From: Clostridiales bacterium
GTDB taxonomy: Bacteria; Bacillota; Clostridia; Saccharofermentanales; Saccharofermentanaceae
Direction of reading: 5' to 3'
Assembly (NCBI GenBank): GCA_017478485.1
Contig: JAFVDI010000010.1
Span: forward strand, 62,001-126,000
Length of the DNA stretch: 64,000 nucleotides
In this document: positions 1 through 64,000 of the stretch, in pieces
How positions within the stretch are numbered: the first letter of the stretch is position 1
How the letters are laid out: each line of letters begins with the position of its first letter
Made by a program: the position numbers and the translations under genes
The notes under the pieces: model-generated
What the model saw: only the letters and a program-made list of their open reading frames with translations
Told to the model about the DNA's origin: nothing
Databases searched by the model: none

Positions 1-657
1 GGCGATCCCTGGTCAAAGGTCTGTTCGAGCAGTGACTGGACGAAGACGTCGCTCGATCTTTTAGGCGGTCGGAAAGGCCTGACTGACGAGTTCAACTATC
101 AGACGGTATGCCTGCATATATTGAGCGGGATTCTTTATCAGGTCAGCGGCATGAAGACAGTCGATTTTGCGAACGAATATTTTTTCGAGCCGCTGGGCAT
201 CAGAAAGCATGAGAATTTCTACGCAAGGTCTGCCGAGGAACACAAGGCTTTCACGATCGGAAAGACGCCGAAAGGGAACGTGTGGTTTGCTGACCCCGAA
301 GGGCTCGGAACGCCGGGATACGGGCTTTGCATGAGCGCGCAGGACATGGCGAAGATAGGGCAGATGTGCCTTGACCGCGGCGAATACGAAGGCCGCCGCG
401 TGGTGCCGGAATCCTGGATAAAGGACATGACCGTGCCGAGGGAAGTCGAAGGCCCTCATTTCCGCGGGATGCAGTACGGGTACCTGTGGTGGATCATCCA
501 TCCCGAAAAGAATGTCTATGCGGCGATAGGAAACAGCGGAAACGTGATCTACGTCAACCCCGGAGAGAGCACGGTTGCTGCGGTTGCATCGTATTTCAAG
601 CCGACGGTGTTTGACAGAGTGGATTTTATAGAGGAAGTTCTTCTCCCGGCACTTTGA
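1..657 (+). CDS. Serine hydrolase, class C beta-lactamase-like, 5'-truncated by window edge
   Basis: The reading frame is open from base 1 to the TGA at 655-657, so the true start lies outside the window. The segment matches the C-terminal half of the penicillin-binding-protein-like/class C beta-lactamase fold. It shows the 'Y..V..HILSGIL..VSG' helix and the 'F...PLGI' element, then a 'GLCMSAQDMAKIGQ' helix and a 'YLWWI....YAAIGNSGN' strand resembling the family's 'YG.GW....G..GH.G' end. The catalytic SxxK is not in the window. These enzymes are usually cell-envelope esterases or peptidases rather than true beta-lactamases; the substrate cannot be told. Confidence 0.8.
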   Translation, partial: GDPWSKVCSSSDWTKTSLDLLGGRKGLTDEFNYQTVCLHILSGILYQVSGMKTVDFANEYFFEPLGIRKHENFYARSAEEHKAFTIGKTPKGNVWFADPEGLGTPGYGLCMSAQDMAKIGQMCLDRGEYEGRRVVPESWIKDMTVPREVEGPHFRGMQYGYLWWIIHPEKNVYAAIGNSGNVIYVNPGESTVAAVASYFKPTVFDRVDFIEEVLLPAL

Positions 658-708
658 TTTTCGCAGATTTGAGTTAGAATGAAACCGGATATAAACGGGG
701 GATTGAAT

Positions 709-1278
709 ATGAGAAAGATAATGGCGGCAGTGCTCTGCCTGGCATTTGTTTTCACATCCGGATGCTCGAGAATGCTCAGCGGCGATAACGATCCGGATCT
801 TTCGATAGCCGAGCGTGCCAAGACCAAGTACCAGTACGGCAACGGGGAAACTTTTGGCAAGCGTGAGCTTTTTGAAGAGATCATTGATGCATCCAAAAAC
901 AAAGACACCGGGCGCATCAAAGACCTTTTCTCCGATTACGCGCTTGAACATAATGAATATCTTGAGGATGAGATCGGGGAGTACTTTAAGAGTTTTCCCG
1001 AGATCGACCGGAAAAAGTATGTGTCCTGCTCAATCAGCGGCGGCCACAACCGGGGATCGACAGAATACTACTATATGTATACGATCACATCCCATTTCAT
1101 TGCAAAGGACGGAAAACAGTACCGTTTTATAGGCAAGTGGATAGGCGGATATACGGACGATCCGAGCATGCAGGGCATGCATTCGATCCAGCTGATAAGC
1201 CAGGAGATGTATGACAAACACAAATACCGGGTGCATTCGTGGGAAGACAGGCCCGGCGTGTATTTATATCTTGAATGA
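709..1278 (+). CDS. DUF5104-type lipoprotein
   Basis: The start is set at ATG 709 because GGGGGA lies just upstream and because this gives a lipoprotein signal peptide (MRKIMAAVLCLAFVFTSGC, lipobox TSGC). An upstream in-frame ATG at 679 has no ribosome site. The mature protein of about 170 residues has the pattern I associate with DUF5104 lipoproteins of Firmicutes: a helical 'F..II.A...KD...IK.LFS..A' segment, then a beta-rich half with 'YYYMYTI', 'KWIGGYTDDPS..GM.SIQLI'. Function is unknown. It is surface-anchored by inference and is followed 18 bp later by a membrane protein of similar size, probably the same operon. Confidence 0.75.
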   Translation: MRKIMAAVLCLAFVFTSGCSRMLSGDNDPDLSIAERAKTKYQYGNGETFGKRELFEEIIDASKNKDTGRIKDLFSDYALEHNEYLEDEIGEYFKSFPEIDRKKYVSCSISGGHNRGSTEYYYMYTITSHFIAKDGKQYRFIGKWIGGYTDDPSMQGMHSIQLISQEMYDKHKYRVHSWEDRPGVYLYLE

Positions 1279-1296
1279 GATAAAGGAGTGGCCTGT

Positions 1297-1902
1297 ATGA
1301 CTTCACTAACATTTGCCAGCACGTTTTTTCTGATCATAAGCCTTTTGTTATTGGCCGGAGGCGTTCTGCTCTTGGTCTTCGGGATAATTGCCACTGTAAA
1401 GGGAAAGAAGCGCATCGGGTTCATCATAACCGGCGGCATACTGCTCTTTTTCGGCCTGGCAACAACGGTCCTTTCGATAATGTTCGTGAAAGCGACTGCC
1501 GGGACTAATCCCGCATTAATGGCGGAAAATGAATCCGGAGCGTTCTTCTCCTTGATGACCGCGCTTAAGGAAAACGATGCGCAGTCACTTGAAGAATCGT
1601 TTGCGAAAGAGGGGTATTCCGGCGAAGCTCCATATAAGGAAGACGCGGCGGAATTCCTGAAACTGATCGAAGGGAAGGTCACTTCCGTCGATCCTTCGCC
1701 GACCGGAATCAAGTTTAAGAACGGGGAAAAATGCACCACATATAAATACATTGTACGCACCGATGCTGACAAAGTGTACGTTGTCACAGCGGAGATCATG
1801 ACATCGTCTTCCAATGACAGATGTGTGGGAGTCCAGAAAATAAGACTGACAGAAAACGGCGAATTGCTTTACGAGGCGGGAACGTCTCCGTCCCTCGGCT
1901 GA
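1297..1902 (+). CDS. Small membrane protein of unknown function
   Basis: The start is ATG 1297, eight bases after AAAGGAG; a GTG nine bases upstream overlaps that site. Two hydrophobic helices (roughly residues 6-28 and 37-62) form an N-terminal hairpin. A soluble domain of about 135 residues follows, with the pattern of small NTF2-like domains ('FFSLMTALKENDAQSLEESFAKEGY'). I do not recognise a named family. It follows the DUF5104 lipoprotein closely, and its stop lies 2 bp from the stop of the convergent diguanylate cyclase gene. Confidence 0.6.
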   Translation: MTSLTFASTFFLIISLLLLAGGVLLLVFGIIATVKGKKRIGFIITGGILLFFGLATTVLSIMFVKATAGTNPALMAENESGAFFSLMTALKENDAQSLEESFAKEGYSGEAPYKEDAAEFLKLIEGKVTSVDPSPTGIKFKNGEKCTTYKYIVRTDADKVYVVTAEIMTSSSNDRCVGVQKIRLTENGELLYEAGTSPSLG

Positions 1903-1904
1903 CT

Positions 1905-2918
1905 TCAGCTGACGACCTTGTTCTTGCCGCTCTTCTTGCCCTTGTAGAGATTGTCGTCGGCGGCGCTGATCCATTTGTCTGCCGTGATTCCCGCGGTATA
2001 GGCAAAGGCGCCTGCCGTGACGGTGACTTTGATGTGCTGCTCACCGAAAATGAAATCCTCGGATTCAACTCTTTGGCGGAACTTTTCGATGACGGGAAGG
2101 CCTTCTTCGAGAGAGCCGTAAGTCAGTATGAGAAATTCCTCGCCGCCCCAGCGCGAGACACTGCTTTCAGAGCAGACTTCACGCATGATGCGCGCGACGT
2201 TTACGAGCACGTAGTCGCCCGCGTTGTGGCCGTACCGGTCATTGATCTTCTTGAAATCGTCGATGTCGACCATGGTGATGAACTGCGGCTTGCCTTCGCT
2301 CATGGACGTTTCGAGCTTGCCTGCCATGTAGTGGCGGTTGTAAAGGCCCGTGAGCTTGTCGACCTGGGCGGTCTGCCTGAGCTTCTTTTCGTAATCGCCG
2401 ATGAGGCTCAGCATCAGCCTGGAATAGAAGACCAGAAACGCGAGGACTATGACCGAATTGAAGGCCCAGAACGAGCCGGCGATCGCGTTGTCGACCTCGT
2501 AGAGCGGGCCTTTGAAGCCGGCGTAGCCTGTCGAGATCAGGTAGCAGATGGCGATTATGCCGCTCACTACAAAGGCGTTGATCTTTTTTCTGCCGAGCTT
2601 GTCTGCCATGTATTCCGTGTAGAAGATGATGGGGATCATGGACATGCAGTAAAGGTGGAAGCCGATCTTGTAACCCAGGCAGTACGTGCAGAGGCACATG
2701 TAGAGGGTTATCCAGAAATAGACGAGCCTGACGTAGATGTCGAGGCGGTCCTTTGCGATGATGGCATAGCCGATGACATAGACCAGCAGCGTCGGAATGC
2801 TGAACCAGAGGAGGATCGTGGCTTTGCACAGATAGAAGAAACCCGCCAGTCCGATGACCAGCAGCAATATGACCGTGTTGACGGAATAAGTGAATCTTCT
2901 GATGCGGTTAAGATCCAA
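1905..2918 (-). CDS. Membrane-bound diguanylate cyclase (GGDEF)
   Basis: The N-terminal half carries about six hydrophobic helices. The C-terminal ~165 residues form a complete GGDEF domain: 'DKLTGLYNRHYM', 'MVDIDDFKKINDRYGHNAGDYVL', the signature RWGGEEF, and a 'DNLYKGKKSGKNKV' end. GGEEF is a catalytically competent variant, so it should make cyclic di-GMP from two GTP at the inner membrane. A TTG start at 2918 is preferred because GGAGGGGG sits five bases upstream; a longer TTG start at 2939 would place that ribosome site inside the gene. No inhibitory RxxD site is obvious. Confidence 0.9.
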   Translation of the reverse strand: MDLNRIRRFTYSVNTVILLLVIGLAGFFYLCKATILLWFSIPTLLVYVIGYAIIAKDRLDIYVRLVYFWITLYMCLCTYCLGYKIGFHLYCMSMIPIIFYTEYMADKLGRKKINAFVVSGIIAICYLISTGYAGFKGPLYEVDNAIAGSFWAFNSVIVLAFLVFYSRLMLSLIGDYEKKLRQTAQVDKLTGLYNRHYMAGKLETSMSEGKPQFITMVDIDDFKKINDRYGHNAGDYVLVNVARIMREVCSESSVSRWGGEEFLILTYGSLEEGLPVIEKFRQRVESEDFIFGEQHIKVTVTAGAFAYTAGITADKWISAADDNLYKGKKSGKNKVVS

Positions 2919-2972
2919 AACGGCCCCCTCCGTGCGCAAAAATCTATCTTAAGTATAGTTTGCTTATATTAC

Positions 2973-2988
2973 GTTAGTGTTAACTAAT
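2973..2988. promoter_or_regulatory. Possible degenerate GTTAGC-N4-GCTAAC metal box
   Basis: GTTAGT-GTTA-ACTAAT has the same 6-4-6 geometry as the metal boxes further right but with two changes. It lies in the intergenic region between the diguanylate cyclase (minus) and the next plus-strand gene. It may be chance in an AT-rich intergene. Confidence 0.3.
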
Positions 2989-3085
2989 CGAAAACACCTT
3001 TTTGGATTTCGTGCTTGAAAAGTAATGCCTATCGTGTAATATCAGCGTATCAAATATGCCTGATCATCCGGGACGGAGTATAAAG

Positions 3086-3772
3086 ATGAGCAAAACAAAG
3101 AGTTTCTGGCTTAAGATCCTTGGGATCGTTCTTGTCGGCGCGGTGCTGTCATGCATCGCTTTTCTCGGCATTTGGCTTTTCAGCGACAGGATCGCCAGGG
3201 TTTCATATTACGGTCATGACAATATGTTCAACGTGCACGATGAATACCTGGCTTTCGCGGGCCCCTTGCACGTAAGGGTACCGGAAGCCCTTGCACAGTC
3301 TGCCGTCAGCGAAAAGATCAGCAACATCGGAAAAACCGATAAAGAGGCAGGCAGGAATTATTTCGTCCAGGTCTGCTGGAGCGAGAACAACCGCCCGCAG
3401 TTCGAAGGCAGGACCACGCTGATCCATTCATATTCTGCCAAATACGTGTTTGAAGTCACCAACCCCGGCCCCGAAAAAGCCGAGGTCACGCGCGACGAAG
3501 AGAAGAAGATGCTCGAGATCGCCGAACATTTCCACGACTTCAAGTTGTCCTACGTCCGCCGCGAAAACAACTGGGTTGCCACAACCGGAAGATTCCACAC
3601 GACGATCTTTTCCTACAGCGTTTATTTCAACGGCGAAAAGACGTTCTTCTGCATCCATCAGCCCGGCAAAAAGTACGAGCTCTATTCTTACGACAACGGC
3701 AAGTTTGTCAAAGTCTACACCGTCCCCGAAAAAGGCAAATTCGACCTGATCATCTGGAAGGGTTTGAAGTAA
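3086..3772 (+). CDS. Single-pass membrane protein of unknown function
   Basis: ATG 3086 follows GACGGAG and opens directly into a charged start plus one transmembrane helix (residues about 9-32, 'ILGIVLVGAVLSCIAFLGIWLF'). About 200 extracytoplasmic residues of mixed alpha/beta character follow. An upstream in-frame ATG at 3056 would only add ten polar residues before the anchor. No family is recognised. It stands alone: the next gene has its own promoter. Confidence 0.6.
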   Translation: MSKTKSFWLKILGIVLVGAVLSCIAFLGIWLFSDRIARVSYYGHDNMFNVHDEYLAFAGPLHVRVPEALAQSAVSEKISNIGKTDKEAGRNYFVQVCWSENNRPQFEGRTTLIHSYSAKYVFEVTNPGPEKAEVTRDEEKKMLEIAEHFHDFKLSYVRRENNWVATTGRFHTTIFSYSVYFNGEKTFFCIHQPGKKYELYSYDNGKFVKVYTVPEKGKFDLIIWKGLK

Positions 3773-3836
3773 TATCCCGAAGCCTGACGGCCGGCTTTCC
3801 TCGCTTGAAAGCGGCTTCGGATCCCCAAAACAGATA

Positions 3837-3864
3837 TTGACATTTCGGATCCATCTGCTAACAT
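3837..3864 (+). promoter_or_regulatory. Promoter of the ArsR-box methyltransferase
   Basis: TTGACA (3837-3842) and TAACAT (3859-3864) are separated by 16 bp, a good vegetative-type promoter. The -10 runs directly into the palindrome at 3862-3883. Confidence 0.7.
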
Positions 3865-3883
3865 ATGAACAGATATTCATATG
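3862..3883. promoter_or_regulatory. ArsR/SmtB-type palindromic operator
   Basis: Perfect inverted repeat CATATGAA-N6-TTCATATG, overlapping the -10 and transcription start. A further CATATGA half-site follows at about 3893. The form ATATGAACA..TATTCATAT is the classic 12-2-12 ArsR/SmtB site. No ArsR gene is in the window, so the regulator would be encoded elsewhere. Confidence 0.6.
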
Positions 3884-3922
3884 AATATATGCTCATATGA
3901 GAAAAGAAGAGGAGTGCCGGAT

Positions 3923-4513
3923 ATGTTTTGGAGCAGGATAGCAGGGATCTACGACCTTATAGAGAATGTTTACAACGGGAAAGCGAACAGAAGGACCACC
4001 GATCATGTCGCTTCGCTGATGGATGAGGGCGACCGCGTCCTCGAATGCGCCTGCGGGACCGGCATGTTCAGCGTCAAGATCGCGCCGCGCGTAAAAGAAC
4101 TCACGGCGACCGACTTTGCGGACGGGATGCTCAAAATGACAAAGAGAAAGTGCAGAAGATTTGAAAACGTCACGGCCGAAAACGCTGACATAACGAAGCT
4201 GAGGTTTGAGGACGACACTTTTGACAAGGCGGTCGCGGCGAACGTGATCCATCTGCTGGATGACCCTGCAAAGGCGATAGCGGAGCTTAAGCGAGTCGTG
4301 AAGCCGGGCGGACTTATAATCATCCCGACATACATACATTTCGGCGCGAGCAAGGCGGCGAATCTTTTCAACAAAGCAGGCGCCGGCTTTAAAAGGCACT
4401 TTGACGAGAATTCCTACAAGGAGTTTTTCGAGGAGATGGGGATAGAAAACGTCAGCTATCACGTTTGTGAGGGCAGGATGGCCTGCGATGTAGCGGTTTT
4501 CGAGAACAGGTGA
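3923..4513 (+). CDS. Class I SAM-dependent methyltransferase
   Basis: Rossmann methyltransferase of the UbiE/Methyltransf_11 type: motif I 'VLECACGTGMFS', an acidic residue ending strand 2 ('ATDFADGML'), 'DKAVAANVIHLLDDP' and the post-III 'LKRVVKPGGLIIIPTY'. ATG 3923 is chosen because AAGAGGAG lies just upstream and 'MFWSRIAGIYDLIENVY' is the usual family N-terminus. The substrate is not evident. The ArsR-like palindrome on its promoter suggests induction by a thiophilic metal or metalloid. It lacks the three conserved cysteines expected of arsenite methyltransferase ArsM, so I do not call it arsM. Confidence 0.85.
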   Translation: MFWSRIAGIYDLIENVYNGKANRRTTDHVASLMDEGDRVLECACGTGMFSVKIAPRVKELTATDFADGMLKMTKRKCRRFENVTAENADITKLRFEDDTFDKAVAANVIHLLDDPAKAIAELKRVVKPGGLIIIPTYIHFGASKAANLFNKAGAGFKRHFDENSYKEFFEEMGIENVSYHVCEGRMACDVAVFENR

Positions 4514-4599
4514 GAAGAAAAGCAGGTTACGAAGGCGCGGCGCTGTAAAGATCCGTGATATAATCAGCCCATTGACTAACATGCGGACGCGGAGGGATT

Positions 4600-5484
4600 A
4601 TGGGCAGATCGATCTTCATTAAAACAGTCGGACTTTTGTATCTTGTGGTGGCCATGATAGGCGCCATGACTGCTGCGCTCCTCCAGAAGATCTTCGGGTT
4701 CAACATCGTCACCGCGATCGTGATCGTCCTGGTTGCGGCGATCCCCGTGACGGCTGTTGTTTTCGCGCTCCTGATGAACGGCGAAAAGAACAGCAAGGCG
4801 GGCAGGCTTCACACGGAGTTTTTGAAAGAGCTCGTAAATAACGGCTATTCGCAGAGGTTCCTGCAGATCTCCGAGGAGGCCGTCAATGCGAAGTTAAACG
4901 GCGAAAAGATCAGCAAAGTCTACCTCAGGGATTTCGTGCTCTACGCAGCGGATTACTATAATCTCACCCGCAATTACAACAAAGCGCTGTCGCTGATCCA
5001 GAACCTCAGCGAGTTTGATTTTACAGGCACGAGCGACAAATTTATCGATCAGGGATTGTCCGCGATGATGTACTACAGCGCTCTCATGGACTCTTACAGG
5101 GGCCTTGGCGACAAGACGAGCGCTTCCAACATGATCAAGCGCGCCGCGCCGATCCTTAACAGGGAATACAAGATCGCCACCATGAACATGGGCGCGGAAG
5201 CCCTCTACTACAATTACTGCATGCTGACAGAGGACTATGAGCGCGCCGGCGAGTATGCGGCAAAGCTTGCGTCCTACAACACTCCCGAAGCGGACAAGTA
5301 TTTCGTCAGATTTTTCATCGAGGCTGAGTATCTCATGCATCAGGGCAAGCGCGACGAGGCCGCAGCGGCTCTGAAGAAGATGGAGCCCGTGATCGAGAAG
5401 GGCGGAGACCTTAGGAAAGCAATGGAATTCTGCTATAATCAGTATTGGGTTTTGTTAGGACTTAAGGAACAAAATCAGGAATAA
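4600..5484 (+). CDS. Membrane-anchored helical-repeat (TPR-like) protein
   Basis: A GGAGG site precedes ATG 4600. Two N-terminal transmembrane helices (about residues 8-30 and 35-59) anchor a cytoplasmic all-helical domain of about 230 residues. Its paired helices ('ADYYNLTRNYNKALSLIQNL', 'YYNYCMLTEDYERAGEYAAKL', 'AEYLMHQGKRDEAAAALKKM') look like divergent tetratricopeptide repeats, a protein-interaction scaffold. Partner unknown. Eleven bases separate it from the next small membrane protein, so the two are likely co-transcribed. Confidence 0.65.
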   Translation: MGRSIFIKTVGLLYLVVAMIGAMTAALLQKIFGFNIVTAIVIVLVAAIPVTAVVFALLMNGEKNSKAGRLHTEFLKELVNNGYSQRFLQISEEAVNAKLNGEKISKVYLRDFVLYAADYYNLTRNYNKALSLIQNLSEFDFTGTSDKFIDQGLSAMMYYSALMDSYRGLGDKTSASNMIKRAAPILNREYKIATMNMGAEALYYNYCMLTEDYERAGEYAAKLASYNTPEADKYFVRFFIEAEYLMHQGKRDEAAAALKKMEPVIEKGGDLRKAMEFCYNQYWVLLGLKEQNQE

Positions 5485-5495
5485 GGAGAAAGATC

Positions 5496-5864
5496 ATGGA
5501 AAACAACAACTATCAGAATTATCAGCAGCCGCAGCAGTACTACACAACTCCCGGCTATCAGCCTGTAAATCAGCAGTATCTCGATCAGGCAAACGCACTC
5601 CTCAAGAGCGCGATCATCGCATGCGTTCTCGCAGGCTTCCCGGTCTGCAGCATCATCGCGATCTTCAAGGGCATCAGCAACAGGAAGAAGGTTCTCGATT
5701 ACCTCGCACAGGGCGGAATGCACACCCCCAGGATCAAGATCGCTTCGATCCTGAGCCGCGCCGCAACCTACTACGGGATCGGCTCCACGATCCTCTACAT
5801 CGTGATGTTCCTCTACTATGCCCTGATAATCGGCGCGCTGATCTTCTCAGCAACAAGACGATAA
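5496..5864 (+). CDS. Small membrane protein with Q/N/Y-rich N-terminus
   Basis: ATAAGGAGA precedes the ATG. The first ~30 residues are rich in Asn, Gln, Tyr and Pro ('NNNYQNYQQPQQYY'). Two transmembrane segments (about 38-60 and 93-118) follow, separated by a basic loop. This layout is common in small clostridial membrane proteins of unknown function (DUF4190-like arrangement). It probably forms an operon with the upstream TPR-like protein. Confidence 0.6.
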   Translation: MENNNYQNYQQPQQYYTTPGYQPVNQQYLDQANALLKSAIIACVLAGFPVCSIIAIFKGISNRKKVLDYLAQGGMHTPRIKIASILSRAATYYGIGSTILYIVMFLYYALIIGALIFSATRR

Positions 5865-5950
5865 GTATTGATCCGGACTTCTTGGTTTTAATATTGTCCG
5901 TAAGGTGAGCAGACAGGATTTTTCAAGGAAACATAAACCGGAGGCCCCGT

Positions 5951-6592
5951 ATGAAAAAGATTCTCAGGACTTTTGCAGTTGCCCTTACCGCAGTAATGGC
6001 ATTAAGCGCTTTTAGTGCGTGCTCATCCAAGCCGGCGGAAACCACTGCCCCGACTGTGGCTTCTTCCCAGACTGAAGCTGCTCCGTCAGGATTTAACCGC
6101 GGCAAGTCAACAACTTACATTTCGGATATTTCATTCAAAGATCTGCCCACGTTCAGCGTTACGTCTTCAGCCGTAAAAGACGGCGTCTGGGACAAAAAGA
6201 TCGCCTTTGAGGGCGGTGAAAACATCTCTCCCGATCTCAAGTGGGACAAGGTCGACGGCGCTGCCAGATACGTTGTCATCATGATCGACGGAAGCTGGAT
6301 TCACATGGATGTTTTCACTACCGAGACGTCTCTTGCCGAAAAAGCTTACAAAACGAGAGGCGGAGAAGGCGCAGAATACATCGGACCTTACCCTCCGATG
6401 GGATCCACTCACACTTATTCGGTTTTCGTTTTCGCGCTGAAGGGTGATCCGGCAAAGACAAGAATCTACTTTGATGCCGGCGGAAACAACATTAACGAGA
6501 TATTTAAAATGTTGGATTCAGACAAATCAGGCAGCCAAGGCAACGTACTCGCGTACGGCAGACTCGACGGAAACTATACCGTCGGACAATAA
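5951..6592 (+). CDS. PEBP-family (YbhB/YbcL-like) lipoprotein
   Basis: A lipoprotein signal (MKKILRTFAVALTAVMALSAFSAC) is followed by a Pro/Thr/Ser-rich linker and a phosphatidylethanolamine-binding-protein fold. The landmarks are 'FSVTSSAVKDGVW', 'GGENISPDLKW', 'ARYVVIMIDGSWIHMDV', and 'YIGPYPPMGSTHTYSVFVFAL', which covers the family's ligand-pocket 'GP.PP.G.H.Y.F.VYAL' signature. Bacterial members are implicated in small-ligand binding or protease inhibition, but the ligand here is unknown. Single-gene unit by position. Confidence 0.85.
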   Translation: MKKILRTFAVALTAVMALSAFSACSSKPAETTAPTVASSQTEAAPSGFNRGKSTTYISDISFKDLPTFSVTSSAVKDGVWDKKIAFEGGENISPDLKWDKVDGAARYVVIMIDGSWIHMDVFTTETSLAEKAYKTRGGEGAEYIGPYPPMGSTHTYSVFVFALKGDPAKTRIYFDAGGNNINEIFKMLDSDKSGSQGNVLAYGRLDGNYTVGQ

Positions 6593-6606
6593 GGACAAAA
6601 TAAGGC

Positions 6607-7116
6607 TTACTGCTCGATATCGTCCCAGTTGTCGGCGCCGCCCTCAACCTTTGTGAGCTTGTCTGTCTCGGTGCCCGAAACGATATACCCGTTATCCATC
6701 GCGTAATCGTAGAACATGAACGAGATCTCGCCGCCGTTGCCGAAAACGACGCGGTCCAGTTCATACTGCGCGAGGAGCTGGTCAAAGAGCGAAAACTTCA
6801 TGAAATTCAGGGGCAGGTTCCAGTATTCCTCGTCCCTGTACATCTGCGCGAAACCGTCGAAATCCTCGATCGTCATGCGGCTTATGATCATTTCCTTGAG
6901 TTTGTAGTAAGCCAGCATGAGCCAGTACTCGCGCTTTGCGTACACCCTCTCGAAAAGAGAGACCGCATTGTCGGCATTGCCCGGGTTTTCGGGGTCGGGC
7001 GTGAAAACGGTCGATACGGACCAGTTCGCCCACTGTATCTCAAGCTCAAACTCGCCGTTATTGTTTATATTCTCATCATCGAGCAGCATTCCGTTGCTTA
7101 ATTCATATGCTTTCAT
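6607..7116 (-). CDS. Cytoplasmic protein of unknown function
   Basis: 169 residues, acidic, with no signal or transmembrane segment. AAGAGGAA lies about eight bases upstream of the ATG. It is largely helical and rich in aromatic residues ('REYWLMLAYYKLKEMII', 'YRDEEYWNLPLNFMKF'). I do not recognise a family. It is transcribed toward the PEBP lipoprotein; the region upstream of its start is GC-rich and contains the repeat block at 7257-7439. Confidence 0.55.
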   Translation of the reverse strand: MKAYELSNGMLLDDENINNNGEFELEIQWANWSVSTVFTPDPENPGNADNAVSLFERVYAKREYWLMLAYYKLKEMIISRMTIEDFDGFAQMYRDEEYWNLPLNFMKFSLFDQLLAQYELDRVVFGNGGEISFMFYDYAMDNGYIVSGTETDKLTKVEGGADNWDDIEQ

Positions 7117-7256
7117 GGGTCATTCCTCTTTCTTTGCCGGGCGGGGGCCGGGCCGGCTTTCGTGCCGTCGGCCGGGCGTCCGTCTCAGGATTGATGCTTT
7201 TATTTTAATCAATAACTTTTTGATAGGACACCCTATTTTGTGTCCTGTGCTTCTCG

Positions 7257-7378
7257 TCCTCTGTTAGGTCCTCACTTTTGGTCAAAACAGAGGACCAAAC
7301 AGGGGATTTTGCCCGGTTTTGCCTTTAATCCTCTGTTACGTCCTCACTTTTAGTAAAAACAGAGGACCAAACAGGGGA
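7257..7378 (+). repeat. 122-bp double-hairpin repeat, locus 1 (copies at 7257-7306 and 7329-7378)
   Basis: Two 50-bp imperfect palindromes separated by a 22-bp spacer. Each has an outer stem TCCTCTGTT/AACAGGGGA, a 2-nt internal loop, an inner stem GTCCTC/GAGGAC and a T/A-rich apex. An alternative hairpin CCTCTGTT/AACAGAGG uses overlapping bases. The same 50-22-50 spacing occurs at 12518 and 22630. No ORF is supported within it. Confidence 0.85.
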
Positions 7379-7391
7379 TTTTGCCCCCTAA

Positions 7392-7439
7392 TCCCAAAAG
7401 GTCTCTCACTTTTAGTTCAAACTGGGAGAGTAAGTGGGA
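7392..7439 (+). repeat. Degenerate third copy of the 50-bp hairpin repeat
   Basis: It keeps the nested design (outer TCCC/GGGA, inner CTCTC/GAGAG, central CACTTTTAGTTCAAA) and follows copy 2 at nearly the same spacing, but the arms have diverged. The intergenic stretch 7117-7613 otherwise holds only a hairpin AGGACAC/GTGTCCT near 7225-7246 and the leader of the next gene. Confidence 0.5.
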
Positions 7440-7480
7440 ATGAGCCCGATTTTTCTCGAATGTAACAATGTTAACTGTAA

Positions 7481-7613
7481 TATAATTGAGGAACAGAGAC
7501 GGCCGGACATTTCGTGTCCAAAGCCTTAAAACACGGCAATTCTCGCTTTGTGTCGTGTTAAATCCCGGTAGGATGGCATATCCTGACCTCGGCCGAAAGG
7601 AGGTACCTCGAAC
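7481..7613 (+). promoter_or_regulatory. TATAAT and structured 5' leader with possible ribosome-site masking
   Basis: A TATAAT at 7481-7486 without a clear -35 is followed by about 120 nt that can fold into successive hairpins: GGACA/TGTCC near 7515, AACACG/CGTGTT near 7530-7560, and GGAT/ATCC near 7571-7583. The ribosome site GAGGT (7600-7604) can pair either with ACCTC at 7586-7590 or with CCTC at 7606-7609. The start codon is TTG. This suggests translational tuning of the regulator gene; no known riboswitch class is recognised. Confidence 0.4.
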
Positions 7614-8738
7614 TTGGACCAGAAAAAGACAGGACAATTTTTAAAGACTCTCCGCAATGAGAAAGGGATCACCCAGGAGCAGCTCGCGAAAAAGTTCAAT
7701 GTGACCAACAGGTCGGTTTCGCGCTGGGAGACAGGCAGCAACCTGCCCGATATCTCATTGCTGGTCGAGATAGCCGATTTCTATGATGTCGACGTAAGGG
7801 AGATCATAGACGGGGAAAGGAAAAGCGAGATGATGGACAAAGAAACAAGAGAGGTCGCCGATAAGATGGCGGTCTATGCAGGCAACGAAAAGAGCAACCT
7901 TCTCAGGTTCATTCAGGTGGCGAGCATCGCCGGAGTGTTCCTGTCGCTCATTGCGATGGTGCTTCAGGGACTTTCATATGAGTCCGACCTGAGGCGCACG
8001 GGCGCGATGTTTGCGACATTTGCGGTCTTCATCGTAATGTGCGTGATAACGCTTTACGTAACGGGACTTCTTCAGCGGATCTCAAAGCACAGAAAAGCCG
8101 TCAAGACGATCAAGATAATCACGATAGTCGCCATGGCGGCAGGCACATATTATCAGCTCATGGCCGGTCTGATATTGCTGCTTGGCATCAGCTCAATGCT
8201 GATCGCACCGATCAAGGTCACCCATGACACAGCCGATTACAACACATATATCCACAACGTCAAACCGGCGGGGGTAAGCAATGAATACTCAATGGGCACA
8301 AGGCCGATGTTCGATGTTTTCCCTGAAAAGATCGAGGTGCCCGCGACCGAATTCCAGATCATGTATTACAACCCCTGGGACTCCCAGTACATCTGTTACA
8401 TGACCCTGGACTACGGCTCAGGTTATGAGGCCGAGATCTCGCGCCTCAAGAAGATCGGCGTTGACGATTATAAAGGCATCTACACGGTCACCGGCGAGCC
8501 TGAGGGATACGATCTGATCGCAATGGATTCCGACGAGTATTTCGGCTTCGTTTACGCTATGATCCCCGAGGGCAGTGCGGGCAGCGGCAACACGAAGATC
8601 ACGTACTGCTGCGTCGTTTTCTGCAACTACGCGCTCGACGTGAACGTGCACAAGTACATGCCGGACAAGTATTTGCTGCCGGGCTTTGACGGGAGCGATC
8701 ATAATCCGTACAAAAAGGAAAAGATGAAGGATGGCTGA
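7614..8738 (+). CDS. HTH (Xre/Cro-type) regulator with membrane and extracytoplasmic domains
   Basis: TTG start ten bases after AAAGGAGG. Residues 1-65 form a canonical HTH_3 domain ('GQFLKTLRNEKGITQEQLAKKFNVTNRSVSRWETGSNLPDI' region). A linker and three to four transmembrane helices (about 98-205) follow, then a C-terminal domain of about 160 residues predicted outside or at the membrane. It resembles clostridial membrane-tethered Xre regulators that sense envelope or metabolic cues; target unknown. Its ATG-proximal neighbour overlaps its 3' end by 8 bp, indicating translational coupling. Confidence 0.85.
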   Translation: MDQKKTGQFLKTLRNEKGITQEQLAKKFNVTNRSVSRWETGSNLPDISLLVEIADFYDVDVREIIDGERKSEMMDKETREVADKMAVYAGNEKSNLLRFIQVASIAGVFLSLIAMVLQGLSYESDLRRTGAMFATFAVFIVMCVITLYVTGLLQRISKHRKAVKTIKIITIVAMAAGTYYQLMAGLILLLGISSMLIAPIKVTHDTADYNTYIHNVKPAGVSNEYSMGTRPMFDVFPEKIEVPATEFQIMYYNPWDSQYICYMTLDYGSGYEAEISRLKKIGVDDYKGIYTVTGEPEGYDLIAMDSDEYFGFVYAMIPEGSAGSGNTKITYCCVVFCNYALDVNVHKYMPDKYLLPGFDGSDHNPYKKEKMKDG

Positions 8739-9237
8739 ACAAATAATCGTATTGATGGCGGACTGGGACGAAGAGACGCAGAAGACCCTCTCCGGATGGT
8801 ATGAGGAGCTGCAGGCGGCAGGCTTTAAGGGCAGGCAGACAAAGCACCTGCCCTACCACATAAGTATGTCGACTTTCCCGGTCGAAAAGGAAGCCGAGGC
8901 GCTCGAGGCGATGAAAAAGGCCGCTTCACTTTGCGGCCCCGTGCAGGTTTCCATCAGCCACATCGGCATGTTTGCGGGCGGGGAGATACTTTTCGCCGCG
9001 CCGGACAGGAACGAGGCGCTCGAAAAGCTTCACGAAGCATGTGACACCGGACTTCCACAGGAGTTTGCGTGGACCCCGCACACGACGCTCCTGATCGATG
9101 AACCGGAAGTCATCCACACCGCGCTGCCCCACGTCGTGAAGTCGTTCAGGCCGCTTTCGGGAAAGATCACCAGGCTTCACCTTTGCGCCTTCTGGCCGAC
9201 CAGGGAGATCGCGGCGATAGAGCTGAAGGGCGGGTAA
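8731..9237 (+). CDS. 2H phosphoesterase / 2'-5' RNA ligase-like protein
   Basis: 168 residues with the two HxS/T motifs of the 2H superfamily: 'YHISMS' (about residue 42) and 'HTTLL' (about residue 117), arranged in the two-lobed repeat of LigT-like proteins. Members hydrolyse 2',3'-cyclic phosphates or ADP-ribose 1''-2''-cyclic phosphate. Substrate is not evident here. The start overlaps the upstream regulator gene, so expression is coupled to it. Confidence 0.85.
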   Translation: MAEQIIVLMADWDEETQKTLSGWYEELQAAGFKGRQTKHLPYHISMSTFPVEKEAEALEAMKKAASLCGPVQVSISHIGMFAGGEILFAAPDRNEALEKLHEACDTGLPQEFAWTPHTTLLIDEPEVIHTALPHVVKSFRPLSGKITRLHLCAFWPTREIAAIELKGG

Positions 9238-9335
9238 TTTTTCGCGCACCCCCGATATGCTAAAATAAAACCGGTAATAAGCCCCGGGGATGAACGGGGA
9301 CGGGACAGATAAGGGATAGACAGGGGGATCTGGCC

Positions 9336-10493
9336 ATGAAGTGTGCAAACTGCGGCGGAACGCTCAGGTACGATGTTGCCGGCTACGCGCTGGTGTGTGA
9401 TTTTTGCGGACAGGTGAAGCGGCTCCACAGGCCCGAGGAGGGCATCGTCGTCGGAGGGATGGACTTTAATGCGGCCATCGCTGCGGCGGGTTCCAAGTGG
9501 GGCGCGTCCAAGAAGCTGCTGGCCTGCAAGAGCTGCGGCGCCCAGCTGCTTTGCGACATGGAGCAGATGTCGGGCATGTGCCCGTTCTGCGGATCGGCGG
9601 TCGTGCTCTCGGCGGAAGAAGCCAACTGCGGCCTCGCGCCCAACGCGATAATTCCGTTCAAGATCCCAAAGGGACCGATCGAAAAGCGTTTCTACAGGTG
9701 GAACAAGTTTGCTTTCTGGTCGCCCGAAAAGTTCAGGCGCGGCAAGGTCCTCGAGAACCTCACGCCGGTCTATGTGCCTTACTGGACGTTCGATACCGAC
9801 ACGGTGACGACCTACACGGGCAGGTTCGGACATACCGTGGGAAGCGGCGACAGCGCGAGGACAAGATGGGAGCAGAAAACCGGCATTGTCGAAAAGCATT
9901 TCAGCAACAGGACCGTCTGCGCGAGCAGGAAGTTTTTCAGCGATGCGCTTTTGAACAGGGTGACCGGGTTCAAGACAAGCGAACTGATCCCGTATGAGCC
10001 GGCGATGCTTTCGGGAATGACGGCAGAGGTTGCTACCATCGGCATCGATGAAGCGTGGAATTACGTAAGGCTCACGGACTTCAAGAAGGACATACTGAGA
10101 GCCTGTGAATCCCACGAGGGTGCTGATTGCAGTTCGAATGTTCAGTACTCGACCGAGTTTTACAATACGAACTTCAAGTATGTCCTCGCACCCGTCTGGC
10201 TTTCGGGCTGCAGGTACGGCGGAAAGATCTACAACGTCGCGGCGAGCGGCACCAACGGCAGCGCCCACTGCAACAGGCCGCTTTCGATCGCAAAGCTCAT
10301 CACGTTCCTTGTCCTGCTGACCGCATATATCGTCGCGGCCAATCTGCTGCACATGCAGTTTGTGTTCACCAACTTCGGAATCGCGGCGATTGTTGTCGCT
10401 TTTGTGATCTACCTGATCAGTTTCTTTGTGACACTAAGCGCTCAGACCCGTGACGAAGGCAATGATTATTCAAAGCTGCAAAACGATCAGTAA
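9336..10493 (+). CDS. Zinc-ribbon protein with C-terminal membrane anchor
   Basis: Two zinc ribbons open the protein: 'MKCANCGGTLRY...VCDFCGQ' (residues 3-28) and 'CKSCGAQLLC...CPFCGS' (about 66-90). A beta-rich middle domain typical of bacterial 'TFIIB-type zinc ribbon-containing' proteins follows ('TPVYVPYWTFDTDTVTTYTG', 'LAPVWLSGCRYGGKIYNVAASG'), then two transmembrane helices (about 322-345 and 348-370). The middle part is known from proteins of unknown function in Firmicutes. GGGGGAT precedes the ATG. Confidence 0.75.
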   Translation: MKCANCGGTLRYDVAGYALVCDFCGQVKRLHRPEEGIVVGGMDFNAAIAAAGSKWGASKKLLACKSCGAQLLCDMEQMSGMCPFCGSAVVLSAEEANCGLAPNAIIPFKIPKGPIEKRFYRWNKFAFWSPEKFRRGKVLENLTPVYVPYWTFDTDTVTTYTGRFGHTVGSGDSARTRWEQKTGIVEKHFSNRTVCASRKFFSDALLNRVTGFKTSELIPYEPAMLSGMTAEVATIGIDEAWNYVRLTDFKKDILRACESHEGADCSSNVQYSTEFYNTNFKYVLAPVWLSGCRYGGKIYNVAASGTNGSAHCNRPLSIAKLITFLVLLTAYIVAANLLHMQFVFTNFGIAAIVVAFVIYLISFFVTLSAQTRDEGNDYSKLQNDQ

Positions 10494-10509
10494 TCAAGCG
10501 GGGGCGGAA

Positions 10510-11106
10510 ATGAAAGTATTTATCGTTTATTGTCACCCGTCCGCGGATTCCCTGACAAGGCATCTGCGCGACGAATTCATAAAAGGAATAACTGATTCGG
10601 GCAACGAGTTCATCCTTTCGGACCTGTATGAGATGGGCTTTAAAACGGACATGTCCGAAGAGGAATACTTAAGGGACGCCAACTACAGGAGCACCCCGGA
10701 CGTTGCGGACGACGTTAAGGCCGAGCAGGAGAAGATCAATTCCGCCGATGCCATAGCGTTCATCTACCCGGTCTTCTGGACCGAGGCGCCGGCCAAGCTC
10801 GTCGGCTGGTTTGACAGGGTCTGGACATACGGTTTCGCGTACGGCGAAAAGACCATGAAGATGATGGACAAGGCCCTGATAATGGTGTCTGCGGGCAACC
10901 CTTTGGAAAGGCTCGAGAGCTTCGGGTTGCTTGACAGCATGAAAAAAGTCATGTTCGGCGACAGGCTTTTCGGGCGTGCTGCCGAGACTGAATTTGTTGT
11001 GTTTGACAGCACCTCGAGGGAAAACCCTTTGCGCGAAAAGAACTGGGATTCCAACCTCAAAAAGGCATACGAACAGGGGCTTCATTTTTTCGACGGGATC
11101 AAATAA
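10510..11106 (+). CDS. Flavodoxin-fold NAD(P)H:quinone oxidoreductase family protein
   Basis: Flavodoxin_2 family: 'MKVFIVYCHPSADSLTRHL' (FMN phosphate loop), 'DLYEMGF', 'ADAIAFIYPVFWTEAPAKLVGWFDRVWTYGFAY' (the conserved P.WW...PA.LK.W.DRV...G signature). These soluble flavoproteins reduce quinones or act as modulators of electron flow. ATG 10510 is chosen because GGGGCGG lies upstream and the first strand begins there. The gene follows the zinc-ribbon gene closely. Confidence 0.88.
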   Translation: MKVFIVYCHPSADSLTRHLRDEFIKGITDSGNEFILSDLYEMGFKTDMSEEEYLRDANYRSTPDVADDVKAEQEKINSADAIAFIYPVFWTEAPAKLVGWFDRVWTYGFAYGEKTMKMMDKALIMVSAGNPLERLESFGLLDSMKKVMFGDRLFGRAAETEFVVFDSTSRENPLREKNWDSNLKKAYEQGLHFFDGIK

Positions 11107-11144
11107 CGGGATCAAATAAGGGATAAGGATAAAGGGATCTGAAA

Positions 11145-11645
11145 ATGGAATACTTGAAGGAAGCATTCGGCATTGCGGATATCATTCTCGAAAACAGCTG
11201 GACGCTGTGGACCGTTTATATCAGCTTTTTCATTCTGGCACTTGCTGTGCACAAGAATGGCAACAGGACCAGGCGCGTTGCGGGCAACGTCATGCTCGGC
11301 GCTGCGCTCCCCGGTGTCTTTATTTCTGCACACTGCCTCGGGCTTTTCGTCTACGCCATGATCAAGGTCTATCAGGTCGCGTCTTCAGGAAAATACCATT
11401 TCATCGGTGACTCGCCGGCGGTAAGGAGCATACAGGATGCCGGCCAGGCAATACCGATAACTTATCTTACAGTGTCGCTGCTCCTGTACTTAATAGTGGC
11501 GCTCATCTCTGTGATATGCGGCATCGTCATCCTCGCGAAAAGAGCCGGCAAGGCGCCGGGCCTCATCACGCTCCTCTACGGGCTCGGCCTCATTGGCTAC
11601 GACTGCTGGTTTTTTGGGGAAATGATGATGTTCTTTGCATCGTGA
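11145..11645 (+). CDS. Four-helix membrane protein of unknown function
   Basis: Four hydrophobic segments (about residues 22-38, 45-68, 102-128, 137-162) connected by short loops; start after AAAGGGATCTGAAA. No family recognised. The 166-residue size and loop placement are similar to other orphan membrane proteins in this window, but no sequence signature is shared with the 165-residue family at 29447-38122. Confidence 0.55.
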   Translation: MEYLKEAFGIADIILENSWTLWTVYISFFILALAVHKNGNRTRRVAGNVMLGAALPGVFISAHCLGLFVYAMIKVYQVASSGKYHFIGDSPAVRSIQDAGQAIPITYLTVSLLLYLIVALISVICGIVILAKRAGKAPGLITLLYGLGLIGYDCWFFGEMMMFFAS

Positions 11646-11652
11646 TGTCGGA

Positions 11653-12423
11653 TCAGCCGGCATCTGCAAGTTTCTCGTAAACGCTGTACACGGCGCTGTT
11701 GACAAATGATGCGATCATGAGTTTCATTGTTTCCAGCGACGGGAGCCAGTTTTCCGTGCCGCAGATCAGTATCAGATCGCGGTTCGGAAGGATTCCGTTA
11801 CGCATGTATTCATCGATCTTCCCGTAATTGGAATCGATATAGTTGCTGTTATCAGCCATTCCTGCGAATTCAATGAAAAAACACCGGTCTATTACCGGGA
11901 CAGGGAATGAATAGTCCGGGGTCTTTTTCCGGTTTCCCCTGAGAATGAGCATCGGCTCGTATTTGGCATCAAACCCGAGATCCTTCAATGCGTTGCCCAC
12001 GAGCATTTCGCTCCTGGATTTGACATTGAAACCATAAGGATCAGTATACTGATTCTTGTTCTCATAATGGTTCGAACATGGAACGAACTGCTTCCACGCA
12101 TTGACGTTAAGCGGGGAATTGTCACAACACAGCTTGAAGTTTGAAGGTATTGTCAGTCGGCGGCGGTGGAGTTCAGCGGCGAACAGTTTTCTACGCTCAG
12201 TAAGACTATTAAACTGATCGAGCTTTTCGCGCATTGAAGCGAAACCCCGGCTGTTCTCGCGAACCTCTTTTCTGATTATTCCGCTGCCTGTTCCGGAATA
12301 CTCGCGAATGAGCTGAAACCCTTTATGTGAGCCGCTTTTAAATCTGGGCATGGCGTTTGAAATGTCATTTAATCTTTGACATTCGGCAATGATATAGAGG
12401 TCACTGAATAAAGACAGATCCAT
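11653..12423 (-). CDS. Putative PD-(D/E)XK-type nuclease-like protein
   Basis: 256 residues, no transmembrane part. The second half contains 'KSRSEMLVGNALKDLGFDAKYEPMLIL....TPDYSF' and then 'CFFIEFAGM'. This follows the order (R/K)S.SE...A..L...G....YE...., PD, (I/V)E..G.. known from PD-(D/E)XK restriction-fold proteins; E in 'SRSE', D in 'TPDY' and E in 'IEFAG' would be the metal ligands. The first half is helical and unrecognised. The ATG lacks a strong ribosome site. It is flanked upstream by the double-hairpin repeat locus 2, a context compatible with horizontal acquisition. No methyltransferase or defence partner is adjacent. Confidence 0.55.
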   Translation of the reverse strand: MDLSLFSDLYIIAECQRLNDISNAMPRFKSGSHKGFQLIREYSGTGSGIIRKEVRENSRGFASMREKLDQFNSLTERRKLFAAELHRRRLTIPSNFKLCCDNSPLNVNAWKQFVPCSNHYENKNQYTDPYGFNVKSRSEMLVGNALKDLGFDAKYEPMLILRGNRKKTPDYSFPVPVIDRCFFIEFAGMADNSNYIDSNYGKIDEYMRNGILPNRDLILICGTENWLPSLETMKLMIASFVNSAVYSVYEKLADAG

Positions 12424-12517
12424 ACATCAATAGTAGACGGACAGCGGGTAAAAAGATACGACAAAAAACCGACAAAAACCGACAATGTGAACACTTAAAG
12501 GATTTGTCTGCGTAGAG

Positions 12518-12639
12518 TCCTCTGTTACGTCCTCAGTTTCATTCAAAACAGAGGACCAAACAGGGGATTTTCTGCTTTTTGGGCCATTATCCTCTGTTAC
12601 GTCCTCACTTTTGCGAAAAACAGAGGACCAAACAGGGGA
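12518..12639 (+). repeat. 122-bp double-hairpin repeat, locus 2 (12518-12567 and 12590-12639)
   Basis: Same architecture as 7257-7378: two 50-bp palindromes (TCCTCTGTT...GTCCTC...GAGGAC...AACAGGGGA) exactly 72 bp apart, with a 22-bp spacer beginning TTTT. It sits between the divergent nuclease-like gene and a small plus-strand gene. Confidence 0.85.
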
Positions 12640-12701
12640 TTTATCCATAAGTGCCGCCCGATAGCATATAATGATTCCATTGACGCGAAAAGGAGACCGC
12701 C

Positions 12702-12905
12702 ATGAATATCCGCACCAAGCAGTTTCAGATCCTGACTGACATTGAGCTGGTCTGGCAGCTGATGACAGACGCATATAATCACGATACGAGCAGGCTGGCC
12801 GGGCTCAGTCCTTTGGGCGCCGAGCGCATGACCGGCGGCGAAAATGAGTTCTACAGGAAGATCGGATATACAGATCAGCAGACGCTGCTGCATTTTCACA
12901 AATAA
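12702..12905 (+). CDS. Small protein of unknown function (67 aa)
   Basis: An AAGGAGA site six bases before the ATG supports translation. The product is soluble and mostly helical, with no metal-binding or leader motif. It ends 11 bp before the next gene and shares its orientation, so it is probably the first gene of a two-gene unit. Family not recognised; it could be a truncated protein. Confidence 0.5.
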   Translation: MNIRTKQFQILTDIELVWQLMTDAYNHDTSRLAGLSPLGAERMTGGENEFYRKIGYTDQQTLLHFHK

Positions 12906-12916
12906 GGGATAAGGCC

Positions 12917-13915
12917 ATGGGTTTATTCGCGAGCACAAACATAATACCTGACGACGTTGCGGAGAAGATCGCGGCGAGTCTTTTCAATAAGTTTAACCGG
13001 AGCCTTGAATTCAATATCGACGAGGATATCGAAAGATACGATATGCTCGGTGAGTGGAAGATGAAGCCTTTCTGGCATTACGGCAGCGGCGACGAGCATT
13101 ATTATTTCAGTGTTGATAAACAGATCACCGCGGAGATGGAGTTCTACCGCACGTTCGTCAAAGGCAACGGTTACATCAGCTGTGACAGGTTTAACTGCAT
13201 CCACACGGTCAGCAAAGAGGCATTTTTAAAGGTCATGGACCTTATAAAGCAGAAGTTTGAAGCGCAGGGCAAGCATTTCATCTGTCTGCTCTATTACGAC
13301 AAGGTCTACAAGAGGGAATGCTTTAAGCCGTATGCTTACATAACGCTCGAGGAAAAGCTGATCAGCCGCGGCGAGGGCAAGGGGAAGACGTCTTACTGCA
13401 GGTTTCCCAAGCCTGACCATCAGATCTTCAGATCGGTGCCGGGGCGTTTCGGGATCGTACAGAACCGCCCGGATCTTGAAGTAAATGCAGAGCTTCAGGG
13501 CATCACGCTCCTGAGCGAAAAGCAAATGCTCTCGTGCAAGCAGTTCATTACTTTTCAGCAGAAGGACAAAGCGTGGTGGCTGACCGATCCGGTTCCGGGC
13601 AATGAGTGGTGCGCCAAAGCCATTCAGCCGAACGAGCTTGTCAGCCCGCGTTCAGTCTGTTTCAGCGAAGGCATATCGCCCGCCGTGACAGGTGTTTTCG
13701 AAGGTTTCAAGCGCGGCGACAAGGTGCTTTTCGCGGGGCACAAGTGGACCGTTATCTTCGAAAACATGATCCTCGTGGATGACTTTATCGGATACGGCCC
13801 GTTCAACTATTACTTAAAAGACGGCAACGACTACGGGACCTGCAGGGTAAAAGATTTCATCGAACACTGGTTCGAAGAGCACAGAAACGACCCTGTGTAC
13901 CGCGCGGGCAGGTAA
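12917..13915 (+). CDS. Cytoplasmic protein of unknown function, possible DUF6273-like segments
   Basis: 332 residues without signal or membrane segments. The C-terminal 130 residues contain 'AWWLTDPVPGNEWCAKAI' followed by 'GDKVLFAGHKWTVI....MILVDDFIG....NYYL'. This recalls, in reversed order, the 'W.VL......LLIS' and 'WWLRSPG' blocks of DUF6273 domains, a weak likeness. The N-terminal 180 residues are unrecognised. Start follows AAGGGATAAGG. Confidence 0.5.
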   Translation: MGLFASTNIIPDDVAEKIAASLFNKFNRSLEFNIDEDIERYDMLGEWKMKPFWHYGSGDEHYYFSVDKQITAEMEFYRTFVKGNGYISCDRFNCIHTVSKEAFLKVMDLIKQKFEAQGKHFICLLYYDKVYKRECFKPYAYITLEEKLISRGEGKGKTSYCRFPKPDHQIFRSVPGRFGIVQNRPDLEVNAELQGITLLSEKQMLSCKQFITFQQKDKAWWLTDPVPGNEWCAKAIQPNELVSPRSVCFSEGISPAVTGVFEGFKRGDKVLFAGHKWTVIFENMILVDDFIGYGPFNYYLKDGNDYGTCRVKDFIEHWFEEHRNDPVYRAGR

Positions 13916-13956
13916 CACGATATAATGAATATCATCTTCACGTAAAGGAGATCAAT

Positions 13957-15747
13957 ATGCAGATTACAAATGACATTATTTACGTTGGCGTCAACGACCA
14001 TAAGATCGATCTGTTTGAGGGACAGTACATCGTGCCGAACGGGATGGCTTATAACTCGTACGTGATCAGGGACGAGAAGATCGCCGTCATGGACACGGTC
14101 GACAGGAATTTCACCCACGAGTGGCTCGACAATCTCGAGAAGGCTTTAGATGGCAGGAAACCCGATTACCTCGTCGTCCAGCACATGGAGCCCGACCATT
14201 CCGCGAATATCATGAACTTTATTAAGGCTTACCCGGAGACGAAGATCGTCGCGTCCGACAAGGCTTTCGTCATGATGAAGAACTTTTTCGGGACGGCTTT
14301 TGAAGACCGTCAGATCGTTGTAGGCGAAGGTTCCACGCTTGAGCTCGGATCTCACGTCCTGAACTTCGTAGGTGCGCCGATGGTCCACTGGCCTGAGGTC
14401 CTGATGACCTACGATTCAACGGACAAGGTGCTCTTCACGGCTGACGCCTTCGGCAAGTTCGGCGCGCTGGATGTTGAAGAGGACTGGGCGTGCGAAGCCA
14501 GAAGATACTATATCGGCATCGTCGGCAAGTATGGCGCGCAGGTGCAGGCGGTCCTCAAGAAGGCCGCAAACCTTGACATTCAGATAATCTGCCCGCTGCA
14601 CGGACCTGTTCTTAAAGAGAACCTCGGCTACTACATCGGCCTGTACCAGACATGGTCGACATACCAGCAGGAGACCGAGGGCATCGTGATAGCGTACACT
14701 TCGGTCTACGGCAACACGAAGGCCGCGGTAATGAAGCTCGCCGAGATGCTGCAGAACAAGGGGTGCCCCAAGGTCGTCGTAAACGACCTCGCAAGATGTG
14801 ACATGGCTGAGGCCGTTGAAGACGCTTTCCGCTACGGCAAGATAATCCTCGCGACGACGACATACTACGCGGGCATCTTCCCGTTCATGCGCGAGTTCAT
14901 CCATCACCTGACCGAGCGCAATTTCCAGAATCACAAGATCGGCATCATCGAGAACGGTTCGTGGGCGCCGACCGCCGCCAAAACCATGAAGTCCATGCTC
15001 GAGAACTGCAAGAACTGCACGTTTGCAGAGAACACGGTCAGCATCAGGAGTGCGCTTAATGAAGAGAGCAGCGCTAAGCTCGAGGCGCTGGCCGAGGAGT
15101 TCTGCGCGGAGTACAAGGCGAGGAAGTCCGAGACCGCGGACAAGAACGATATGAGGGCTCTTTTCAATATCGGTTACGGCCTGTATGTCATCACGTCAAA
15201 TGACGGCAAAAAGGACAACGGACTCATCGTTAACACTGTTACACAGGTAACAAATACGCCCAACAGGATCGCTGTCGCCATCAACAAGGAGAATTACTCG
15301 CATCACGTCATTCAGCAGACGGGCAAGATGAACGTTAACTGCCTGTCGACCGATGCGCCGTTCTCTGTTTTCGAGAATTTCGGATTCAGGTCCGGAAGGT
15401 CCGTTGACAAGTTCGAAGGCATTGAGGAGATGAGGTCAGACAACGGCCTTCGCTTCCTGCCGCAGTACATCAACGCGTTCTTCTCGCTCAAGGTTGAGGA
15501 CTACGTCGACCTCGATACGCACGGACTGTTCATCTGCTCGATCGTTGAGTCGCGCGTCATCACCAAGAAGGAGACGATGACTTACACCTACTATCAGAAC
15601 AACGTCAAGCCGAAGCCTGAGACCGAGGGCAAGAAGGGCTATGTCTGCAAGGTCTGCGGATATGTCTATGAAGGCGACGAGCTGCCGGAGGACTTTGTCT
15701 GTCCGCTGTGCAAGCACGGGGCCGCGGATTTCGAGCCGATTGAATAA
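13957..15747 (+). CDS. Flavodiiron protein fused to flavin reductase and rubredoxin
   Basis: 596 residues in four modules. First is a metallo-beta-lactamase-like diiron domain with 'QHMEPDHS' (H76, E78, D80, H81), 'MVHWPEV' and 'CPLHGPV'. Second is a flavodoxin domain beginning 'GIVIAYTSVYGNTKAAV' (about 249). Third is a flavin-reductase-like domain ('ALFNIGYGLYVITS...VNTVTQVTNTPNRIAVAINKENYSHHVI', about 400-545). Fourth is a C-terminal rubredoxin with C564-x2-C567 and C582-x2-C585. Known flavodiiron proteins reduce O2 to water or NO to N2O in the cytoplasm of anaerobes; the fused rubredoxin and flavin reductase should let it take electrons without separate partners. AAAGGAGA precedes the ATG, and a terminator follows. 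Confidence 0.95.
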   Translation: MQITNDIIYVGVNDHKIDLFEGQYIVPNGMAYNSYVIRDEKIAVMDTVDRNFTHEWLDNLEKALDGRKPDYLVVQHMEPDHSANIMNFIKAYPETKIVASDKAFVMMKNFFGTAFEDRQIVVGEGSTLELGSHVLNFVGAPMVHWPEVLMTYDSTDKVLFTADAFGKFGALDVEEDWACEARRYYIGIVGKYGAQVQAVLKKAANLDIQIICPLHGPVLKENLGYYIGLYQTWSTYQQETEGIVIAYTSVYGNTKAAVMKLAEMLQNKGCPKVVVNDLARCDMAEAVEDAFRYGKIILATTTYYAGIFPFMREFIHHLTERNFQNHKIGIIENGSWAPTAAKTMKSMLENCKNCTFAENTVSIRSALNEESSAKLEALAEEFCAEYKARKSETADKNDMRALFNIGYGLYVITSNDGKKDNGLIVNTVTQVTNTPNRIAVAINKENYSHHVIQQTGKMNVNCLSTDAPFSVFENFGFRSGRSVDKFEGIEEMRSDNGLRFLPQYINAFFSLKVEDYVDLDTHGLFICSIVESRVITKKETMTYTYYQNNVKPKPETEGKKGYVCKVCGYVYEGDELPEDFVCPLCKHGAADFEPIE

Positions 15748-15770
15748 AGACAGATTGCAAGCATTTTCCC

Positions 15771-15803
15771 AAAAAGGGGTTCTGAGAGATCAGGACCCTT
15801 TTT
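15771..15803 (+). terminator. Rho-independent terminator of the flavodiiron gene
   Basis: AAAAAGGG pairs with CCCTTTTT around an inner TTCTGA/TCAG helix, 23 bp after the stop codon, with the 3' arm serving as the U tract. Confidence 0.8.
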
Positions 15804-15948
15804 GTTTGGTGACAGAAAGTCCGCGGGCTGTCGCCAAATCGACAGATACGCGTAAGATCGGCCGTTTTATTGCTTTTTCCGGGATGCGATACTGAATGCG
15901 TAAAAGAAAAGACCCGGACAGACCGCGATCAAAAAAGGAGAACAGGAC

Positions 15949-16149
15949 ATGACCATCCGAAGACCGATAAAAAAGGAAGAACTGAAAAAAGAAGAGCTCG
16001 CAGGCGTAGCCGGCGGAATAGACCCTCTTCCGTATAATTACTGCAAGCGCTGCGGAGAACTCTTTGCATACTGCGAACTTGATTTCGGGTACTGCAAAGC
16101 GTGCGCGCCTTACAGGCCGGGCGCCGGAGGAGCGACCGGAAGCTGGTAA
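15949..16149 (+). CDS. Double-glycine leader peptide with CxxC core (putative secreted peptide/RiPP precursor)
   Basis: 66 residues after AAAGGAGAACAGGAC. The N-terminus is a charged helix ending in 'KEELAGVAGG', the form of leaders cut after Gly-Gly by peptidase-containing ABC exporters. The predicted core (from IDPLPYN) contains six cysteines including 'CKRCGE' and 'CKAC', a Gly-rich tail and two aromatic clusters. Alternatively the Cys pairs make it a small zinc ribbon and the GG is incidental. No exporter or modifying enzyme is adjacent. A terminator follows. Confidence 0.55.
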   Translation: MTIRRPIKKEELKKEELAGVAGGIDPLPYNYCKRCGELFAYCELDFGYCKACAPYRPGAGGATGSW

Positions 16150-16197
16150 GATGCTGGCAAGGATCCTGCAATAGGCAGAGAATCAAAGAATCAAAGT

Positions 16198-16227
16198 ACC
16201 CCCGGGTCCTATAAAAACTCCGGGGGT
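16198..16227. terminator. Terminator between peptide gene and pptA-like gene
   Basis: ACCCCCGG (16198-16205) pairs with CCGGGGGT (16220-16227), followed by TCATTTT. It can serve the plus-strand peptide gene; on the minus strand it also lies just beyond the tautomerase stop. Confidence 0.75.
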
Positions 16228-16251
16228 TCATTTTGGAATGACGTTTTTAAA

Positions 16252-16479
16252 TCAGCAGGTGTAGCCTGGCTTCTTGTACAGGCCGTCCATTTCGGGCGCG
16301 ATCTGGGTGTCCCAGACCTTGGATTTCCAGTCTTCCTTTTCGATCTCTTTGATAGCAACGGAGACGGCTGACTCGTCGCAGCCCATTGATGCAGCGATGG
16401 CCTTTGTGACCTCTTCTGCGCATTTGGCCTTTATCTCTTCTGATCTTCCGGGGTAGCATTTTATCTCAACGTGCGGCAT
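16252..16479 (-). CDS. pptA: 4-oxalocrotonate tautomerase family protein, PptA-like
   Basis: 75 residues beginning MPHVEIKCYPG, so Pro-2 becomes the N-terminal catalytic base after Met removal. The sequence parallels E. coli PptA (YdcE) through its length: 'EEVTKAIAASMGCDESAVSVAIKEIEKEDW....WDTQIAPEMDGLYKKPGY'. PptA-type enzymes are dimeric tautomerases of uncertain natural substrate. The start is fixed by AAGGAGAACCGCC directly upstream. A longer minus-strand frame runs far upstream but is the shadow of the EAL gene. Confidence 0.88.
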   Translation of the reverse strand: MPHVEIKCYPGRSEEIKAKCAEEVTKAIAASMGCDESAVSVAIKEIEKEDWKSKVWDTQIAPEMDGLYKKPGYTC

Positions 16480-16551
16480 GGCGGTTCTCCTTAAAAACTT
16501 AATCTCTGCATAGTATAATACAGGAAAATGCACCGGCAGAGGGTATAGATT

Positions 16552-18348
16552 ATGTTTATAAACAAACTTAACCAGCTCTATAAACCCAAGAGGGTGCTTT
16601 ACTATGTTCCCGTTACCGAGGCTGATGTTGACGCGTTTTACAAGGGCAGCGTAAAAGAAGAGATAGCCCGTCTTACAAATGCTTTCGGAACTTACGATTA
16701 TCCCGGAGTTTTCTTTTTGAGCTCGGTAGAAGGCCCCGTCATCGGCATCGAGTACAGGAAAGACGATGACAGGATCGAATATCCGCAGGGTCTGGAGTCT
16801 GTTGACATCGACGAGGCGTATTTCTATTCCATTGAGCTTGACAGTGACATAAAGCCTGATATCGCTTACATCAGGAATACCATAACCGAGATCTCGATGG
16901 CTGACGACGCCCACAGGTTGTACAGCAATCTCACTATCAAGAGTTCGCCTGACGTGATAGGTATTTTTTCTGACGGCAGGAAGATCAGGATATTGTACGA
17001 GTGCGAGCTCGTGGATGACATGGCGCGCTCGATCATGGGCGATGACATTGATTCCGTGGATAAGGAAACGCTTTACAAGGTGGCGCTTTTCGATCCGATA
17101 ACCGGCCACCATAACTGGTCGCATCTGGTGCCGTACCTCGAAATGCCGGCAGACAGCGGCATTCAGGACTATGCGTTCGTCCATTTCGATATTAAGGCTT
17201 TCAGGGTCATCAACGAGGTATATGGCCACATCGCAGCGAACGAAGTGCTCTGCAATGTCGTAAAAGCCATGAAAGAGGCTGACTTTGTATATACGAGCGC
17301 GAGGTGCCACAACGACAATTTCGCCATGATAATAAAAGACATGCCTGAAGATGAGGCTGTCAGAAAGCTTGAGGATTTCTTTGAAGGCATCTCGCATCTT
17401 AAGGAAGACCCGAACTACAAGATCTTCTACAGGTGCGGTTTCGTTCCGATGAAGATGGCGATGCTCCTTGGCAACCGTGTTGCCGATGCGGGCAAGCTTG
17501 CGCAGAAGATGGGCGTCAGCCACAACAAGACCGACGTCGTCGTTTACACCGAGAAGATGTACAGCGACAGCCTCTGGGGCAACTACATAAAGGCTTATCT
17601 CGATACGGCGATCGAAAACGATGAATTTGTCGTCTATCTGCAGCCGAAGTTCGATATCAGGACCGAAAAGGTCAAGGGCGCGGAGGCTCTCATCAGATGG
17701 AACTACAAGAACAAGGAGTTCTTAAGTCCCTACAGGTTCATTCCGTTTTTCGAAAAGGACGGCTCCATAGGAAAGATCGACGACATAGTCCTACACAAGG
17801 TCTGCGGCGCTTTCGAGAGGTGGAGGAAAGAAGGAAAGATCCTCTACCCCATATCGGTCAACCTTTCGCGCGACCGTCTCTACGACACCAATCTCGTGAA
17901 GCACCTGACCGAGATCGTCGATTCGTACGGCGTTTACCACGACCTCATTGATTTCGAGCTTACCGAGAGCGCTTCGTACGACAATACCGACCAGATGATC
18001 AGGGTCTTAAACGAGCTTCGTGACGCGGGATTCAAGATCTCAATGGATGACTTCGGAACGGGTTATTCGTCATTCTCGCTGCTTACCCAGATGCCTTTGG
18101 ACACACTCAAGATAGACAAGAGCTTCGTCGATAAGGTCGGAGTTGAAAAGCCCCAGATACAGGACGTTTCGGTCATCAGGCACATCATCTTGCTCGCCAA
18201 GGAACTAGGCTTTGTCTGCCTCGCCGAAGGCGCCGAGACCAGACCGCAGATCGATGAGCTCAAGGCTCTTGGCTGCGACGTGATTCAGGGTTATTATTTC
18301 AGCAGACCGGTTCCTCTCGAGGAATACGAGAAGGAATATCTGGGATAA
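16552..18348 (+). CDS. Cyclic di-GMP phosphodiesterase, degenerate GGDEF plus EAL domain
   Basis: 598 residues. The N-terminal ~170 residues are unassigned, possibly a sensory domain. A GGDEF domain follows ('DPITGHHNWSHL...FVHFDIKAFRVINEVYGHIAANEVL'), but its signature is replaced by 'CHNDNF', so it should not synthesise c-di-GMP. The EAL domain (about 345-598) is intact: 'GAEALIRW', 'VNLSRDRL', 'DFELTES', 'MDDFGTGYSS', 'LKIDKSFV', 'AEGAETRPQIDELKALGCDVIQGYYFSRP'. It should hydrolyse c-di-GMP to pGpG. No transmembrane helix, hence cytoplasmic. It probably forms an operon with the following gene. Confidence 0.92.
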   Translation: MFINKLNQLYKPKRVLYYVPVTEADVDAFYKGSVKEEIARLTNAFGTYDYPGVFFLSSVEGPVIGIEYRKDDDRIEYPQGLESVDIDEAYFYSIELDSDIKPDIAYIRNTITEISMADDAHRLYSNLTIKSSPDVIGIFSDGRKIRILYECELVDDMARSIMGDDIDSVDKETLYKVALFDPITGHHNWSHLVPYLEMPADSGIQDYAFVHFDIKAFRVINEVYGHIAANEVLCNVVKAMKEADFVYTSARCHNDNFAMIIKDMPEDEAVRKLEDFFEGISHLKEDPNYKIFYRCGFVPMKMAMLLGNRVADAGKLAQKMGVSHNKTDVVVYTEKMYSDSLWGNYIKAYLDTAIENDEFVVYLQPKFDIRTEKVKGAEALIRWNYKNKEFLSPYRFIPFFEKDGSIGKIDDIVLHKVCGAFERWRKEGKILYPISVNLSRDRLYDTNLVKHLTEIVDSYGVYHDLIDFELTESASYDNTDQMIRVLNELRDAGFKISMDDFGTGYSSFSLLTQMPLDTLKIDKSFVDKVGVEKPQIQDVSVIRHIILLAKELGFVCLAEGAETRPQIDELKALGCDVIQGYYFSRPVPLEEYEKEYLG

Positions 18349-18368
18349 ATATTTAAGGGGATAGAAAA

Positions 18369-19007
18369 ATGGGCGATCATTACATGCTTAGAAGGTTAAT
18401 TATGGGAATTGCTTTACTTGCAATTCTTCCGGCGATCATCATGATCATTGTTTGGTCAGCGGGAGGCAGCAAGGTAATGTCTCCTGAGCTTCAGCAAAAG
18501 ACCATGCAGGAATACACCGAAAAGCTCAACCAGCGGAACGCGGACATCATCTTTTACCAGAAGGATCCGATAGGGCCCGCAAACCTCAAGGCCCGCAGGG
18601 TCAACGCGCTCAACGATCAGGGGCTCGCGCTGAACCTCTTTTCGGACAAGGCTTTTCACGTGATCATCTTAGACGACCTCGACGGCTCGCTCGCCCTGAA
18701 AGACCAGGACATCCAGAAGCTCAAGAGCCTTCTGTTAAACGATCATTTCAGAATCGTTTATCTCGGCACGATGCATTATAACCAGCTCGTCCAGGGCGAG
18801 ATCCTTTCCAGGAGCGCAAATCACGTAGACGGAACCAAGTCTTATCTTACGTATGTCAACAATAAAAACATGCGCAGCAGCGTTGAGGGCGCTGCCTTTG
18901 CAGACGAGCCCACGACTATGCCCATCACGAGCGGCCTCACCGAAGAGGAGACCATCATCTACACGGTGATCGTTGAGCTCGGACGAAAAGACCTGTACTG
19001 GACTTGA
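18369..19007 (+). CDS. Single-pass membrane protein of unknown function
   Basis: 212 residues with one N-terminal transmembrane helix (about 8-31) and an extracytoplasmic alpha/beta domain ('FHVIILDDLDGSLALKDQDIQKLKSLLLNDHFRIVYLGT'). That segment looks like a Rossmann-type strand-helix-strand unit, but I do not recognise the family. It lies 20 bp after the EAL gene, preceded by AAGGGGATAG. Confidence 0.6.
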   Translation: MGDHYMLRRLIMGIALLAILPAIIMIIVWSAGGSKVMSPELQQKTMQEYTEKLNQRNADIIFYQKDPIGPANLKARRVNALNDQGLALNLFSDKAFHVIILDDLDGSLALKDQDIQKLKSLLLNDHFRIVYLGTMHYNQLVQGEILSRSANHVDGTKSYLTYVNNKNMRSSVEGAAFADEPTTMPITSGLTEEETIIYTVIVELGRKDLYWT

Positions 19008-19065
19008 TGGGCTTTTCGCGCCGCGGGTGAGCGCCGGTTTTCCGCGCCGCGATTTTCACGAAGAT

Positions 19066-19165
19066 TAAAAACTTATAAAAAACTCCCTGAAAAAAGCGAA
19101 AAAATTATAAGAATCGGCCGAAACTTATAATTTATTGCAAAAAATTGGGGCGTTTTTTATAAATC
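19066..19165 (+). repeat. AT-rich hairpin repeat (CTTATAA family)
   Basis: Three (A)CTTATAA/TTATAAG motifs lie in about 70 bp, two of them forming the perfect 10-bp dyad AAATTATAAG/CTTATAATTT, then the core GGGGCGTTTTTT. The same core and layout recur at 45144-45234. The rest of 19008-19200 holds no gene. Confidence 0.45.
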
Positions 19166-19206
19166 ATGCCGCCGGACGGCAATCATTCCAGGCAAGAAAA
19201 AAACAC

Positions 19207-19235
19207 TTGACGGGTTAGGGCTTGCTAACTATACT
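19207..19235 (+). promoter_or_regulatory. Promoter of the feoA-feoA-feoB operon
   Basis: TTGACG (19207-19212) and TATACT (19230-19235) with a 17-bp spacer. The spacer is exactly the metal box GGTTAGGGCTTGCTAAC, so repressor binding would cover both promoter elements. Confidence 0.8.
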
Positions 19236-19304
19236 TGTAGTCGGTTATATATGGTTAGCCATAGGTAACCATTTTTATTACACATAAGGTTAGCCGTAGC
19301 TAAC
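19214..19304. promoter_or_regulatory. Three DtxR-type metal boxes upstream of feo
   Basis: Boxes at 19214-19229 (GTTAGG-GCTT-GCTAAC), 19254-19269 (GTTAGC-CATA-GGTAAC, within the longer dyad ATGGTTA/TAACCAT) and 19289-19304 (GTTAGC-CGTA-GCTAAC). All share 6-4-6 geometry and sit 24-114 bp before feoA. The half-site resembles the DtxR/IdeR consensus GGTTAGCCTAACC. Confidence 0.85.
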
Positions 19305-19327
19305 AAGAGCAGACAAGGAGTGTGATT

Positions 19328-19540
19328 ATGATGCCTCTCGTTTATGCGGAAGTAGGAGAGCCTCAGATCATCAGAAGGATCGGGGGGAGTCCCGACGTGA
19401 AGAAACACCTTGAGGATATGGGCTTCACGGTCGGAAGCGAGGTCAGCGTGGTAAGCGCCATCGGGGAAAACCTGATAGTCAAGGTCAAGGAAAGCCGCGT
19501 TGCAGTCAGTGATGAATTAGCCAGGAAAATAATGATCTAG
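19328..19540 (+). CDS. feoA: FeoA-domain protein
   Basis: 70 residues of the SH3-like FeoA fold: 'RRIGGSPDVKKHLEDMGFTVGSEVSVVSAIGENLIVKVKESRVAVSDELARKIMI'. ATG 19328 is favoured because AAGGAG lies seven bases upstream; a GTG six bases earlier is also in frame. FeoA is a cytoplasmic helper of the FeoB ferrous-iron transporter. It is the first gene of feoA-feoA-feoB, directly downstream of three metal boxes. Confidence 0.92.
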   Translation: MMPLVYAEVGEPQIIRRIGGSPDVKKHLEDMGFTVGSEVSVVSAIGENLIVKVKESRVAVSDELARKIMI

Positions 19541-19552
19541 GAGGAATGAAAA

Positions 19553-19774
19553 GTGAGGACATTAAGACAAGTCAAAGTGGGCGAGACCGTAAAGGTCGTA
19601 AAGCTCAGCGGAGAGGGTGCGGTAAAGCGCAGGATCATGGACATGGGCATTACCAAGGGTGTTGAGATCTATGTGCGAAAAGTCGCTCCGCTCGGAGACC
19701 CGGTTGAGGTAACGGTAAGAGGCTATGAGCTCTCGCTCCGTAAGGCCGATGCGGAAATGGTAGAAGTCGAGTGA
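19553..19774 (+). CDS. feoA: Second FeoA-domain protein
   Basis: 73 residues, GTG start eight bases after AGGAGG. 'QVKVGETVKVVKLSGEGAVKRRIMDMGITKGVEIYVRKVAPLGDPVEVTVRGYELSLRKADAEMV' is a textbook FeoA sequence, more canonical than the first copy. Paired feoA genes before feoB are common in Clostridia. Twelve bases separate the two. Confidence 0.95.
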   Translation: MRTLRQVKVGETVKVVKLSGEGAVKRRIMDMGITKGVEIYVRKVAPLGDPVEVTVRGYELSLRKADAEMVEVE

Positions 19775-19776
19775 CC

Positions 19777-19833
19777 GTGTCACCTCGCTTAGTCCTCCGC
19801 GCTTCGCTTGTGCGGAAGACGCTCGGAGACACA
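19777..19833 (+). other. Intercistronic hairpin between feoA and feoB
   Basis: The ~120-bp gap between the second feoA and feoB contains a nested dyad with outer GTGTC/GACAC and inner GTC-C-TCCGC/GCGGA-A-GAC around a CGCTT-rich loop. It may stabilise or attenuate the operon mRNA, or be a REP-like unit. No T tract follows, so it is not a normal terminator. Confidence 0.4.
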
Positions 19834-19894
19834 GCTCACTCTCCGGCATAAAGCCGGGATGTTTTGAAGATAGAAATGGAGGAACAATCATACA

Positions 19895-22345
19895 ATGGCA
19901 AGTACAGAGATTAAGATAGCGTTGGCGGGTAACCCGAACAGCGGTAAGACCACGCTTTTCAACGCTTTGACAGGATCCAACCAGTTCGTAGGAAACTGGC
20001 CGGGCGTAACTGTCGAAAAGAAAGAAGGTAAGCTCAAAAAGCACGACGGCGTAACGGTAACGGACCTTCCGGGTATCTACTCGCTGTCGCCTTATACATT
20101 GGAGGAAGTCGTCGCTCGTAACTATCTCGTCGAAGAGAGCCCCGACGTAATCCTCAACATCGTTGACGGTACAAACCTCGAGCGTAACCTCTACCTCACG
20201 ACCCAGCTCACCGAGCTCGGCATCCCGGTCGTAATGGCAGTAAACATGATCGATGTCGTCAACAAGAACGGCGATAAGATCAACCTCGATGCGCTTTCGG
20301 AGCAGATGGGCTGCAAGGCGGTCTCTATCTCCGCGCTCAAGGGAACGGGCATCATGGAGGCCGCAGAGGAGGCGATCAAGGCTGCGAAGAGCACCAAAAC
20401 GCTCCCTCCCCACACATTCTCAGGCCCCGTCGAGCACGCTCTGGCGCATATCGAGGAATATGTTCTCCACGACATGAACGAGGACAAGCAGAGATGGTAC
20501 GCCATCAAGATCTTCGAGCGTGACGAGAAGGTCATCGAAAAGCTCGGCCTTTCGAAAGAGAAGATCGACCACATTGAAAAGGACATCGCCGCAGCCGAGA
20601 AGGAACTCGATGACGACGCTGAGTCCATCATCACAAACGAAAGATACGTATATATCGCATCGATCATCAAGAGCTGCTACAAGAAAAAGTCGGCAGCTAA
20701 ATCATCCACATCGGACAAGATCGACAGGATCGTAACCAACAGGTTCCTTGCGCTCCCGATCTTTGCGCTCATCATGTGGGCTGTGTACTACATCGCAATG
20801 TCAGCTTTCGGCGCAAATGCGACCGACTTCACCAACGATCAGATCTTCGGTGACGGCTGGTACCTTTTCGGCATCGGACGTGCCGCATATGACGCTCAGG
20901 TTGAAGAATGGGCAGGCAAGAACGTCTTTACCGATGAGGTTAAGGCAGTTATCGATTCAGCTGTCGAAAAGGACGTAACAGGTGCAGAGAACCTCAAGGG
21001 TGACTTCGAGGATGCTGATTTCGGCGCTTTCGAAGAAGACTTCGGATTCTATGCAGATGAGTTTGAAGAGAAGGGCCTGGATCTCGCAGGCGCACTCACA
21101 GCATCAGGTGCTCTCGATGAAGAAGGTGAATTCACTGCTCCTGATATGGCTGAAGTAGAAGGCGCGATCTTTGTTCCGAGCATCCCTGACCTTGTAAGTT
21201 CAGGACTTGAGAAGGCAGGCGCAAATGATTTCGTCAAGGGCCTCGTAGTCGACGGTATCGTCGGAGGCGTAGGCGCCGTTCTCGGATTCGTTCCCCAGAT
21301 GCTCGTTCTCTTCTTCCTGCTCGCATTCCTTGAGTCATGCGGATACATGGCAAGAGTCGCATTCGTTCTCGACCGTATCTTCAGAAGATTCGGTCTTTCG
21401 GGAAAGTCTTTCATCCCGATGCTCGTAGCTTCAGGATGCGGCGTTCCGGGCGTCATGGCATCACGTACGATCGAGAGTGACCGTGACCGCAAGATGACCA
21501 TCATGACAACAACATTCATCCCCTGCGGAGCAAAGCTCCCCATCATCGCCCTCATCACTGCAGCTCTTTTCAGACACTCTGCATTTGACGGCGCCTGGGT
21601 TGCACCCGCATGCTACTTCATCGGTGTAGCCGCAGTAATCATCTCAGGCATCCTTCTCAAGAAGACCAAGATGTTCGCTGGCGATCCCGCTCCGTTCGTA
21701 ATGGAGCTCCCCGCATACCACTGGCCTACACTCGGCAACCTCTTAAGATCAATGTGGGAGCGCGGCTGGTCCTTCATCAAGAAGGCAGGAACGATCATCC
21801 TCCTGTCATCGATCATCATCTGGTTCGGTTCAGTTTTCGGAAATACGGAAGCAGGGTTCGGCTTTGATCCTGACATGGAGCTTGAGGCTTCAGTCCTCGG
21901 AATCATCGGCGGTGCGATCAAGTGGATCTTTGCTCCCATCGGATTTGCAAACATCAAGGCAACCATCGCAACCATCATGGGCCTTGTCGCAAAGGAAGAG
22001 GTCGTCGGCGTATTTGGTGTCTTAGACTTCGAAGGACTCAATGCTCTCGCAGGCTTCTCATTCCTCATCTTCAACCTTCTCTGCGCACCCTGCTTCGCAG
22101 CTATCGGTGCCATCAAGCGTGAGATGAACTCGGCAAAGTGGACATGGTTCGCGATCGGATATCAGTGCGTATTCGCATATGCTATCTCGCTCATCGTATA
22201 TCAGTTCGGACTTCTCTTCACCGGAGCAGTCAACGTGGTAGGACTTGTTTTCGCGATCGCAGTACTCGTGGGTCTCTGCTTCCTCGTATTCAGACCTGCA
22301 AAGAAGTACACGGGCGCGATCAAGGCAGACGTAAAGGTTAATTAA
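19895..22345 (+). CDS. feoB: Ferrous iron transporter FeoB with large acidic insert
   Basis: 816 residues. The N-terminal G domain has G1 'GNPNSGKTT' (12-20), the switch 'NWPGVTVEKKEG', G3 'DLPG' and G4 'NMID'. A helical linker and the membrane domain follow, with both Gate motifs ('GCGVPGVMASRT', 'CGAKLPII') and the 'APCFAAIGAIKRE' end. It imports Fe2+ with nucleotide-dependent gating. Unusual is a long acidic segment between the first and second membrane helices (about residues 320-425; 'DFEDADFGAFEEDFGFYADEFEEKG' region), roughly 100 residues longer than in typical FeoB. It follows two feoA genes and precedes a Cys-rich partner. Confidence 0.97.
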   Translation: MASTEIKIALAGNPNSGKTTLFNALTGSNQFVGNWPGVTVEKKEGKLKKHDGVTVTDLPGIYSLSPYTLEEVVARNYLVEESPDVILNIVDGTNLERNLYLTTQLTELGIPVVMAVNMIDVVNKNGDKINLDALSEQMGCKAVSISALKGTGIMEAAEEAIKAAKSTKTLPPHTFSGPVEHALAHIEEYVLHDMNEDKQRWYAIKIFERDEKVIEKLGLSKEKIDHIEKDIAAAEKELDDDAESIITNERYVYIASIIKSCYKKKSAAKSSTSDKIDRIVTNRFLALPIFALIMWAVYYIAMSAFGANATDFTNDQIFGDGWYLFGIGRAAYDAQVEEWAGKNVFTDEVKAVIDSAVEKDVTGAENLKGDFEDADFGAFEEDFGFYADEFEEKGLDLAGALTASGALDEEGEFTAPDMAEVEGAIFVPSIPDLVSSGLEKAGANDFVKGLVVDGIVGGVGAVLGFVPQMLVLFFLLAFLESCGYMARVAFVLDRIFRRFGLSGKSFIPMLVASGCGVPGVMASRTIESDRDRKMTIMTTTFIPCGAKLPIIALITAALFRHSAFDGAWVAPACYFIGVAAVIISGILLKKTKMFAGDPAPFVMELPAYHWPTLGNLLRSMWERGWSFIKKAGTIILLSSIIIWFGSVFGNTEAGFGFDPDMELEASVLGIIGGAIKWIFAPIGFANIKATIATIMGLVAKEEVVGVFGVLDFEGLNALAGFSFLIFNLLCAPCFAAIGAIKREMNSAKWTWFAIGYQCVFAYAISLIVYQFGLLFTGAVNVVGLVFAIAVLVGLCFLVFRPAKKYTGAIKADVKVN

Positions 22346-22356
22346 GAGGCAACAAC

Positions 22357-22545
22357 ATGCTGGAATGGATTTATTCGAACATGACAAACATCCTGGTTAT
22401 CGCAGCGGTTTTAGGCATAGTTACGCTTGCGGTGATCAGCATGATCCGTGACAAGAAGGCAGGAAAGAGTTCCTGCGGATGCGGATGCGCAAACTGCGCC
22501 ATGGCGGGTAAATGCCATTCCGGCACTGCAAATAAGAAAGTCTAA
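22357..22545 (+). CDS. FeoB-associated Cys-rich membrane protein
   Basis: 62 residues: one transmembrane helix (about 11-31), then 'SSCGCGCANCAMAGKCH', the cysteine cluster of the FeoB-associated Cys-rich family (PF12669). The Cys cluster is presumed to sit in the cytoplasm near the FeoB exit and to handle Fe2+. It follows feoB by 11 bp and ends the operon before a strong terminator. Confidence 0.9.
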   Translation: MLEWIYSNMTNILVIAAVLGIVTLAVISMIRDKKAGKSSCGCGCANCAMAGKCHSGTANKKV

Positions 22546-22574
22546 CACCTCCTTATTTACATTCCATCCATGAA

Positions 22575-22608
22575 AAAAGGGTTGTCTAATAAGCCGGACA
22601 ACCCTTTT
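22575..22608 (+). terminator. Rho-independent terminator of the feo operon
   Basis: Perfect 12-bp stem AAAAGGGTTGTC/GACAACCCTTTT with a 10-nt loop, 29 bp after the last stop. Confidence 0.92.
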
Positions 22609-22629
22609 ATTGCTTGTGAATCATGTCCG

Positions 22630-22751
22630 TCCTCTGTTCGGTCCTCAGTTTTGAATAAAAGAGAGGACGAAAGTGGGGATTTTTATGGTTTTCGCCCATA
22701 ATCCCCTGTCAGGTCCTCACTTTTGGGAAAAACAGAGGACCATACAGAGGA
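22630..22751 (+). repeat. 122-bp double-hairpin repeat, locus 3 (22630-22679 and 22702-22751)
   Basis: Third instance of the 50-22-50 design. Copy 1 has TCCTCTGTT...AAGTGGGGA; copy 2 has TCCCCTGTC...TACAGAGGA. Both keep GTCCTCA...TTTT...GAGGAC and the 72-bp period; the spacer again starts TTTTT and ends TAA. It is more diverged than loci 1 and 2. Confidence 0.8.
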
Positions 22752-22827
22752 CCAGAATGTCAGATCCCGGTTATAGTCCCGGTTAAAATCAGGAGATGCG
22801 CACTGGCGGCCGTTTATAACAATGGTG

Positions 22828-22855
22828 TTGACAAAAGAGAGTTTGGGACTATAAT
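22828..22855 (+). promoter_or_regulatory. Distal promoter upstream of the riboswitch
   Basis: TTGACA (22828-22833), 16-bp spacer, TATAAT (22850-22855): consensus hexamers. It fires into the palindrome at 22858-22901. Confidence 0.75.
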
Positions 22856-22857
22856 AC

Positions 22858-22901
22858 ATATAAACGGTTGTTCATATATTCATTTGTTCAAGTGTTTATA
22901 T
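22858..22901. promoter_or_regulatory. Palindromic operator (ArsR/SmtB-like)
   Basis: Outer arms ATATAAAC and GTTTATAT form a perfect 8-bp dyad. Inside are two TTGTTCA direct repeats with an ATATTCAT core, reminiscent of the ArsR-type site at 3862. It begins three bases after the consensus -10, where a repressor would block transcription. Confidence 0.45.
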
Positions 22902-22919
22902 GAAATACTGTCCGGCAAC

Positions 22920-22948
22920 TTGACAGATACCATACCGGCTGATAGCAT
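22920..22948 (+). promoter_or_regulatory. Proximal promoter of the riboswitch transcript
   Basis: TTGACA (22920-22925), 17-bp spacer, TAGCAT (22943-22948). Initiation near 22955 would place the aptamer's first stem at the very 5' end of the RNA. Confidence 0.65.
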
Positions 22949-22960
22949 CAATGCACAACC

Positions 22961-23062
22961 CATGAGGGAGTAGCAAGCGTACTGCGTAGCAAGTCAACAT
23001 CCTGGTTAATCCTGGCTTGTTTTAAATTGCGAGACTCATGTATAACTGCGAAGCTATACATG
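22961..23062 (+). promoter_or_regulatory. yybP-ykoY-type Mn2+ riboswitch with competing hairpin
   Basis: Conserved blocks appear in the family's order: GGGAGTAGC (22965-22973), AGTCAACATC, GGCTTGTT, then GCGAGACTC (23029-23037). They are closed by P1 CATGAG (22961-22966) with CTCATG (23035-23040). Immediately 3', CATGTATA/TATACATG (23037-23062) is a perfect hairpin that uses the same bases as the P1 3' strand, a natural switch. Known members sense Mn2+ and control Mn exporters or related membrane proteins. A terminator and a ribosome site follow. Confidence 0.75.
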
Positions 23063-23084
23063 ACGTTTCTCCGAAATTGTTTTG

Positions 23085-23109
23085 ATATGGCTTCGGCCAT
23101 ATTTTTTTT
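23085..23109 (+). terminator. Terminator in the riboswitch expression platform
   Basis: ATATGGC-TTCG-GCCATAT followed by eight T residues, 45 nt after the aptamer. A very stable UUCG tetraloop terminator placed before a GGAGG site. Confidence 0.9.
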
Positions 23110-23119
23110 GGAGGTTTTT

Positions 23120-23194
23120 ATGAGCAGAAAACAAACGCAGTCGCAAGTCTCAGATCGAAACTGTATTTCCCGCGCTTCAGTTAGCACCAGTTAA
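23120..23194 (+). CDS. 24-codon ORF behind the riboswitch (leader peptide or gene remnant)
   Basis: ATG 23120 lies six bases after TTTGGAGG, the position where the regulated gene of a yybP-ykoY riboswitch should begin. It encodes only MSRKQTQSQVSDRNCISRAS plus four residues, with no hydrophobic segment. It could be the decayed start of a lost Mn2+-responsive gene, or a leader peptide. Its stop codon overlaps a metal box at 23180-23195. Confidence 0.4.
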   Translation: MSRKQTQSQVSDRNCISRASVSTS

Positions 23195-23195
23195 C
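23180..23195. promoter_or_regulatory. Metal box (distal) of the ABC operon
   Basis: GTTAGC-ACCA-GTTAAC, one mismatch from the 6-4-6 consensus, 81 bp upstream of a second box. Confidence 0.55.
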
Positions 23196-23260
23196 TAATT
23201 CACCATTAAACAACCCGCAAGCATTGAAAACATTGTTAAAAACAACATATGCACAGGCGG

Positions 23261-23276
23261 TTAGCAGAGGCTAATA
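23261..23276. promoter_or_regulatory. Metal box (proximal) of the ABC operon
   Basis: GTTAGC-AGAG-GCTAAT, 30 bp before the ABC ATPase start. An AT-rich TAATAATATAAC stretch overlaps its 3' end and may carry the -10. Confidence 0.75.
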
Positions 23277-23306
23277 ATATAACTGAAAATATGAGGGAGT
23301 GTTTAT

Positions 23307-24008
23307 ATGTTTATCGTTACAAAGGATTTGAAAAAGGCATACGGTGAGGGCGGCAGCTACATGCAGGTCCTCAAGGGGATCAGCATCAAGGTAGAAAAAG
23401 GCGAGATGTGCGTAATCCAGGGAACGTCCGGCTCAGGCAAGTCGACGCTGCTCAACTGCATCGGAGGCCTGGACACCATCGATTCGGGAAGCGTAAGCGT
23501 TGACGGAACTCTGATCGAGGGCCTCAAAGGCGAAAAGCTTTCCGATTACAGAAGAGACAATCTGGGCTTCATCTTCCAGTTCTATAACCTGGTGCCCAAC
23601 CTCACGGTCAGGGAGAACATTCAGGTGTGCGAGTACCTGACAAGGGACCCGCTCGGGATCGATGAGCTCATCAATGTGCTCGGCCTGACTGAGCACCAGT
23701 ACAAGTTCCCGTCGCAGCTTTCGGGCGGTCAGCAGCAGAGATGCGCGATCGCGAGGGCGCTGGTCAAAAACCCCAAGGTACTCATGTGCGACGAGCCGAC
23801 GGGCGCGCTCGATTCCAAGACTTCAAGGGACATCCTGGTCCTGCTCGAAAAGATAAACAAGCAGTACGGCACAACGATGCTGATCGTCACGCATAACAAT
23901 TCCATAAAGCAGATGGTCGATCACGTCATCTATCTCAAGGACGGCGAGATCCACAAGGATTACTACAACGAGACGAAAGTCCCGGCGGCTGAACTGGAGG
24001 ACCTCTGA
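23307..24008 (+). CDS. ABC transporter ATP-binding protein (MacB/LolD-type)
   Basis: 233 residues: Walker A 'GTSGSGKST' (about 43-51), Q-loop 'FIFQFYNLVPNLTV', signature 'LSGGQQQRCAIARAL', Walker B 'VLMCDEPTGALD', H-loop 'IVTHN'. The subtype pairs with FtsX/MacB-like permeases that work on the envelope side rather than moving small solutes through the bilayer. It is first in a long operon behind metal boxes; the permease starts 1 bp after its stop. Confidence 0.95.
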   Translation: MFIVTKDLKKAYGEGGSYMQVLKGISIKVEKGEMCVIQGTSGSGKSTLLNCIGGLDTIDSGSVSVDGTLIEGLKGEKLSDYRRDNLGFIFQFYNLVPNLTVRENIQVCEYLTRDPLGIDELINVLGLTEHQYKFPSQLSGGQQQRCAIARALVKNPKVLMCDEPTGALDSKTSRDILVLLEKINKQYGTTMLIVTHNNSIKQMVDHVIYLKDGEIHKDYYNETKVPAAELEDL

Positions 24009-24009
24009 A

Positions 24010-27000
24010 ATGGGAATGATCTTATTCAAAAGGGCGCTGCGTGATCTCAAAGCCGGATGGGCGAGATATCTGGCGCTGTCAGTATTGATAATATTTTCGC
24101 TGTTCATCGTCATAAGCCTGATGGGCGCGTCGGTGACGGTCATTGACGGCACCGAAAAGAGCAACGCAGAGCATTGCCGCGAGGACGGCGAGTTCTCGGT
24201 CTTTGTTCCGCTCAGGGACGATGAGGTCAGGAAGATAGAGGAAAAGGGCGTCAAGCTCGAGAAGATGTTTTACGCGGATTACGAGGTCAGCGGCAGCAAG
24301 GTGCTGAGGGCTTTCAAGGTCAGGGAAAACATCAACAGGGTAGGTCTGGTCGAGGGCACGATGCCCGAAAAGGACGACGAGGCGGTCATCGAAAGACGTT
24401 TTGCGGAAGAGAACAAGATCAAGCCCGGGAGCAAGATCAAGCTCGGCGGCAGGGAATTCACCGTAAGCGGTATCGGAGCCGCGCCTGATTACAACAACAT
24501 GGTCAAGAAGGTCTCGGATTCTGTCGTGGACAGCAAGTCTTTCGGACTGATCTTCGTTACGGCTGATGCATACGACAAGCTCTATGCGTCGGGTGCTTCG
24601 CTGTCTTCGGAGGAGTACTACTACGCTTATATGCTGGGCAGCCGGATGAGCGAGGAGGACCTCAAGAAAGCATTGGAAGACATCGAGTTCAAGCTAAGCG
24701 ATATCGATGACGAGTATTTCAAGGAATACTGGGAGCGAATGACCGGCAAGAAGGACGATCTTCTTGAGGGCATCGACAAGCTCAAGGACGGCGCAAAAGA
24801 ACTCAAGGACGGAGCGAAGGAGCTGGCCGACGGAACAAAGGAATATTACGACGGCATGAAGGAGCTCAAGGACGCGGTACCTGATTTCAAGAAGGGAGTA
24901 AAGGATCTTGATAAGGGCGCGGGAGAGCTTGCGAAGGGCGTGAAGGATTACACCGGCGGCGTCAGCAAAGTCGCAAGCGGAACCAATTCGCTCTCGAAAG
25001 GAACGAAAGTGCTGGCAGGCGGTACGAAGGCTCTCGACAAGGGCGCAAAGCAGTACGGCGACGGAGTAAATGCATATGCCGATTCCGCAGAAGCTGCAAC
25101 GAAGAGCCCGAACCCGTATGTTGCGGGCACTGCGAAGGAATTTGCGGGACCCGCAAAACAGCTGGCAAATGTTTATAAGGACATCCAGAAAGGCGTGTCC
25201 GGAGTCAATTCGGGCGTTGTTAATCTTAACGGCGGCACGAAAAAACTCTACAGCGGAATCAAGCTCCTGGACAAGAGCGGCGCGGCTTTGAGAAACGGTG
25301 CAAACTCGCTTCACAAGGGAACGACGGCGCTCAGGAAAGGCGCGAATGAACTCGCTGATGGGATCGATAAGCTCTATGACGGTTCGGTCGACATAAAGGA
25401 CGGCGCAAAGGAACTGGCAGACGGCGCAAAGGAATACGCGGACGGCATGAACGAGTTTGCCGATGAGGCGAATAAGTTCGTTGACGAGTATTTCGACATC
25501 AAGACATCAAACCTGATGGTCTTCATGAACAGCAAGGAGAACCCGAGGGTCGATGCCGCGGCGGATGACGTTCAGATCACTTACACGGCGAGCATCATTT
25601 TCGGTGTGCTGCTGGTAATGCTTTTCGCTTACGTCATATCGGTATTCATCGTGCACACGATCGACCAGGAGAGCCCGGTCATCGGCGCGCTCTATTCGAT
25701 GGGCGTGAAAAGAAGGACGCTTATGCTGAGCTATGTCGCGGTGCCTGTTTTGGTATCGTTCATTTCGGGCGTCATCGGAACGGTGCTGGCGGTGCTCACG
25801 CCGGCCGGAATACCTGCACAGCTGCAGGATTCTTTAAGCTACTATTCGATGCCTGAAGTGAAGATCAAGGTGACGCCGTTCATCCTGATCTACGGACTTG
25901 TGATCCCGCCTGTTACGGCATTTATCGTGAACGTTCTGGTCATCAGAAAGAGGCTTAAGAAAACGCCTCTGTCGCTGCTTAAGAACGAGCAGAAAGCGGT
26001 GCGCGGAAAAGACCTCAAGATCAAGGGTTTGAAGTTCATCAGCATGTTCAGGTTAAGGCAGATGATCAGGGAATTAAGGGCCGGACTTACGGTCATCTTA
26101 GGAATGTTCATGAGCCTTCTGGTCGCGCTGATGGCGCTCAACACGATGGTTTACTGCGGCAGGGTCAAGGATTTCTATGTAAGCCAGACCAAGTACGATT
26201 ACATGTACAGCTACAAATATCCGACGGAAGAGGTTCCTGAGGGCGGCTATGAAGCCGTTGCGGAGAGCCTCAAAAAGGAGATCTACGGATACACGTTCGA
26301 CGTAACGATGTTTGGCATCACGAAGGACAATCCGTTTTTCGATACGGGCGATCTGCCTGACAACGATACCGATGTCGTGATCAGTTCGGCCTTGGCGGTC
26401 AAGTACAACATCAAGGCCGGCGATGAGTTCACGGTCAAGGACGGAAACGGCGGCAGGATGTACGCTTTCAGGGCCGCGAAGATAATAGATTATTCGGCGT
26501 CGCTCGCGATGTTCATGGACATCGGCAGGTGCCGCGATCTTTTCGGAAAGGATGACAAGTATTTCAACGTCGTCTTCTCGGACCATGCACTCGACATCGA
26601 CAGCGGAAGGCTTTATTCCACGGTCACGAAGAGCGACATCGAAAAGTCGGCCGGCATCTACGTCGACATGATGGGCCCGATGATAACGGTAATGTCCACT
26701 GCATCGGCGGTCATCTTTACGGTCGTAATGTACCTGATGGTCAAGATGATGATCGACCGCTCGACGTTCAATATTTCACTCGTGAAGATCTTCGGATTCA
26801 GGAATAAAGAAGTCAGGAAGATGTACCTCGACGGCAACTTCTTCACGGTCGTGATCGGCGCGCTGATCGTCATCCCGCTGTGCAAGCTCATCATGGACTA
26901 CATCTACCCGAGATACCTCGTAAGCAACGTCGGCGTGGGCATCAGCCCGTCATATCCGCCTGAGCTTTTCGTTGCGATCTTCCTGGTCATCATCGGACTC

Positions 27001-27078
27001 TATCTCGTGATAAACACGGTCCTCACAGGAAAGCTCAAAAAGATCAACCCGGCCATAGTGCTTAAGAACAGGGAGTAA
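24010..27078 (+). CDS. Large FtsX-family ABC permease with extended DGAKEL-repeat coiled coil
   Basis: 1022 residues. An N-terminal transmembrane helix (about 16-40) leads to a periplasm-side region. Residues about 257-490 are an unusual low-complexity helical stretch of repeated 'K(E)L.DGAKEL.DG' and 'L.KGTK.L..G' units, as in YhgE/Pip-type and some FtsX proteins. FtsX core helices occur at about 530-660, and again at about 690-715 and 895-1010, giving a duplicated permease in one chain. Such systems usually act in peptide or lipid export or in sensing. The upstream metal boxes suggest a role under low iron; the substrate is unknown. Confidence 0.9.
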   Translation: MGMILFKRALRDLKAGWARYLALSVLIIFSLFIVISLMGASVTVIDGTEKSNAEHCREDGEFSVFVPLRDDEVRKIEEKGVKLEKMFYADYEVSGSKVLRAFKVRENINRVGLVEGTMPEKDDEAVIERRFAEENKIKPGSKIKLGGREFTVSGIGAAPDYNNMVKKVSDSVVDSKSFGLIFVTADAYDKLYASGASLSSEEYYYAYMLGSRMSEEDLKKALEDIEFKLSDIDDEYFKEYWERMTGKKDDLLEGIDKLKDGAKELKDGAKELADGTKEYYDGMKELKDAVPDFKKGVKDLDKGAGELAKGVKDYTGGVSKVASGTNSLSKGTKVLAGGTKALDKGAKQYGDGVNAYADSAEAATKSPNPYVAGTAKEFAGPAKQLANVYKDIQKGVSGVNSGVVNLNGGTKKLYSGIKLLDKSGAALRNGANSLHKGTTALRKGANELADGIDKLYDGSVDIKDGAKELADGAKEYADGMNEFADEANKFVDEYFDIKTSNLMVFMNSKENPRVDAAADDVQITYTASIIFGVLLVMLFAYVISVFIVHTIDQESPVIGALYSMGVKRRTLMLSYVAVPVLVSFISGVIGTVLAVLTPAGIPAQLQDSLSYYSMPEVKIKVTPFILIYGLVIPPVTAFIVNVLVIRKRLKKTPLSLLKNEQKAVRGKDLKIKGLKFISMFRLRQMIRELRAGLTVILGMFMSLLVALMALNTMVYCGRVKDFYVSQTKYDYMYSYKYPTEEVPEGGYEAVAESLKKEIYGYTFDVTMFGITKDNPFFDTGDLPDNDTDVVISSALAVKYNIKAGDEFTVKDGNGGRMYAFRAAKIIDYSASLAMFMDIGRCRDLFGKDDKYFNVVFSDHALDIDSGRLYSTVTKSDIEKSAGIYVDMMGPMITVMSTASAVIFTVVMYLMVKMMIDRSTFNISLVKIFGFRNKEVRKMYLDGNFFTVVIGALIVIPLCKLIMDYIYPRYLVSNVGVGISPSYPPELFVAIFLVIIGLYLVINTVLTGKLKKINPAIVLKNRE

Positions 27079-27080
27079 TT

Positions 27081-27329
27081 ATGTATAAGACAACGCTTAA
27101 GATCGACGGCATGATGTGCGGCATGTGCGAGGCGCATGTGTGCGACGCGGTAAGGAAGGCTGTTCCCGATGCAAAAAAGGTCAAGGCCTCCCGCTCGAAA
27201 AAGGAAGCAACATTCCTCAGCGAGGACAAGGCCGACATTGCGGCACTTGAAGCAGCAATAAAAGAGACGGGCTATGACTTCCTTGGCGGCGAGTCGGAGC
27301 CTTACATTAAGAGGGGGTTATTCGGATGA
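27081..27329 (+). CDS. HMA-domain metallochaperone-like protein
   Basis: 82 residues with the heavy-metal-associated motif GMMCGMCEAHV (GMxCxxC at about 10-15) and the ferredoxin-like babbabb pattern. The Cys pair would bind a soft metal such as Cu+, or possibly Fe2+/Zn2+. It starts 2 bp after the permease stop and overlaps the next start by 4 bp, so it is tightly embedded in the operon. No P-type ATPase is nearby, which leaves the partner open. Confidence 0.85.
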   Translation: MYKTTLKIDGMMCGMCEAHVCDAVRKAVPDAKKVKASRSKKEATFLSEDKADIAALEAAIKETGYDFLGGESEPYIKRGLFG

Positions 27330-28090
27330 CTTTTGAAGAGATGGGAAACATGCAGGGCAAGACCTTGATGCTCCTGCCCGGAACGTGCTGCGACTGGCAG
27401 TCGAACTTCGGCAGCGTGGTCGATGACCTTGCACAAAAGTACTGCCTGATCTGCGTAAATTACGACGGCTTTGACGGCACCGGCTCGATCTTTCCTGACG
27501 TGATCACCGTCACCGAAAAGATCGAAAAATACATCGCCGATAACTACGGCGGAAGGCTCGACGGCGCGCTCGGCTCGTCGCTCGGAGGCACTTTCGTCGG
27601 CCAGCTGATCCAGCGCGAAAACGTGCACGTCGACCACGGCATTTTCGGAAGTTCTGACCTGGACCAGAGCGGCATCGTAGCTGCCAAGCTCCAGTCGATG
27701 CTGGTAACTCCGCTCCTTACGGGCGTCACCAAGAGCGAGAAGAAAAAACAGAAGACCAAGAAGATGATGATGGACTCTTTCGAGATGAGCGAAGAGGTCG
27801 CGGATTCCTTCATCGCTGCCTTTTCGAAGTTCGACGTCAGGTCGATAAAGAACGAGTATTACACCGACCTTCTGACGCACCTCAAGGACGGCATCGACGT
27901 CAAAGGTACGACCGCGCATTTCATTTACGCGAACAAGATGGGCGAGAAGTACAAAAAGCGCTATCTGAAGTATTTCAAGAACCCCGATATCAGGGAGTTT
28001 GACATGCAGCACGAGCAGTGGCTCTTCGGTGATAAGAAGTTCGCGATTCCCGTACTCAAGGCGATCGACGAATTCATGGAGATAAATTGA
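27326..28090 (+). CDS. Alpha/beta hydrolase-like protein
   Basis: 254 residues. 'TLMLLPGTCCDWQSNF' matches the oxyanion-hole strand of alpha/beta hydrolases and 'GALGSSLGGTFVGQL' is a nucleophile elbow (GxSxG: G-S-S-L-G). A C-terminal 'MQHEQWLF' may supply the catalytic His. Cytoplasmic. ATG overlaps the end of the HMA gene. Substrate unknown. Confidence 0.75.
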   Translation: MTFEEMGNMQGKTLMLLPGTCCDWQSNFGSVVDDLAQKYCLICVNYDGFDGTGSIFPDVITVTEKIEKYIADNYGGRLDGALGSSLGGTFVGQLIQRENVHVDHGIFGSSDLDQSGIVAAKLQSMLVTPLLTGVTKSEKKKQKTKKMMMDSFEMSEEVADSFIAAFSKFDVRSIKNEYYTDLLTHLKDGIDVKGTTAHFIYANKMGEKYKKRYLKYFKNPDIREFDMQHEQWLFGDKKFAIPVLKAIDEFMEIN

Positions 28091-28092
28091 TC

Positions 28093-28737
28093 ATGAATGA
28101 CAAAGAATACAAGGAACTTTCGGTAAAGGAATTCACGAAGGCTTCAAAGGTCTATGAGACCGACAAGGCAGGGATCTATAAGATGTGCAAGAAGGACTAT
28201 CCTGACGTACTTGCCGAGCTCGAAAAGGAGCCGTTTGACAGCCTCCTCGACTGCGGCTGCGGCACTGCGCCGATGATATCTCTTTTGTACGACAAGTATC
28301 CCGAAAAGCACTACACGGGAATAGATCTGACACCCGGCATGATCGAAGCCGCAAAAGCAAAGCATATCCCGGGCGCTGAATTCATTGTGGGCGACTGCGA
28401 GAGTCTTCCTTTCGAAGAGAATTCCTTTGACGCGATAATCTGTTGTCAGAGCTTTCACCACTATCCGAACGTGCAGGATTTCTTCAACAGCGTTTACAGA
28501 GTGTTGAAGCCGGGAGGAAGGCTGATCCTGCGCGACATGACGATGAACAGTGCGGCTGTCAGGTGGTTCTGCAATCACATAGAGATCCCGCTGATAAATC
28601 TCACGGGTCACGGAGACGTGCGCATCTACGGCAAAAAGGATGTGGATACACTTTGCAGGAACGCAGGCCTTAAGATGGAGCTTTTCGAGAAGAGGGGATT
28701 CTGCAGACTGCACAGCGTGGCCAGAAAGCCGGTATAA
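28093..28737 (+). CDS. Class I SAM-dependent methyltransferase
   Basis: 214 residues: motif I 'LLDCGCGTAPMI', 'YTGIDLTPGMIEAAKAK', 'FIVGDCESLPFEENSFDAIICCQSFHHYPN', 'RVLKPGGRLILRDM'. ATG 28093 is favoured by GGAGA upstream; a TTG two codons earlier is possible. It is one of three methyltransferases of this type in the metal-box region (others at 36984 and outside at 3923/59521). Target unknown. Confidence 0.9.
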   Translation: MNDKEYKELSVKEFTKASKVYETDKAGIYKMCKKDYPDVLAELEKEPFDSLLDCGCGTAPMISLLYDKYPEKHYTGIDLTPGMIEAAKAKHIPGAEFIVGDCESLPFEENSFDAIICCQSFHHYPNVQDFFNSVYRVLKPGGRLILRDMTMNSAAVRWFCNHIEIPLINLTGHGDVRIYGKKDVDTLCRNAGLKMELFEKRGFCRLHSVARKPV

Positions 28738-28787
28738 AAGACGGGAAGGTGAGATTATGACAATGAACAAAAATGCAGGTCTGATCT

Positions 28788-29456
28788 ATGGTATCAAGTA
28801 ACAGAAAGATGGCTATGGCCGGGATTGCCGGTACCATAGTATATGCAATTGCTGACGGTTTCCTTTATCTCGGAACGGACATAGCATCAGATAATAAGAT
28901 ATCACTGTGGCAGGTCCCTGAATGGCGTCTCATGACATCGATGTGGATCGGTGTCATCGGAAGTCTGCTGCTGCTCCTGGGGTTCATTAGCCTTGCACGG
29001 ATGTTTGAAAAAGTATTCAAAAAGGCAGGCAAGTTCCTTATACTTCCCGCGTTTCTTTGTATCGGCGGCGTGCTCTACATGCATTTCACTCTGGGCGTTT
29101 ACGCTCCGCTCACATACAATTCCGCAGTCAAAGCGGGAGTAAGTGCAGAGCAGTTTTCTGTTCTGCTCAAAAATGCGGAAAGCTATATGAACCCGCTCAC
29201 CGGCGTTTTGGTCGTACTTGGTTACTCTACTGAGATAGTGCTTATCTACGGAATCTTGAGCGGAAAGTTCGGCCTTAAGAAAAGATTGCTCCCTATAATG
29301 TTCGGCGGTTACTTTGCTTTAGTTGCGGTCATCGTTCTGATCGCGAAGATAACGGGTGAATACGGACTGTTAGGCTCGACCGAGAGTCTTCTCGAAATGA
29401 CGTTTTTCATACCTGCATTCTGTTACTGGAAAAAGGAAGAACAGAAATGCTCCTGA
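28788..29456 (+). CDS. Six-helix membrane protein, DUF6796-like
   Basis: 222 residues, about six transmembrane helices. The N-terminus 'RKMAMAGIAGTIVYAIADGFLYLG' is shared with the 69-residue protein at 36262. Overall pattern (a 'GD/AD..LY' end of the first helix, 'W..MT..W.G..G') matches what I recall as DUF6796, a Firmicute membrane family of unknown function. A 14-codon ORF with a better ribosome site (28757-28801) overlaps the start and may couple translation. Confidence 0.65.
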   Translation: MVSSNRKMAMAGIAGTIVYAIADGFLYLGTDIASDNKISLWQVPEWRLMTSMWIGVIGSLLLLLGFISLARMFEKVFKKAGKFLILPAFLCIGGVLYMHFTLGVYAPLTYNSAVKAGVSAEQFSVLLKNAESYMNPLTGVLVVLGYSTEIVLIYGILSGKFGLKKRLLPIMFGGYFALVAVIVLIAKITGEYGLLGSTESLLEMTFFIPAFCYWKKEEQKCS

Positions 29457-29944
29457 CAGCTATCCTTTCACTTGCCGGATGCATTGCTTTCTTCCTGCTG
29501 ATATTAGGTGTTACGGTAACTTTGCCGTCACCGGGACTTATCAGCTTTTTCCCTGAAGACGTGCAGGAGAGACTGCGCCCACGTGTCGAGAACAAGCCGA
29601 TGACTTTTAAGAGGTTCATGGGCTGGGTGATCCTTGCGGCGTTTTGCATTCTGTATATAGGATTATTTGTCTATGGCGCTGCAGACGGAATAAAGAACGG
29701 ATATTCATTCTGGCAATTCCTTTTGCGTTTCCTGATAATGGGCGCGTCAATTAAAGTTTTTGACATAGTATTTTTCGATTATTTCATATTGACCAGGACA
29801 AGGTTTTTCCAGCACTTTTTTCCCGAGACGGAAGGATGCAAAGGCTGGAAAGACTTTGGTTTTAACCATAAGCAGCAGATAAGGCAGTGCATCTTGATAC
29901 CGGTATGTTGTTTGATCTGTGCATTCATATGTACATTATTGTGA
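29447..29944 (+). CDS. Four-helix membrane protein, 165-residue family, member 1
   Basis: 165 residues with four helices, a conserved short region after helix 1 ('FFPEDVQERL'), a 'F..FMGWVI' start of helix 2, 'FWQFLLRFLIMGASIKVFDIVFFDYFIL' and a 'FFPETEGCKGWKDFGFN' loop. The same landmarks recur at 29954, 36468 and 37619. I do not know a named family. It overlaps the upstream gene by 10 bp. Confidence 0.65.
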   Translation: MLLTAILSLAGCIAFFLLILGVTVTLPSPGLISFFPEDVQERLRPRVENKPMTFKRFMGWVILAAFCILYIGLFVYGAADGIKNGYSFWQFLLRFLIMGASIKVFDIVFFDYFILTRTRFFQHFFPETEGCKGWKDFGFNHKQQIRQCILIPVCCLICAFICTLL

Positions 29945-29953
29945 GGTGATATC

Positions 29954-30460
29954 ATGCAGATCCTGATCACGTTATTGTTTGCAGTCATGATGATGGCGGG
30001 GCTCTTCCTGCTCCTTCTGGGCGGTGTGGGTTTTGTCCAGATCTACAGTTTTTTCTCTTCTGCTCCGAAGGAAGTAAGAGATGCGGTTCCCGTTACAAAA
30101 CCCGAAAGGTTCAAAGGCCAGCATTTTGTCGGCTGGATAATGATCGTTCTGGCCTTTGCTCTTATGTTGGGAGCAGTAGTCATTGGAGCTGTTCTTGGTG
30201 TCAGAGACAACCTTACGTTCTGGCAGCTCTTTGCGCGTTTCCTCACTATGATACTTCTCGTCAAGGCCTTTGATATCGGCTTCTTTGACTGGTTCCTGCT
30301 GTGCAACTCGGGGTTTGATTTTTTCGCAAGATTTTATCCTGAATGCAAGCCGGTGCTGGGACGCTATCTTTTCGGATACAACTGGAAAACACATCTGACG
30401 CACATCATCGGTGCTTTTCCGGTATCAGCGCTCATCGCCTGGATCTGCACACTGTTCTGA
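29954..30460 (+). CDS. Four-helix membrane protein, 165-residue family, member 2
   Basis: 168 residues, clear paralogue of the preceding gene: 'SAPKEVRDAV', 'FKGQHFVGWIMIVLAFAL', 'FWQLFARFLTMILLVKAFDIGFFDWFLL', 'FYPECKPVLGRYLFGYNWKTH'. A GAGGTGATATC ribosome site precedes the ATG, 9 bp after the previous stop. Tandem duplication in the operon is the simplest origin. Confidence 0.65.
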   Translation: MQILITLLFAVMMMAGLFLLLLGGVGFVQIYSFFSSAPKEVRDAVPVTKPERFKGQHFVGWIMIVLAFALMLGAVVIGAVLGVRDNLTFWQLFARFLTMILLVKAFDIGFFDWFLLCNSGFDFFARFYPECKPVLGRYLFGYNWKTHLTHIIGAFPVSALIAWICTLF

Positions 30461-30468
30461 GGCACAAC

Positions 30469-31158
30469 ATGGGACATATTCAATTAGACAAATTGTCTTA
30501 TAGAAAGGGTGTTAAAAAGTGGCTTCGTTCACGCTATGGGGATGAAGCTGACAGCATCTGGAAAAAAGTTGAAGAAAACTACAACGGATACCTGAAGACA
30601 TGCCCTGATTACGGTGGCTCGAAAAACGGTCACAGCAGGGCGATCTACGGCGGCCTTCTTGTTTTCGCATTATATCCCGCACTGCCTGACAAGCCGCCGG
30701 TCTCTGAGCTTCAGGACATGGTATATGAGATGTTCATGTCTCCTTTTAGAAAGCTCGGAAAGATCTTCGATCTGAACCGTCCGTTTGACATGTGGCTCAT
30801 CGATAAGGTCTTCCGCAAGAGCGGGAACAGGGACAGGAAAGACGCTGTTAAATATCCTGCGGGATTCATTAATGTGGATGCACCATACGACAAAACAAAT
30901 CATGCCGCGAGTTACTGTTTCACGCAGTGTCCGAATGCCGAGTTCGCGAAATCGCACGGACTCCTTCACGTTCTGTCTCTCCTTTGCAACAGCGATTTCT
31001 GGGGCATCAGCCAGATCCACGGAGCGCTCATTCGAAAAGGCACCTGCGGCAACAGTTCTGTCTGCGATTACCTGGTCGTCGGCGATAAGAATCCGATAGC
31101 AGATAAATACAGGACAGTCCGCGACGGAAACGGTTTTATCGTCAGCAGGGAAAAATAG
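30469..31158 (+). CDS. ATC-hydrolase-family (L-2-amino-thiazoline-4-carboxylate hydrolase-like) protein
   Basis: 229 residues from ATG 30469. The C-terminal half has the family pattern: 'CFTQCPNAEFAKSHGLLHVLSLLCNSDFWGISQIHGALIRKGTCGNSSVCDYLVVG', that is Cx3C...C..D...H..L.R..T...G...CDY. Family names derive from an enzyme opening 2-amino-thiazoline-4-carboxylate, but most clostridial members are uncharacterised. Two further paralogues lie at 38125 and 43157. It is part of the long ABC operon. Confidence 0.75.
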   Translation: MGHIQLDKLSYRKGVKKWLRSRYGDEADSIWKKVEENYNGYLKTCPDYGGSKNGHSRAIYGGLLVFALYPALPDKPPVSELQDMVYEMFMSPFRKLGKIFDLNRPFDMWLIDKVFRKSGNRDRKDAVKYPAGFINVDAPYDKTNHAASYCFTQCPNAEFAKSHGLLHVLSLLCNSDFWGISQIHGALIRKGTCGNSSVCDYLVVGDKNPIADKYRTVRDGNGFIVSREK

Positions 31159-31173
31159 GAGGTTGATAAAGAT

Positions 31174-31878
31174 ATGGATAAGCAAAGCGAGATAAATTAC
31201 GCATCTGATATGACCAGAGCAGCGCATCTTTTTAAACTCGGGATCATCGCTTCACTGATCGCTCTGGCAGGTGACATGGTGCTCGGCTGGGGCGTTCAGG
31301 ATGAATCACTTACAGGCCTTGAACAGTACTTTTCCAGATATCTTACGGTATCAGATGCCAGGATCGTGTGGGCATCGGTATTGGGGCTTATCGGAATAAC
31401 AGTTGAGACACTGTGCTATTTCGGAGTTTACAGGATCATCAGGCTCAAGTCGGAAAAATATGCGCACATATACAGGGCGGGACTCATCGGCATGACTGCA
31501 TTCGGACCTTTTACCCATGTCATGTGCTGTGCTGTCATCTATCATCTGAAGACGTTATACGCAGTCTCGCCTTCTTCTGCCATAGACGGAACTGTCAGAT
31601 TTGCCGGATGCTTTCTGCTCCCTGTAGTGATCGTGTTTTTCCCGTTTTTCCTCATTACCGCGATAACACAGATCATGGCTTTCGCAAAAGGCCTGACACC
31701 TTATCCTAAGTGGTGCTGGATCTTCTCGATCCTCTCGGGAATGATCGTTATCTTTCTTGCAAGGATCATCGGCAATTACCCTGCCGTATATGCAATATCG
31801 ACCGGATGGATAAGCATCGGAGGCATAATCCATTTTGCAGGACTCCTGATCACTATGAAGAAAACAGAAAGGCCTTAA
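31174..31878 (+). CDS. Six-helix membrane protein, DUF6796-like
   Basis: 234 residues; AGGAGG upstream. 'LGIIASLIALAGDMVLGWG' ends the first helix with a GD motif. 'GLIGMTAFGPFTHVMCCAVIYHLKTLYA' contains the conserved H...CC region also seen in the next two genes ('FHCACCICLL', 'HHVFCGVAEWFY'). These intramembrane His/Cys clusters could bind metal or heme, but this is inference. Member of a three-gene tandem set. Confidence 0.65.
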   Translation: MDKQSEINYASDMTRAAHLFKLGIIASLIALAGDMVLGWGVQDESLTGLEQYFSRYLTVSDARIVWASVLGLIGITVETLCYFGVYRIIRLKSEKYAHIYRAGLIGMTAFGPFTHVMCCAVIYHLKTLYAVSPSSAIDGTVRFAGCFLLPVVIVFFPFFLITAITQIMAFAKGLTPYPKWCWIFSILSGMIVIFLARIIGNYPAVYAISTGWISIGGIIHFAGLLITMKKTERP

Positions 31879-31879
31879 A

Positions 31880-32611
31880 ATGTTTGATGAAACTAAAAAG
31901 AAAAAACTTGAAGCAGTATTCATATTCGGATTCATCTCTCTTTTCTTATGCGGCGTCGGTGACTGGCTGATAGGCTACGAACCTGAAGGCGGGTTGCCGG
32001 TCGTGTTTGGCATTACCACTACTGCCATCGCAGATGTTCCGGTATGGTTTTATGTACTCTCATTCTTTTTCGGGATCCTGTCGGGATTCGGATGTCTTTA
32101 TTACGTGCCTGCGATAATGGAATTCCTGGATGCCAAAGGGATCTCAAAAGATTCGAAAATGTATAAGCTCATGAGGTTCGGCCTTAAGTCTGCCCCCATG
32201 ATGTTCGTATCTTTTCATTGTGCATGCTGCATCTGTCTTCTGATGCTGCAGGCGGCTCTCCGTGCGGGACTTGATGTCAGCAAGGCTGATCCGGTATTTA
32301 TACTTCCAGTAGCCATTTCTATGTTGCCGTTCCTGATCTGGTGTTTCCTGTGTGATATACCCGTAACGGTCGCTTATATGTATTTCGCATTGAAAGGAAA
32401 GCTGGGGATCAATAAAGCTGCTTTCATATTGTGCCCGATGGGCCTGAGCATCGTCTCAAAGATCATCGCAGCCGTAATGGCCGCTTTGGGAAGCAAGCTT
32501 GCGTTCCTCTCTGCGTGCGGCGAATCCTGGGGATGGGCATTCATGTGCCTGGCTTTTTATTTTGCTGTTAAGAAACTTCAACTGACAGGAGGCAAAAATG
32601 AGCGTTGTTAA
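31880..32611 (+). CDS. Six-helix membrane protein, DUF6796-like
   Basis: 243 residues beginning 1 bp after the previous stop. 'GFISLFLCGVGDWLIGYEPEGG' is the classic first helix with GDWLIGY. 'APMMFVSFHCACCICLLMLQAAL' holds the His/Cys cluster, and there are four more helices. Function unknown. The weak ribosome site suggests translational coupling to the upstream gene. Confidence 0.68.
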   Translation: MFDETKKKKLEAVFIFGFISLFLCGVGDWLIGYEPEGGLPVVFGITTTAIADVPVWFYVLSFFFGILSGFGCLYYVPAIMEFLDAKGISKDSKMYKLMRFGLKSAPMMFVSFHCACCICLLMLQAALRAGLDVSKADPVFILPVAISMLPFLIWCFLCDIPVTVAYMYFALKGKLGINKAAFILCPMGLSIVSKIIAAVMAALGSKLAFLSACGESWGWAFMCLAFYFAVKKLQLTGGKNERC

Positions 32612-33221
32612 GATCCTTTTCCTGATCGCAATTGCTGGGCATCTTATATGCGGATGCTGTGACTGTCTTCTGACTTATGTTCCGGGCGGAAAGAAGTTCG
32701 ATTTTAAGAAGATGTCAGACAACAAAGCAATGTCTGATACGTTTGCAAAGATGCCTCTTAAGAACATTAACATCTCTATGCTTGCGGGATGTTTAGCAAT
32801 GTTCATGATAGCCTGCGGGTATTACGGAATCTATCTGTGGATGACGGAGTTTTCGAAAACGTATTCTGTGATAATCCTGATATCGATCGGATTGTTCCTG
32901 TCTTTCGGAGTGGCTCACCACGTGTTCTGCGGAGTAGCAGAGTGGTTCTATGTACGAATGGGCATGACTGAAGAAGCAAGGCAGGCAGTAGTTAAATTCT
33001 TCAAAGATACTTCGATCACCATGATCGGCTGCTACATAGGCTTGATTACTTTAGGTGTCATTCTTTTTATCGCAGTTGTTACAGGAAGCACATCTCTTCC
33101 TCAGTGGGCCTGTATTGTAAACTATATCCCCTTAGCTATGATACTTTTCCCTTTGCACGTTGGCGGAGCAGGCAACTGGAGCGGCACTGCCATGTTTATA
33201 GGTCTTTTGTTATTGATCTGA
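32598..33221 (+). CDS. Six-helix membrane protein, DUF6796-like
   Basis: 207 residues, overlapping the upstream gene by 14 bp, with its own AGGAGG. 'IAIAGHLICGCCDCLLTYVPGG' corresponds to GD.LL.Y of the family; 'GVAHHVFCGVAEWFYVRMG' is the His/Cys helix; 'LHVGGAGNWSG' matches the conserved G-rich end. Last gene before the next metal-box promoter, so the operon starting at 23307 probably ends here. Confidence 0.68.
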   Translation: MSVVKILFLIAIAGHLICGCCDCLLTYVPGGKKFDFKKMSDNKAMSDTFAKMPLKNINISMLAGCLAMFMIACGYYGIYLWMTEFSKTYSVIILISIGLFLSFGVAHHVFCGVAEWFYVRMGMTEEARQAVVKFFKDTSITMIGCYIGLITLGVILFIAVVTGSTSLPQWACIVNYIPLAMILFPLHVGGAGNWSGTAMFIGLLLLI

Positions 33222-33270
33222 ACATCCCGTTTATGAAAAGAATGATCGGGAACTTAGCGTGAAAAACGAC

Positions 33271-33299
33271 TTGACACAAAACGGTTAGCAATGTATAAC
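33271..33299 (+). promoter_or_regulatory. Promoter of the second feo operon
   Basis: TTGACA (33271-33276), 17-bp spacer, TATAAC (33294-33299). A GGTTAGC half-site lies inside the spacer and, with TATAAC, makes a degenerate box at 33284-33299. Confidence 0.82.
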
Positions 33300-33305
33300 T
33301 ATCGG

Positions 33306-33321
33306 GTTAGCAGGTGCTAAC
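33306..33321. promoter_or_regulatory. Metal box of the second feo operon
   Basis: GGTTAGCAGGTGCTAACC (33305-33322) is a perfect 7-4-7 dyad placed at the expected transcription start, 24 bp before the first start codon. The best match in the window together with 46768-46785. Confidence 0.88.
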
Positions 33322-33344
33322 CGTTTTTGGAGGGGCAGTTTCAG

Positions 33345-33731
33345 GTGAAGTGGATCTATCTCGTAATTACCATTCTGATCGTGGCACTGATCCTCTGGAG
33401 GGTGATCAGGAGCATTGTTTCAGGAAAGTCATGCTGCGGTACAGGCGGGAGGGTTCCCGCGAAAGTTCATGCCAGACACGACAGGATCTCTGATTATCCC
33501 TACAGCTACATATTGAACGTGGAGGGCATGGTGTGCTCCGCGTGCGTGAGGAACGTCGAGAACACGCTCAACAGGATCGATGGACTGTGGGCGAAGGCCA
33601 ATCTTGCGAAAAAAGAAGTTACAGTTTTGTCCAAGGTTCCCCGCGATAAAAAGTTTTTTGTTGACGCATATGAAGATTCTACATATACGATAACGGGCTT
33701 TAAGGAGGTCAGGAACATTGAAGAGTCTTAA
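33345..33731 (+). CDS. Membrane-anchored Cys-rich/HMA fusion protein
   Basis: GTG 33345 follows GGAGGGG by nine bases; a TTG at 33327 would put that site inside the gene. An N-terminal helix (about residues 2-22) and 'SGKSCCGTGG' resemble the FeoB-associated Cys-rich family. They are fused to an HMA-like domain with GMVCSACVRNV (GMxCxxC). It is the first gene of the second feo operon and probably hands metal to or from FeoB. This domain pairing is unusual. Confidence 0.75.
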   Translation: MKWIYLVITILIVALILWRVIRSIVSGKSCCGTGGRVPAKVHARHDRISDYPYSYILNVEGMVCSACVRNVENTLNRIDGLWAKANLAKKEVTVLSKVPRDKKFFVDAYEDSTYTITGFKEVRNIEES

Positions 33732-33951
33732 CGAACTGAAACAGAACAGCGAAGGCATCGTCGCATCGATCGACGGTGATGCAAGGTATCTGAGCAGGAT
33801 CACATCCATAGGCATAACGCCGGGTTGTCACATCAAGGTCTTAAAGAATGACAAGAACAGACCGATGCTCGTTTTTATGCGCGACACGATGGTCGCTCTC
33901 AACACTGAAGAAAGCAGAAACATCAAAGTAGAAACGAGGGACAACCAATGA
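33718..33951 (+). CDS. feoA: FeoA-domain protein
   Basis: 77 residues, TTG start ten bases after AAGGAGG, overlapping the HMA fusion gene by 14 bp. 'LKQNSEGIVASIDGDARYLSRITSIGITPGCHIKVLKNDKNRPMLVFMRDTMVALNTEESRNIKV' follows the FeoA pattern (RL..IGI.PG..I.V.....P..V......AL....A..I). It overlaps feoB by 4 bp. Confidence 0.85.
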   Translation: MKSLNELKQNSEGIVASIDGDARYLSRITSIGITPGCHIKVLKNDKNRPMLVFMRDTMVALNTEESRNIKVETRDNQ

Positions 33952-35966
33952 CAGACGGCAAGAAGACAATAGCCCTCCTGGGCCAGCCCAACTCGGGTAA
34001 ATCAACTCTGTTCAACGGTCTGACCGGAATGAAGCAGCACGTCGGAAACTGGCCCGGCAAGACGGTCGAACAGAAGCAGGGAGGATTCACACACAACGGC
34101 GAAGAATACGTCGTAATGGACCTTCCGGGAACATATTCGCTCTCTGCAAACTCAGATGAAGAGATCGTTACAAGAGACTTTATCTCATCCGGAAAAGCAG
34201 ACGTGGTCTGCATCCTCGCAGACAGCTCACAACTTGAGCGAAGCCTTTTCATGCTCTCGGACTACGCAGGCATCAACGTGCCGTGCTTTCTCATCCTCAA
34301 TCTCGCGGATGTCGCAGCAGACCAGGGAAAGACGATCAACGCAGACAAGATCAGATCAAAGCTCGGTATCCCGGTTGTCCTGATGTCTGCAACAGACGTT
34401 AAGAAGTACGACAACTTTTTCGCAGCTCTCAATGAGGCGTTATCGAAAAAGACAACATTAGACATATCTTCTCTCGAAGCAAAGTACAGCAAGCTCGACG
34501 GTTTTGAAGAACTAAAGGCTGAGATCCCCGAAAACCTGATCCCGGGATGTTCATCGACCTGGATGGCAGTAAAGACGATCGAGGGCGACAAAGTCGTAAG
34601 AGCTAAGATCGAAAACAAGCTCACGGGCGACAGCCTCGTAAGATACAACAGCCATGCCGCAAGGTTCGACAAGGGCGCTCTCCTTACGGGTGAATGCAAG
34701 TTCTCATGGATCGACGAGCTGCTTTCGGACTCGGTCAACAAGGTCACACAGACAGTCAAAACGAGCAAGCTCGACAAGGCTCTGACTAACAAGACATGGG
34801 GCAAGACGGTAGTAGTACTGATCGTAATCGGCGGTCTTTTGCTGTCGTTTATCCCTGCGATTCCGATCATGCTCCTGGGCGGCATCTTTACTGCGCTCGC
34901 AGTTCCCGTAAGGGAAGCACTGACTGCGGCAAACGCATCACCGATAGTAACGGGCATCATATGCGACGTAATACTCCAGTCACTCGCAAACATCGTAAAG
35001 ATGTTAGGTTTCGCTTTCGGTATCAACCTTGTTTTCGGTATGTTCGAAGAGAGCGGACTCATGGCAAGGATCTCATATGTTTTCGATAACACGATGAGCA
35101 AGATGGGCCTTCAGGGCAAATCCATCATGCCTTTCCTCGTATCATTCGGATGCACGATCGGCGGTGCTTCAAGCTCACGCGTCATCGACAACTGGAACCA
35201 GAAGGTACTTACTATCGCACTCGCATGGGCAGTTCCCTGCGGCGCCGCATGGGCGATCATCCCGATGCTCGCGGCAAACTTCTTCGGCGGTTATGCAGTA
35301 CTCGTCATCATCGCGATACTCCTCGTAATGCTCCTTCACATCTGGATCACTGCGAAGATCTTCGGCAGAAAGCTCGTAAAGAAGGAAGACAGATACGGCA
35401 TCATCATGGAGCTTCCTCCGTATCACAAGCCGAAGTGGGGCGCAATGCTCAGATTCGTTCTCGGCAGAACAAAGGACATGTTCTTCAGAGTCGTTAAGGT
35501 CATCATCCCCGTATGTCTCCTTTTCTGGATCTTGAGCTATTCAGGCGGAAACATCGAGGGTTCCCTCCTTTACAAAATAGGAAAAACGATCGAGCCCGTT
35601 ACGAAAGTATTCGGAATGAACTGGCAGCTCTTCATGGCATTCCTTGCTTCATCCATCGGTAAGGAAGGCGCAGTTGGCGTTCTCACCGCACTCTATTCAC
35701 AGTCGGGAACGATCTACGGCGCAGTCAACGGAACAAATGCTGCAGTCGCAAATTCAACGCAGCTCCTGCTCTCGAACATCTCAGGCCCTCAGGCTCTGGC
35801 ATTCATGTTCGCTATCACGTTCAACGTCCCTTGTGTAGTTGCTCTTGCTGCAACCTATCAGGAAACACACTCTGCAAAGTGGACTGCTATCATCACCGGT
35901 TACTACACGCTTGGAGCTCTCATCATCTCCTTCATCGTGTACCACATCGGACTTCTCATAATGTGA
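33948..35966 (+). CDS. feoB: Ferrous iron transporter FeoB, second copy
   Basis: 672 residues, close to the usual length and without the acidic insert of the first copy. G1 'GQPNSGKST', switch 'NWPGKTVEQKQG', G3 'DLPG', G4 'NLAD'. Membrane gates are 'FGCTIGGASSSRVI' and 'PCGAAWAIIP': the second has Gly-Ala-Ala-Trp where most FeoB have Gly-Ala-Arg/Lys-Leu-Pro, and the first lacks the usual Cys-x-Val-Pro. Specificity may therefore differ from the first FeoB (for example Mn2+). The operon continues with a FeoC-like gene. Confidence 0.93.
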   Translation: MTDGKKTIALLGQPNSGKSTLFNGLTGMKQHVGNWPGKTVEQKQGGFTHNGEEYVVMDLPGTYSLSANSDEEIVTRDFISSGKADVVCILADSSQLERSLFMLSDYAGINVPCFLILNLADVAADQGKTINADKIRSKLGIPVVLMSATDVKKYDNFFAALNEALSKKTTLDISSLEAKYSKLDGFEELKAEIPENLIPGCSSTWMAVKTIEGDKVVRAKIENKLTGDSLVRYNSHAARFDKGALLTGECKFSWIDELLSDSVNKVTQTVKTSKLDKALTNKTWGKTVVVLIVIGGLLLSFIPAIPIMLLGGIFTALAVPVREALTAANASPIVTGIICDVILQSLANIVKMLGFAFGINLVFGMFEESGLMARISYVFDNTMSKMGLQGKSIMPFLVSFGCTIGGASSSRVIDNWNQKVLTIALAWAVPCGAAWAIIPMLAANFFGGYAVLVIIAILLVMLLHIWITAKIFGRKLVKKEDRYGIIMELPPYHKPKWGAMLRFVLGRTKDMFFRVVKVIIPVCLLFWILSYSGGNIEGSLLYKIGKTIEPVTKVFGMNWQLFMAFLASSIGKEGAVGVLTALYSQSGTIYGAVNGTNAAVANSTQLLLSNISGPQALAFMFAITFNVPCVVALAATYQETHSAKWTAIITGYYTLGALIISFIVYHIGLLIM

Positions 35967-35975
35967 GGTAATTTC

Positions 35976-36269
35976 ATGGATATGCAAGTGCTCCTCAGTA
36001 AGATCAAAAACGGCGAAGCAAGATCTACCGCAATGCTCGCGGAAGAGATGAACACGACGCCTGAAGATGTTACGAGGACACTTGAATATCTTGAGAGGAT
36101 AGGAGTTCTCAGGAAAACGGAACTCGGCAAGTTCGAATGCGGCGGAAGCTGCTCATCGTGCAGCGGATGCTCCGGAAGTTCCGGCAAAGAGAAGGGCCCG
36201 TGCAAAGGCTGCATTCCCGAACAGGGTTTCGAACACATGGGCGTTCTTTGGGAAGTGCAGAATGGATAG
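35976..36269 (+). CDS. FeoC-like winged-helix protein with Cys cluster
   Basis: 97 residues. A winged helix (1-55; 'MLAEEMNTTPEDVTRTLEYLERIGVLRKTE') is followed by 'CGGSCSSCSGCSGSSGKEKGPCKGC'. FeoC proteins carry such a Cys set binding an oxygen-sensitive [4Fe-4S] cluster and modulate FeoB stability. Location directly after feoB fits. The Cys region is richer than in enterobacterial FeoC. Confidence 0.8.
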   Translation: MDMQVLLSKIKNGEARSTAMLAEEMNTTPEDVTRTLEYLERIGVLRKTELGKFECGGSCSSCSGCSGSSGKEKGPCKGCIPEQGFEHMGVLWEVQNG

Positions 36270-36471
36270 TAAAAAGGCAACTAAGAATATGGCGCTCGCG
36301 GGAATCGCGGGCGCCATAACATATGCAATAGGAAGCCTGATAGCTTTTTCGGGACTTCTTATCAATATGAAGACGGGAGGAAGCAGGTCTTGGTGGATGC
36401 TTGCAGGCGCTGTGCTTTGCGGGTTATTCGCAGGACTATGCTTTGCAGGATATAAGAAGATAGAAAAATGA
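36262..36471 (+). CDS. Small two-helix membrane protein, truncated DUF6796-like
   Basis: 69 residues; start overlaps the FeoC-like gene by 8 bp. The N-terminus 'KNMALAGIAGAITYAIGSLIAF' is near-identical in pattern to 'RKMAMAGIAGTIVYAIADGFLY' at 28788, but the protein ends after two helices. It may be a shortened paralogue or a new micro-membrane protein of the same group. Overlaps the next start by 4 bp. Confidence 0.6.
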   Translation: MDSKKATKNMALAGIAGAITYAIGSLIAFSGLLINMKTGGSRSWWMLAGAVLCGLFAGLCFAGYKKIEK

Positions 36472-36965
36472 TAACGGTAATACAGCTTATATTATTTTGC
36501 CTGCTGTTCACGCTGATGGTCAGATACTCCGTCAGGGGCGGTGCGGTAAACGGACTTTTCTACTACCCTAAGACCGTTCAGGAACGTGCATTTGAGATCT
36601 GTCTTTCCACAAGGGAAGAGATGAAGAAAAAACGCAAAGTGTTCATGACGGAATTCTATGCCGTAATGGGCATTGCTCTTGTACTGATAATCGCAGTTTG
36701 GAACAAGGTAACTGATTTCAAGACAGCATATATTCAGGCACTTTTGTTCCTTGAAGTGATGAACTGGTATGACGGCATAGTCATTGACAAGATCTGGGTC
36801 GGGCACAGTAAGTTCTGGATTCTTCCCGGATGCGAAGATCTTTCTTTCGTTCAGACATGGAAGCAGATGTTTAAGAAGCGCATCATACTGACCCTGATAT
36901 GGGTCGCAGGCGCTGCGGTAGTAGCAGGAATAGTGGTGCTGATCTCAAGATTCACAACGCATTAA
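36468..36965 (+). CDS. Four-helix membrane protein, 165-residue family, member 3
   Basis: 165 residues with the landmarks of the 29447/29954 proteins: 'YYPKTVQERAFEI', four helices, 'FLEVMNWYDGIVIDKIWVGHSKFWILPGCEDL' (equivalent of the F.DI..FD.F and PG.E loop). More charged between helices 1 and 2. ATGA overlap with the upstream gene indicates coupling. Confidence 0.6.
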   Translation: MITVIQLILFCLLFTLMVRYSVRGGAVNGLFYYPKTVQERAFEICLSTREEMKKKRKVFMTEFYAVMGIALVLIIAVWNKVTDFKTAYIQALLFLEVMNWYDGIVIDKIWVGHSKFWILPGCEDLSFVQTWKQMFKKRIILTLIWVAGAAVVAGIVVLISRFTTH

Positions 36966-36983
36966 AAACAAAGGAGAACTGAT

Positions 36984-37607
36984 ATGGGTTTATACAAAAA
37001 GTTCATCAACCAGACCAGGAAGCCCGAGGGTGCGCTCGGCAAGATGATGGTAAACGGCATGAACGGCGGACATGCGAAAATGGCTGACTGGGGCATGTCG
37101 CATCTGCCCGCGCTGATACCTTCGCAGATCGCCGAACTCGGATGCGGAGGCGGAAGGAATGCGGGCGAGCTCTCGAAAAGATATCCGCTTTCAAAAGTAG
37201 TCGCAGTCGATTATTCCGAAGTCTCCGTCGCGAAATCGAAGGAGTACAACAGGGAAAGGATCGAATTGGGAAGGATGATCGTCGAACAGGGCGATGTTTC
37301 AAACCTTAAGCTGCCCGCTGATTCTTTCGATCTGGCGACCGCGTTTGAGACAATTTATTTCTGGCCCGGCCTCGAAAAGTGTTTCGCCCAGGTATATAGG
37401 ATCTTAAAGCCCGGCGGTTATTTTATGATCGTCAACGAGTCTGACGGCACCGATGACGCAAGCCTTAAGTATGAGAAGATCATTGACGGAATGAGATGCT
37501 ATACGGTTGAACAGATAAGTTCAGCCATGAAGGCAGCTGGCTTTTCTGAAGTCACTTCCGATCACTTTGAAGGCAAGCCCTGGATAACGGTTATTGCGCG
37601 TAAGTAA
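36984..37607 (+). CDS. Class I SAM-dependent methyltransferase
   Basis: 207 residues: 'IAELGCGGGRNAGELSKRYPLSKVVAVDYSEVSVAKSKEYN', 'VEQGDVSNLKLPADSFDLATAFETIYFWPGLEKCFAQVYRILKPGGYFMIVNESDG'. The N-terminus 'MGLYKKFINQTRKPEGALGKMMVNGMNGGH' is typical of a methyltransferase subgroup common beside redox and iron genes in Clostridia. AAGGAGAAC precedes the ATG. Operon position: between two 165-residue-family membrane proteins. Confidence 0.9.
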   Translation: MGLYKKFINQTRKPEGALGKMMVNGMNGGHAKMADWGMSHLPALIPSQIAELGCGGGRNAGELSKRYPLSKVVAVDYSEVSVAKSKEYNRERIELGRMIVEQGDVSNLKLPADSFDLATAFETIYFWPGLEKCFAQVYRILKPGGYFMIVNESDGTDDASLKYEKIIDGMRCYTVEQISSAMKAAGFSEVTSDHFEGKPWITVIARK

Positions 37608-37618
37608 GGAGAACAGCA

Positions 37619-38122
37619 TTGAACTGGCCGAGAACGCTACTTGACGGAATAATGCTTTGTCTGGTCTTCAATCTGACCATTGCAATCCTTTGGATGTTCG
37701 TTCCGAATGCTTTCTGCAACATGCTGCCGGCCGAGATCAGGAAGGCATCACCGAAGAGAAAGAAAAAGGAAGTTATCATCCTTGCGAGCGTTATCTATCC
37801 GATCTATCCGCTGATGTTTGCATACATGATCGCAAGCAGCCACATGGCCGGTGTCAGCGGATTCTGGAATCTGTTCTGGACAGGCTATATCGAGATGTTC
37901 TTCGTCAACTTGGGAGACCTGATAGGGCTGGATTATTTCTTCCGCAAGATAAGCATGAAAAAGATCATGATACCCGGTACCGAGCACTGCAAGGCGTGGG
38001 AGACCAAGACCTGGATGAAGACTTTGGGTTTTCCGGAACACCTGGTAATATGGCCATTTGTCTTCTGTCCTCTGACCGGACTTATCGTGGCAGGTTTCAG
38101 CAGGCTGATCTTCGGAGTCTGA
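37619..38122 (+). CDS. Four-helix membrane protein, 165-residue family, member 4
   Basis: 167 residues; TTG start seven bases after AAGGAG. Landmarks: 'LPAEIRKASP' after helix 1, 'WNLFWTGYIEMFFVNLGDLIGLDYFF', 'MIPGTEHCKAWETKTW'. Last gene of the second feo operon; it converges with the ATC-hydrolase-family gene, the two stops being 2 bp apart. Confidence 0.65.
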   Translation: MNWPRTLLDGIMLCLVFNLTIAILWMFVPNAFCNMLPAEIRKASPKRKKKEVIILASVIYPIYPLMFAYMIASSHMAGVSGFWNLFWTGYIEMFFVNLGDLIGLDYFFRKISMKKIMIPGTEHCKAWETKTWMKTLGFPEHLVIWPFVFCPLTGLIVAGFSRLIFGV

Positions 38123-38124
38123 TG

Positions 38125-38790
38125 TCAGACTAAGGTTCCCTTGAAGTTCTTTGCAGTGTCGCTTTCATCAGCGACATACCAATAGTCGCAGCTGTCGCTT
38201 CCCAATGCGCATGTATGGGTCCTGATGAGCTTTGCGTGAACGAGCTTCGGGATTATGTGATCCGTCGCGCACAGGTAAGGCAGAAGATCCATGTAGCCGT
38301 TGGCCTTTGCATAATCTGCAAGAGGGCAGCCGACGAGATCGAAATTAACGCCTTCTTCAGTGTTTTTCGGATTTATACGAACCCTCCACGTATTGCCCCA
38401 CTGTCCCTGAGACAGCTTTTCCTCAACGAGCTTTGCATACGGGACATACCGCTTGTACATCGATTTTTTAAGAATCTTCATCTGCCATTTGCGGTTGACG
38501 TTGACGAGCTTTCCCAGGAATTTGTATTTTTCATATATCTCATTTGCAAGATCTGTAACGGCATTGCCGTCTATCCTGTGATCCGATGCTTCGTAGAATG
38601 ATATCGCGAGGATCATGAGATCCATGTTATGAGCCATCAGGTTCTCTTTGCCGCCTATGTCCGGAGCTTTGGCAAAGAGGACCGGGAACAGTTCGTCTGC
38701 TTTTCTGATGATCTCAGCGGCTTCATCCGGATAATGCTTTTTAGTGTATCTGATAAAAGCTTTTTTGAAAGAATTTGCCATTGATGCCAT
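38125..38790 (-). CDS. ATC-hydrolase-family protein (paralogue 2)
   Basis: 221 residues with the full family C-terminus: 'FDLVGCPLADYAKANGYMDLLPYLCATDHIIPKLVHAKLIRTHTCALGSDSCDYWYV'. The N-terminal ~120 residues are helical. Soluble. It is divergent from the TetR gene, and its own promoter region carries a metal box (38841-38856) just upstream of a TATAAT read on the minus strand. The presence of three paralogues beside iron genes suggests a common low-iron role. Confidence 0.8.
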   Translation of the reverse strand: MASMANSFKKAFIRYTKKHYPDEAAEIIRKADELFPVLFAKAPDIGGKENLMAHNMDLMILAISFYEASDHRIDGNAVTDLANEIYEKYKFLGKLVNVNRKWQMKILKKSMYKRYVPYAKLVEEKLSQGQWGNTWRVRINPKNTEEGVNFDLVGCPLADYAKANGYMDLLPYLCATDHIIPKLVHAKLIRTHTCALGSDSCDYWYVADESDTAKNFKGTLV

Positions 38791-38840
38791 GCGATTTCCC
38801 CCATATGACCCGCAACTTTTCCGAGATTATATAACAAATG

Positions 38841-38856
38841 GTTAGGTTTTGCTAAC
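38841..38856. promoter_or_regulatory. Metal box between ATC-hydrolase gene and tetR
   Basis: GTTAGG-TTTT-GCTAAC. On the minus strand it lies just upstream of TATAAT (38826-38831), in the promoter of the ATC-hydrolase-family gene. Confidence 0.75.
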
Positions 38857-38873
38857 TTTACGCAAATAAAGCA

Positions 38874-38902
38874 TTGACAATGGTTTACGAATAAAGTAAT
38901 CT
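38874..38902 (+). promoter_or_regulatory. Promoter of the TetR-family gene
   Basis: TTGACA (38874-38879), 17-bp spacer, TAATCT (38897-38902). The palindrome at 38905-38927 begins directly downstream. Confidence 0.75.
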
Positions 38903-38904
38903 TT

Positions 38905-38927
38905 GTTAGCTATCAGCGATAACTAAC
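38905..38927. promoter_or_regulatory. TetR operator candidate
   Basis: Arms GTTAGCTATC and GATAACTAAC around AGC: nine of ten bases pair. It sits over the predicted start of the tetR transcript. A related site, TTAGGCTATCA...GATAGCTAA, occurs at 39591-39623 before the ABC exporter pair. Confidence 0.65.
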
Positions 38928-38947
38928 GTGAAGGATGCATATTCGTC

Positions 38948-39574
38948 ATGCCAAGAGATAAGACATTAAGTCATGAGAAGGTAAACAGAGCGATCCGTGA
39001 AGAATTCCTTGAGAAGGGATTTGAGGGAGCGTCTGTGAGAAGTATCGGCGAGAGAGCCGGTATGACTTCCGCGGGCCTTTACCGTCATTATCCTGATAAG
39101 GCAGCGATGTTTGATTCGATAGTTGAACCTGTTATCAATGCCATAGAGCAGTGGGCAGCAGATCACAAGAAGAATGCTTATCAGCATGTTGAGAACCGCA
39201 CGGATGACAGCGATCTTTTCGCTGAAACATTCCTGGATCTCATCAGGGATATCATCATTCCGCATAAAGTCGAGTTCAGGCTTCTTCTGACCAGTTCACG
39301 CGGCACAAAGTACGAGAACTTCGTAAATGATTTTGTATTAAGCAATCAGGCTGAGATGATGAAAATGTTCGACTATCTCAAGAGTAAGGGTTTCCCTGTT
39401 AAAGAGATAAGCGAAGAAGAGCTTCACATTCTGTTATCGGCATATCTGACGGCATGTTTTGAACCTGTTGTACACGGATTCAGTGATGAACAGATAGAGG
39501 AACATTTGAGTACAGTCCGGGAATTCTTCTTACCCGGGTGGAGAAATCTGATGGGAATGCAAAAAGAGCCGTGA
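38948..39574 (+). CDS. TetR-family transcriptional regulator
   Basis: 208 residues. HTH at 10-55: 'KVNRAIREEFLEKGFEGASVRSIGERAGMTSAGLYRHYPDKAAMFDSIV'. The helical ligand-binding domain is not assignable to a ligand class. Likely represses itself and the ABC exporter operon, judging from the two related dyads. GAAGGA precedes the ATG; a terminator overlaps the stop codon. Confidence 0.93.
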   Translation: MPRDKTLSHEKVNRAIREEFLEKGFEGASVRSIGERAGMTSAGLYRHYPDKAAMFDSIVEPVINAIEQWAADHKKNAYQHVENRTDDSDLFAETFLDLIRDIIIPHKVEFRLLLTSSRGTKYENFVNDFVLSNQAEMMKMFDYLKSKGFPVKEISEEELHILLSAYLTACFEPVVHGFSDEQIEEHLSTVREFFLPGWRNLMGMQKEP

Positions 39575-39585
39575 GGCTCTTTTTT
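39563..39585 (+). terminator. Terminator overlapping the tetR stop codon
   Basis: AAAGAGCC-GTGA-GGCTCTTT followed by TTT; the TGA stop is in the loop. Confidence 0.88.
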
Positions 39586-39590
39586 ATTGC

Positions 39591-39624
39591 TTAGGCTATC
39601 AAATATCGGTTGATGATAGCTAAC
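39591..39624. promoter_or_regulatory. Regulatory dyad before the ABC exporter pair
   Basis: TTAGGCTATCA and GATAGCTAA repeat the tetR operator half-sites. The 3' half also reads GTTGAT-GATA-GCTAAC, a degenerate metal box, so TetR and the DtxR-type regulator may both act here. Confidence 0.5.
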
Positions 39625-39658
39625 AAAAAACGAAATGAATAACAAGGAGGAACATAAA

Positions 39659-41422
39659 TTGAGTAAGGCACCGAAATACGATCACATGAAGCTGATAGGG
39701 CAGTTCGCCGGAGGACACAGACACCTTATCACGCTGGGAAGGATACTGGCAGGAATAAGTGCGGCAGTAACACTCGTTCCGTTCTACCTTCTCTGGAAGA
39801 TAATCGCAGTTGCGATAGAAGGAACGGATCTTGGCAGGATCAACGGATATGCATGGGGAGCGGTACTCCTTACAGTAGCAGCTCTTCTTATCTATATCGT
39901 TGCGCTTCTTTGCACGCACGTAGCTGCGTTCAGAGTTCAGGCAAATATGAGAAGCGAGCTTATGAGAAAGATAATCAAGCTTCCGCTCGGTATCTTCGAT
40001 GAGGACGGTACAGGTAAGATCAGAAGGATCGTAAGTGAATCAACTGCAGCGACTGAGACATATATTGCGCACAATCTCGCGGATAAAGCTGTTGCGGCAG
40101 TAACACCTGTGGGATTGATAATACTTATTCTTGCATTTGACTGGAAACTCGGTCTGATCTGCATGATCCCAGCTGTCATCGGATTTATCTGCATGATGTC
40201 CATGATGGGCAAAGGCATGCAGGAAAAGATGAAGGAATACCAGAATGCTCTTGATACGATGAGCAGTGAGGCTACCGAGTATGTCAGAGGCATTCCGGTA
40301 GTTAAAACATTCGGTCAGACAGTTCATTCATTTAAGCGTTTTAAGGATTCCATCGACGGATACGGAAAATGGACGACTGCGTATACTCTGCAGCTGAGAA
40401 TACCAATGATCTGCTTCATGACTTTCATCAATGCAATCTTCTTTGCTATCGTACTGGGAGCTTACTTCATTACAAGAAATGGTGTCGGCAATGCGGAGAT
40501 CCTTAATGTTATGTACTACATAATCGTATCTCCACTGGTTACTGTGACACTTACAAAGATAGCTTATTCAGGCGAAGCGGAGATGACGCTTATCGATGCT
40601 CTTAAGAGAGTCGATTACGTGCTTGGTCTTAATGCCCTTTCAGAAACCGATAGTGAAAAAGTTCCTGAAGACAACAGCATAGTTCTTAACAACGTTTCTT
40701 ACAGATACGCAGATGCCTCAAGGGATGCCGTTTCAGATATCAGCATATCTATTGCACCCGGCGAGCACGTTGCATTCGTAGGCCCTTCCGGTTCTGGTAA
40801 AACAACTCTCGCAGAACTCATGGTGCGTTTCTTTGACGTAACTTCCGGCGAGATACTTCTCGGCGGAGTCAACCTCAAGGACATTCCTTCGGATAAGCTC
40901 ATGCAGCGTGTGTCATTCGTTTTCCAGGACAGCAGGCTCATAAAGACATCTATCCTTGAGAATGTGCGCATGTCCAGACCGAATGCATCGAGAGAAGAAG
41001 TTATGGAAGCTTTAAGAAAGGCTCAGTGCATGGATATCATCGAAAAGCTTCCTGAAGGAATTGATACTGTCATCGGCGAGAAGGGAACATATCTTTCAGG
41101 CGGTGAACAGCAGAGGATCACGATCGCCAGAGCGGTACTTAAGGATGCTCCGATCCTGATACTCGATGAGGCAACAGCATTTGCAGATCCCGATAACGAG
41201 ATCAAGGTGCAGGCTGCGTTTGAAGAACTCTCAAAAGGCAAGACGATAATAATGATCGCACACAGACTGAGCACGGTTACGAGTGCTGACAGGATCTTTG
41301 TTCTTGATGACGGAATGCTCAAGGAGAGCGGTACTCATGATGAGCTCATCTCTTGTGGAGGTCTTTATAAGAAGATGTTCGATGAATATGGAAGATCCGT
41401 TGAATGGAAGGTAGGTGCCTGA
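39659..41422 (+). CDS. ABC exporter half-transporter (TMD-NBD), subunit 1
   Basis: 587 residues from TTG 39659, eight bases after AAGGAGG; an ATG at 39635 lacks a ribosome site. Six-helix exporter domain, then an ATPase: Walker A 'GPSGSGKTT', signature 'LSGGEQQRITIARAV', Walker B 'ILILDEATAFAD'. Note Asp after the Walker B Glu is in 'ATAFADPDNE', the form found in YbtP/IrtA-like heterodimers. With the next gene it makes a heterodimer. Neighbouring iron genes suggest siderophore or metal-complex transport, unproven. Confidence 0.93.
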   Translation: MSKAPKYDHMKLIGQFAGGHRHLITLGRILAGISAAVTLVPFYLLWKIIAVAIEGTDLGRINGYAWGAVLLTVAALLIYIVALLCTHVAAFRVQANMRSELMRKIIKLPLGIFDEDGTGKIRRIVSESTAATETYIAHNLADKAVAAVTPVGLIILILAFDWKLGLICMIPAVIGFICMMSMMGKGMQEKMKEYQNALDTMSSEATEYVRGIPVVKTFGQTVHSFKRFKDSIDGYGKWTTAYTLQLRIPMICFMTFINAIFFAIVLGAYFITRNGVGNAEILNVMYYIIVSPLVTVTLTKIAYSGEAEMTLIDALKRVDYVLGLNALSETDSEKVPEDNSIVLNNVSYRYADASRDAVSDISISIAPGEHVAFVGPSGSGKTTLAELMVRFFDVTSGEILLGGVNLKDIPSDKLMQRVSFVFQDSRLIKTSILENVRMSRPNASREEVMEALRKAQCMDIIEKLPEGIDTVIGEKGTYLSGGEQQRITIARAVLKDAPILILDEATAFADPDNEIKVQAAFEELSKGKTIIMIAHRLSTVTSADRIFVLDDGMLKESGTHDELISCGGLYKKMFDEYGRSVEWKVGA

Positions 41423-41423
41423 T

Positions 41424-43160
41424 ATGGTAGAAAAGTTAAAGCATAAATATGCGCTCTCTACTCAGGGCGCCAAGGACATGATAAAGGCATGCATCAGTGT
41501 TACCGTAACCAACATGGCACTCATGATGTCTGCCGGCGTTCTCTATACGCTTATAAGCGATCTGCTGGGCAACAACCTTACTAAAGACAGACTGCCTTTC
41601 TATATTATCTGCAGTATCGCGATACTGCTCCTTATAGCCGTAACGAATTTCATTCAGTACAACATGACTTTCCTTACAACATATAAGGAGAGCGGAGTCA
41701 GGAGAACAGCTCTTGCAGAAAGACTCCGCCGTCTGCCGTTATCTTATTTCGGCAAGAAGAACCTTTCGGATCTTACACAGAATATCCTGGGTGACTGCGC
41801 TCAGATAGAGACGGCATCGAGCCACTGGATCCCTGAGATAATCGGAGCTCTTATATCCACTACGATCGTAGGATTAAGCCTTTTCATCTTCTTCGACTGG
41901 AGAATGGCACTCGCAAGCTTCTGGGTAATCCCCGTATCTCTCGGAATCGTTCTATCGTGTTCCGGACTGGAAAAGAAAGCTGTAAAAAAGAATGCTGCGG
42001 TCAAGCTTGATATGACTGACAGTGTTCAGGAATGTCTGGAATCCATAAGGGATCTGAGAGCGAACAATGCCGAAGACAGGTATATGGAAGTGCTCGAAGG
42101 CAAGATCAGGAAAGTTGAGAAGATGGCTCTTTTTACAGAGCTCAAGATGGCTGTGTATGTTAATTCTGCCGCCATCATACTTAAGTTCGGTATCGGAACA
42201 ACGGCTATTGTCGGAGGAATGCTATTTGCAAGAGGCGATATCACTCTGCTAACATTCTTCATGTTCCTGATGGTCGTATCAAGACTATATGATCCTATGC
42301 AGATCACACTTCAGAACTTTGCTGCAGTCATCTCGGTTGAGCTTCAGTCCGAAAGACTTGATGAAGTGCTTTCACACGAGATCCAGACAGGTTCCGAACA
42401 GAAGAACAACAAAGGATATGACATCGTTTTCGATCATGTCGGCTTCAAATATTCTGATGATACTGACGTGCTTAAGGACGTAAGCTTTACTGCAAAGCAG
42501 GGAGAGGTCACGGCTCTTATCGGTCCTTCGGGCGGCGGTAAGACGACCATCTCAAGGCTCGCCGCAAGATTCTGGGATGTAAATGAAGGTAAGATCACAC
42601 TGGGCGGAGAAGATATCTCCAAGATCGATCCCGAGACGCTTCTTTCTGACTATTCCATAGTCTTCCAGGATGTAACCCTGTTCAATAACACCATTAAGGA
42701 AAACATCCGTATCGGCAGAGAGGGCGCAAGTGATGAGGATATCAGAAGAGCCGCAAAACTTGCCAACTGTGAGGAATTCATAAACAAGCTTCCGGATGGT
42801 TATGATACGTTTATCGGTGAGAACGGAAGCGAATTATCAGGCGGTGAAAGACAGAGGATCTCGATCGCAAGAGCATTCCTTAAGGATGCTCCCATCATCC
42901 TCCTTGATGAGGCAACAGCTTCTCTTGATGCAGAGAATGAGACAGTCATCCAGGAAGCTCTTTCGAGATTGATAAAGGATAAGACGGTCCTCATCATCGC
43001 GCACAGGATGAGAACGATCGCCAATGCGGATCATATCGTTGTTCTTAAGGATGGCGTGGTAGCAGAGCAGGGAAGCCCCGAAGAACTGTCGGCATATGAC
43101 AGCATCTACAGCAAAATGACACGACAGCAGAATATCTCACAGAACTGGAAAATGGCATGA
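41424..43160 (+). CDS. ABC exporter half-transporter (TMD-NBD), subunit 2
   Basis: 578 residues, ATG 41424 one base after the previous stop. Type I exporter fold with 'GPSGGGKTT', 'LSGGERQRISIARAF', 'IILLDEATASLDAENE', 'IIAHRMRTI'. Both half-transporters have intact catalytic Glu, so neither site is plainly degenerate. Its stop overlaps the next start (ATGA). Confidence 0.93.
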   Translation: MVEKLKHKYALSTQGAKDMIKACISVTVTNMALMMSAGVLYTLISDLLGNNLTKDRLPFYIICSIAILLLIAVTNFIQYNMTFLTTYKESGVRRTALAERLRRLPLSYFGKKNLSDLTQNILGDCAQIETASSHWIPEIIGALISTTIVGLSLFIFFDWRMALASFWVIPVSLGIVLSCSGLEKKAVKKNAAVKLDMTDSVQECLESIRDLRANNAEDRYMEVLEGKIRKVEKMALFTELKMAVYVNSAAIILKFGIGTTAIVGGMLFARGDITLLTFFMFLMVVSRLYDPMQITLQNFAAVISVELQSERLDEVLSHEIQTGSEQKNNKGYDIVFDHVGFKYSDDTDVLKDVSFTAKQGEVTALIGPSGGGKTTISRLAARFWDVNEGKITLGGEDISKIDPETLLSDYSIVFQDVTLFNNTIKENIRIGREGASDEDIRRAAKLANCEEFINKLPDGYDTFIGENGSELSGGERQRISIARAFLKDAPIILLDEATASLDAENETVIQEALSRLIKDKTVLIIAHRMRTIANADHIVVLKDGVVAEQGSPEELSAYDSIYSKMTRQQNISQNWKMA

Positions 43161-43765
43161 AGAACTCAGTAAACAAAAGTGCGTTTGCCAAGGAATTCCT
43201 TACCATGGTGAAAAACACTTTTAGTGATGAAGAAGCAAAAGATATCTGCATGCTCGCTAATAAGTATTCGGATGAGTTTTTAAATGCTCATCCGGATGCT
43301 TACGGTTCGGCTGTAAAGGTATCGTATCCTTTTGCAGGTGTTTACAAAGCACTTCAGAAATATGTCTCCAAGGAAGAAGCCCTTCAGCTGATGAAAGATT
43401 ATGCTCCCGTAATAGGAGAAAAACAGAGAAAGGCTTATTGGCGCTTGACTTCCATTCCTGGCGTTACGTCTTTGATATGGGCGAATTTCGAAAAGATAAT
43501 GAACATAGCGGGAGGCGAGAAAGCCGGGTATAAGAGCAGGATATATGGTGTCCAGGGAAACGCAGCAGGTATGGATGTACTTTCCTGTCCGGTGGTAAAT
43601 GCCCTGGTGGAAATAGGAATGCCTGAAGTTGCTCCCATAATGTGCGCCATAGATCAGGTGTACAGTACGGGTTACCGCGGGATTCAGTTTAAGCGTGACA
43701 AATCGGTTGCCGAAGGTGACGACTGCTGTGACTACAGATACAGAAGGGTGAAGAAACAAAAATGA
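43157..43765 (+). CDS. ATC-hydrolase-family protein (paralogue 3)
   Basis: 202 residues, translationally coupled to the ABC exporter (ATGA overlap). C-terminus 'VLSCPVVNALVEIGMPEVAPIMCAIDQVYSTGYRGIQFKRDKSVAEGDDCCDYRYRR' carries the C...C..D...R....G...CDYRY pattern. Co-translation with an exporter argues that the family's substrate or ligand is transported here. Confidence 0.82.
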   Translation: MKNSVNKSAFAKEFLTMVKNTFSDEEAKDICMLANKYSDEFLNAHPDAYGSAVKVSYPFAGVYKALQKYVSKEEALQLMKDYAPVIGEKQRKAYWRLTSIPGVTSLIWANFEKIMNIAGGEKAGYKSRIYGVQGNAAGMDVLSCPVVNALVEIGMPEVAPIMCAIDQVYSTGYRGIQFKRDKSVAEGDDCCDYRYRRVKKQK

Positions 43766-43794
43766 ACTGGAAGATCTGAGATTCATCACAAAAG

Positions 43795-43810
43795 GTTAGC
43801 AATGGCTAAC
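43795..43810. promoter_or_regulatory. Metal box before the DtxR-type regulator gene
   Basis: GTTAGC-AATG-GCTAAC, perfect 6-4-6 dyad, ten bases before TATAAT (43820-43825), so it lies in the promoter spacer. Indicates autoregulation. Confidence 0.87.
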
Positions 43811-43902
43811 TAAAAGTGATATAATCTCTCCGTCGGGAATCGCGGCATGATCTCCGGTTCCCGCGGATATAGGGAAAGAACAGATCAGGAGGAATAAGAG
43901 AC

Positions 43903-44286
43903 ATGCAGGAATCGGGTGAGATGTATCTTGAATCAATACTGGTGCTTTCCCAGAAAGACGAACCGGTAAGGTCCATGGATGTCGCGAAATACCTGGGAGT
44001 GTCAAAGCCCAGCGTAAGCCGCGCGATGGCGATCCTCAAGAACGGAAACTACGTTGAGATCGACAGCCTGGGACACATCACTCTGGCAGACGCCGGACGC
44101 AAGATCGCGGAGAAGATCTACGAAAGGCACGTCGTGCTCACTGAGTTTTTCGAGCGCCTCGGGGTGGACAAACAGACCGCCGAGGAGGACGCCTGCAGGA
44201 TAGAGCACGTCATAAGCGACAAAGCTTTTGACATCGTGAAGGCTCACATAAACGAAAAAGGTCAGACGTCCGGGCAGGAAAAATAA
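43903..44286 (+). CDS. DtxR/MntR-family metal-dependent regulator
   Basis: 127 residues, short like MntR and without the SH3-like C-terminal domain. The winged helix 'MYLESILVLSQKDEPVRSMDVAKYLGVSKPSVSRAMAILKNGNYV' is diagnostic. The dimer/metal domain 'YERHVVLTEFFERLGVDKQTAEEDACRIEHVIS' retains His (ERH), Glu and Glu-His (IEH) ligands seen in MntR/DtxR. It should bind Fe2+ or Mn2+ and then the GTTAGC-N4-GCTAAC boxes, including its own. AGGAGGAATAAGAGAC precedes the ATG. Confidence 0.93.
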   Translation: MQESGEMYLESILVLSQKDEPVRSMDVAKYLGVSKPSVSRAMAILKNGNYVEIDSLGHITLADAGRKIAEKIYERHVVLTEFFERLGVDKQTAEEDACRIEHVISDKAFDIVKAHINEKGQTSGQEK

Positions 44287-44346
44287 ATAGATGTTTATCT
44301 CCAAAGGGGCCTTGTTTTCCATGACAAGGTCTTCCGGAAGTCATAT

Positions 44347-44656
44347 GGCCCAAATGTACAGCAGAACGTCCCTATAGTAGGGACACTCCCCGGGACAAAC
44401 AGGCTGATTTAGTCCAAATGTACAGCAACACGTCCCTATGGTAGGGACACTCCCCGGGACAAACAGCCCGATTTGGCCCAAATGTACAGCAACACGTCCC
44501 TATAGTAGGGACACTTTCCGGGACAAACAGCCACATTTGGCTCAAATGTACAGCAACACGTCCCTATGGTAGGGACGCTTTCCGGGACAAATGGCCCAAA
44601 AAGGCCCAAATGTACAGCAGAACGTCCCTATAGTAGGGACATACTTAGGGACAAAT
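44347..44656 (+). repeat. Tandem array of five 64-bp repeats
   Basis: Units start at CAAATGTACAGCA: 44351, 44415, 44479, 44543 and 44607, exact 64-bp period. Each holds the hairpin GTCCCTA-TRG-TAGGGAC and a second GGGAC downstream that can compete for the same 5' arm. The loop base alternates A, G, A, G, A between units; units 1 and 5 have GCAGAACG, units 2-4 GCAACACG. The whole unit is conserved, so it is not a CRISPR array. Nothing else was found in 44287-44733 except the terminator. Confidence 0.9.
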
Positions 44657-44668
44657 GAAATAAAAACA

Positions 44669-44696
44669 AAGGGCGGAGTCAAACGGCTCCGCCCTT
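44669..44696 (-). terminator. Terminator of the ferredoxin gene
   Basis: AAGGGCGGAG/CTCCGCCCTT 10-bp stem; on the minus strand it is followed by TGTTTTTATTT, 38 bp after the ferredoxin stop. Confidence 0.85.
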
Positions 44697-44733
44697 CATT
44701 GTTTAACTTGTTACTTGACGTAAGATCAGGTCA

Positions 44734-44904
44734 TCAGCCCTCAGCGATCGCACCGGTAGGGCATGTTGCTGCACAAGCACCGCAGGAAACACAGACATCA
44801 GCATCGATGTTGTACTGTGAATCACCCTGGGAAATAGCTCCTACAGGGCAGCCGTCTGCGCAAGAACCGCAGGAAACGCAAGCGTCAGAAATTACATATG
44901 CCAT
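44734..44904 (-). CDS. 2[4Fe-4S] ferredoxin (clostridial type)
   Basis: 56 residues from the ATG at 44904, with AAAGGAGG eight bases upstream. Two CxxCxxCxxxCP motifs: 'CVSCGSCADGCPVGAI' and 'CVSCGACAATCPTGAI'. The soluble low-potential electron carrier of clostridial fermentation. It is on the opposite strand from the flavodoxin that may replace it when iron is low. Confidence 0.97.
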   Translation of the reverse strand: MAYVISDACVSCGSCADGCPVGAISQGDSQYNIDADVCVSCGACAATCPTGAIAEG

Positions 44905-45143
44905 AGGATCAATCCTCCTTTGTGGTTGATGATTAGATTGTTCCACCTGAGACGGCTGTTAGCCAAGAGTAAATGGAAAGTATTTACCAAAAAGACATAT
45001 TTATTTTGGTTCATATGAGCGGCAAATGGCCGGGGAGAACATATTACGGGGGTGCGCGTGTTTTTGGGGTGAGTGTTACGGGAGAGCGCGCCCCTTTGCC
45101 GTGCTCGCGATCTTGTTCCCCGAAAAGTGAAATATCCTGAAAA

Positions 45144-45234
45144 GTGTAGTAAATGATCCGTTTTACTACACGTTTTTGGTAAATCGGGGCGTTTTTTCCT
45201 AAATAGTGTAGTAAATAAGGCAATTCACTACACT
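45144..45234. repeat. Pair of GTGTAGTAAA hairpins with GGGGCGTTTTTT core
   Basis: Hairpin 1 (45144-45171): GTGTAGTAAA/TTTACTACAC, 10 bp perfect. Hairpin 2 (45205-45234): AGTGTAGT/ACTACACT plus weaker extension. They are 62 bp apart with AAATCGGGGCGTTTTTT between, a core also present at 19143-19159. The rest of 44905-45316 has no supported gene; it includes the ferredoxin promoter region. Confidence 0.65.
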
Positions 45235-45324
45235 TTTTAGTACAATTCGCTTTTTCATACGCCGGCGAATGATCCGCCATGCAGATGAAACTACCGGAAA
45301 AGCAAAGTCCCTGCAAATTAAAAA

Positions 45325-45352
45325 ACCCGGCTCAAATGGGGGAGAGCCGGGT
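45325..45352 (-). terminator. Terminator of the enolase gene
   Basis: ACCCGGCTC/GAGCCGGGT stem; the plus-strand A tract at 45320-45324 gives the U tract on the minus-strand transcript. Confidence 0.88.
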
Positions 45353-45383
45353 CTTCAAATATTTCTACGCAGGAGGGTGGTAG

Positions 45384-46784
<1,401 letters not shown>

Positions 46785-46791
46785 CAACAAT

Positions 46792-46820
46792 TTATAACAT
46801 ACTGACCGAAAGGCTGTCAA
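46792..46820 (-). promoter_or_regulatory. eno: Enolase promoter
   Basis: Read on the minus strand: TTGACA (46820-46815), 17-bp spacer, TTATAA (46797-46792). Confidence 0.75.
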
Positions 46821-46857
46821 CCCTGAATTCATTACATTTCAGAGAACGAAAAACCGT

Positions 46858-46886
46858 TTGACAAAACACATTTGTGTTGATATAGT
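46858..46886 (+). promoter_or_regulatory. Promoter of the DUF3793-flavodoxin-gpmA operon
   Basis: TTGACA (46858-46863), 17-bp spacer, TATAGT (46881-46886). The spacer contains a small dyad AACACA/TGTGTT. Confidence 0.8.
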
Positions 46887-46900
46887 TAGCGGTGGCTAAC
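46885..46900. promoter_or_regulatory. Metal box of the DUF3793-flavodoxin-gpmA operon
   Basis: GTTAGC-GGTG-GCTAAC, overlapping the last two bases of the -10. Confidence 0.88.
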
Positions 46901-46915
46901 CGAAAGGAGAATGAC

Positions 46916-47461
46916 ATGTCCGACGATCAGATCGTAAGAAACTGCGCACCGACTCTGGCCGGTATAAAGACCGGCAGTCTGTTCAATGTGAGCATTTCAT
47001 CCGACAGCGATTTTAAGAAGGACATCATCTCTTTCAACAGGTCGATGAGGGAAAAGGGAGTACGCATAATCCCGCTCAAGATATGCGAGACCTACGCGCT
47101 GATCTACCTGTACAGGCCCGATATGCTCGGCAGGGACTTAAGCGATCCGATGGCCGCAGGCATACTGAAGAGATTCGGCTATTCGTTAAATAGCTCAGAC
47201 AGTTGTGTAGCCGGTCTCGTGAGAAGACTCAAGTCATCTCCTATGTTCCCTCACGAGATCGGACTGTTCTTAGGCTATCCGCCGGCTGACGTTGACGGCT
47301 TCATAAAGAGCCCGAACGAGGGATTCTGCGAAGTCGGATACTGGAAGGTCTATTCGGATGCCGAAAAAGCCCGCAGGGTCTTCAAGCGCTACAAACAGTG
47401 CACCGAAGAATACGGGCGGATGTTAAGAAGCGGCAGAACACTCGAACAGCTTGTTGTTTGA
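46916..47461 (+). CDS. DUF3793-family protein
   Basis: 181 residues from ATG 46916 after AAAGGAGAATGAC. 'CAPTLAGIKTGSLFNVSI', 'VRIIPLKICETYALIYLYRPDML', 'FPHEIGLFLGYPPADVDGFI' and 'GYWKVYSDAEKARRVFKRYKQCTEEY' are the hallmarks of DUF3793. It is a cytoplasmic family of unknown function that recurs beside flavodoxin and iron-transport genes in Clostridia. Here it heads an operon with flavodoxin behind a metal box, consistent with a low-iron role. Confidence 0.9.
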   Translation: MSDDQIVRNCAPTLAGIKTGSLFNVSISSDSDFKKDIISFNRSMREKGVRIIPLKICETYALIYLYRPDMLGRDLSDPMAAGILKRFGYSLNSSDSCVAGLVRRLKSSPMFPHEIGLFLGYPPADVDGFIKSPNEGFCEVGYWKVYSDAEKARRVFKRYKQCTEEYGRMLRSGRTLEQLVV

Positions 47462-47495
47462 GTCCTGTAAATAAAAACAAACATGAGGTGATCAT

Positions 47496-47918
47496 ATGAG
47501 TAAAGTAGCAGTAGTTTTCTGGAGCGGCACAGGCAATACAGAAGCAATGGCAAAGGCCGTTGAAGAAGGCATCAAGGGCGCAGGCGCTGAAGCAGTAGTC
47601 GTAGCTCCTTCCGCATTTGACGCATCCAAGGTATCAGAGTTTGACGCGATCGCATTCGGATGCCCTGCAATGGGCAACGAAGTCCTTGAAGAAGGCGAGT
47701 TCGATCCGATGTTCACAGGCATCGAGTCATCTTTGAGCGGTAAGAAGATCGCGCTCTTCGGTTCATACGGCTGGGGAGACGGCCAGTGGATGAGAGACTG
47801 GGAAGACAGATGCAAGAAGGCAGGCGCAGTCCTCGCATGCGAGTCCGTAATGGCAAACGATGCACCCGACGATTCAGCAACAGCTTCCTGCAAGGCTTTG
47901 GGCGCCGCACTTGCGTAA
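47496..47918 (+). CDS. Flavodoxin
   Basis: 140 residues: 'VVFWSGTGNTEAMAKAVEEG' (FMN phosphate loop), 'FDAIAFGCPAMGNEVLEE' and 'IALFGSYGWGDGQWMRDWEDRCKKAGA' (isoalloxazine loops). Electron carrier that typically replaces ferredoxin under iron limitation. The metal box at the operon promoter supports that use. Strong GAGGTGATC ribosome site. Confidence 0.97.
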   Translation: MSKVAVVFWSGTGNTEAMAKAVEEGIKGAGAEAVVVAPSAFDASKVSEFDAIAFGCPAMGNEVLEEGEFDPMFTGIESSLSGKKIALFGSYGWGDGQWMRDWEDRCKKAGAVLACESVMANDAPDDSATASCKALGAALA

Positions 47919-47933
47919 GGTGAGGTAAGAGCC

Positions 47934-48683
47934 ATGATGAAGCTTGTACTCGTAAGACACGGCGAGAGCGAATGGAACAAGCTCAACCTTTTCACCGGAT
48001 GGATGGACGTCGATCTCAGTGACAAGGGAAGAGAAGAGGCGAAGAATGCCGGACAGACTTTGAAAGCGGAAGGTTACGATTTCGATCTGTGCTTCACGTC
48101 TTACCTCAAGAGGGCGATCCATACGCTGAACATCGCGCTCGACGAAATGGACAGAGCGTGGCTCCCGGTCGTCAAATCCTGGAAGCTCAACGAGCGTCAC
48201 TACGGTGCGCTCCAGGGATTAAACAAATCCGAGACGGCGGAAAAATACGGTGAAGACCAGGTCAAGATCTGGAGAAGATCTTTTGACGTCAAGCCGCCCG
48301 AACTGGATGACGGTGACGAAAGAAGCGCCAAGAAGCAGGCGATGTACAGAGACGTGGATCCCAAGCTCCTTCCGAAGAACGAGAGCCTTGAGACAACGAT
48401 CGAACGTGTCGTTCCCTACTTTGAGGAAACCATAAAGCCCGAGATGAAGGCAGGAAAGAGAGTGATCATAGCAGCTCACGGAAATTCACTGAGAGCGCTG
48501 GTCAAGTATTTCGACAATCTCTCTAACGAAGAGATCATAGGCGTGAACATCCCGACAGCGGTTCCTCTCGTTTATGAATTTGACGATGATTTCAACGTAT
48601 TGAAGCACTATTACCTTGGTGATCCGGATGCCCTTAAAGCAAAGATGGAGGCAGTCGCCAACCAGGGAAAAGCAAATAAATAA
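47934..48683 (+). CDS. gpmA: 2,3-bisphosphoglycerate-dependent phosphoglycerate mutase
   Basis: 249 residues. Phosphohistidine motif '[10 protein letters not shown]', '[13 protein letters not shown]', '[17 protein letters not shown]', '[25 protein letters not shown]', '[12 protein letters not shown]', '[24 protein letters not shown]'. Interconverts 3- and 2-phosphoglycerate, the step before enolase, and being iron- and manganese-independent would function under metal limitation. It lies 15 bp after flavodoxin in a metal-box operon. Confidence 0.98.
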
Positions 48684-48718
48684 GCCATATTCCACTAATA
48701 GATTTCCTTTGTAGCAGG

Positions 48719-48760
48719 CAGGGCCGCCCCGTAGACTCCGGAGCGGCCCTGTCATCTTTT
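48719..48760 (+). terminator. Terminator of the DUF3793-flavodoxin-gpmA operon
   Basis: CAGGGCCGC/GCGGCCCTG 9-bp stem (48719-48751), then TCATCTTTTT. Confidence 0.85.
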
Positions 48761-48788
48761 TCAGGATGCATATGTCAGTTTTTCTTAA

Positions 48789-48831
48789 TTGACAAGACAG
48801 TACGCCGATGATAAAGTTTGCAACGGCTAAC
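48789..48831 (+). promoter_or_regulatory. Promoter and metal box of the ZIP transporter gene
   Basis: TTGACA (48789-48794) with TAAAGT (48812-48817) at 17-bp spacing, overlapped by GTTTGC-AACG-GCTAAC (48816-48831), one mismatch from the box consensus. Confidence 0.65.
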
Positions 48832-48894
48832 TAGAGGAGTAAAAGTATATCAAGGCCCCGGAGGGCATGGGCAATATATGAAGAAGGTGTAACA

Positions 48895-49677
48895 ATGTTA
48901 AAGACCGTTATCACGGGCCTTTTGATCCCGTTCGTAGGAACATCCGCAGGCGCCGCGTGCGTCTTCTTTCTCAAGAAAGACTTAAAGACCGAAGTGCAGC
49001 GCGCACTGACGGGTTTTGCCGCCGGCGTCATGGTCGCGGCCTCCATCTGGAGCCTCATCGTCCCTGCGATCGAGCAGTCGGAGGGTATGGGAAAGCTCGC
49101 ATTCCTTCCGGCATTCATAGGCTTCTGGGCAGGTATTCTCTTTCTGCTCCTGTTAGATCACGTAATCCCGCATCTTCACGCATACATCGACCAGACCGAA
49201 GGTCCCAGGAGCAAGCTCACCAGGACCGCGATGCTGGTCCTCGCGGTGACTCTGCATAACATCCCTGAGGGCATGGCGGTAGGCGTGGTCTATGCAGGCC
49301 TCATGAGCGGCACGGCGAACATTACGGCCGGAGCGGCCCTGGCGCTCGCGCTCGGTATCGCGATACAGAATTTCCCCGAGGGAGCGATAATATCGATGCC
49401 ACTGTTCTCGGAAGGCAAGAGCAAGCCGAAGTCGTTTGTGCTGGGCGTCCTTTCAGGCGCGGTAGAGCCTGTCTTCGGAGGAATCACGGTCCTCATCGCA
49501 GGCCTCGTGGTGCCCGCGATGCCTTATCTTCTTTCATTTGCGGCGGGCGCAATGCTCTACGTCGTGGTCGAGGAACTGATCCCTGAGATGTCTCAGGGCA
49601 GGCACACGAACGTCGGCGTTATCTCTTTCGCGGTCGGCTTCTCTCTCATGATGGCATTAGACGTCGCGCTCGGGTGA
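48895..49677 (+). CDS. ZIP-family divalent metal transporter
   Basis: 260 residues, eight helices, with the two metal-site helices 'TLHNIPEGMAVG' and 'AIQNFPEGAIIS' and a His-containing loop 'DHVIPHLHAYID'. Members (ZupT/GufA type) move Zn2+, Fe2+ or Mn2+ into the cytoplasm. The metal box on its promoter suggests it belongs to the Fe/Mn response. GAAGGTGTAACA precedes the ATG. Confidence 0.93.
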   Translation: MLKTVITGLLIPFVGTSAGAACVFFLKKDLKTEVQRALTGFAAGVMVAASIWSLIVPAIEQSEGMGKLAFLPAFIGFWAGILFLLLLDHVIPHLHAYIDQTEGPRSKLTRTAMLVLAVTLHNIPEGMAVGVVYAGLMSGTANITAGAALALALGIAIQNFPEGAIISMPLFSEGKSKPKSFVLGVLSGAVEPVFGGITVLIAGLVVPAMPYLLSFAAGAMLYVVVEELIPEMSQGRHTNVGVISFAVGFSLMMALDVALG

Positions 49678-49746
49678 ACCCGGCAGGTGACGGACGGTTT
49701 ACCGGACAGGTCAGCAGTCGGCATATTTCCAACATGACTTAAATGA

Positions 49747-49785
49747 TATAATCGCCTCAATAAAATAAATTTTATTTAATTGAGG
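49747..49785. promoter_or_regulatory. TATAAT and 31-bp dyad before the M13 peptidase gene
   Basis: TATAAT at 49747-49752 is followed by a dyad centred on 49770 with 15-bp arms starting CCTCAAT and ending ATTGAGG (14 of 15 positions pair). It could be an operator or an mRNA hairpin nine bases before the start codon. A -35 is not clear. Confidence 0.5.
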
Positions 49786-49793
49786 GTGTTCTG

Positions 49794-51860
49794 ATGTTAA
49801 GACTTAAAAAACCGGCGGCGGCAGTGCTTGCCGCGGTGATGATCTTTTCGATGTGCGCGTGCAGCGAAAACGGGGGCGCGAGCACAAGCACAAGCGGCAT
49901 TTACCATTTCAACTGGCTGGATTCAAATCTTTTCGAGAACGTTGAGAAGATGGGGCAGGCCAGCCTCAAGGACGATTTCGCGGCGGCGGTCAATTACGAA
50001 TGGGCGAAGGACCAGAAGGAAGATTATACTTTCACGCCTTCGACTTTCGGCGAGGCGCAGAGGAAGATCGCTCAGAATAAGAGGGCGTTCGTCAACGACA
50101 AGAGTTTTCAGAACAAGAACGTCGAGTTGATCAGGATAGCGGACGGGCTTTTCAATGACTGGGATTACCGCAACGCAAACGGTGTTGAGCCGCTTAAGAA
50201 ATACCTGGGCTATATCGATGAGATAAAGACACTGGACGACGTCACAAAGTACATGACCGACAATGAGAAGAACCCGTTTTCGGCAGCGCTGGTGAAGATC
50301 GGATACAAGCCCAACGAGGCGGCCGAGGACATGTATGTTCTCAATGTCCAAAAGCCGGACCTGATTCTCGATAAGCAGAGCAATTACATTGCCATGTCCG
50401 AGGACGCATATAAGGAGAAGGACAAGAAGGAGAAGATGATCTCCTACATCCTCGGAAGGTGCGGCTGCAGCGGGAAGGAGATAAAGAACATCCTGGCTGC
50501 GTGCTTCAGATTCGAGTCCAAACTCGTGCACCTCAACTACGAAGAGATCCCCGATTACGCGACCGTGCACACGAGAGAGCAGGTCATGCAGAAGGCCGGA
50601 AAGTATCCGTTTAATGAGTTCCTCGAGCACTACAAGATCACGGCGTGCGACAGGTTCATGGGCGAGATCTCGTATCTCGACAAGATCGAGGGGCTTTACA
50701 AGGAGCAGAACGTCGCCGACATGAAGGCTTATTTCAAGGCGGTCCTTGCGCTCAGGTCCATCCGCTATCTCGACAGGGAAGCAGATGACTTTTACAACGA
50801 CAACAACCTCGACCGCACGAACCGTTTCGCGAAAAGGATCGACAGGGATCCCGACTTCATGTTTTTCGACATGCTGAGAAACACGGTCTTAACGGCCGCG
50901 GTGGACCAGGCGTACATCGACTATTACTACAACGACGATACGTACAGGGAAGTCAAGGGTTTTATCGGCCAGCTCAAGGAGAAATACAAGATCCTGATCG
51001 ACGGGAACAAGAACCTCTCCGATGCGAGCAAAAAGGCCGTTCACGAAAAGCTCGACAAGCTGAAGGAGAACGTGATCTTCCCGTCCAACAAGGCGGATTT
51101 CGAAGGCGTCACGCTGAAGTCAAAAGAGGAGGGCGGTTCGTTCCTTGACGCGCTCTGCGTGATGAACAGGCTGCAGAACGAGCACCTCGCGGAGATGGTG
51201 CAGGAGAAGCATGAGCGCGGCTTCTGGGACATCTACGACAAGGACCTCTCCACCACGGTCACCAATGCTTCCTATGACAGCTTTGTCAACGCGGTCTACA
51301 TCAGGATCGGCATCCTCGTAGAGCCCTTTTATTCGTCGGATTACCCGCTCGAAAAGAAGCTCGGCTCCTTCGTCGCGGTCCTGGGCCACGAGATCTCGCA
51401 CGCATTTGATACGCATAACATCAGCCGCGACTACAGAGGCCACGACATCGGCATAGTCTCAAAGGATGAGCTGAAGAACTGGGATTCGATGACTTCGAGG
51501 ATCGGCGATCACTTCTACGGCTATACGCCTTTCGAGGGCGCGGATCCCTACGCTGCTTCCGGTTACCGCATCAGCGGCGAGGTCATCGCGGACGCCGAGG
51601 GCGTAAAGTCCGCCCTCATGATCGGCAAGGACAAAGAGGACTTCGACTACGACCTTTTCTTCAGGAGTTTTGCGTCTTTCTGGAGGAATTTCTCGACCAA
51701 AGCCCAGCAGATGGATCAGGTGAATAACGACAACCATCCGCTCGCATACCTGAGGATCAACTACACGCTGATCCAGTTTGACGAGTTTTACGAGACCTAC
51801 GGCATCAAGCCGGGCGACGGAATGTACATGGATCCTTCGCAGAGGATCCTGATCTGGTGA
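49794..51860 (+). CDS. M13-family (neprilysin-like) zinc metallopeptidase, lipoprotein
   Basis: 688 residues. Signal peptide with lipobox 'FSMCAC', so anchored outside the cell. The mostly helical peptidase M13 N-lobe is followed by the catalytic lobe: HEISH (H532, E533, H536) and 'GEVIADAEG' (E596, D600), the third Zn ligand and its partner. It also has 'NDNHPLAYLRINYTL' resembling the family's substrate-binding C-terminal part. Cleaves small extracellular peptides. The next two genes may be in its operon. Confidence 0.93.
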   Translation: MLRLKKPAAAVLAAVMIFSMCACSENGGASTSTSGIYHFNWLDSNLFENVEKMGQASLKDDFAAAVNYEWAKDQKEDYTFTPSTFGEAQRKIAQNKRAFVNDKSFQNKNVELIRIADGLFNDWDYRNANGVEPLKKYLGYIDEIKTLDDVTKYMTDNEKNPFSAALVKIGYKPNEAAEDMYVLNVQKPDLILDKQSNYIAMSEDAYKEKDKKEKMISYILGRCGCSGKEIKNILAACFRFESKLVHLNYEEIPDYATVHTREQVMQKAGKYPFNEFLEHYKITACDRFMGEISYLDKIEGLYKEQNVADMKAYFKAVLALRSIRYLDREADDFYNDNNLDRTNRFAKRIDRDPDFMFFDMLRNTVLTAAVDQAYIDYYYNDDTYREVKGFIGQLKEKYKILIDGNKNLSDASKKAVHEKLDKLKENVIFPSNKADFEGVTLKSKEEGGSFLDALCVMNRLQNEHLAEMVQEKHERGFWDIYDKDLSTTVTNASYDSFVNAVYIRIGILVEPFYSSDYPLEKKLGSFVAVLGHEISHAFDTHNISRDYRGHDIGIVSKDELKNWDSMTSRIGDHFYGYTPFEGADPYAASGYRISGEVIADAEGVKSALMIGKDKEDFDYDLFFRSFASFWRNFSTKAQQMDQVNNDNHPLAYLRINYTLIQFDEFYETYGIKPGDGMYMDPSQRILIW

Positions 51861-51868
51861 GGTGCGTT

Positions 51869-52654
51869 ATGGGCGGAATATTAAAAGAAGAGATCTTCAC
51901 GACAATAAAGAAAAAGAGATTCATAATACTGACGGCGCTTTTGCTTGCAGGCGCGGCCGTCATGATCGTCTTTAAAAAGAACGATTACTTCAATGACCTG
52001 ACGTGTCTTTTCGCGATGAAGCAGTACATAAACTACATCTTTAACCCGGCCATCGGAGCGATCCTGATCTTCAGCGTTTACCGCAAAAGATACACGAATT
52101 CCTCGATCACCCGGGCAGAGGAACACGGCGCGAAAAGAAGCACCGCGGTCATCGCGAGAGCCGCCGCGGGCAGCATCATCCTGGCCGTCTGCTACGCGGC
52201 CGCTGCAGCCATTCTGCTCATCACGGCACTGATCCTTGGCGCGAACCTTTCGGCGTCCCAGACCGGCATGTTTCTGTCAGAGGTCCTTTCCGCCTTTATC
52301 GCAGCCGTGACCATTTACAACGGCGCGCTCTTCTGGCTGTATCTTTTCGCATTCCCGGTCATCCCTATGATCGTATATGCGGCGCTCATCTGGTTCCCGT
52401 ACATCTTTTTCGTTGAAGACGACGTCCTGGACAACATGGTCTTCAAGGTCTGCTCCTATGTGCTCCCTAAGAGCGGGATGGACGTTTTCGCCGCGGGTCT
52501 CATCTACGGCAACCCCAAGTGGATCCATGTCCTGATCTGCATTGCTTATATCGTGCTGACAGTGTTCCTGGCGGCAGTCGTTTTCAGGTTCAAGAAGTTC
52601 AAGGTTAAGAAAAAGAAAGGCGAAACTGAGGTTCAGGACGAGGTGACCACATGA
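51869..52654 (+). CDS. Six-helix membrane protein, ABC-2-permease-like
   Basis: 261 residues from ATG 51869 (AGGTG just upstream). 'MGGILKEEIFTTIKKKRFIILTALLLAGA' is the usual opening of ABC-2-type permeases, followed by five more helices. No ATPase gene is adjacent, so the partner is missing or encoded elsewhere. A GTG four codons upstream is an alternative start. Its stop overlaps the next start by 4 bp. Confidence 0.65.
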   Translation: MGGILKEEIFTTIKKKRFIILTALLLAGAAVMIVFKKNDYFNDLTCLFAMKQYINYIFNPAIGAILIFSVYRKRYTNSSITRAEEHGAKRSTAVIARAAAGSIILAVCYAAAAAILLITALILGANLSASQTGMFLSEVLSAFIAAVTIYNGALFWLYLFAFPVIPMIVYAALIWFPYIFFVEDDVLDNMVFKVCSYVLPKSGMDVFAAGLIYGNPKWIHVLICIAYIVLTVFLAAVVFRFKKFKVKKKKGETEVQDEVTT

Positions 52655-53313
52655 TATCCAACATCAGACCCGACATGATCGATTACTTTCTCAAGCCCGC
52701 AACGGCAAGCGGTGAAGATGAAAACACCGTTAAAAACCTGTGGATCAAAAACTTCCTGATCGCGGGCGGCATCACGCTCGGGGCTGTTGCCATTTTTCTG
52801 GTCAGGCTTCTGGTCTTCGGATTCTTATCGAGGGTGCTGCTTTTGTTCCTGTGTTTCGCCGTTGTTTTAGACATATACATTGTTGCCAAGTTCATTGAAG
52901 TAATGGTGGTCAGGCCCAAAAGGTACGTGAAGATGGTTGCAAGATACGGCAGGGAAAACCTCGCCTCGCAGCTGAGCGACACCGCGTCGTTCGGATTTTT
53001 CATCGACGAGGACGATTACGACAACCTGACCGTCCTGACGCTGGATTACCTGATGGAAAACGGCGAGTTCGTGTACGCGCTGAAAGACATTGCGTCCCTC
53101 ACCATGAGCAAGCACGACGTTCCCGCGGAACAGACTGCCAAAATGAAAAACGACCACACAAGAAAAGTGTTGAGCTGTGCATACAGGCTCGAGATCATGA
53201 TGAAGGACGGAAAGAAGATTTCCGAGCTTATAGGTCTCCTGACATCTGACATCAATCCGTTCTTTACTTACCTGCAGCAGCGCGCCCCGCACATCAGGCT
53301 GCAGTACCGTTAA
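52651..53313 (+). CDS. Two-helix membrane protein of unknown function
   Basis: 220 residues; two central helices (about 35-57 and 62-82) flanked by a short N-terminal and a long C-terminal cytoplasmic part ('RYGRENLASQLSDTASFGFFIDEDDYDNLTVLTLDYLMENGEFVYALKDIASLTM'). No family recognised. ATGA-coupled to the ABC-2-like gene. Confidence 0.6.
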   Translation: MISNIRPDMIDYFLKPATASGEDENTVKNLWIKNFLIAGGITLGAVAIFLVRLLVFGFLSRVLLLFLCFAVVLDIYIVAKFIEVMVVRPKRYVKMVARYGRENLASQLSDTASFGFFIDEDDYDNLTVLTLDYLMENGEFVYALKDIASLTMSKHDVPAEQTAKMKNDHTRKVLSCAYRLEIMMKDGKKISELIGLLTSDINPFFTYLQQRAPHIRLQYR

Positions 53314-53398
53314 AATTGCCTCAGATTTTTAAACTTGGATTAAAGTTGCCCCCTGATAATGTTCTTAATCCCGTGGTGGTGGGAGAAAGGAATCTATC

Positions 53399-54151
53399 AT
53401 GGAAAAAGAATTGGAAAACACCACAAACGAGAAGACACTGCCTGAAGGAAAAGTTCAGGAGGCTGAGACTGTTGCGCAGGATGCAAAGTCTGCAGGACGT
53501 CCTGGATCCCAGGTAGTGCAGCCTGGTCAGGATGCAGTTCCCGCGCAGAACATAGCATCTGCATTCGGACAGCCGGCCGCTCAAACGGCTGCTCAGGCGG
53601 CCGATCAAGCGGGATCGCAGCCCGCGTTTCAGGCGGCACCTCAAACGACACAATCCATCCCCCAACCCTCCAAGCCGAAGAAGACAAGAGGCAAAGCAGC
53701 AAAGGTCGTCGCTCTTGCCCTTTGCTGCGCTCTTGCCGGCGGTGCGGTAGGTGCGGGCGGAGTTATCTGCCTCAGGCATTTCGGCATCTGGGGCAGGCCG
53801 GGCAGAAACATCACCCGAATGATAAACGGTGATGCCGGCATAAGAGGAAGAAACAGAAACGGACAGGGGCGGTCTGCAAATTCAAACGGCGGCAGTGATT
53901 CCTTCATAAACCGTGGAGGGAATAACGGCGGCCAGAGAAAGGGGACCGGCCGCAGCGGCCAGTACAGGGACAATGTACAGCCCGGCGGACGGTATAATTT
54001 CGGACATGGCAGACGTTCACAAGGAGAGTCCAATATACCGGGTAAGGATCAGGGCACCACTGCGCCTGATAAGGGATCCGAGCCCACGACTCAGACCACT
54101 CCTGCGCCCGAACAGACTACACCAACGACCGGAGGTGAGGCCAAGGCATAA
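53399..54151 (+). CDS. Low-complexity single-pass membrane protein
   Basis: 250 residues in three parts: an Ala/Gln-rich N-terminal cytoplasmic half ('QPAAQTAAQAADQAGSQPA'), one helix (about 103-125, Ala/Gly/Cys-rich), and a Gly/Asn/Arg-rich then Thr/Pro-rich exterior. Composition is typical of Firmicute surface or cell-wall-associated proteins without a folded domain. Start follows GAAAGGAATC. Function unknown. Confidence 0.6.
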   Translation: MEKELENTTNEKTLPEGKVQEAETVAQDAKSAGRPGSQVVQPGQDAVPAQNIASAFGQPAAQTAAQAADQAGSQPAFQAAPQTTQSIPQPSKPKKTRGKAAKVVALALCCALAGGAVGAGGVICLRHFGIWGRPGRNITRMINGDAGIRGRNRNGQGRSANSNGGSDSFINRGGNNGGQRKGTGRSGQYRDNVQPGGRYNFGHGRRSQGESNIPGKDQGTTAPDKGSEPTTQTTPAPEQTTPTTGGEAKA

Positions 54152-54279
54152 ATTCTGAAAGAAGCTAACACGAAAACACACACTATTTATAGCCGGGCCA
54201 ACCGGTAAAAACCAAAATACGACCGTCACGATACTGAAGAAGTTCCGTGGCGGTTTTTGTATGCGCTGAACATTAAAAA

Positions 54280-54329
54280 TCCCCTGTTTGGTCCTCTGTT
54301 TTCACAAAAAGAGAGGACATAACAGAGGA
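54280..54329 (-). repeat. Solo copy of the 50-bp hairpin repeat
   Basis: In minus orientation: TCCTCTGTT...GTCCTC...GAGGAC...AACAGGGGA. The flanks ATGCGCTGA at 54261-54269 and 54341-54349 are 9-bp direct repeats, possibly a target duplication. Confidence 0.75.
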
Positions 54330-54349
54330 TTTAAGGCAACATGCGCTGA

Positions 54350-54400
54350 TTCTATGTTCATGTCTAAGTTGGATGCCTGAACATAGGCCTGTACATAGAA
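54350..54400. other. Mutually exclusive hairpins
   Basis: CTATGTTCA (54352-54360) can pair with TGAACATAG (54378-54386), while TTCTATGT (54350-54357) can pair with ACATAGAA (54393-54400). The two folds share a 5' arm. No gene lies in 54152-54552 apart from this, the solo repeat and a terminator. Confidence 0.4.
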
Positions 54401-54475
54401 TTTATTGCAGAATTGAAGTGGTAACGTAAAACTGACGGGAAGCCGTAAGTTAACGCCGCCCCGCCGCTAAATCAA

Positions 54476-54503
54476 AAGGGTTCTCAGCGGACTGAGAACC
54501 CTT
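54476..54503 (-). terminator. Terminator of the minus-strand membrane gene
   Basis: Perfect 12-bp stem AAGGGTTCTCAG/CTGAGAACCCTT with CGGA loop; the minus-strand transcript then reads TTTTGATTT. Confidence 0.85.
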
Positions 54504-54552
54504 AGTGTTCAAGGTGACCGGGATTTCGGCTGACCGGACGGACGTAAGAACG

Positions 54553-55143
54553 TCAGGAATGACGGCCGGAAGGGGGCCCGCCTGCTGCTCCGTGAGGAGG
54601 CCTGCTTGCAGCGCCGGAAGGTGGGCCGCCCGCAGCGCCGGAAGAAGGGCCTTTGAAGCCAACGATCCTTGCGACGATGGGGGCGAGGATCACTGAAAGG
54701 ATATAGCTGATGCAAAGCGTGGGAAGAAGGAGTCTGACCCAGCTGCCGAGCCACATAATGGGGAACGGGGGAAGGGTGGGCAGAATCTCTGCGGGAATCT
54801 TCATGCGCGCGGTGAAGACGCCGACAAAGCTCAGGATGAAGCTGATGATGAAGGTGTTGCCGACGGAGTTCGGGATCGCGTTGAGAAGAATGAACTTCAT
54901 TGAGGGCGGATAGGCGCCGGCTTTGCGGGCGAGGGATGCGCCGAGCTTGCCCAAAGGGATGAAGAGTGAAATCACTATGCCCAGGATTATCGAAAGGATG
55001 ATGTTTGAAGCATAGATGAGGGCGGATGAATGGGCCCTGAGGGAATCCGGGTTAGTGGTGGTGACGAGAATTGCAGACACCAAGCCCATGGCTGCTGAAA
55101 CAAAAACGGACACGATGAGTCCGACAAGACGCTCTTTTCGCAC
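54553..55143 (-). CDS. Membrane protein with Gly/Pro-rich tail
   Basis: 196 residues, four hydrophobic helices (about 7-27, 40-62, 83-110, 125-160). The C-terminal tail of about 32 residues is built from 'SGAAGGPP' type repeats. Family not recognised. The region to 55439 (about 300 bp) holds its promoter and an AT-rich leader for the next plus-strand gene, with no further supported ORF. Confidence 0.6.
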   Translation of the reverse strand: MRKERLVGLIVSVFVSAAMGLVSAILVTTTNPDSLRAHSSALIYASNIILSIILGIVISLFIPLGKLGASLARKAGAYPPSMKFILLNAIPNSVGNTFIISFILSFVGVFTARMKIPAEILPTLPPFPIMWLGSWVRLLLPTLCISYILSVILAPIVARIVGFKGPSSGAAGGPPSGAASRPPHGAAGGPPSGRHS

Positions 55144-55439
55144 GGAAAATCCCCTCCAAACCGCTTCCAGGCTGCCGCCTGAATAATGCCCGATTATTAC
55201 GGGCCAAATAAGTGTGCTGTCTTATATTTTAGCATATCAAAGACCAGGCTTACACGGACGTCGGTGTTAGAGAGACTGGCCGGGAAGGCGGCAGGCGGCG
55301 GGAAATACCCTCAAAATGTTAATTTGCTTGTTTTTGGAGCCCGAAAAGGTCTGTATTTACACAATATTAATAGAAATTGATATATAGTATTAGTAATATT
55401 TTGGGAAACTCCGAACGGTGTTATTAACAGGGAGCGTTT

Positions 55440-57554
55440 ATGACGGCTATCAAAAAACCACATGACGATCTGAAGGCCATCGGGCTCATGGTCATATGCA
55501 TCACGCTCAATTTCGTCTTAAGTCAGGTCATAGGCCAGCTCGGGCTCCCTTTGTATTTTGACTGCATCGGAACCATACTGGCGGCAGTGGTCGGAGGCTT
55601 CCTGCCGGGCGTTGTAGTCGGTTTTGTTACCAACGTCCTGATCTTTATCTACAACACGAAGATATTGAATAACCCCGATGACGTAACCATCTACTACTGC
55701 GTCGTCAGTGTTCTCATTGCGATCGTTGCGGCGGCTTTTGCACAGAAGAAGTATTTCAAGAAGTTCTCCATAAAGCTTCTCATTCCTGTCGCATGTTTTG
55801 TCCTGATAGGCGGAGGATTGGGATCTGTCATCACATGGGGCCTTTACGGCAACACGATGGGTGAAGAGCTTGCTTCGTCACTCGCAGGCAGGATCTACAT
55901 GAACGTAATAAACAACGCATTCTGGGCACAGCTTTATGCGGGACTCATAATGGATGTCCCGGACAAGCTCTTCAGCACCCTGATCGCGTTTGTACTGTGC
56001 AAGGTATATCCGAGAAAGCTCAGGCCGTCGAAAGACAGGATCGATCTTGCGTCGTTTGCGAAAAAAGGTTTCTCCCTGAGCGGAAAGATAATCCTGTCGG
56101 TCACACTGATCTTCGGCATAGCGGCGGCGGTCGTAACGTTCGTCTCTTTCAACCAGTTCAGACGCACCATGGTCAAGTCCGAGGGCGAATATGCAAAGGA
56201 CACCGCGACTTTTGCGGCAACCCTGATCGATGCCAACATGGTCGATGAGTACCTGAGGATCAAGGACAGCGCTGAAGGATACAACAGGATCAAGAGATAC
56301 TACAGCCTGATCCTGAGCAGTTCGGACAGGATCCAGTACCTGTATGTTTACCAGATACAGGAGGACGGCTGCCACGTCGTTTTCGATACGGATACGCCGG
56401 ATACGCCGGCTTCCGAGACAGGCGAGGTCATTCCTTTTGACGAAGGGTTCCTCAAGTACAAGGATGAACTCCTCGCCGGAAAAGAGATCCCGCTCATCGA
56501 ATCCAACGACTCATACGGATGGCTCCTGTCATCTTATGTCCCGATCTACAACAACCTCGGCAAGTGCAAGGCATATGTCTGCGTTGACGTTTCGATGCCT
56601 AACATCGCTGACGTCGAGAGAACGTTCACGTTCAAGATCACGACGGTCCTGATGGGATTCTTCCTCATGATCCTCACCATGAGCGTTTATTTCGCAAAGC
56701 GTTTCATCGTAAGCCCGGTCAACAGCCTCGCAAAGATAACGAGCGACTTTGCCTACACCAACGACGAGGCGCGCGAAGGCACGCTTGAGAGTATCAGGGA
56801 GCTTGAGATCAAGACGGGCGACGAGATCGAGCAGCTTTATAAGTCGATCGCGAAAACGACCCGCGATACCGTAAACTACATCAACGAATCACAGAGAAAG
56901 AACGAAGCGATATCAACGTTCCAGTCCGGCATGATCAACGTCATGGCTGACCTCGTTGAGAGCCGTGACCAGTCCACGGGCGAGCATATCAAGAACACTT
57001 CGGCTTATGTCGAGATAATCTGCGATGAGCTCATCAAGGAAGGCAAGTTCGCGGATGTCCTCGACGAGGAGTTCAAGAAAAACATCGTTTCGTCCGCGCC
57101 TATGCACGACATCGGCAAGATCAAGGTATCCGACACGATCCTCAACAAGCCCGGCAGGTTCACGGATGAAGAGTATGAGATCATGAAGAGCCATGCCGCA
57201 GAGGGCGCGAAGATCATAGCTTCGGTCAAGAAGACGGTCGAGCACAAGGAACTCAAGGAGAACTATCTGGGCGAGGCCGAGAACATGGCGCATTACCACC
57301 ACGAAAAGTGGAACGGCGAGGGATATCCGTGCGGACTTAAAGGTGAGGAGATCCCGCTGTCGGCAAGGATCATGGCGGTTGCAGACGTATTTGACGCTCT
57401 GGTCGCAGAACGTGTATATAAGCCCGCGATGCCTTTCGAAAAGGCGATGGGCATAATAAAGAAAGACGCGGGCACGCATTTTGACCCGGTCATTGCTGAA
57501 GCTTTCCTGAATGCTGAAGAGAAGGTCCGCGCCGTTACTTCAAAGATCCACTAA
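55440..57554 (+). CDS. Membrane sensor with HAMP-like linker and HD-GYP domain
   Basis: 704 residues. Residues 1-190 form a six-helix membrane domain resembling ECF S-component/LytS-like sensors ('LPLYFDCIGTILAAVVGGFLPGVVVGFVTN'). Next come a helix, an extracellular sensor domain (about 235-395), another helix, a HAMP-like coiled linker and a complete HD-GYP domain: 'HDIGKIKVSDTILNKPGRFTDEEYEIMKSH', 'HHEKWNGEGYPCGLKGEEIPLSARI'. HD-GYP enzymes degrade c-di-GMP or cGAMP. CAGGGAGCG precedes the ATG. Confidence 0.92.
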   Translation: MTAIKKPHDDLKAIGLMVICITLNFVLSQVIGQLGLPLYFDCIGTILAAVVGGFLPGVVVGFVTNVLIFIYNTKILNNPDDVTIYYCVVSVLIAIVAAAFAQKKYFKKFSIKLLIPVACFVLIGGGLGSVITWGLYGNTMGEELASSLAGRIYMNVINNAFWAQLYAGLIMDVPDKLFSTLIAFVLCKVYPRKLRPSKDRIDLASFAKKGFSLSGKIILSVTLIFGIAAAVVTFVSFNQFRRTMVKSEGEYAKDTATFAATLIDANMVDEYLRIKDSAEGYNRIKRYYSLILSSSDRIQYLYVYQIQEDGCHVVFDTDTPDTPASETGEVIPFDEGFLKYKDELLAGKEIPLIESNDSYGWLLSSYVPIYNNLGKCKAYVCVDVSMPNIADVERTFTFKITTVLMGFFLMILTMSVYFAKRFIVSPVNSLAKITSDFAYTNDEAREGTLESIRELEIKTGDEIEQLYKSIAKTTRDTVNYINESQRKNEAISTFQSGMINVMADLVESRDQSTGEHIKNTSAYVEIICDELIKEGKFADVLDEEFKKNIVSSAPMHDIGKIKVSDTILNKPGRFTDEEYEIMKSHAAEGAKIIASVKKTVEHKELKENYLGEAENMAHYHHEKWNGEGYPCGLKGEEIPLSARIMAVADVFDALVAERVYKPAMPFEKAMGIIKKDAGTHFDPVIAEAFLNAEEKVRAVTSKIH

Positions 57555-57700
57555 AAGTGATCACTGACGGTAAACGAAATCGGGATTGTCCTCGTAGCGA
57601 AACGGGAAGCCTTTACACTATTTACAGTATCTCCACAAAGCCCGTCACAAATGCATAATGGTATAATCGTTGATATATTTCATGAAAAGGGGTGTTCTTC

Positions 57701-58672
57701 ATGGAAAGGATCGAATTCTGGAAAGACAGCGAATATACTTACCCGCTTGCGTTTGACTTCAGGCCAAACTTGAGGAAATACCTGATCGAAGACGGAAATG
57801 TCCACCCATGCATGCTGATCCTTCCCGGCGGCGGCTACGCAGTCGTTGTTCCGCCAGAAGGCGAACTGGTCGCGAAAAGATTTAACGAGCTCGGCTACAA
57901 CTGCTTCGTCATGACATACACGACAAACCAGCTTTGCCGCGAGCCCGTCATGGACCAGGCAATGAGAGACCTCGCAAGGGCCGTCCGCTTTGTAAGGAAG
58001 AATGCCGCCGAATACAGGATAGACCTGAATAAGCTTTATGTCTGCGGGTTCTCCGCAGCCGGTCACGTCTGCGCCTCCCTCTGCGACTACTGGGATGAGA
58101 TTGAAGACAATGACCCCGAATATAAGGACATCTCCTGCCGCCCCGACGCGGCGATCCTGTCCTATCCGGTAATAACGTCTGGAGAATATGCTCACCAGGA
58201 TTCTTTCAGGTTCCTTCTGGGCAAGGACATCTACGACAGAGACGATGATGAGGCAAAGTATCTCTTGGATCGCTATTCTCTCGAGAAGCACGTCAAATCT
58301 ACGAACCCGCCATGTTTCATCTGGCAGACCGAGACCGATGACTTAGTGCCTGTGCAGAACAGCTACCTTTATGCGGATGCCTGCAAAAACGCGGGAGTTA
58401 AATACGAACACATAACATTCCCCGAGGGTCCTCACGGCCTGTCGATCCCCAACCTCGACTGGGCGAAAGGAAACCACGGCGAACCATATTCGGCAGAGCA
58501 GAGCTTCGCACTCGTGAAAGCGATAAAAGAGGGCAGGATAGAAGCCACAAAAGAAGAAGCAGACGGCCTTCTCGGGTTCCTGGGACCATTCCCGAACGAC
58601 CCGGATTTCATAGGCTTCCCCGAGATCTGCGTATGGCCTGAGAAGGCGGATAAGTTTATTAAGAGCTTATGA
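57701..58672 (+). CDS. Alpha/beta hydrolase, acetyl-xylan-esterase/BD-FAE-like
   Basis: 323 residues. 'MLILPGGGYAVVVPPEGELVAKRFNELGYN' (oxyanion strand with HGGG-type PGGGY), nucleophile 'VCGFSAAGHVCASLC' (GxSxxG), 'WQTETDDLVPVQNSYLYADAC' (Asp) and 'FPEGPHGLSI' (His). Cytoplasmic, no signal peptide, so probably acts on imported acylated sugars. ATG 57701 follows AAAAGGGG; a GTG three codons upstream is possible. Confidence 0.88.
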   Translation: MERIEFWKDSEYTYPLAFDFRPNLRKYLIEDGNVHPCMLILPGGGYAVVVPPEGELVAKRFNELGYNCFVMTYTTNQLCREPVMDQAMRDLARAVRFVRKNAAEYRIDLNKLYVCGFSAAGHVCASLCDYWDEIEDNDPEYKDISCRPDAAILSYPVITSGEYAHQDSFRFLLGKDIYDRDDDEAKYLLDRYSLEKHVKSTNPPCFIWQTETDDLVPVQNSYLYADACKNAGVKYEHITFPEGPHGLSIPNLDWAKGNHGEPYSAEQSFALVKAIKEGRIEATKEEADGLLGFLGPFPNDPDFIGFPEICVWPEKADKFIKSL

Positions 58673-58686
58673 AGAGAGATGATAAC

Positions 58687-59517
58687 ATGAAAAAAATACC
58701 GGTAACGATCCTTGCAGCAGCCTGCGTATTGTCTTTATGTGCATGCCCGGCAACCGTGAAACCGGAAACAAGTATTGAAGAAACAACCGCAGTAACAACT
58801 GAAGAGACGGAGACGGAAACGACGGCAGAGACAACGGCAGAAACAACGGCGACAGATTCTGCTGATACCTCAAGCACGGCAGAAACAACATCAACGGCTC
58901 CCGAAACTACGCCTGTTGTTACTCCGACAGCCACACCTGCTCCGAAGGCCACGGTTACGAGCCAGGTCAAGAAGACATTCAAAAAAGGCGGTACGAATTA
59001 TAAGTATGAGATCCCTAAAGTTACCATACCGGGAAAGAACACAAGTGCCGTAAACAAGAAGATCAAGAAGGCTTTGAGCAAGTATTCATACAAAGGCAGC
59101 GAGCCGTATGCGATGAAATACACTTACTATGTTAACAGCAAGATCGTTTCGATCCTGGTCAACGTATACAACGCGGTGATAGATTCCGATTTTGAATACT
59201 ATGCTTACAACATATCCGTAAAGACCGGCAAACTCATTAAGGACAAAGAGGTCTTAAAGCTTTACGGAGTCTCCGGCAAAAAGTTCCTCAGCATGGTAAA
59301 GAGCACATATAAAAAGGGTGGCTACTGGGCCGGAAAAGGTTCTGAAGCAAAAAAGAACATAAAGAAAAGCCTGAAAAAGGTTTCTTACAAATACCTGGAT
59401 CCTTATGTCGGATCTAACGGGCACATCTGCTTTTTGGGATATGTATACTATTATGGCGGCGCCGGTGAAGGCTACACCCCTTTTGATGCAGTGAAAAAGA
59501 AACAGGTCATAGGTTGA
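58687..59517 (+). CDS. Thr-rich lipoprotein with DUF3298-like domain
   Basis: 276 residues from ATG 58687, giving signal MKKIPVTILAAACVLSLCAC. An upstream ATG at 58669 overlaps the esterase stop. A long Thr/Glu linker (about 25-95) leads to a domain with 'YKYEIPKVTIPGKNTSAVNKKIKKAL' and 'YYAYNISVKTGKLIKDKEVLKLYG', similar to DUF3298/RsiV-type domains that bind lysozyme or wall ligands. Assignment is tentative. Confidence 0.65.
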   Translation: MKKIPVTILAAACVLSLCACPATVKPETSIEETTAVTTEETETETTAETTAETTATDSADTSSTAETTSTAPETTPVVTPTATPAPKATVTSQVKKTFKKGGTNYKYEIPKVTIPGKNTSAVNKKIKKALSKYSYKGSEPYAMKYTYYVNSKIVSILVNVYNAVIDSDFEYYAYNISVKTGKLIKDKEVLKLYGVSGKKFLSMVKSTYKKGGYWAGKGSEAKKNIKKSLKKVSYKYLDPYVGSNGHICFLGYVYYYGGAGEGYTPFDAVKKKQVIG

Positions 59518-59520
59518 TAT

Positions 59521-60309
59521 ATGGACATAAAAGACAACAGAATAGATGCCGGCAAGGCATTCGACTGGGGCAGGACCTCAGAATATTACGCTAAATACAG
59601 GGACATCTACCCGGATGTCTTCTATCAGAAGGTTGCTGACAGGGGTCTCTGCGTAAAAGGCCAGAACGTTCTTGACTTAGGTACGGGCACAGGTGTGCTC
59701 CCCAGGAACATGTATAAGTTCGGCGCGAAATGGACCGCAACGGACATCTCTCCCGAGCAGATCGAGCAGGCTGAAAAGCTTGCAAAAGAAGCCGGCATGG
59801 ACATTGCTTTCAAGGCAGTATCCGCAGAGAAGATCGACTTCCCCGATGAGACCTTTGACGTGCTCACAGCATGTCAGTGCTTCTTTTACTTCGACCATGA
59901 GAAAGTCGCTCCCGAGTTCGCCCGCATACTGAAGAAAGACGGAAAGCTCGTGATCTTATACATGGCGTGGCTGCCTTTCGAGGACGAGCTCGCGCGCAAG
60001 AGCGAAGACCTTGTGCGCAAATACAATCCGACATGGACGGGCGGCGGCGAGACCAGGCACCCGATCCACATCCCCGATGTGATGTACGACTATTTCGACA
60101 TGGAGTATCACGAGGAATACGACCTGATGGTGCCCTTTACTAAAGACTCCTGGCACGGACGCATGATCGCCTGCAGAGGCGTTGGCGCGTCACTTGCTCC
60201 CGACGAACTCGAAAAGTGGGACAAAGAACACAGGGCTCTTCTGGAGAATTATCCGGAAGAATTCGTAGTTAAGCACTACGCTGCCATAGCAGTACTTAGG
60301 AAGAAATAA
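59521..60309 (+). CDS. Class I SAM-dependent methyltransferase
   Basis: 262 residues: 'FDWGRTSEYYAKYRDIYPDVFY' N-terminus, 'VLDLGTGTGVLPRNM', 'WTATDISPEQIEQAEKLAKEA', 'DVLTACQCFFYFDHEKVAPEFARILKKDGKLVIL'. This subtype is frequent in Clostridia as a stand-alone methyltransferase of unknown substrate. It starts 3 bp after the lipoprotein and leads a run of three acetyltransferase genes. Confidence 0.9.
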   Translation: MDIKDNRIDAGKAFDWGRTSEYYAKYRDIYPDVFYQKVADRGLCVKGQNVLDLGTGTGVLPRNMYKFGAKWTATDISPEQIEQAEKLAKEAGMDIAFKAVSAEKIDFPDETFDVLTACQCFFYFDHEKVAPEFARILKKDGKLVILYMAWLPFEDELARKSEDLVRKYNPTWTGGGETRHPIHIPDVMYDYFDMEYHEEYDLMVPFTKDSWHGRMIACRGVGASLAPDELEKWDKEHRALLENYPEEFVVKHYAAIAVLRKK

Positions 60310-60310
60310 C

Positions 60311-60763
60311 ATGGAAATTAGAATTGCAACGCAAGAAGACATCGATCTCCTTATGAGCAGCCGCCTTGAGATGCTCAAGGTAGTAAATGACCTGCCGCAG
60401 GACTATCAGTACGATGAGCAGTTCGTAAATGAAAGCCGTGACTATTTCCTGAACGGCGACCAGATAACGGTCCTCGCAATCGATAACGGCGAAGTGATAG
60501 GCTGCGCATCCATGAGCTTTATGTGGATAATGCCGACGTTCTCCCACCCTACGGGAAGAAGAGCGCACCTCATGAATGTTTACACGAGAAACACATACCG
60601 CCGTCAGGGAATCGCAAGAAAGATGTGCGAGATCCTGATAGACGAGACCTGGAGAAGAGGCGCGACCGAGATCAGCCTCGATGCGACCACAATGGGAAGG
60701 CCCCTCTACGAGAGCCTCGGTTTTACTTCATCGACAGAATGCATGGTGCTTACGAAAGAATAA
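60311..60763 (+). CDS. GNAT-family N-acetyltransferase
   Basis: 150 residues. The acetyl-CoA-binding motif A is 'LMNVYTRNTYRRQGIARKMCEILIDE' (RxxGIA), followed by 'ISLDATTMGRPLYESLGF'. Start 1 bp after the methyltransferase stop, overlapping stop/start with the next gene. Substrate unknown. Confidence 0.9.
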   Translation: MEIRIATQEDIDLLMSSRLEMLKVVNDLPQDYQYDEQFVNESRDYFLNGDQITVLAIDNGEVIGCASMSFMWIMPTFSHPTGRRAHLMNVYTRNTYRRQGIARKMCEILIDETWRRGATEISLDATTMGRPLYESLGFTSSTECMVLTKE

Positions 60764-61230
60764 TGAGCGTTACGTTAAGGAAAGCAGAAAGAGAAGACCT
60801 CCAAAAGATCTGGCAGATGCAGGTCGAAGCATTCAAGGGCCTTCTTGCCAAATATCAGGACTACGACATGAGCCCTGCCGCTGAGAGCCTGGATAAGATA
60901 GTTGCCAGGTTCGAACAGCCGTGGACCACGTATTTCTTCATTGAAGCAGAAGGAGTGGACGTCGGTGCCATACGAGTGGTCGATAAGAAGGACGGCTCAA
61001 GGAAGCGCATCTCTCCGCTCTGGATAATGGAGGAATACAGAGGCAAAGGCTACGCCCAGGACGCGATCAGGGCAGTTGAAGCGCTACATGGAGAACACCA
61101 CTGGGAGCTCGACACGATCCTTCAGGAAGAGGGCAACCTTCACCTGTATGAGAAGATGGGCTACCACAAGACAGGCAAGACAGATAAGATCAACGAACGC
61201 ATGGACATCGTTTACTACGAGAAGGACTAA
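60763..61230 (+). CDS. GNAT-family N-acetyltransferase
   Basis: 155 residues from ATG 60763 (TAATG overlap with the upstream gene). 'LRKAEREDLQKIWQMQVEAF', then 'PLWIMEEYRGKGYAQDAIRAVEAL' and 'LYEKMGYHKTGK'. The motif A is RGKGYA. Tandem with two other GNATs but clearly diverged from both. Confidence 0.88.
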   Translation: MSVTLRKAEREDLQKIWQMQVEAFKGLLAKYQDYDMSPAAESLDKIVARFEQPWTTYFFIEAEGVDVGAIRVVDKKDGSRKRISPLWIMEEYRGKGYAQDAIRAVEALHGEHHWELDTILQEEGNLHLYEKMGYHKTGKTDKINERMDIVYYEKD

Positions 61231-61235
61231 AGACA

Positions 61236-61733
61236 ATGTTATTAAGGGCATACGAAAGAGAAGATTCACCGGTAATAGCAAAATGGTTAAGGACCGAGAC
61301 AGAACTCTACCAGTGGTCCGCCGACAGATACGGATTCTTCCCGCTGAAAGACTACAGCATAGACGAGAACTACGCTCCCGCGATTCCCACGGGAAGGTTC
61401 ATCCCGCTCACCATGACCGATGACGATGGGAAGGTTACGGGACACCTGATAATCAGATATCCGAAAGAAGATGACGACTCATCGGTAAGGTTCGGTTTCG
61501 TAATAGTAGATCCGGAATTAAGGGGCAAAGGATTTGGCAGGGAACTGTTGAGCCTTGCGATAGAATATGTAAGGAACAACCTCACCGCGAAAAGAATAGA
61601 CCTGGGCGTCTTCGTAAACAACCCGAAAGCTCAGAAGTGCTACGAAGCAGTTGGTTTCAAAGAATTTGGCGAACACTTCATCGACACGCCTTTCGGCAAC
61701 TGGAGATGCGTGGATCTGGAGATGTATCTTTGA
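61236..61733 (+). CDS. GNAT-family N-acetyltransferase
   Basis: 165 residues. 'RAYEREDSPVIAKWLRTETELYQWSADRYG' is typical of RimJ/RimL-like GNATs; motif A 'IVDPELRGKGFGRELLSLAIEY', then 'LGVFVNNPKAQKCYEAVGFKEFGE'. Five bp after the previous gene; its stop overlaps the next start. Confidence 0.9.
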   Translation: MLLRAYEREDSPVIAKWLRTETELYQWSADRYGFFPLKDYSIDENYAPAIPTGRFIPLTMTDDDGKVTGHLIIRYPKEDDDSSVRFGFVIVDPELRGKGFGRELLSLAIEYVRNNLTAKRIDLGVFVNNPKAQKCYEAVGFKEFGEHFIDTPFGNWRCVDLEMYL

Positions 61734-62728
61734 TGGAACAGCCAAAACGGACGAAAGAACAGATAAAAGCTGATCTTAAAGCGGCAGGATACGGGAACCA
61801 GGGAGCCTGGGTAGTGGGCATCCTCCTTATTGCCGCGCTGGTGTTCGGAATAGGCTTTTACTTCCGCTATAAGGACATAAGAAAAGGCGACAGCCTGGAG
61901 TATGTCAAAGGCACGGTGATCAAGTCTTATACGACGAGCACCAAGATCGGCCGCAGGACAAACAATGACCACCACATAGTCGTCAGATACAGACCAAAGG
62001 GATCAGACAAGGATTACACCGCAAGCGTTGACGATACATGGAACTTCCTGGGAAAAGAGCTCAGGGTCTACTATAAGAAAGACATCCCCGAAGACGGATA
62101 TGTCGCAAGGGTAGACTGGCTCACCGGAAAGTATATCCCTGACGGCAAGAACTACGATGTTCCGGTTGCGATAACGGGAATCCTTCTGCTCTGTGCGCTC
62201 TATCTGTTTATCGATTCCGTAAGAGCGAAAAGCAGAGCCAAAAAAGGAACTCTCAAGATAAAGAAACCTGTTCCGGGCGAGCCGGTATACGCGGATCCCA
62301 ATCTTCACGAAATGGCGCGCATGGCAAACCACAAGCGCAGCTGGGCCGGCGCCTGGTTCGGCTTCGGCATGCTCTACGCCCTGTTCATGGCCATGGGCAT
62401 CTCCTGGGTAGTAATCTCGCTCAAGAACCCTGCCAAGGACGGCTCGTTCCTGATCCCCGGCATAATAGTACTCTTGATCGCGCAGGGATGCCCGCTCACG
62501 ATCTTCCTCACCGCAAGACGTCTCTCTGTAAGGAAGAGAAACTTCATAAAAGCATTCATGGCAGACGAATTCACGGCAGTATATACTGACCGCAAAAACG
62601 CTGCCAAGAAGCTTTGGAAATACGTAAAGCGTTTCATGGAATCCGAACCCATCGAAAGCAAGTACAGACTCGAGTACCAGAGATACTGGGTGGAGAAATA
62701 CAAAGATCACCTGGAAAGGTTCAGATAA
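61733..62728 (+). CDS. Multi-pass membrane protein of unknown function
   Basis: 331 residues from ATG 61733 (TGATG overlap). Helices at about 24-43, 142-162, 205-228 and 238-260. The segment between the first two is beta-rich ('GTVIKSYTTSTKIGRR....HHIVVRYRPKGSD') and resembles DUF3592-type domains. C-terminal charged tail. Last gene of the methyltransferase-GNAT run. Confidence 0.65.
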   Translation: MEQPKRTKEQIKADLKAAGYGNQGAWVVGILLIAALVFGIGFYFRYKDIRKGDSLEYVKGTVIKSYTTSTKIGRRTNNDHHIVVRYRPKGSDKDYTASVDDTWNFLGKELRVYYKKDIPEDGYVARVDWLTGKYIPDGKNYDVPVAITGILLLCALYLFIDSVRAKSRAKKGTLKIKKPVPGEPVYADPNLHEMARMANHKRSWAGAWFGFGMLYALFMAMGISWVVISLKNPAKDGSFLIPGIIVLLIAQGCPLTIFLTARRLSVRKRNFIKAFMADEFTAVYTDRKNAAKKLWKYVKRFMESEPIESKYRLEYQRYWVEKYKDHLERFR

Positions 62729-62755
62729 GATCCGAAACTTAAGTTAACCGAGCCT

Positions 62756-62995
62756 TCAGCCTCTGCTCTGAGGGATCGGAGGGATGGGTCCTGAAACTGG
62801 AAGATTGGGCCAATTTGAATCCGGTTTGCCGAAACCCGGGTGTGACTGGTTTCCAAGAGGAGTCTCTTTCTCAGGAGACTTTTTGCCGATGACGTTTATC
62901 TCCTCGTCATCCTGGAACGCAAGGTGTGCCAATGCGCCGCCCGTAACCTTATCCATCTTCTTTACATCGAGCTCATAAGTTTTGTTGGTATACAT
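62756..62995 (-). CDS. Double-glycine leader peptide, Pro-rich core
   Basis: 79 residues from the ATG at 62995; AAAGGACT lies upstream. The leader 'YELDVKKMDKVTGG' ends in Gly-Gly at about residue 20 with the spacing of bacteriocin/RiPP leaders. The predicted core is 59 residues, Pro/Gly/Ser-rich at the end and without cysteines. It differs from the Cys-bearing peptide at 15949. No transporter is adjacent within the window. Confidence 0.5.
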   Translation of the reverse strand: MYTNKTYELDVKKMDKVTGGALAHLAFQDDEEINVIGKKSPEKETPLGNQSHPGFGKPDSNWPNLPVSGPIPPIPQSRG

Positions 62996-63075
62996 AGTCA
63001 AAGTCCTTTCGTGATGTTTTTCTTTATGCACCCCGATTATGTCAATACCAGGTATACCGGACAATCACTAAATAA

Positions 63076-63109
63076 AGGCCGGTATGATGCTTAAGCAACA
63101 TATCGGCCT
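63076..63109 (-). terminator. Terminator of the minus-strand lipoprotein gene
   Basis: AGGCCG/CGGCCT stem extended by GTATG/CATAT-type pairs; the minus transcript then reads TTTATTT. Confidence 0.65.
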
Positions 63110-63136
63110 GGGAGTGTTGGGTTGGTTGGAAAAGAA

Positions 63137-63733
63137 TTACAGTCCGTATTCGCTGGGATCTGCATCTACCATCTGGTCGATGTACTTTTCAACGAAAGTG
63201 AACTTGTGGGCATTGATCATTGCATCCCTATAGCCTACAAGGCATCCCTTTGTCTGATTGTAGAACAGCGGGATGAAAGGAATCTGGGATTTTAATGTAC
63301 CGTCTCCGCCGCTGAATTTTGCCGTGTTTGCGACATCGCCGCTGCACTCAAAGAAGAACAGTGTGATATCTATTTTATTGTCTTTGTTGTTTGATGAGCA
63401 TATCGTAAATGATTCATGGTCATCAAACTTGTAGTATTTGCCTGATGAAGCGCTTACCGGGAAATACTCGGTAGTGAACTTCTTGAAATTGCTCAGATCT
63501 TCAGGTTTGATCTTCTTGATATCTTCTACCGTAAGACTTGACTTAAACAAAGGGATGATAACATCCTCGGCAGGAGCCGTTGTTGTTTCTTCCATTGTGG
63601 TTGTCGCTTCAGTTGTTGTAGTAGTTTCAGCCGCTGTTGTGGTAGTTTCAGATTCCTTCTTTGCATTTGAAGTACTGCAGGCTGTCAGCAGCAGTGTTGA
63701 AGCCAATACGATTGAAAGTACTGTTTTCTTCAT
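63137..63733 (-). CDS. Thr-rich lipoprotein of unknown function
   Basis: 198 residues: signal MKKTVLSIVLASTLLLTAC (lipobox LTAC), a Thr/Glu linker (about 27-55), then a domain of about 140 residues ('SLTVEDIKKIKPEDLSNFKKFTTEYFPVS', 'KIDITLFFFECSG'). Composition parallels the lipoprotein at 58687, but the folded part is not recognised. Confidence 0.65.
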   Translation of the reverse strand: MKKTVLSIVLASTLLLTACSTSNAKKESETTTTAAETTTTTEATTTMEETTTAPAEDVIIPLFKSSLTVEDIKKIKPEDLSNFKKFTTEYFPVSASSGKYYKFDDHESFTICSSNNKDNKIDITLFFFECSGDVANTAKFSGGDGTLKSQIPFIPLFYNQTKGCLVGYRDAMINAHKFTFVEKYIDQMVDADPSEYGL

Positions 63734-64000
63734 TTTTTTGCCTCCGTGATTAAATAATCGTATGAATTATAGGCCCAAAACGAAGGGAGACTTTCTTGTC
63801 CTTTTACCAAATATGAAATGAAATATCCGCTGATAAATTGTCATTTTGATTTTCAGTGGCTCCACTCGGTGATAATATGCAAGGTTTTGTCAAGTGAGCG
63901 AATACTTATGACAAGTTAGTTGCTGCTACTCTAAAAGTGGACACGATAGGCAGAAAAAATATCAGTAATGATGTATCTTAAAAGAAGTTGATTCGAGTGA
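63734..64000. other. Right-edge intergenic stretch
   Basis: No ORF is supported. CTCTAAAAGTGGACACG near 63929 resembles the end of some insertion sequences, but no inverted partner or transposase is visible before the window ends. Confidence 0.3.

Follow-up and report, generated by a model that had tools for sequence, protein, structure and literature searches.

A predicted compact Mn2+ riboswitch and DtxR-type boxes stacked before one ABC/FtsX operon in a Clostridiales genome

The closest described relatives of the RNA analyzed here are the manganese riboswitches of the yybP-ykoY class (RF00080), such as those of E. coli mntP and L. lactis yybP. The L. lactis riboswitch was described as a four-way junction with a P4 helix, and a Mn-ON termination logic was demonstrated for it (PMC11087558). 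The E. coli mntP riboswitch also has P4, whereas the form found at our locus is compact and lacks this helix.

We analyzed a 64,000-nucleotide stretch of DNA from a Clostridiales bacterium (the window), taken from a draft genome of 42 contigs, in which the arrangement of interest agrees with that of four relatives, i.e., across five genomes. A preliminary description had placed an aptamer, a hairpin competing with its P1 stem, a UUCG terminator, a GGAGG site, a 24-codon ORF, two DtxR-type boxes and an ABC operon in or directly after positions 22920-23306. Direct reading of the sequence located all of these elements, nearly at the positions given. All features described below lie on the forward strand.

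The ABC/FtsX operon and its iron-type boxes

The operon begins with an ABC ATPase of the MacB/LolD/BceA type (ABC_tran; 23307-24008), followed by an FtsX/MacB-type permease of 1022 aa with a long XXXLXXG repeat domain (24010-27078) and, as the next gene of the apparent operon, a small HMA-domain (CopZ-like) protein (27081-27329). The combination of an ABC ATPase with an FtsX/MacB_PCD permease is that of a MacB-type exporter. In NCBIfam, the XXXLXXG repeat model was the only one to reach its cut-off for the permease, and none did so for the ATPase. A sequence comparison of the permease with solved structures was uninformative, a designed coiled coil being the sole match. Homologues of the window-type operon were found in 45/85 genomes of the genus (E 1e-60). 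Their upstream regions carried at least one GTTAGCN4GCTAAC-type box in 25 of 30 cases, typically two at -47 and -128, where 0.03 per 220 nt would be expected, and no riboswitch was found upstream of the window-type ABC homologues examined outside the window lineage. The preliminary description suggested that dual Mn/Fe control would be new for this ABC class. Iron-type control is usual for the class, and it is the stacking of both that is special.

Upstream of the window operon, box 1 (GTTAGCACCAGTTAAC, 23180-23195) and box 2 (GTTAGCAGAGGCTAAT, 23260-23275) each have one mismatch to GTTAGCN4GCTAAC, and box 2 is 47 nt upstream of the ABC start, a spacing shared with relatives. The window contains 12 such boxes against 1.3 expected, a number reached by 0/100 shuffles, and also encodes a DtxR-family metalloregulator (43903-44286), which together show that the two boxes noted earlier are real. 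Genome-wide, 17 sites with at most one mismatch were found, compared to 3 for a reversed control. The palindromes are enriched before iron genes: three boxes (19214-19304) that share the motif of the ABC boxes precede feoA-feoA-feoB, and further sites precede the ZIP gene (48895) and the DtxR-family gene, a candidate owner of the boxes with a box of its own (43795-43810). Other sites are near a second feoB (33948), a TetR-ABC cluster (38948) and DUF3793 (46892). The segment 19214-48831, with its 12 boxes, is a probable dense iron regulon.

Because the boxes sit at feo genes, the natural reading is that their repressor would respond to iron. The DtxR family includes MntR as well as DtxR/IdeR, and its members may sense Mn instead of Fe, which would allow the boxes to be bound by a Mn-sensing, MntR-like repressor, so that both layers of control read Mn. 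However, the same boxes stand before feoAAB, and others near the second feoB and the ZIP gene, as for an iron regulator, and we consider a Mn-sensing repressor unlikely.

Further upstream, a promoter with a 12/12 match to consensus (TTGACA-16-TATAAT, 22828-22855) is followed by a palindromic, CATATGAACA...TTCATATG-like segment at 22849-22890, which is sited at the promoter and is possibly an operator for a TetR-type repressor. A segment of this kind also occurs upstream of the ABC ATPase in relatives without the riboswitch (L117, L124, L130, L131, L144, L145). The riboswitch has a promoter of its own, TTGACA-17-TAGCAT with TG ahead of the -10 element (22920-22948), which recurs at an equal distance in L002 and L003.

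A compact aptamer and a predicted terminator switch

Homology, alignment, a covariance model and covariation identified positions 22961-23040 as a compact yybP-ykoY (Mn2+) aptamer without P4. In the window RNA, P1 (CAUGAG, 22961-22966, with CUCAUG, 23035-23040) encloses, in order, the conserved L1 (GGGAGUAGC), L3 (UCAACAU...UGG) and 3' GCGAGAC core, together with P1.2 (22973-22976/23027-23030), P2 and P3.1 (22990-22993/23016-23019). The four-way junction P1-P4 is missing and a fixed 8-nt linker takes the place of P4, as in 157/172 copies, where it is mostly GUUUUAAA-like; for this reason we refer to the compact aptamer as a variant of yybP-ykoY. L3 reads CAUCC in the window versus CAUAC in many copies, a difference that could affect affinity.

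RF00080 (Rfam 15) gave no match to the window at any threshold tried, even E = 10, an outcome that was to have refuted the aptamer according to the preliminary description. However, the validated E. coli mntP riboswitch (L264:3462-3558) itself scores only 41.6 bits against the gathering score of 45, so that this cut-off cannot refute the window aptamer and the proposed test is invalid. The gathering score was reached by 0/18 related loci, although several gave significant matches with lower scores (27.7 bits, E 2.5e-4; 30.6 bits, E 5e-7). It seems that the gathering score is set too high, so that the compact form of Clostridia goes undetected. As the RF00080 result was not decisive, homology was used for class assignment.

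BLAST found homologues of the aptamer in 50/115 genomes of the family. In an alignment of 52 aptamers, GGGAGUAG, GUCAACA, UGGCUU and GAGACUC were almost invariant, and RNAalifold recovered P1, P1.2, P2 and P3 with compensatory changes. A covariance model built from these 52 relatives (R1), which includes no proteobacterial sequence, matched 66/188 genomes of the order and also detected the leader of E. coli mntP, with 29.7 bits and an E of 9.7e-7 in 8 kb. Furthermore, an anchor-based count, independent of any alignment program, showed that P1, P1.2, P3.1 and P3.2 pair above shuffled partners across 174 distinct copies; this control leaves relatedness in, and the count is to be read as support rather than as a p-value. 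The R1 match to E. coli mntP, the covariation and the partner genes discussed below thus support the proposed yybP-ykoY-like aptamer, and from the sequence we assign 22961-23040 to the Mn riboswitches of the yybP-ykoY type, as a compact, P4-less form that is predicted to bind Mn.

The aptamer is followed by a 9-bp anti-aptamer hairpin (23036-23063) that, from folding and sequence, takes the 3' strand of P1, and by an intrinsic terminator consisting of a UUCG hairpin (23085-23102) and a U run to 23109. A 10-bp antiterminator (23049-23095) is predicted from folding between 23049-23058 (CGAAGCUAUA) and 23086-23095 (UAUGGCUUCG), i.e., the terminator's 5' arm together with its loop. The first of these strands is free to pair only once it is out of the anti-aptamer hairpin, which needs the P1 3' strand. 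The same design was found in 44 loci, where the antiterminator competition involves a mean of 8.7 contiguous bp versus 4.1 for shuffled sequences, although the sequences differ among groups; one compensatory change was seen in the antiterminator of L006. The leader fold has a z of -2.64. Calculated folding energies were -42.0 kcal/mol for the anti-aptamer hairpin with the terminator, -37.9 for the aptamer with the antiterminator and -32.2 for the aptamer with the terminator. By these ligand-free energies, the terminator state is favored in silico over the antiterminator state. This strand competition, together with the energies, indicates that P1 held by ligand should give read-through, and the window leader is modeled as a Mn-ON transcription terminator switch in which P1 competes with terminator control. 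In the mntP-linked group, a second design leads to an equal outcome: there, the 3' strand of P1 doubles as the terminator's 5' arm.

We considered whether the riboswitch might be a relic, with all transcripts stopping at 23109 and the ABC operon run solely by an iron-controlled internal promoter. The gene once served by the leader's start codon is gone, leaving the 24-codon ORF, and orthologous ABC operons function without a riboswitch, as this explanation would have it. A candidate internal promoter (TGCACA-17-AATAAT, 23250-23278) overlaps box 2; its 9/12 matches are alone not above chance, and such a promoter would be weak by consensus. However, the five genomes show almost no change in the aptamer, the anti-aptamer hairpin, the antiterminator or the terminator but clear divergence of the spacer and the short ORF, suggesting selection on the switch, and a search for a second terminator between 23109 and the ABC gene found none. 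A relic therefore seems distinctly unlikely.

Partner genes and the origin of the stacked arrangement

The compact form occurs in at least 117 stretches of named genomes, mainly from Clostridia (Lachnospiraceae, Oscillospiraceae and others). Among the 117 matches listed, the downstream gene was MntP-type in 66, a P-type ATPase in 16 and ABC in 8, and the rest include UPF0016-like and CaCA-like genes. By eye, compact Mn riboswitches were seen ahead of CaCA exchanger-like or UPF0016-like genes at L158, L165, L166, L207, L215, L231, L253 and L255. In other families of the order, the partners are MntP or P-type ATPases. Such a set of partners is that of Mn riboswitches, and partner genes of Mn homeostasis are seen across the aptamer family but not at the window locus. 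On a separate note, the Rfam family SSRC10 (Streptococcus sRNA 10) matched a mntP-linked Mn riboswitch (L044:2999-3110) with 36.6 bits, below the SSRC10 cut-off, and SSRC10 itself may be a Mn riboswitch leader.

The diversity of partners, along with the loss of P4, would also permit a change of ligand, such that the compact aptamer senses another divalent ion, and variants of this kind are expected among yybP motif RNAs (PMC7266159). However, the L1, L3 and 3' GCGAGAC core is nearly invariant and matches that of E. coli mntP, and the commonest partner among the matches listed is the Mn exporter family MntP. We regard a switched ligand as quite improbable and retain Mn as the predicted ligand.

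Within the genus, the leader is found ahead of MntP, which has its own leader type, and, most often, ahead of ABC/FtsX operons. The window genome's own MntP gene (L095, G000:C39:46371-46856) has no Mn riboswitch upstream, whereas relatives in the genus have one. In a sister genus, the riboswitch stands before a MntP-like ORF that, at ~454 aa, exceeds twice the usual length (L026, L030, L033, L035, L036, L038-L040, L042). More divergent yybP-ykoY-like RNAs were also observed ahead of ABC/FtsX operons (L100, L104, L283), which suggests that the pairing may have arisen or persisted several times. The literature searched, which left out the two 2015 founding papers, contained no report of a Mn riboswitch with an ABC/FtsX operon; the novelty of this partner class is thus likely, though not proven.

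The usual operon of the genus leader is another ABC/FtsX operon, which encodes an ATPase beginning with MEENFLEIRDLKKSF and a permease of ~900 aa and has the leader directly upstream. Close orthologues of this other permease (at least 64% identity) were found in 31 genomes; 27 of these carry the RNA upstream, and in the remaining four the upstream region contains box-like sites or DtxR-type boxes. The window operon differs from it, with 57% identity between the ATPases and 26% between the permeases over the C-terminal half. The combination of leader, short ORF, two boxes and window-type ABC operon was found in five genomes (G000, G091, G037, G069 and G016). The other permease is present in G091, G008 and G063 and absent from G000, G016, G037 and G069, which are drafts, so that absence is not absolute; G091 keeps both ABC/FtsX operons, each with a switch.

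Since the window class of operon normally has boxes only and the leader normally stands before the other ABC/FtsX operon, the stacking can be read as two control regions that were joined. The close relative G024 encodes a permease that is 98% identical to that of the window, preceded by an ATPase gene of 84% identity and a different promoter, with no riboswitch. On the feo side the two sequences are 94% identical up to 22609, where upstream similarity stops. This pattern suggests a recent exchange of both the ATPase gene and the control cassette. A search for a plasmid origin of the cassette gave no match.

The 24-codon ORF (MSRKQTQSQVSDRNCISRASVSTS, 23120-23194) follows the GGAGG site at 23110-23114 and ends with a stop codon inside box 1. 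An ORF of 20-24 codons and the strong GGAGG are kept in all five genomes. Their leaders, including GGAGG...ATGAGC, differ very little from the leaders of L006-L010, in which this ATG starts the other ATPase (MSEQEKKF). The peptides agree over the first codons only and then diverge between genomes to unrelated C-termini, with a frameshift in one of the five, and we therefore read the short ORF as the stub of a lost gene, probably of a former ATPase gene. For the same reasons, and because the start region matches an ATPase gene start in L006-L010 and five genomes are few, a functional leader peptide or regulatory small protein, which the retained GGAGG and ORF might suggest and which had been offered as an alternative earlier, is highly improbable. 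As to the other proposal made then, that a cognate gene was lost and that the switch now gates read-through into the ABC operon, the loss is borne out and gating is most likely, but the lost gene was another ABC/FtsX operon and not MntP or TerC. Both of these candidates were rejected, as in the genus it is ABC operons that follow a leader with this platform, MntP having a leader type of its own.

Proposed regulation and comparison with known systems

Altogether, we consider it quite probable that a compact Mn-ON switch and DtxR-type boxes act on one ABC/FtsX operon, by way of a cassette that was recombined from the other ABC/FtsX operon. The cassette would first have driven that operon of the genus; recombination would then have joined it to the two-box operon, with the 24-codon stub remaining. 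Without Mn, the anti-aptamer hairpin would capture the P1 3' strand, the terminator would form and transcription would halt near 23109. With Mn present, the docked aptamer would keep P1, the freed 23049-23058 would form the antiterminator with the terminator's 5' arm, and polymerase would read through into the ABC/FtsX operon. At low Fe, a DtxR-type repressor would leave the boxes and expression would rise, as it would through the leader at high Mn. The operon would thus be raised both by high Mn and by low Fe.

Dual Mn/Fe control of the operon is well supported by these sequence comparisons, and the transporter is probably made at high Mn, low Fe or both. Across the genus, the Mn switch and iron-type boxes replace each other before ABC/FtsX operons, and this interchange of inputs suggests that such exporters serve under high Mn, low Fe or both. 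A more tentative idea, toward which we lean somewhat less than away from it, is that ABC/FtsX exporters form a Mn/Fe-balance module of Clostridia with interchangeable inputs, stacked here so that the operon reads the ratio of Mn to Fe.

Within the literature searched, this transporter class is new for a Mn riboswitch. The P4-less Mn aptamer, found across Clostridia, is missed by Rfam 15 at cut-off, and the locus offers a natural case of a predicted RNA sensor (Mn) and a putative protein sensor (Fe) on one operon. It also makes the substrate and role of uncharacterised ABC/FtsX exporters testable, these being for now a matter of inference.

Compared with known systems, the window RNA shares with yybP-ykoY riboswitches (E. 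coli mntP, L. lactis yybP) the L1, L3 and 3' GCGAGAC elements, the use of P1 as the switch helix, the Mn-ON termination logic predicted here and, elsewhere in the family, the MntP and P-type ATPase partners. It differs in the 8-nt linker in place of P4, the score below the RF00080 cut-off and the ABC/FtsX partner. The boxes share with DtxR/IdeR boxes of feo operons a GTTAGCN4GCTAAC palindrome over promoters, which is also found at the window feoAAB, but here they lie downstream of a riboswitch terminator, within one control region. Finally, the transporter resembles MacB/LolCDE/BceAB exporters in combining an ATPase of the MJ0796/LolD/BceA group with an FtsX-type permease, and differs from them in the long XXXLXXG repeat domain of that permease.
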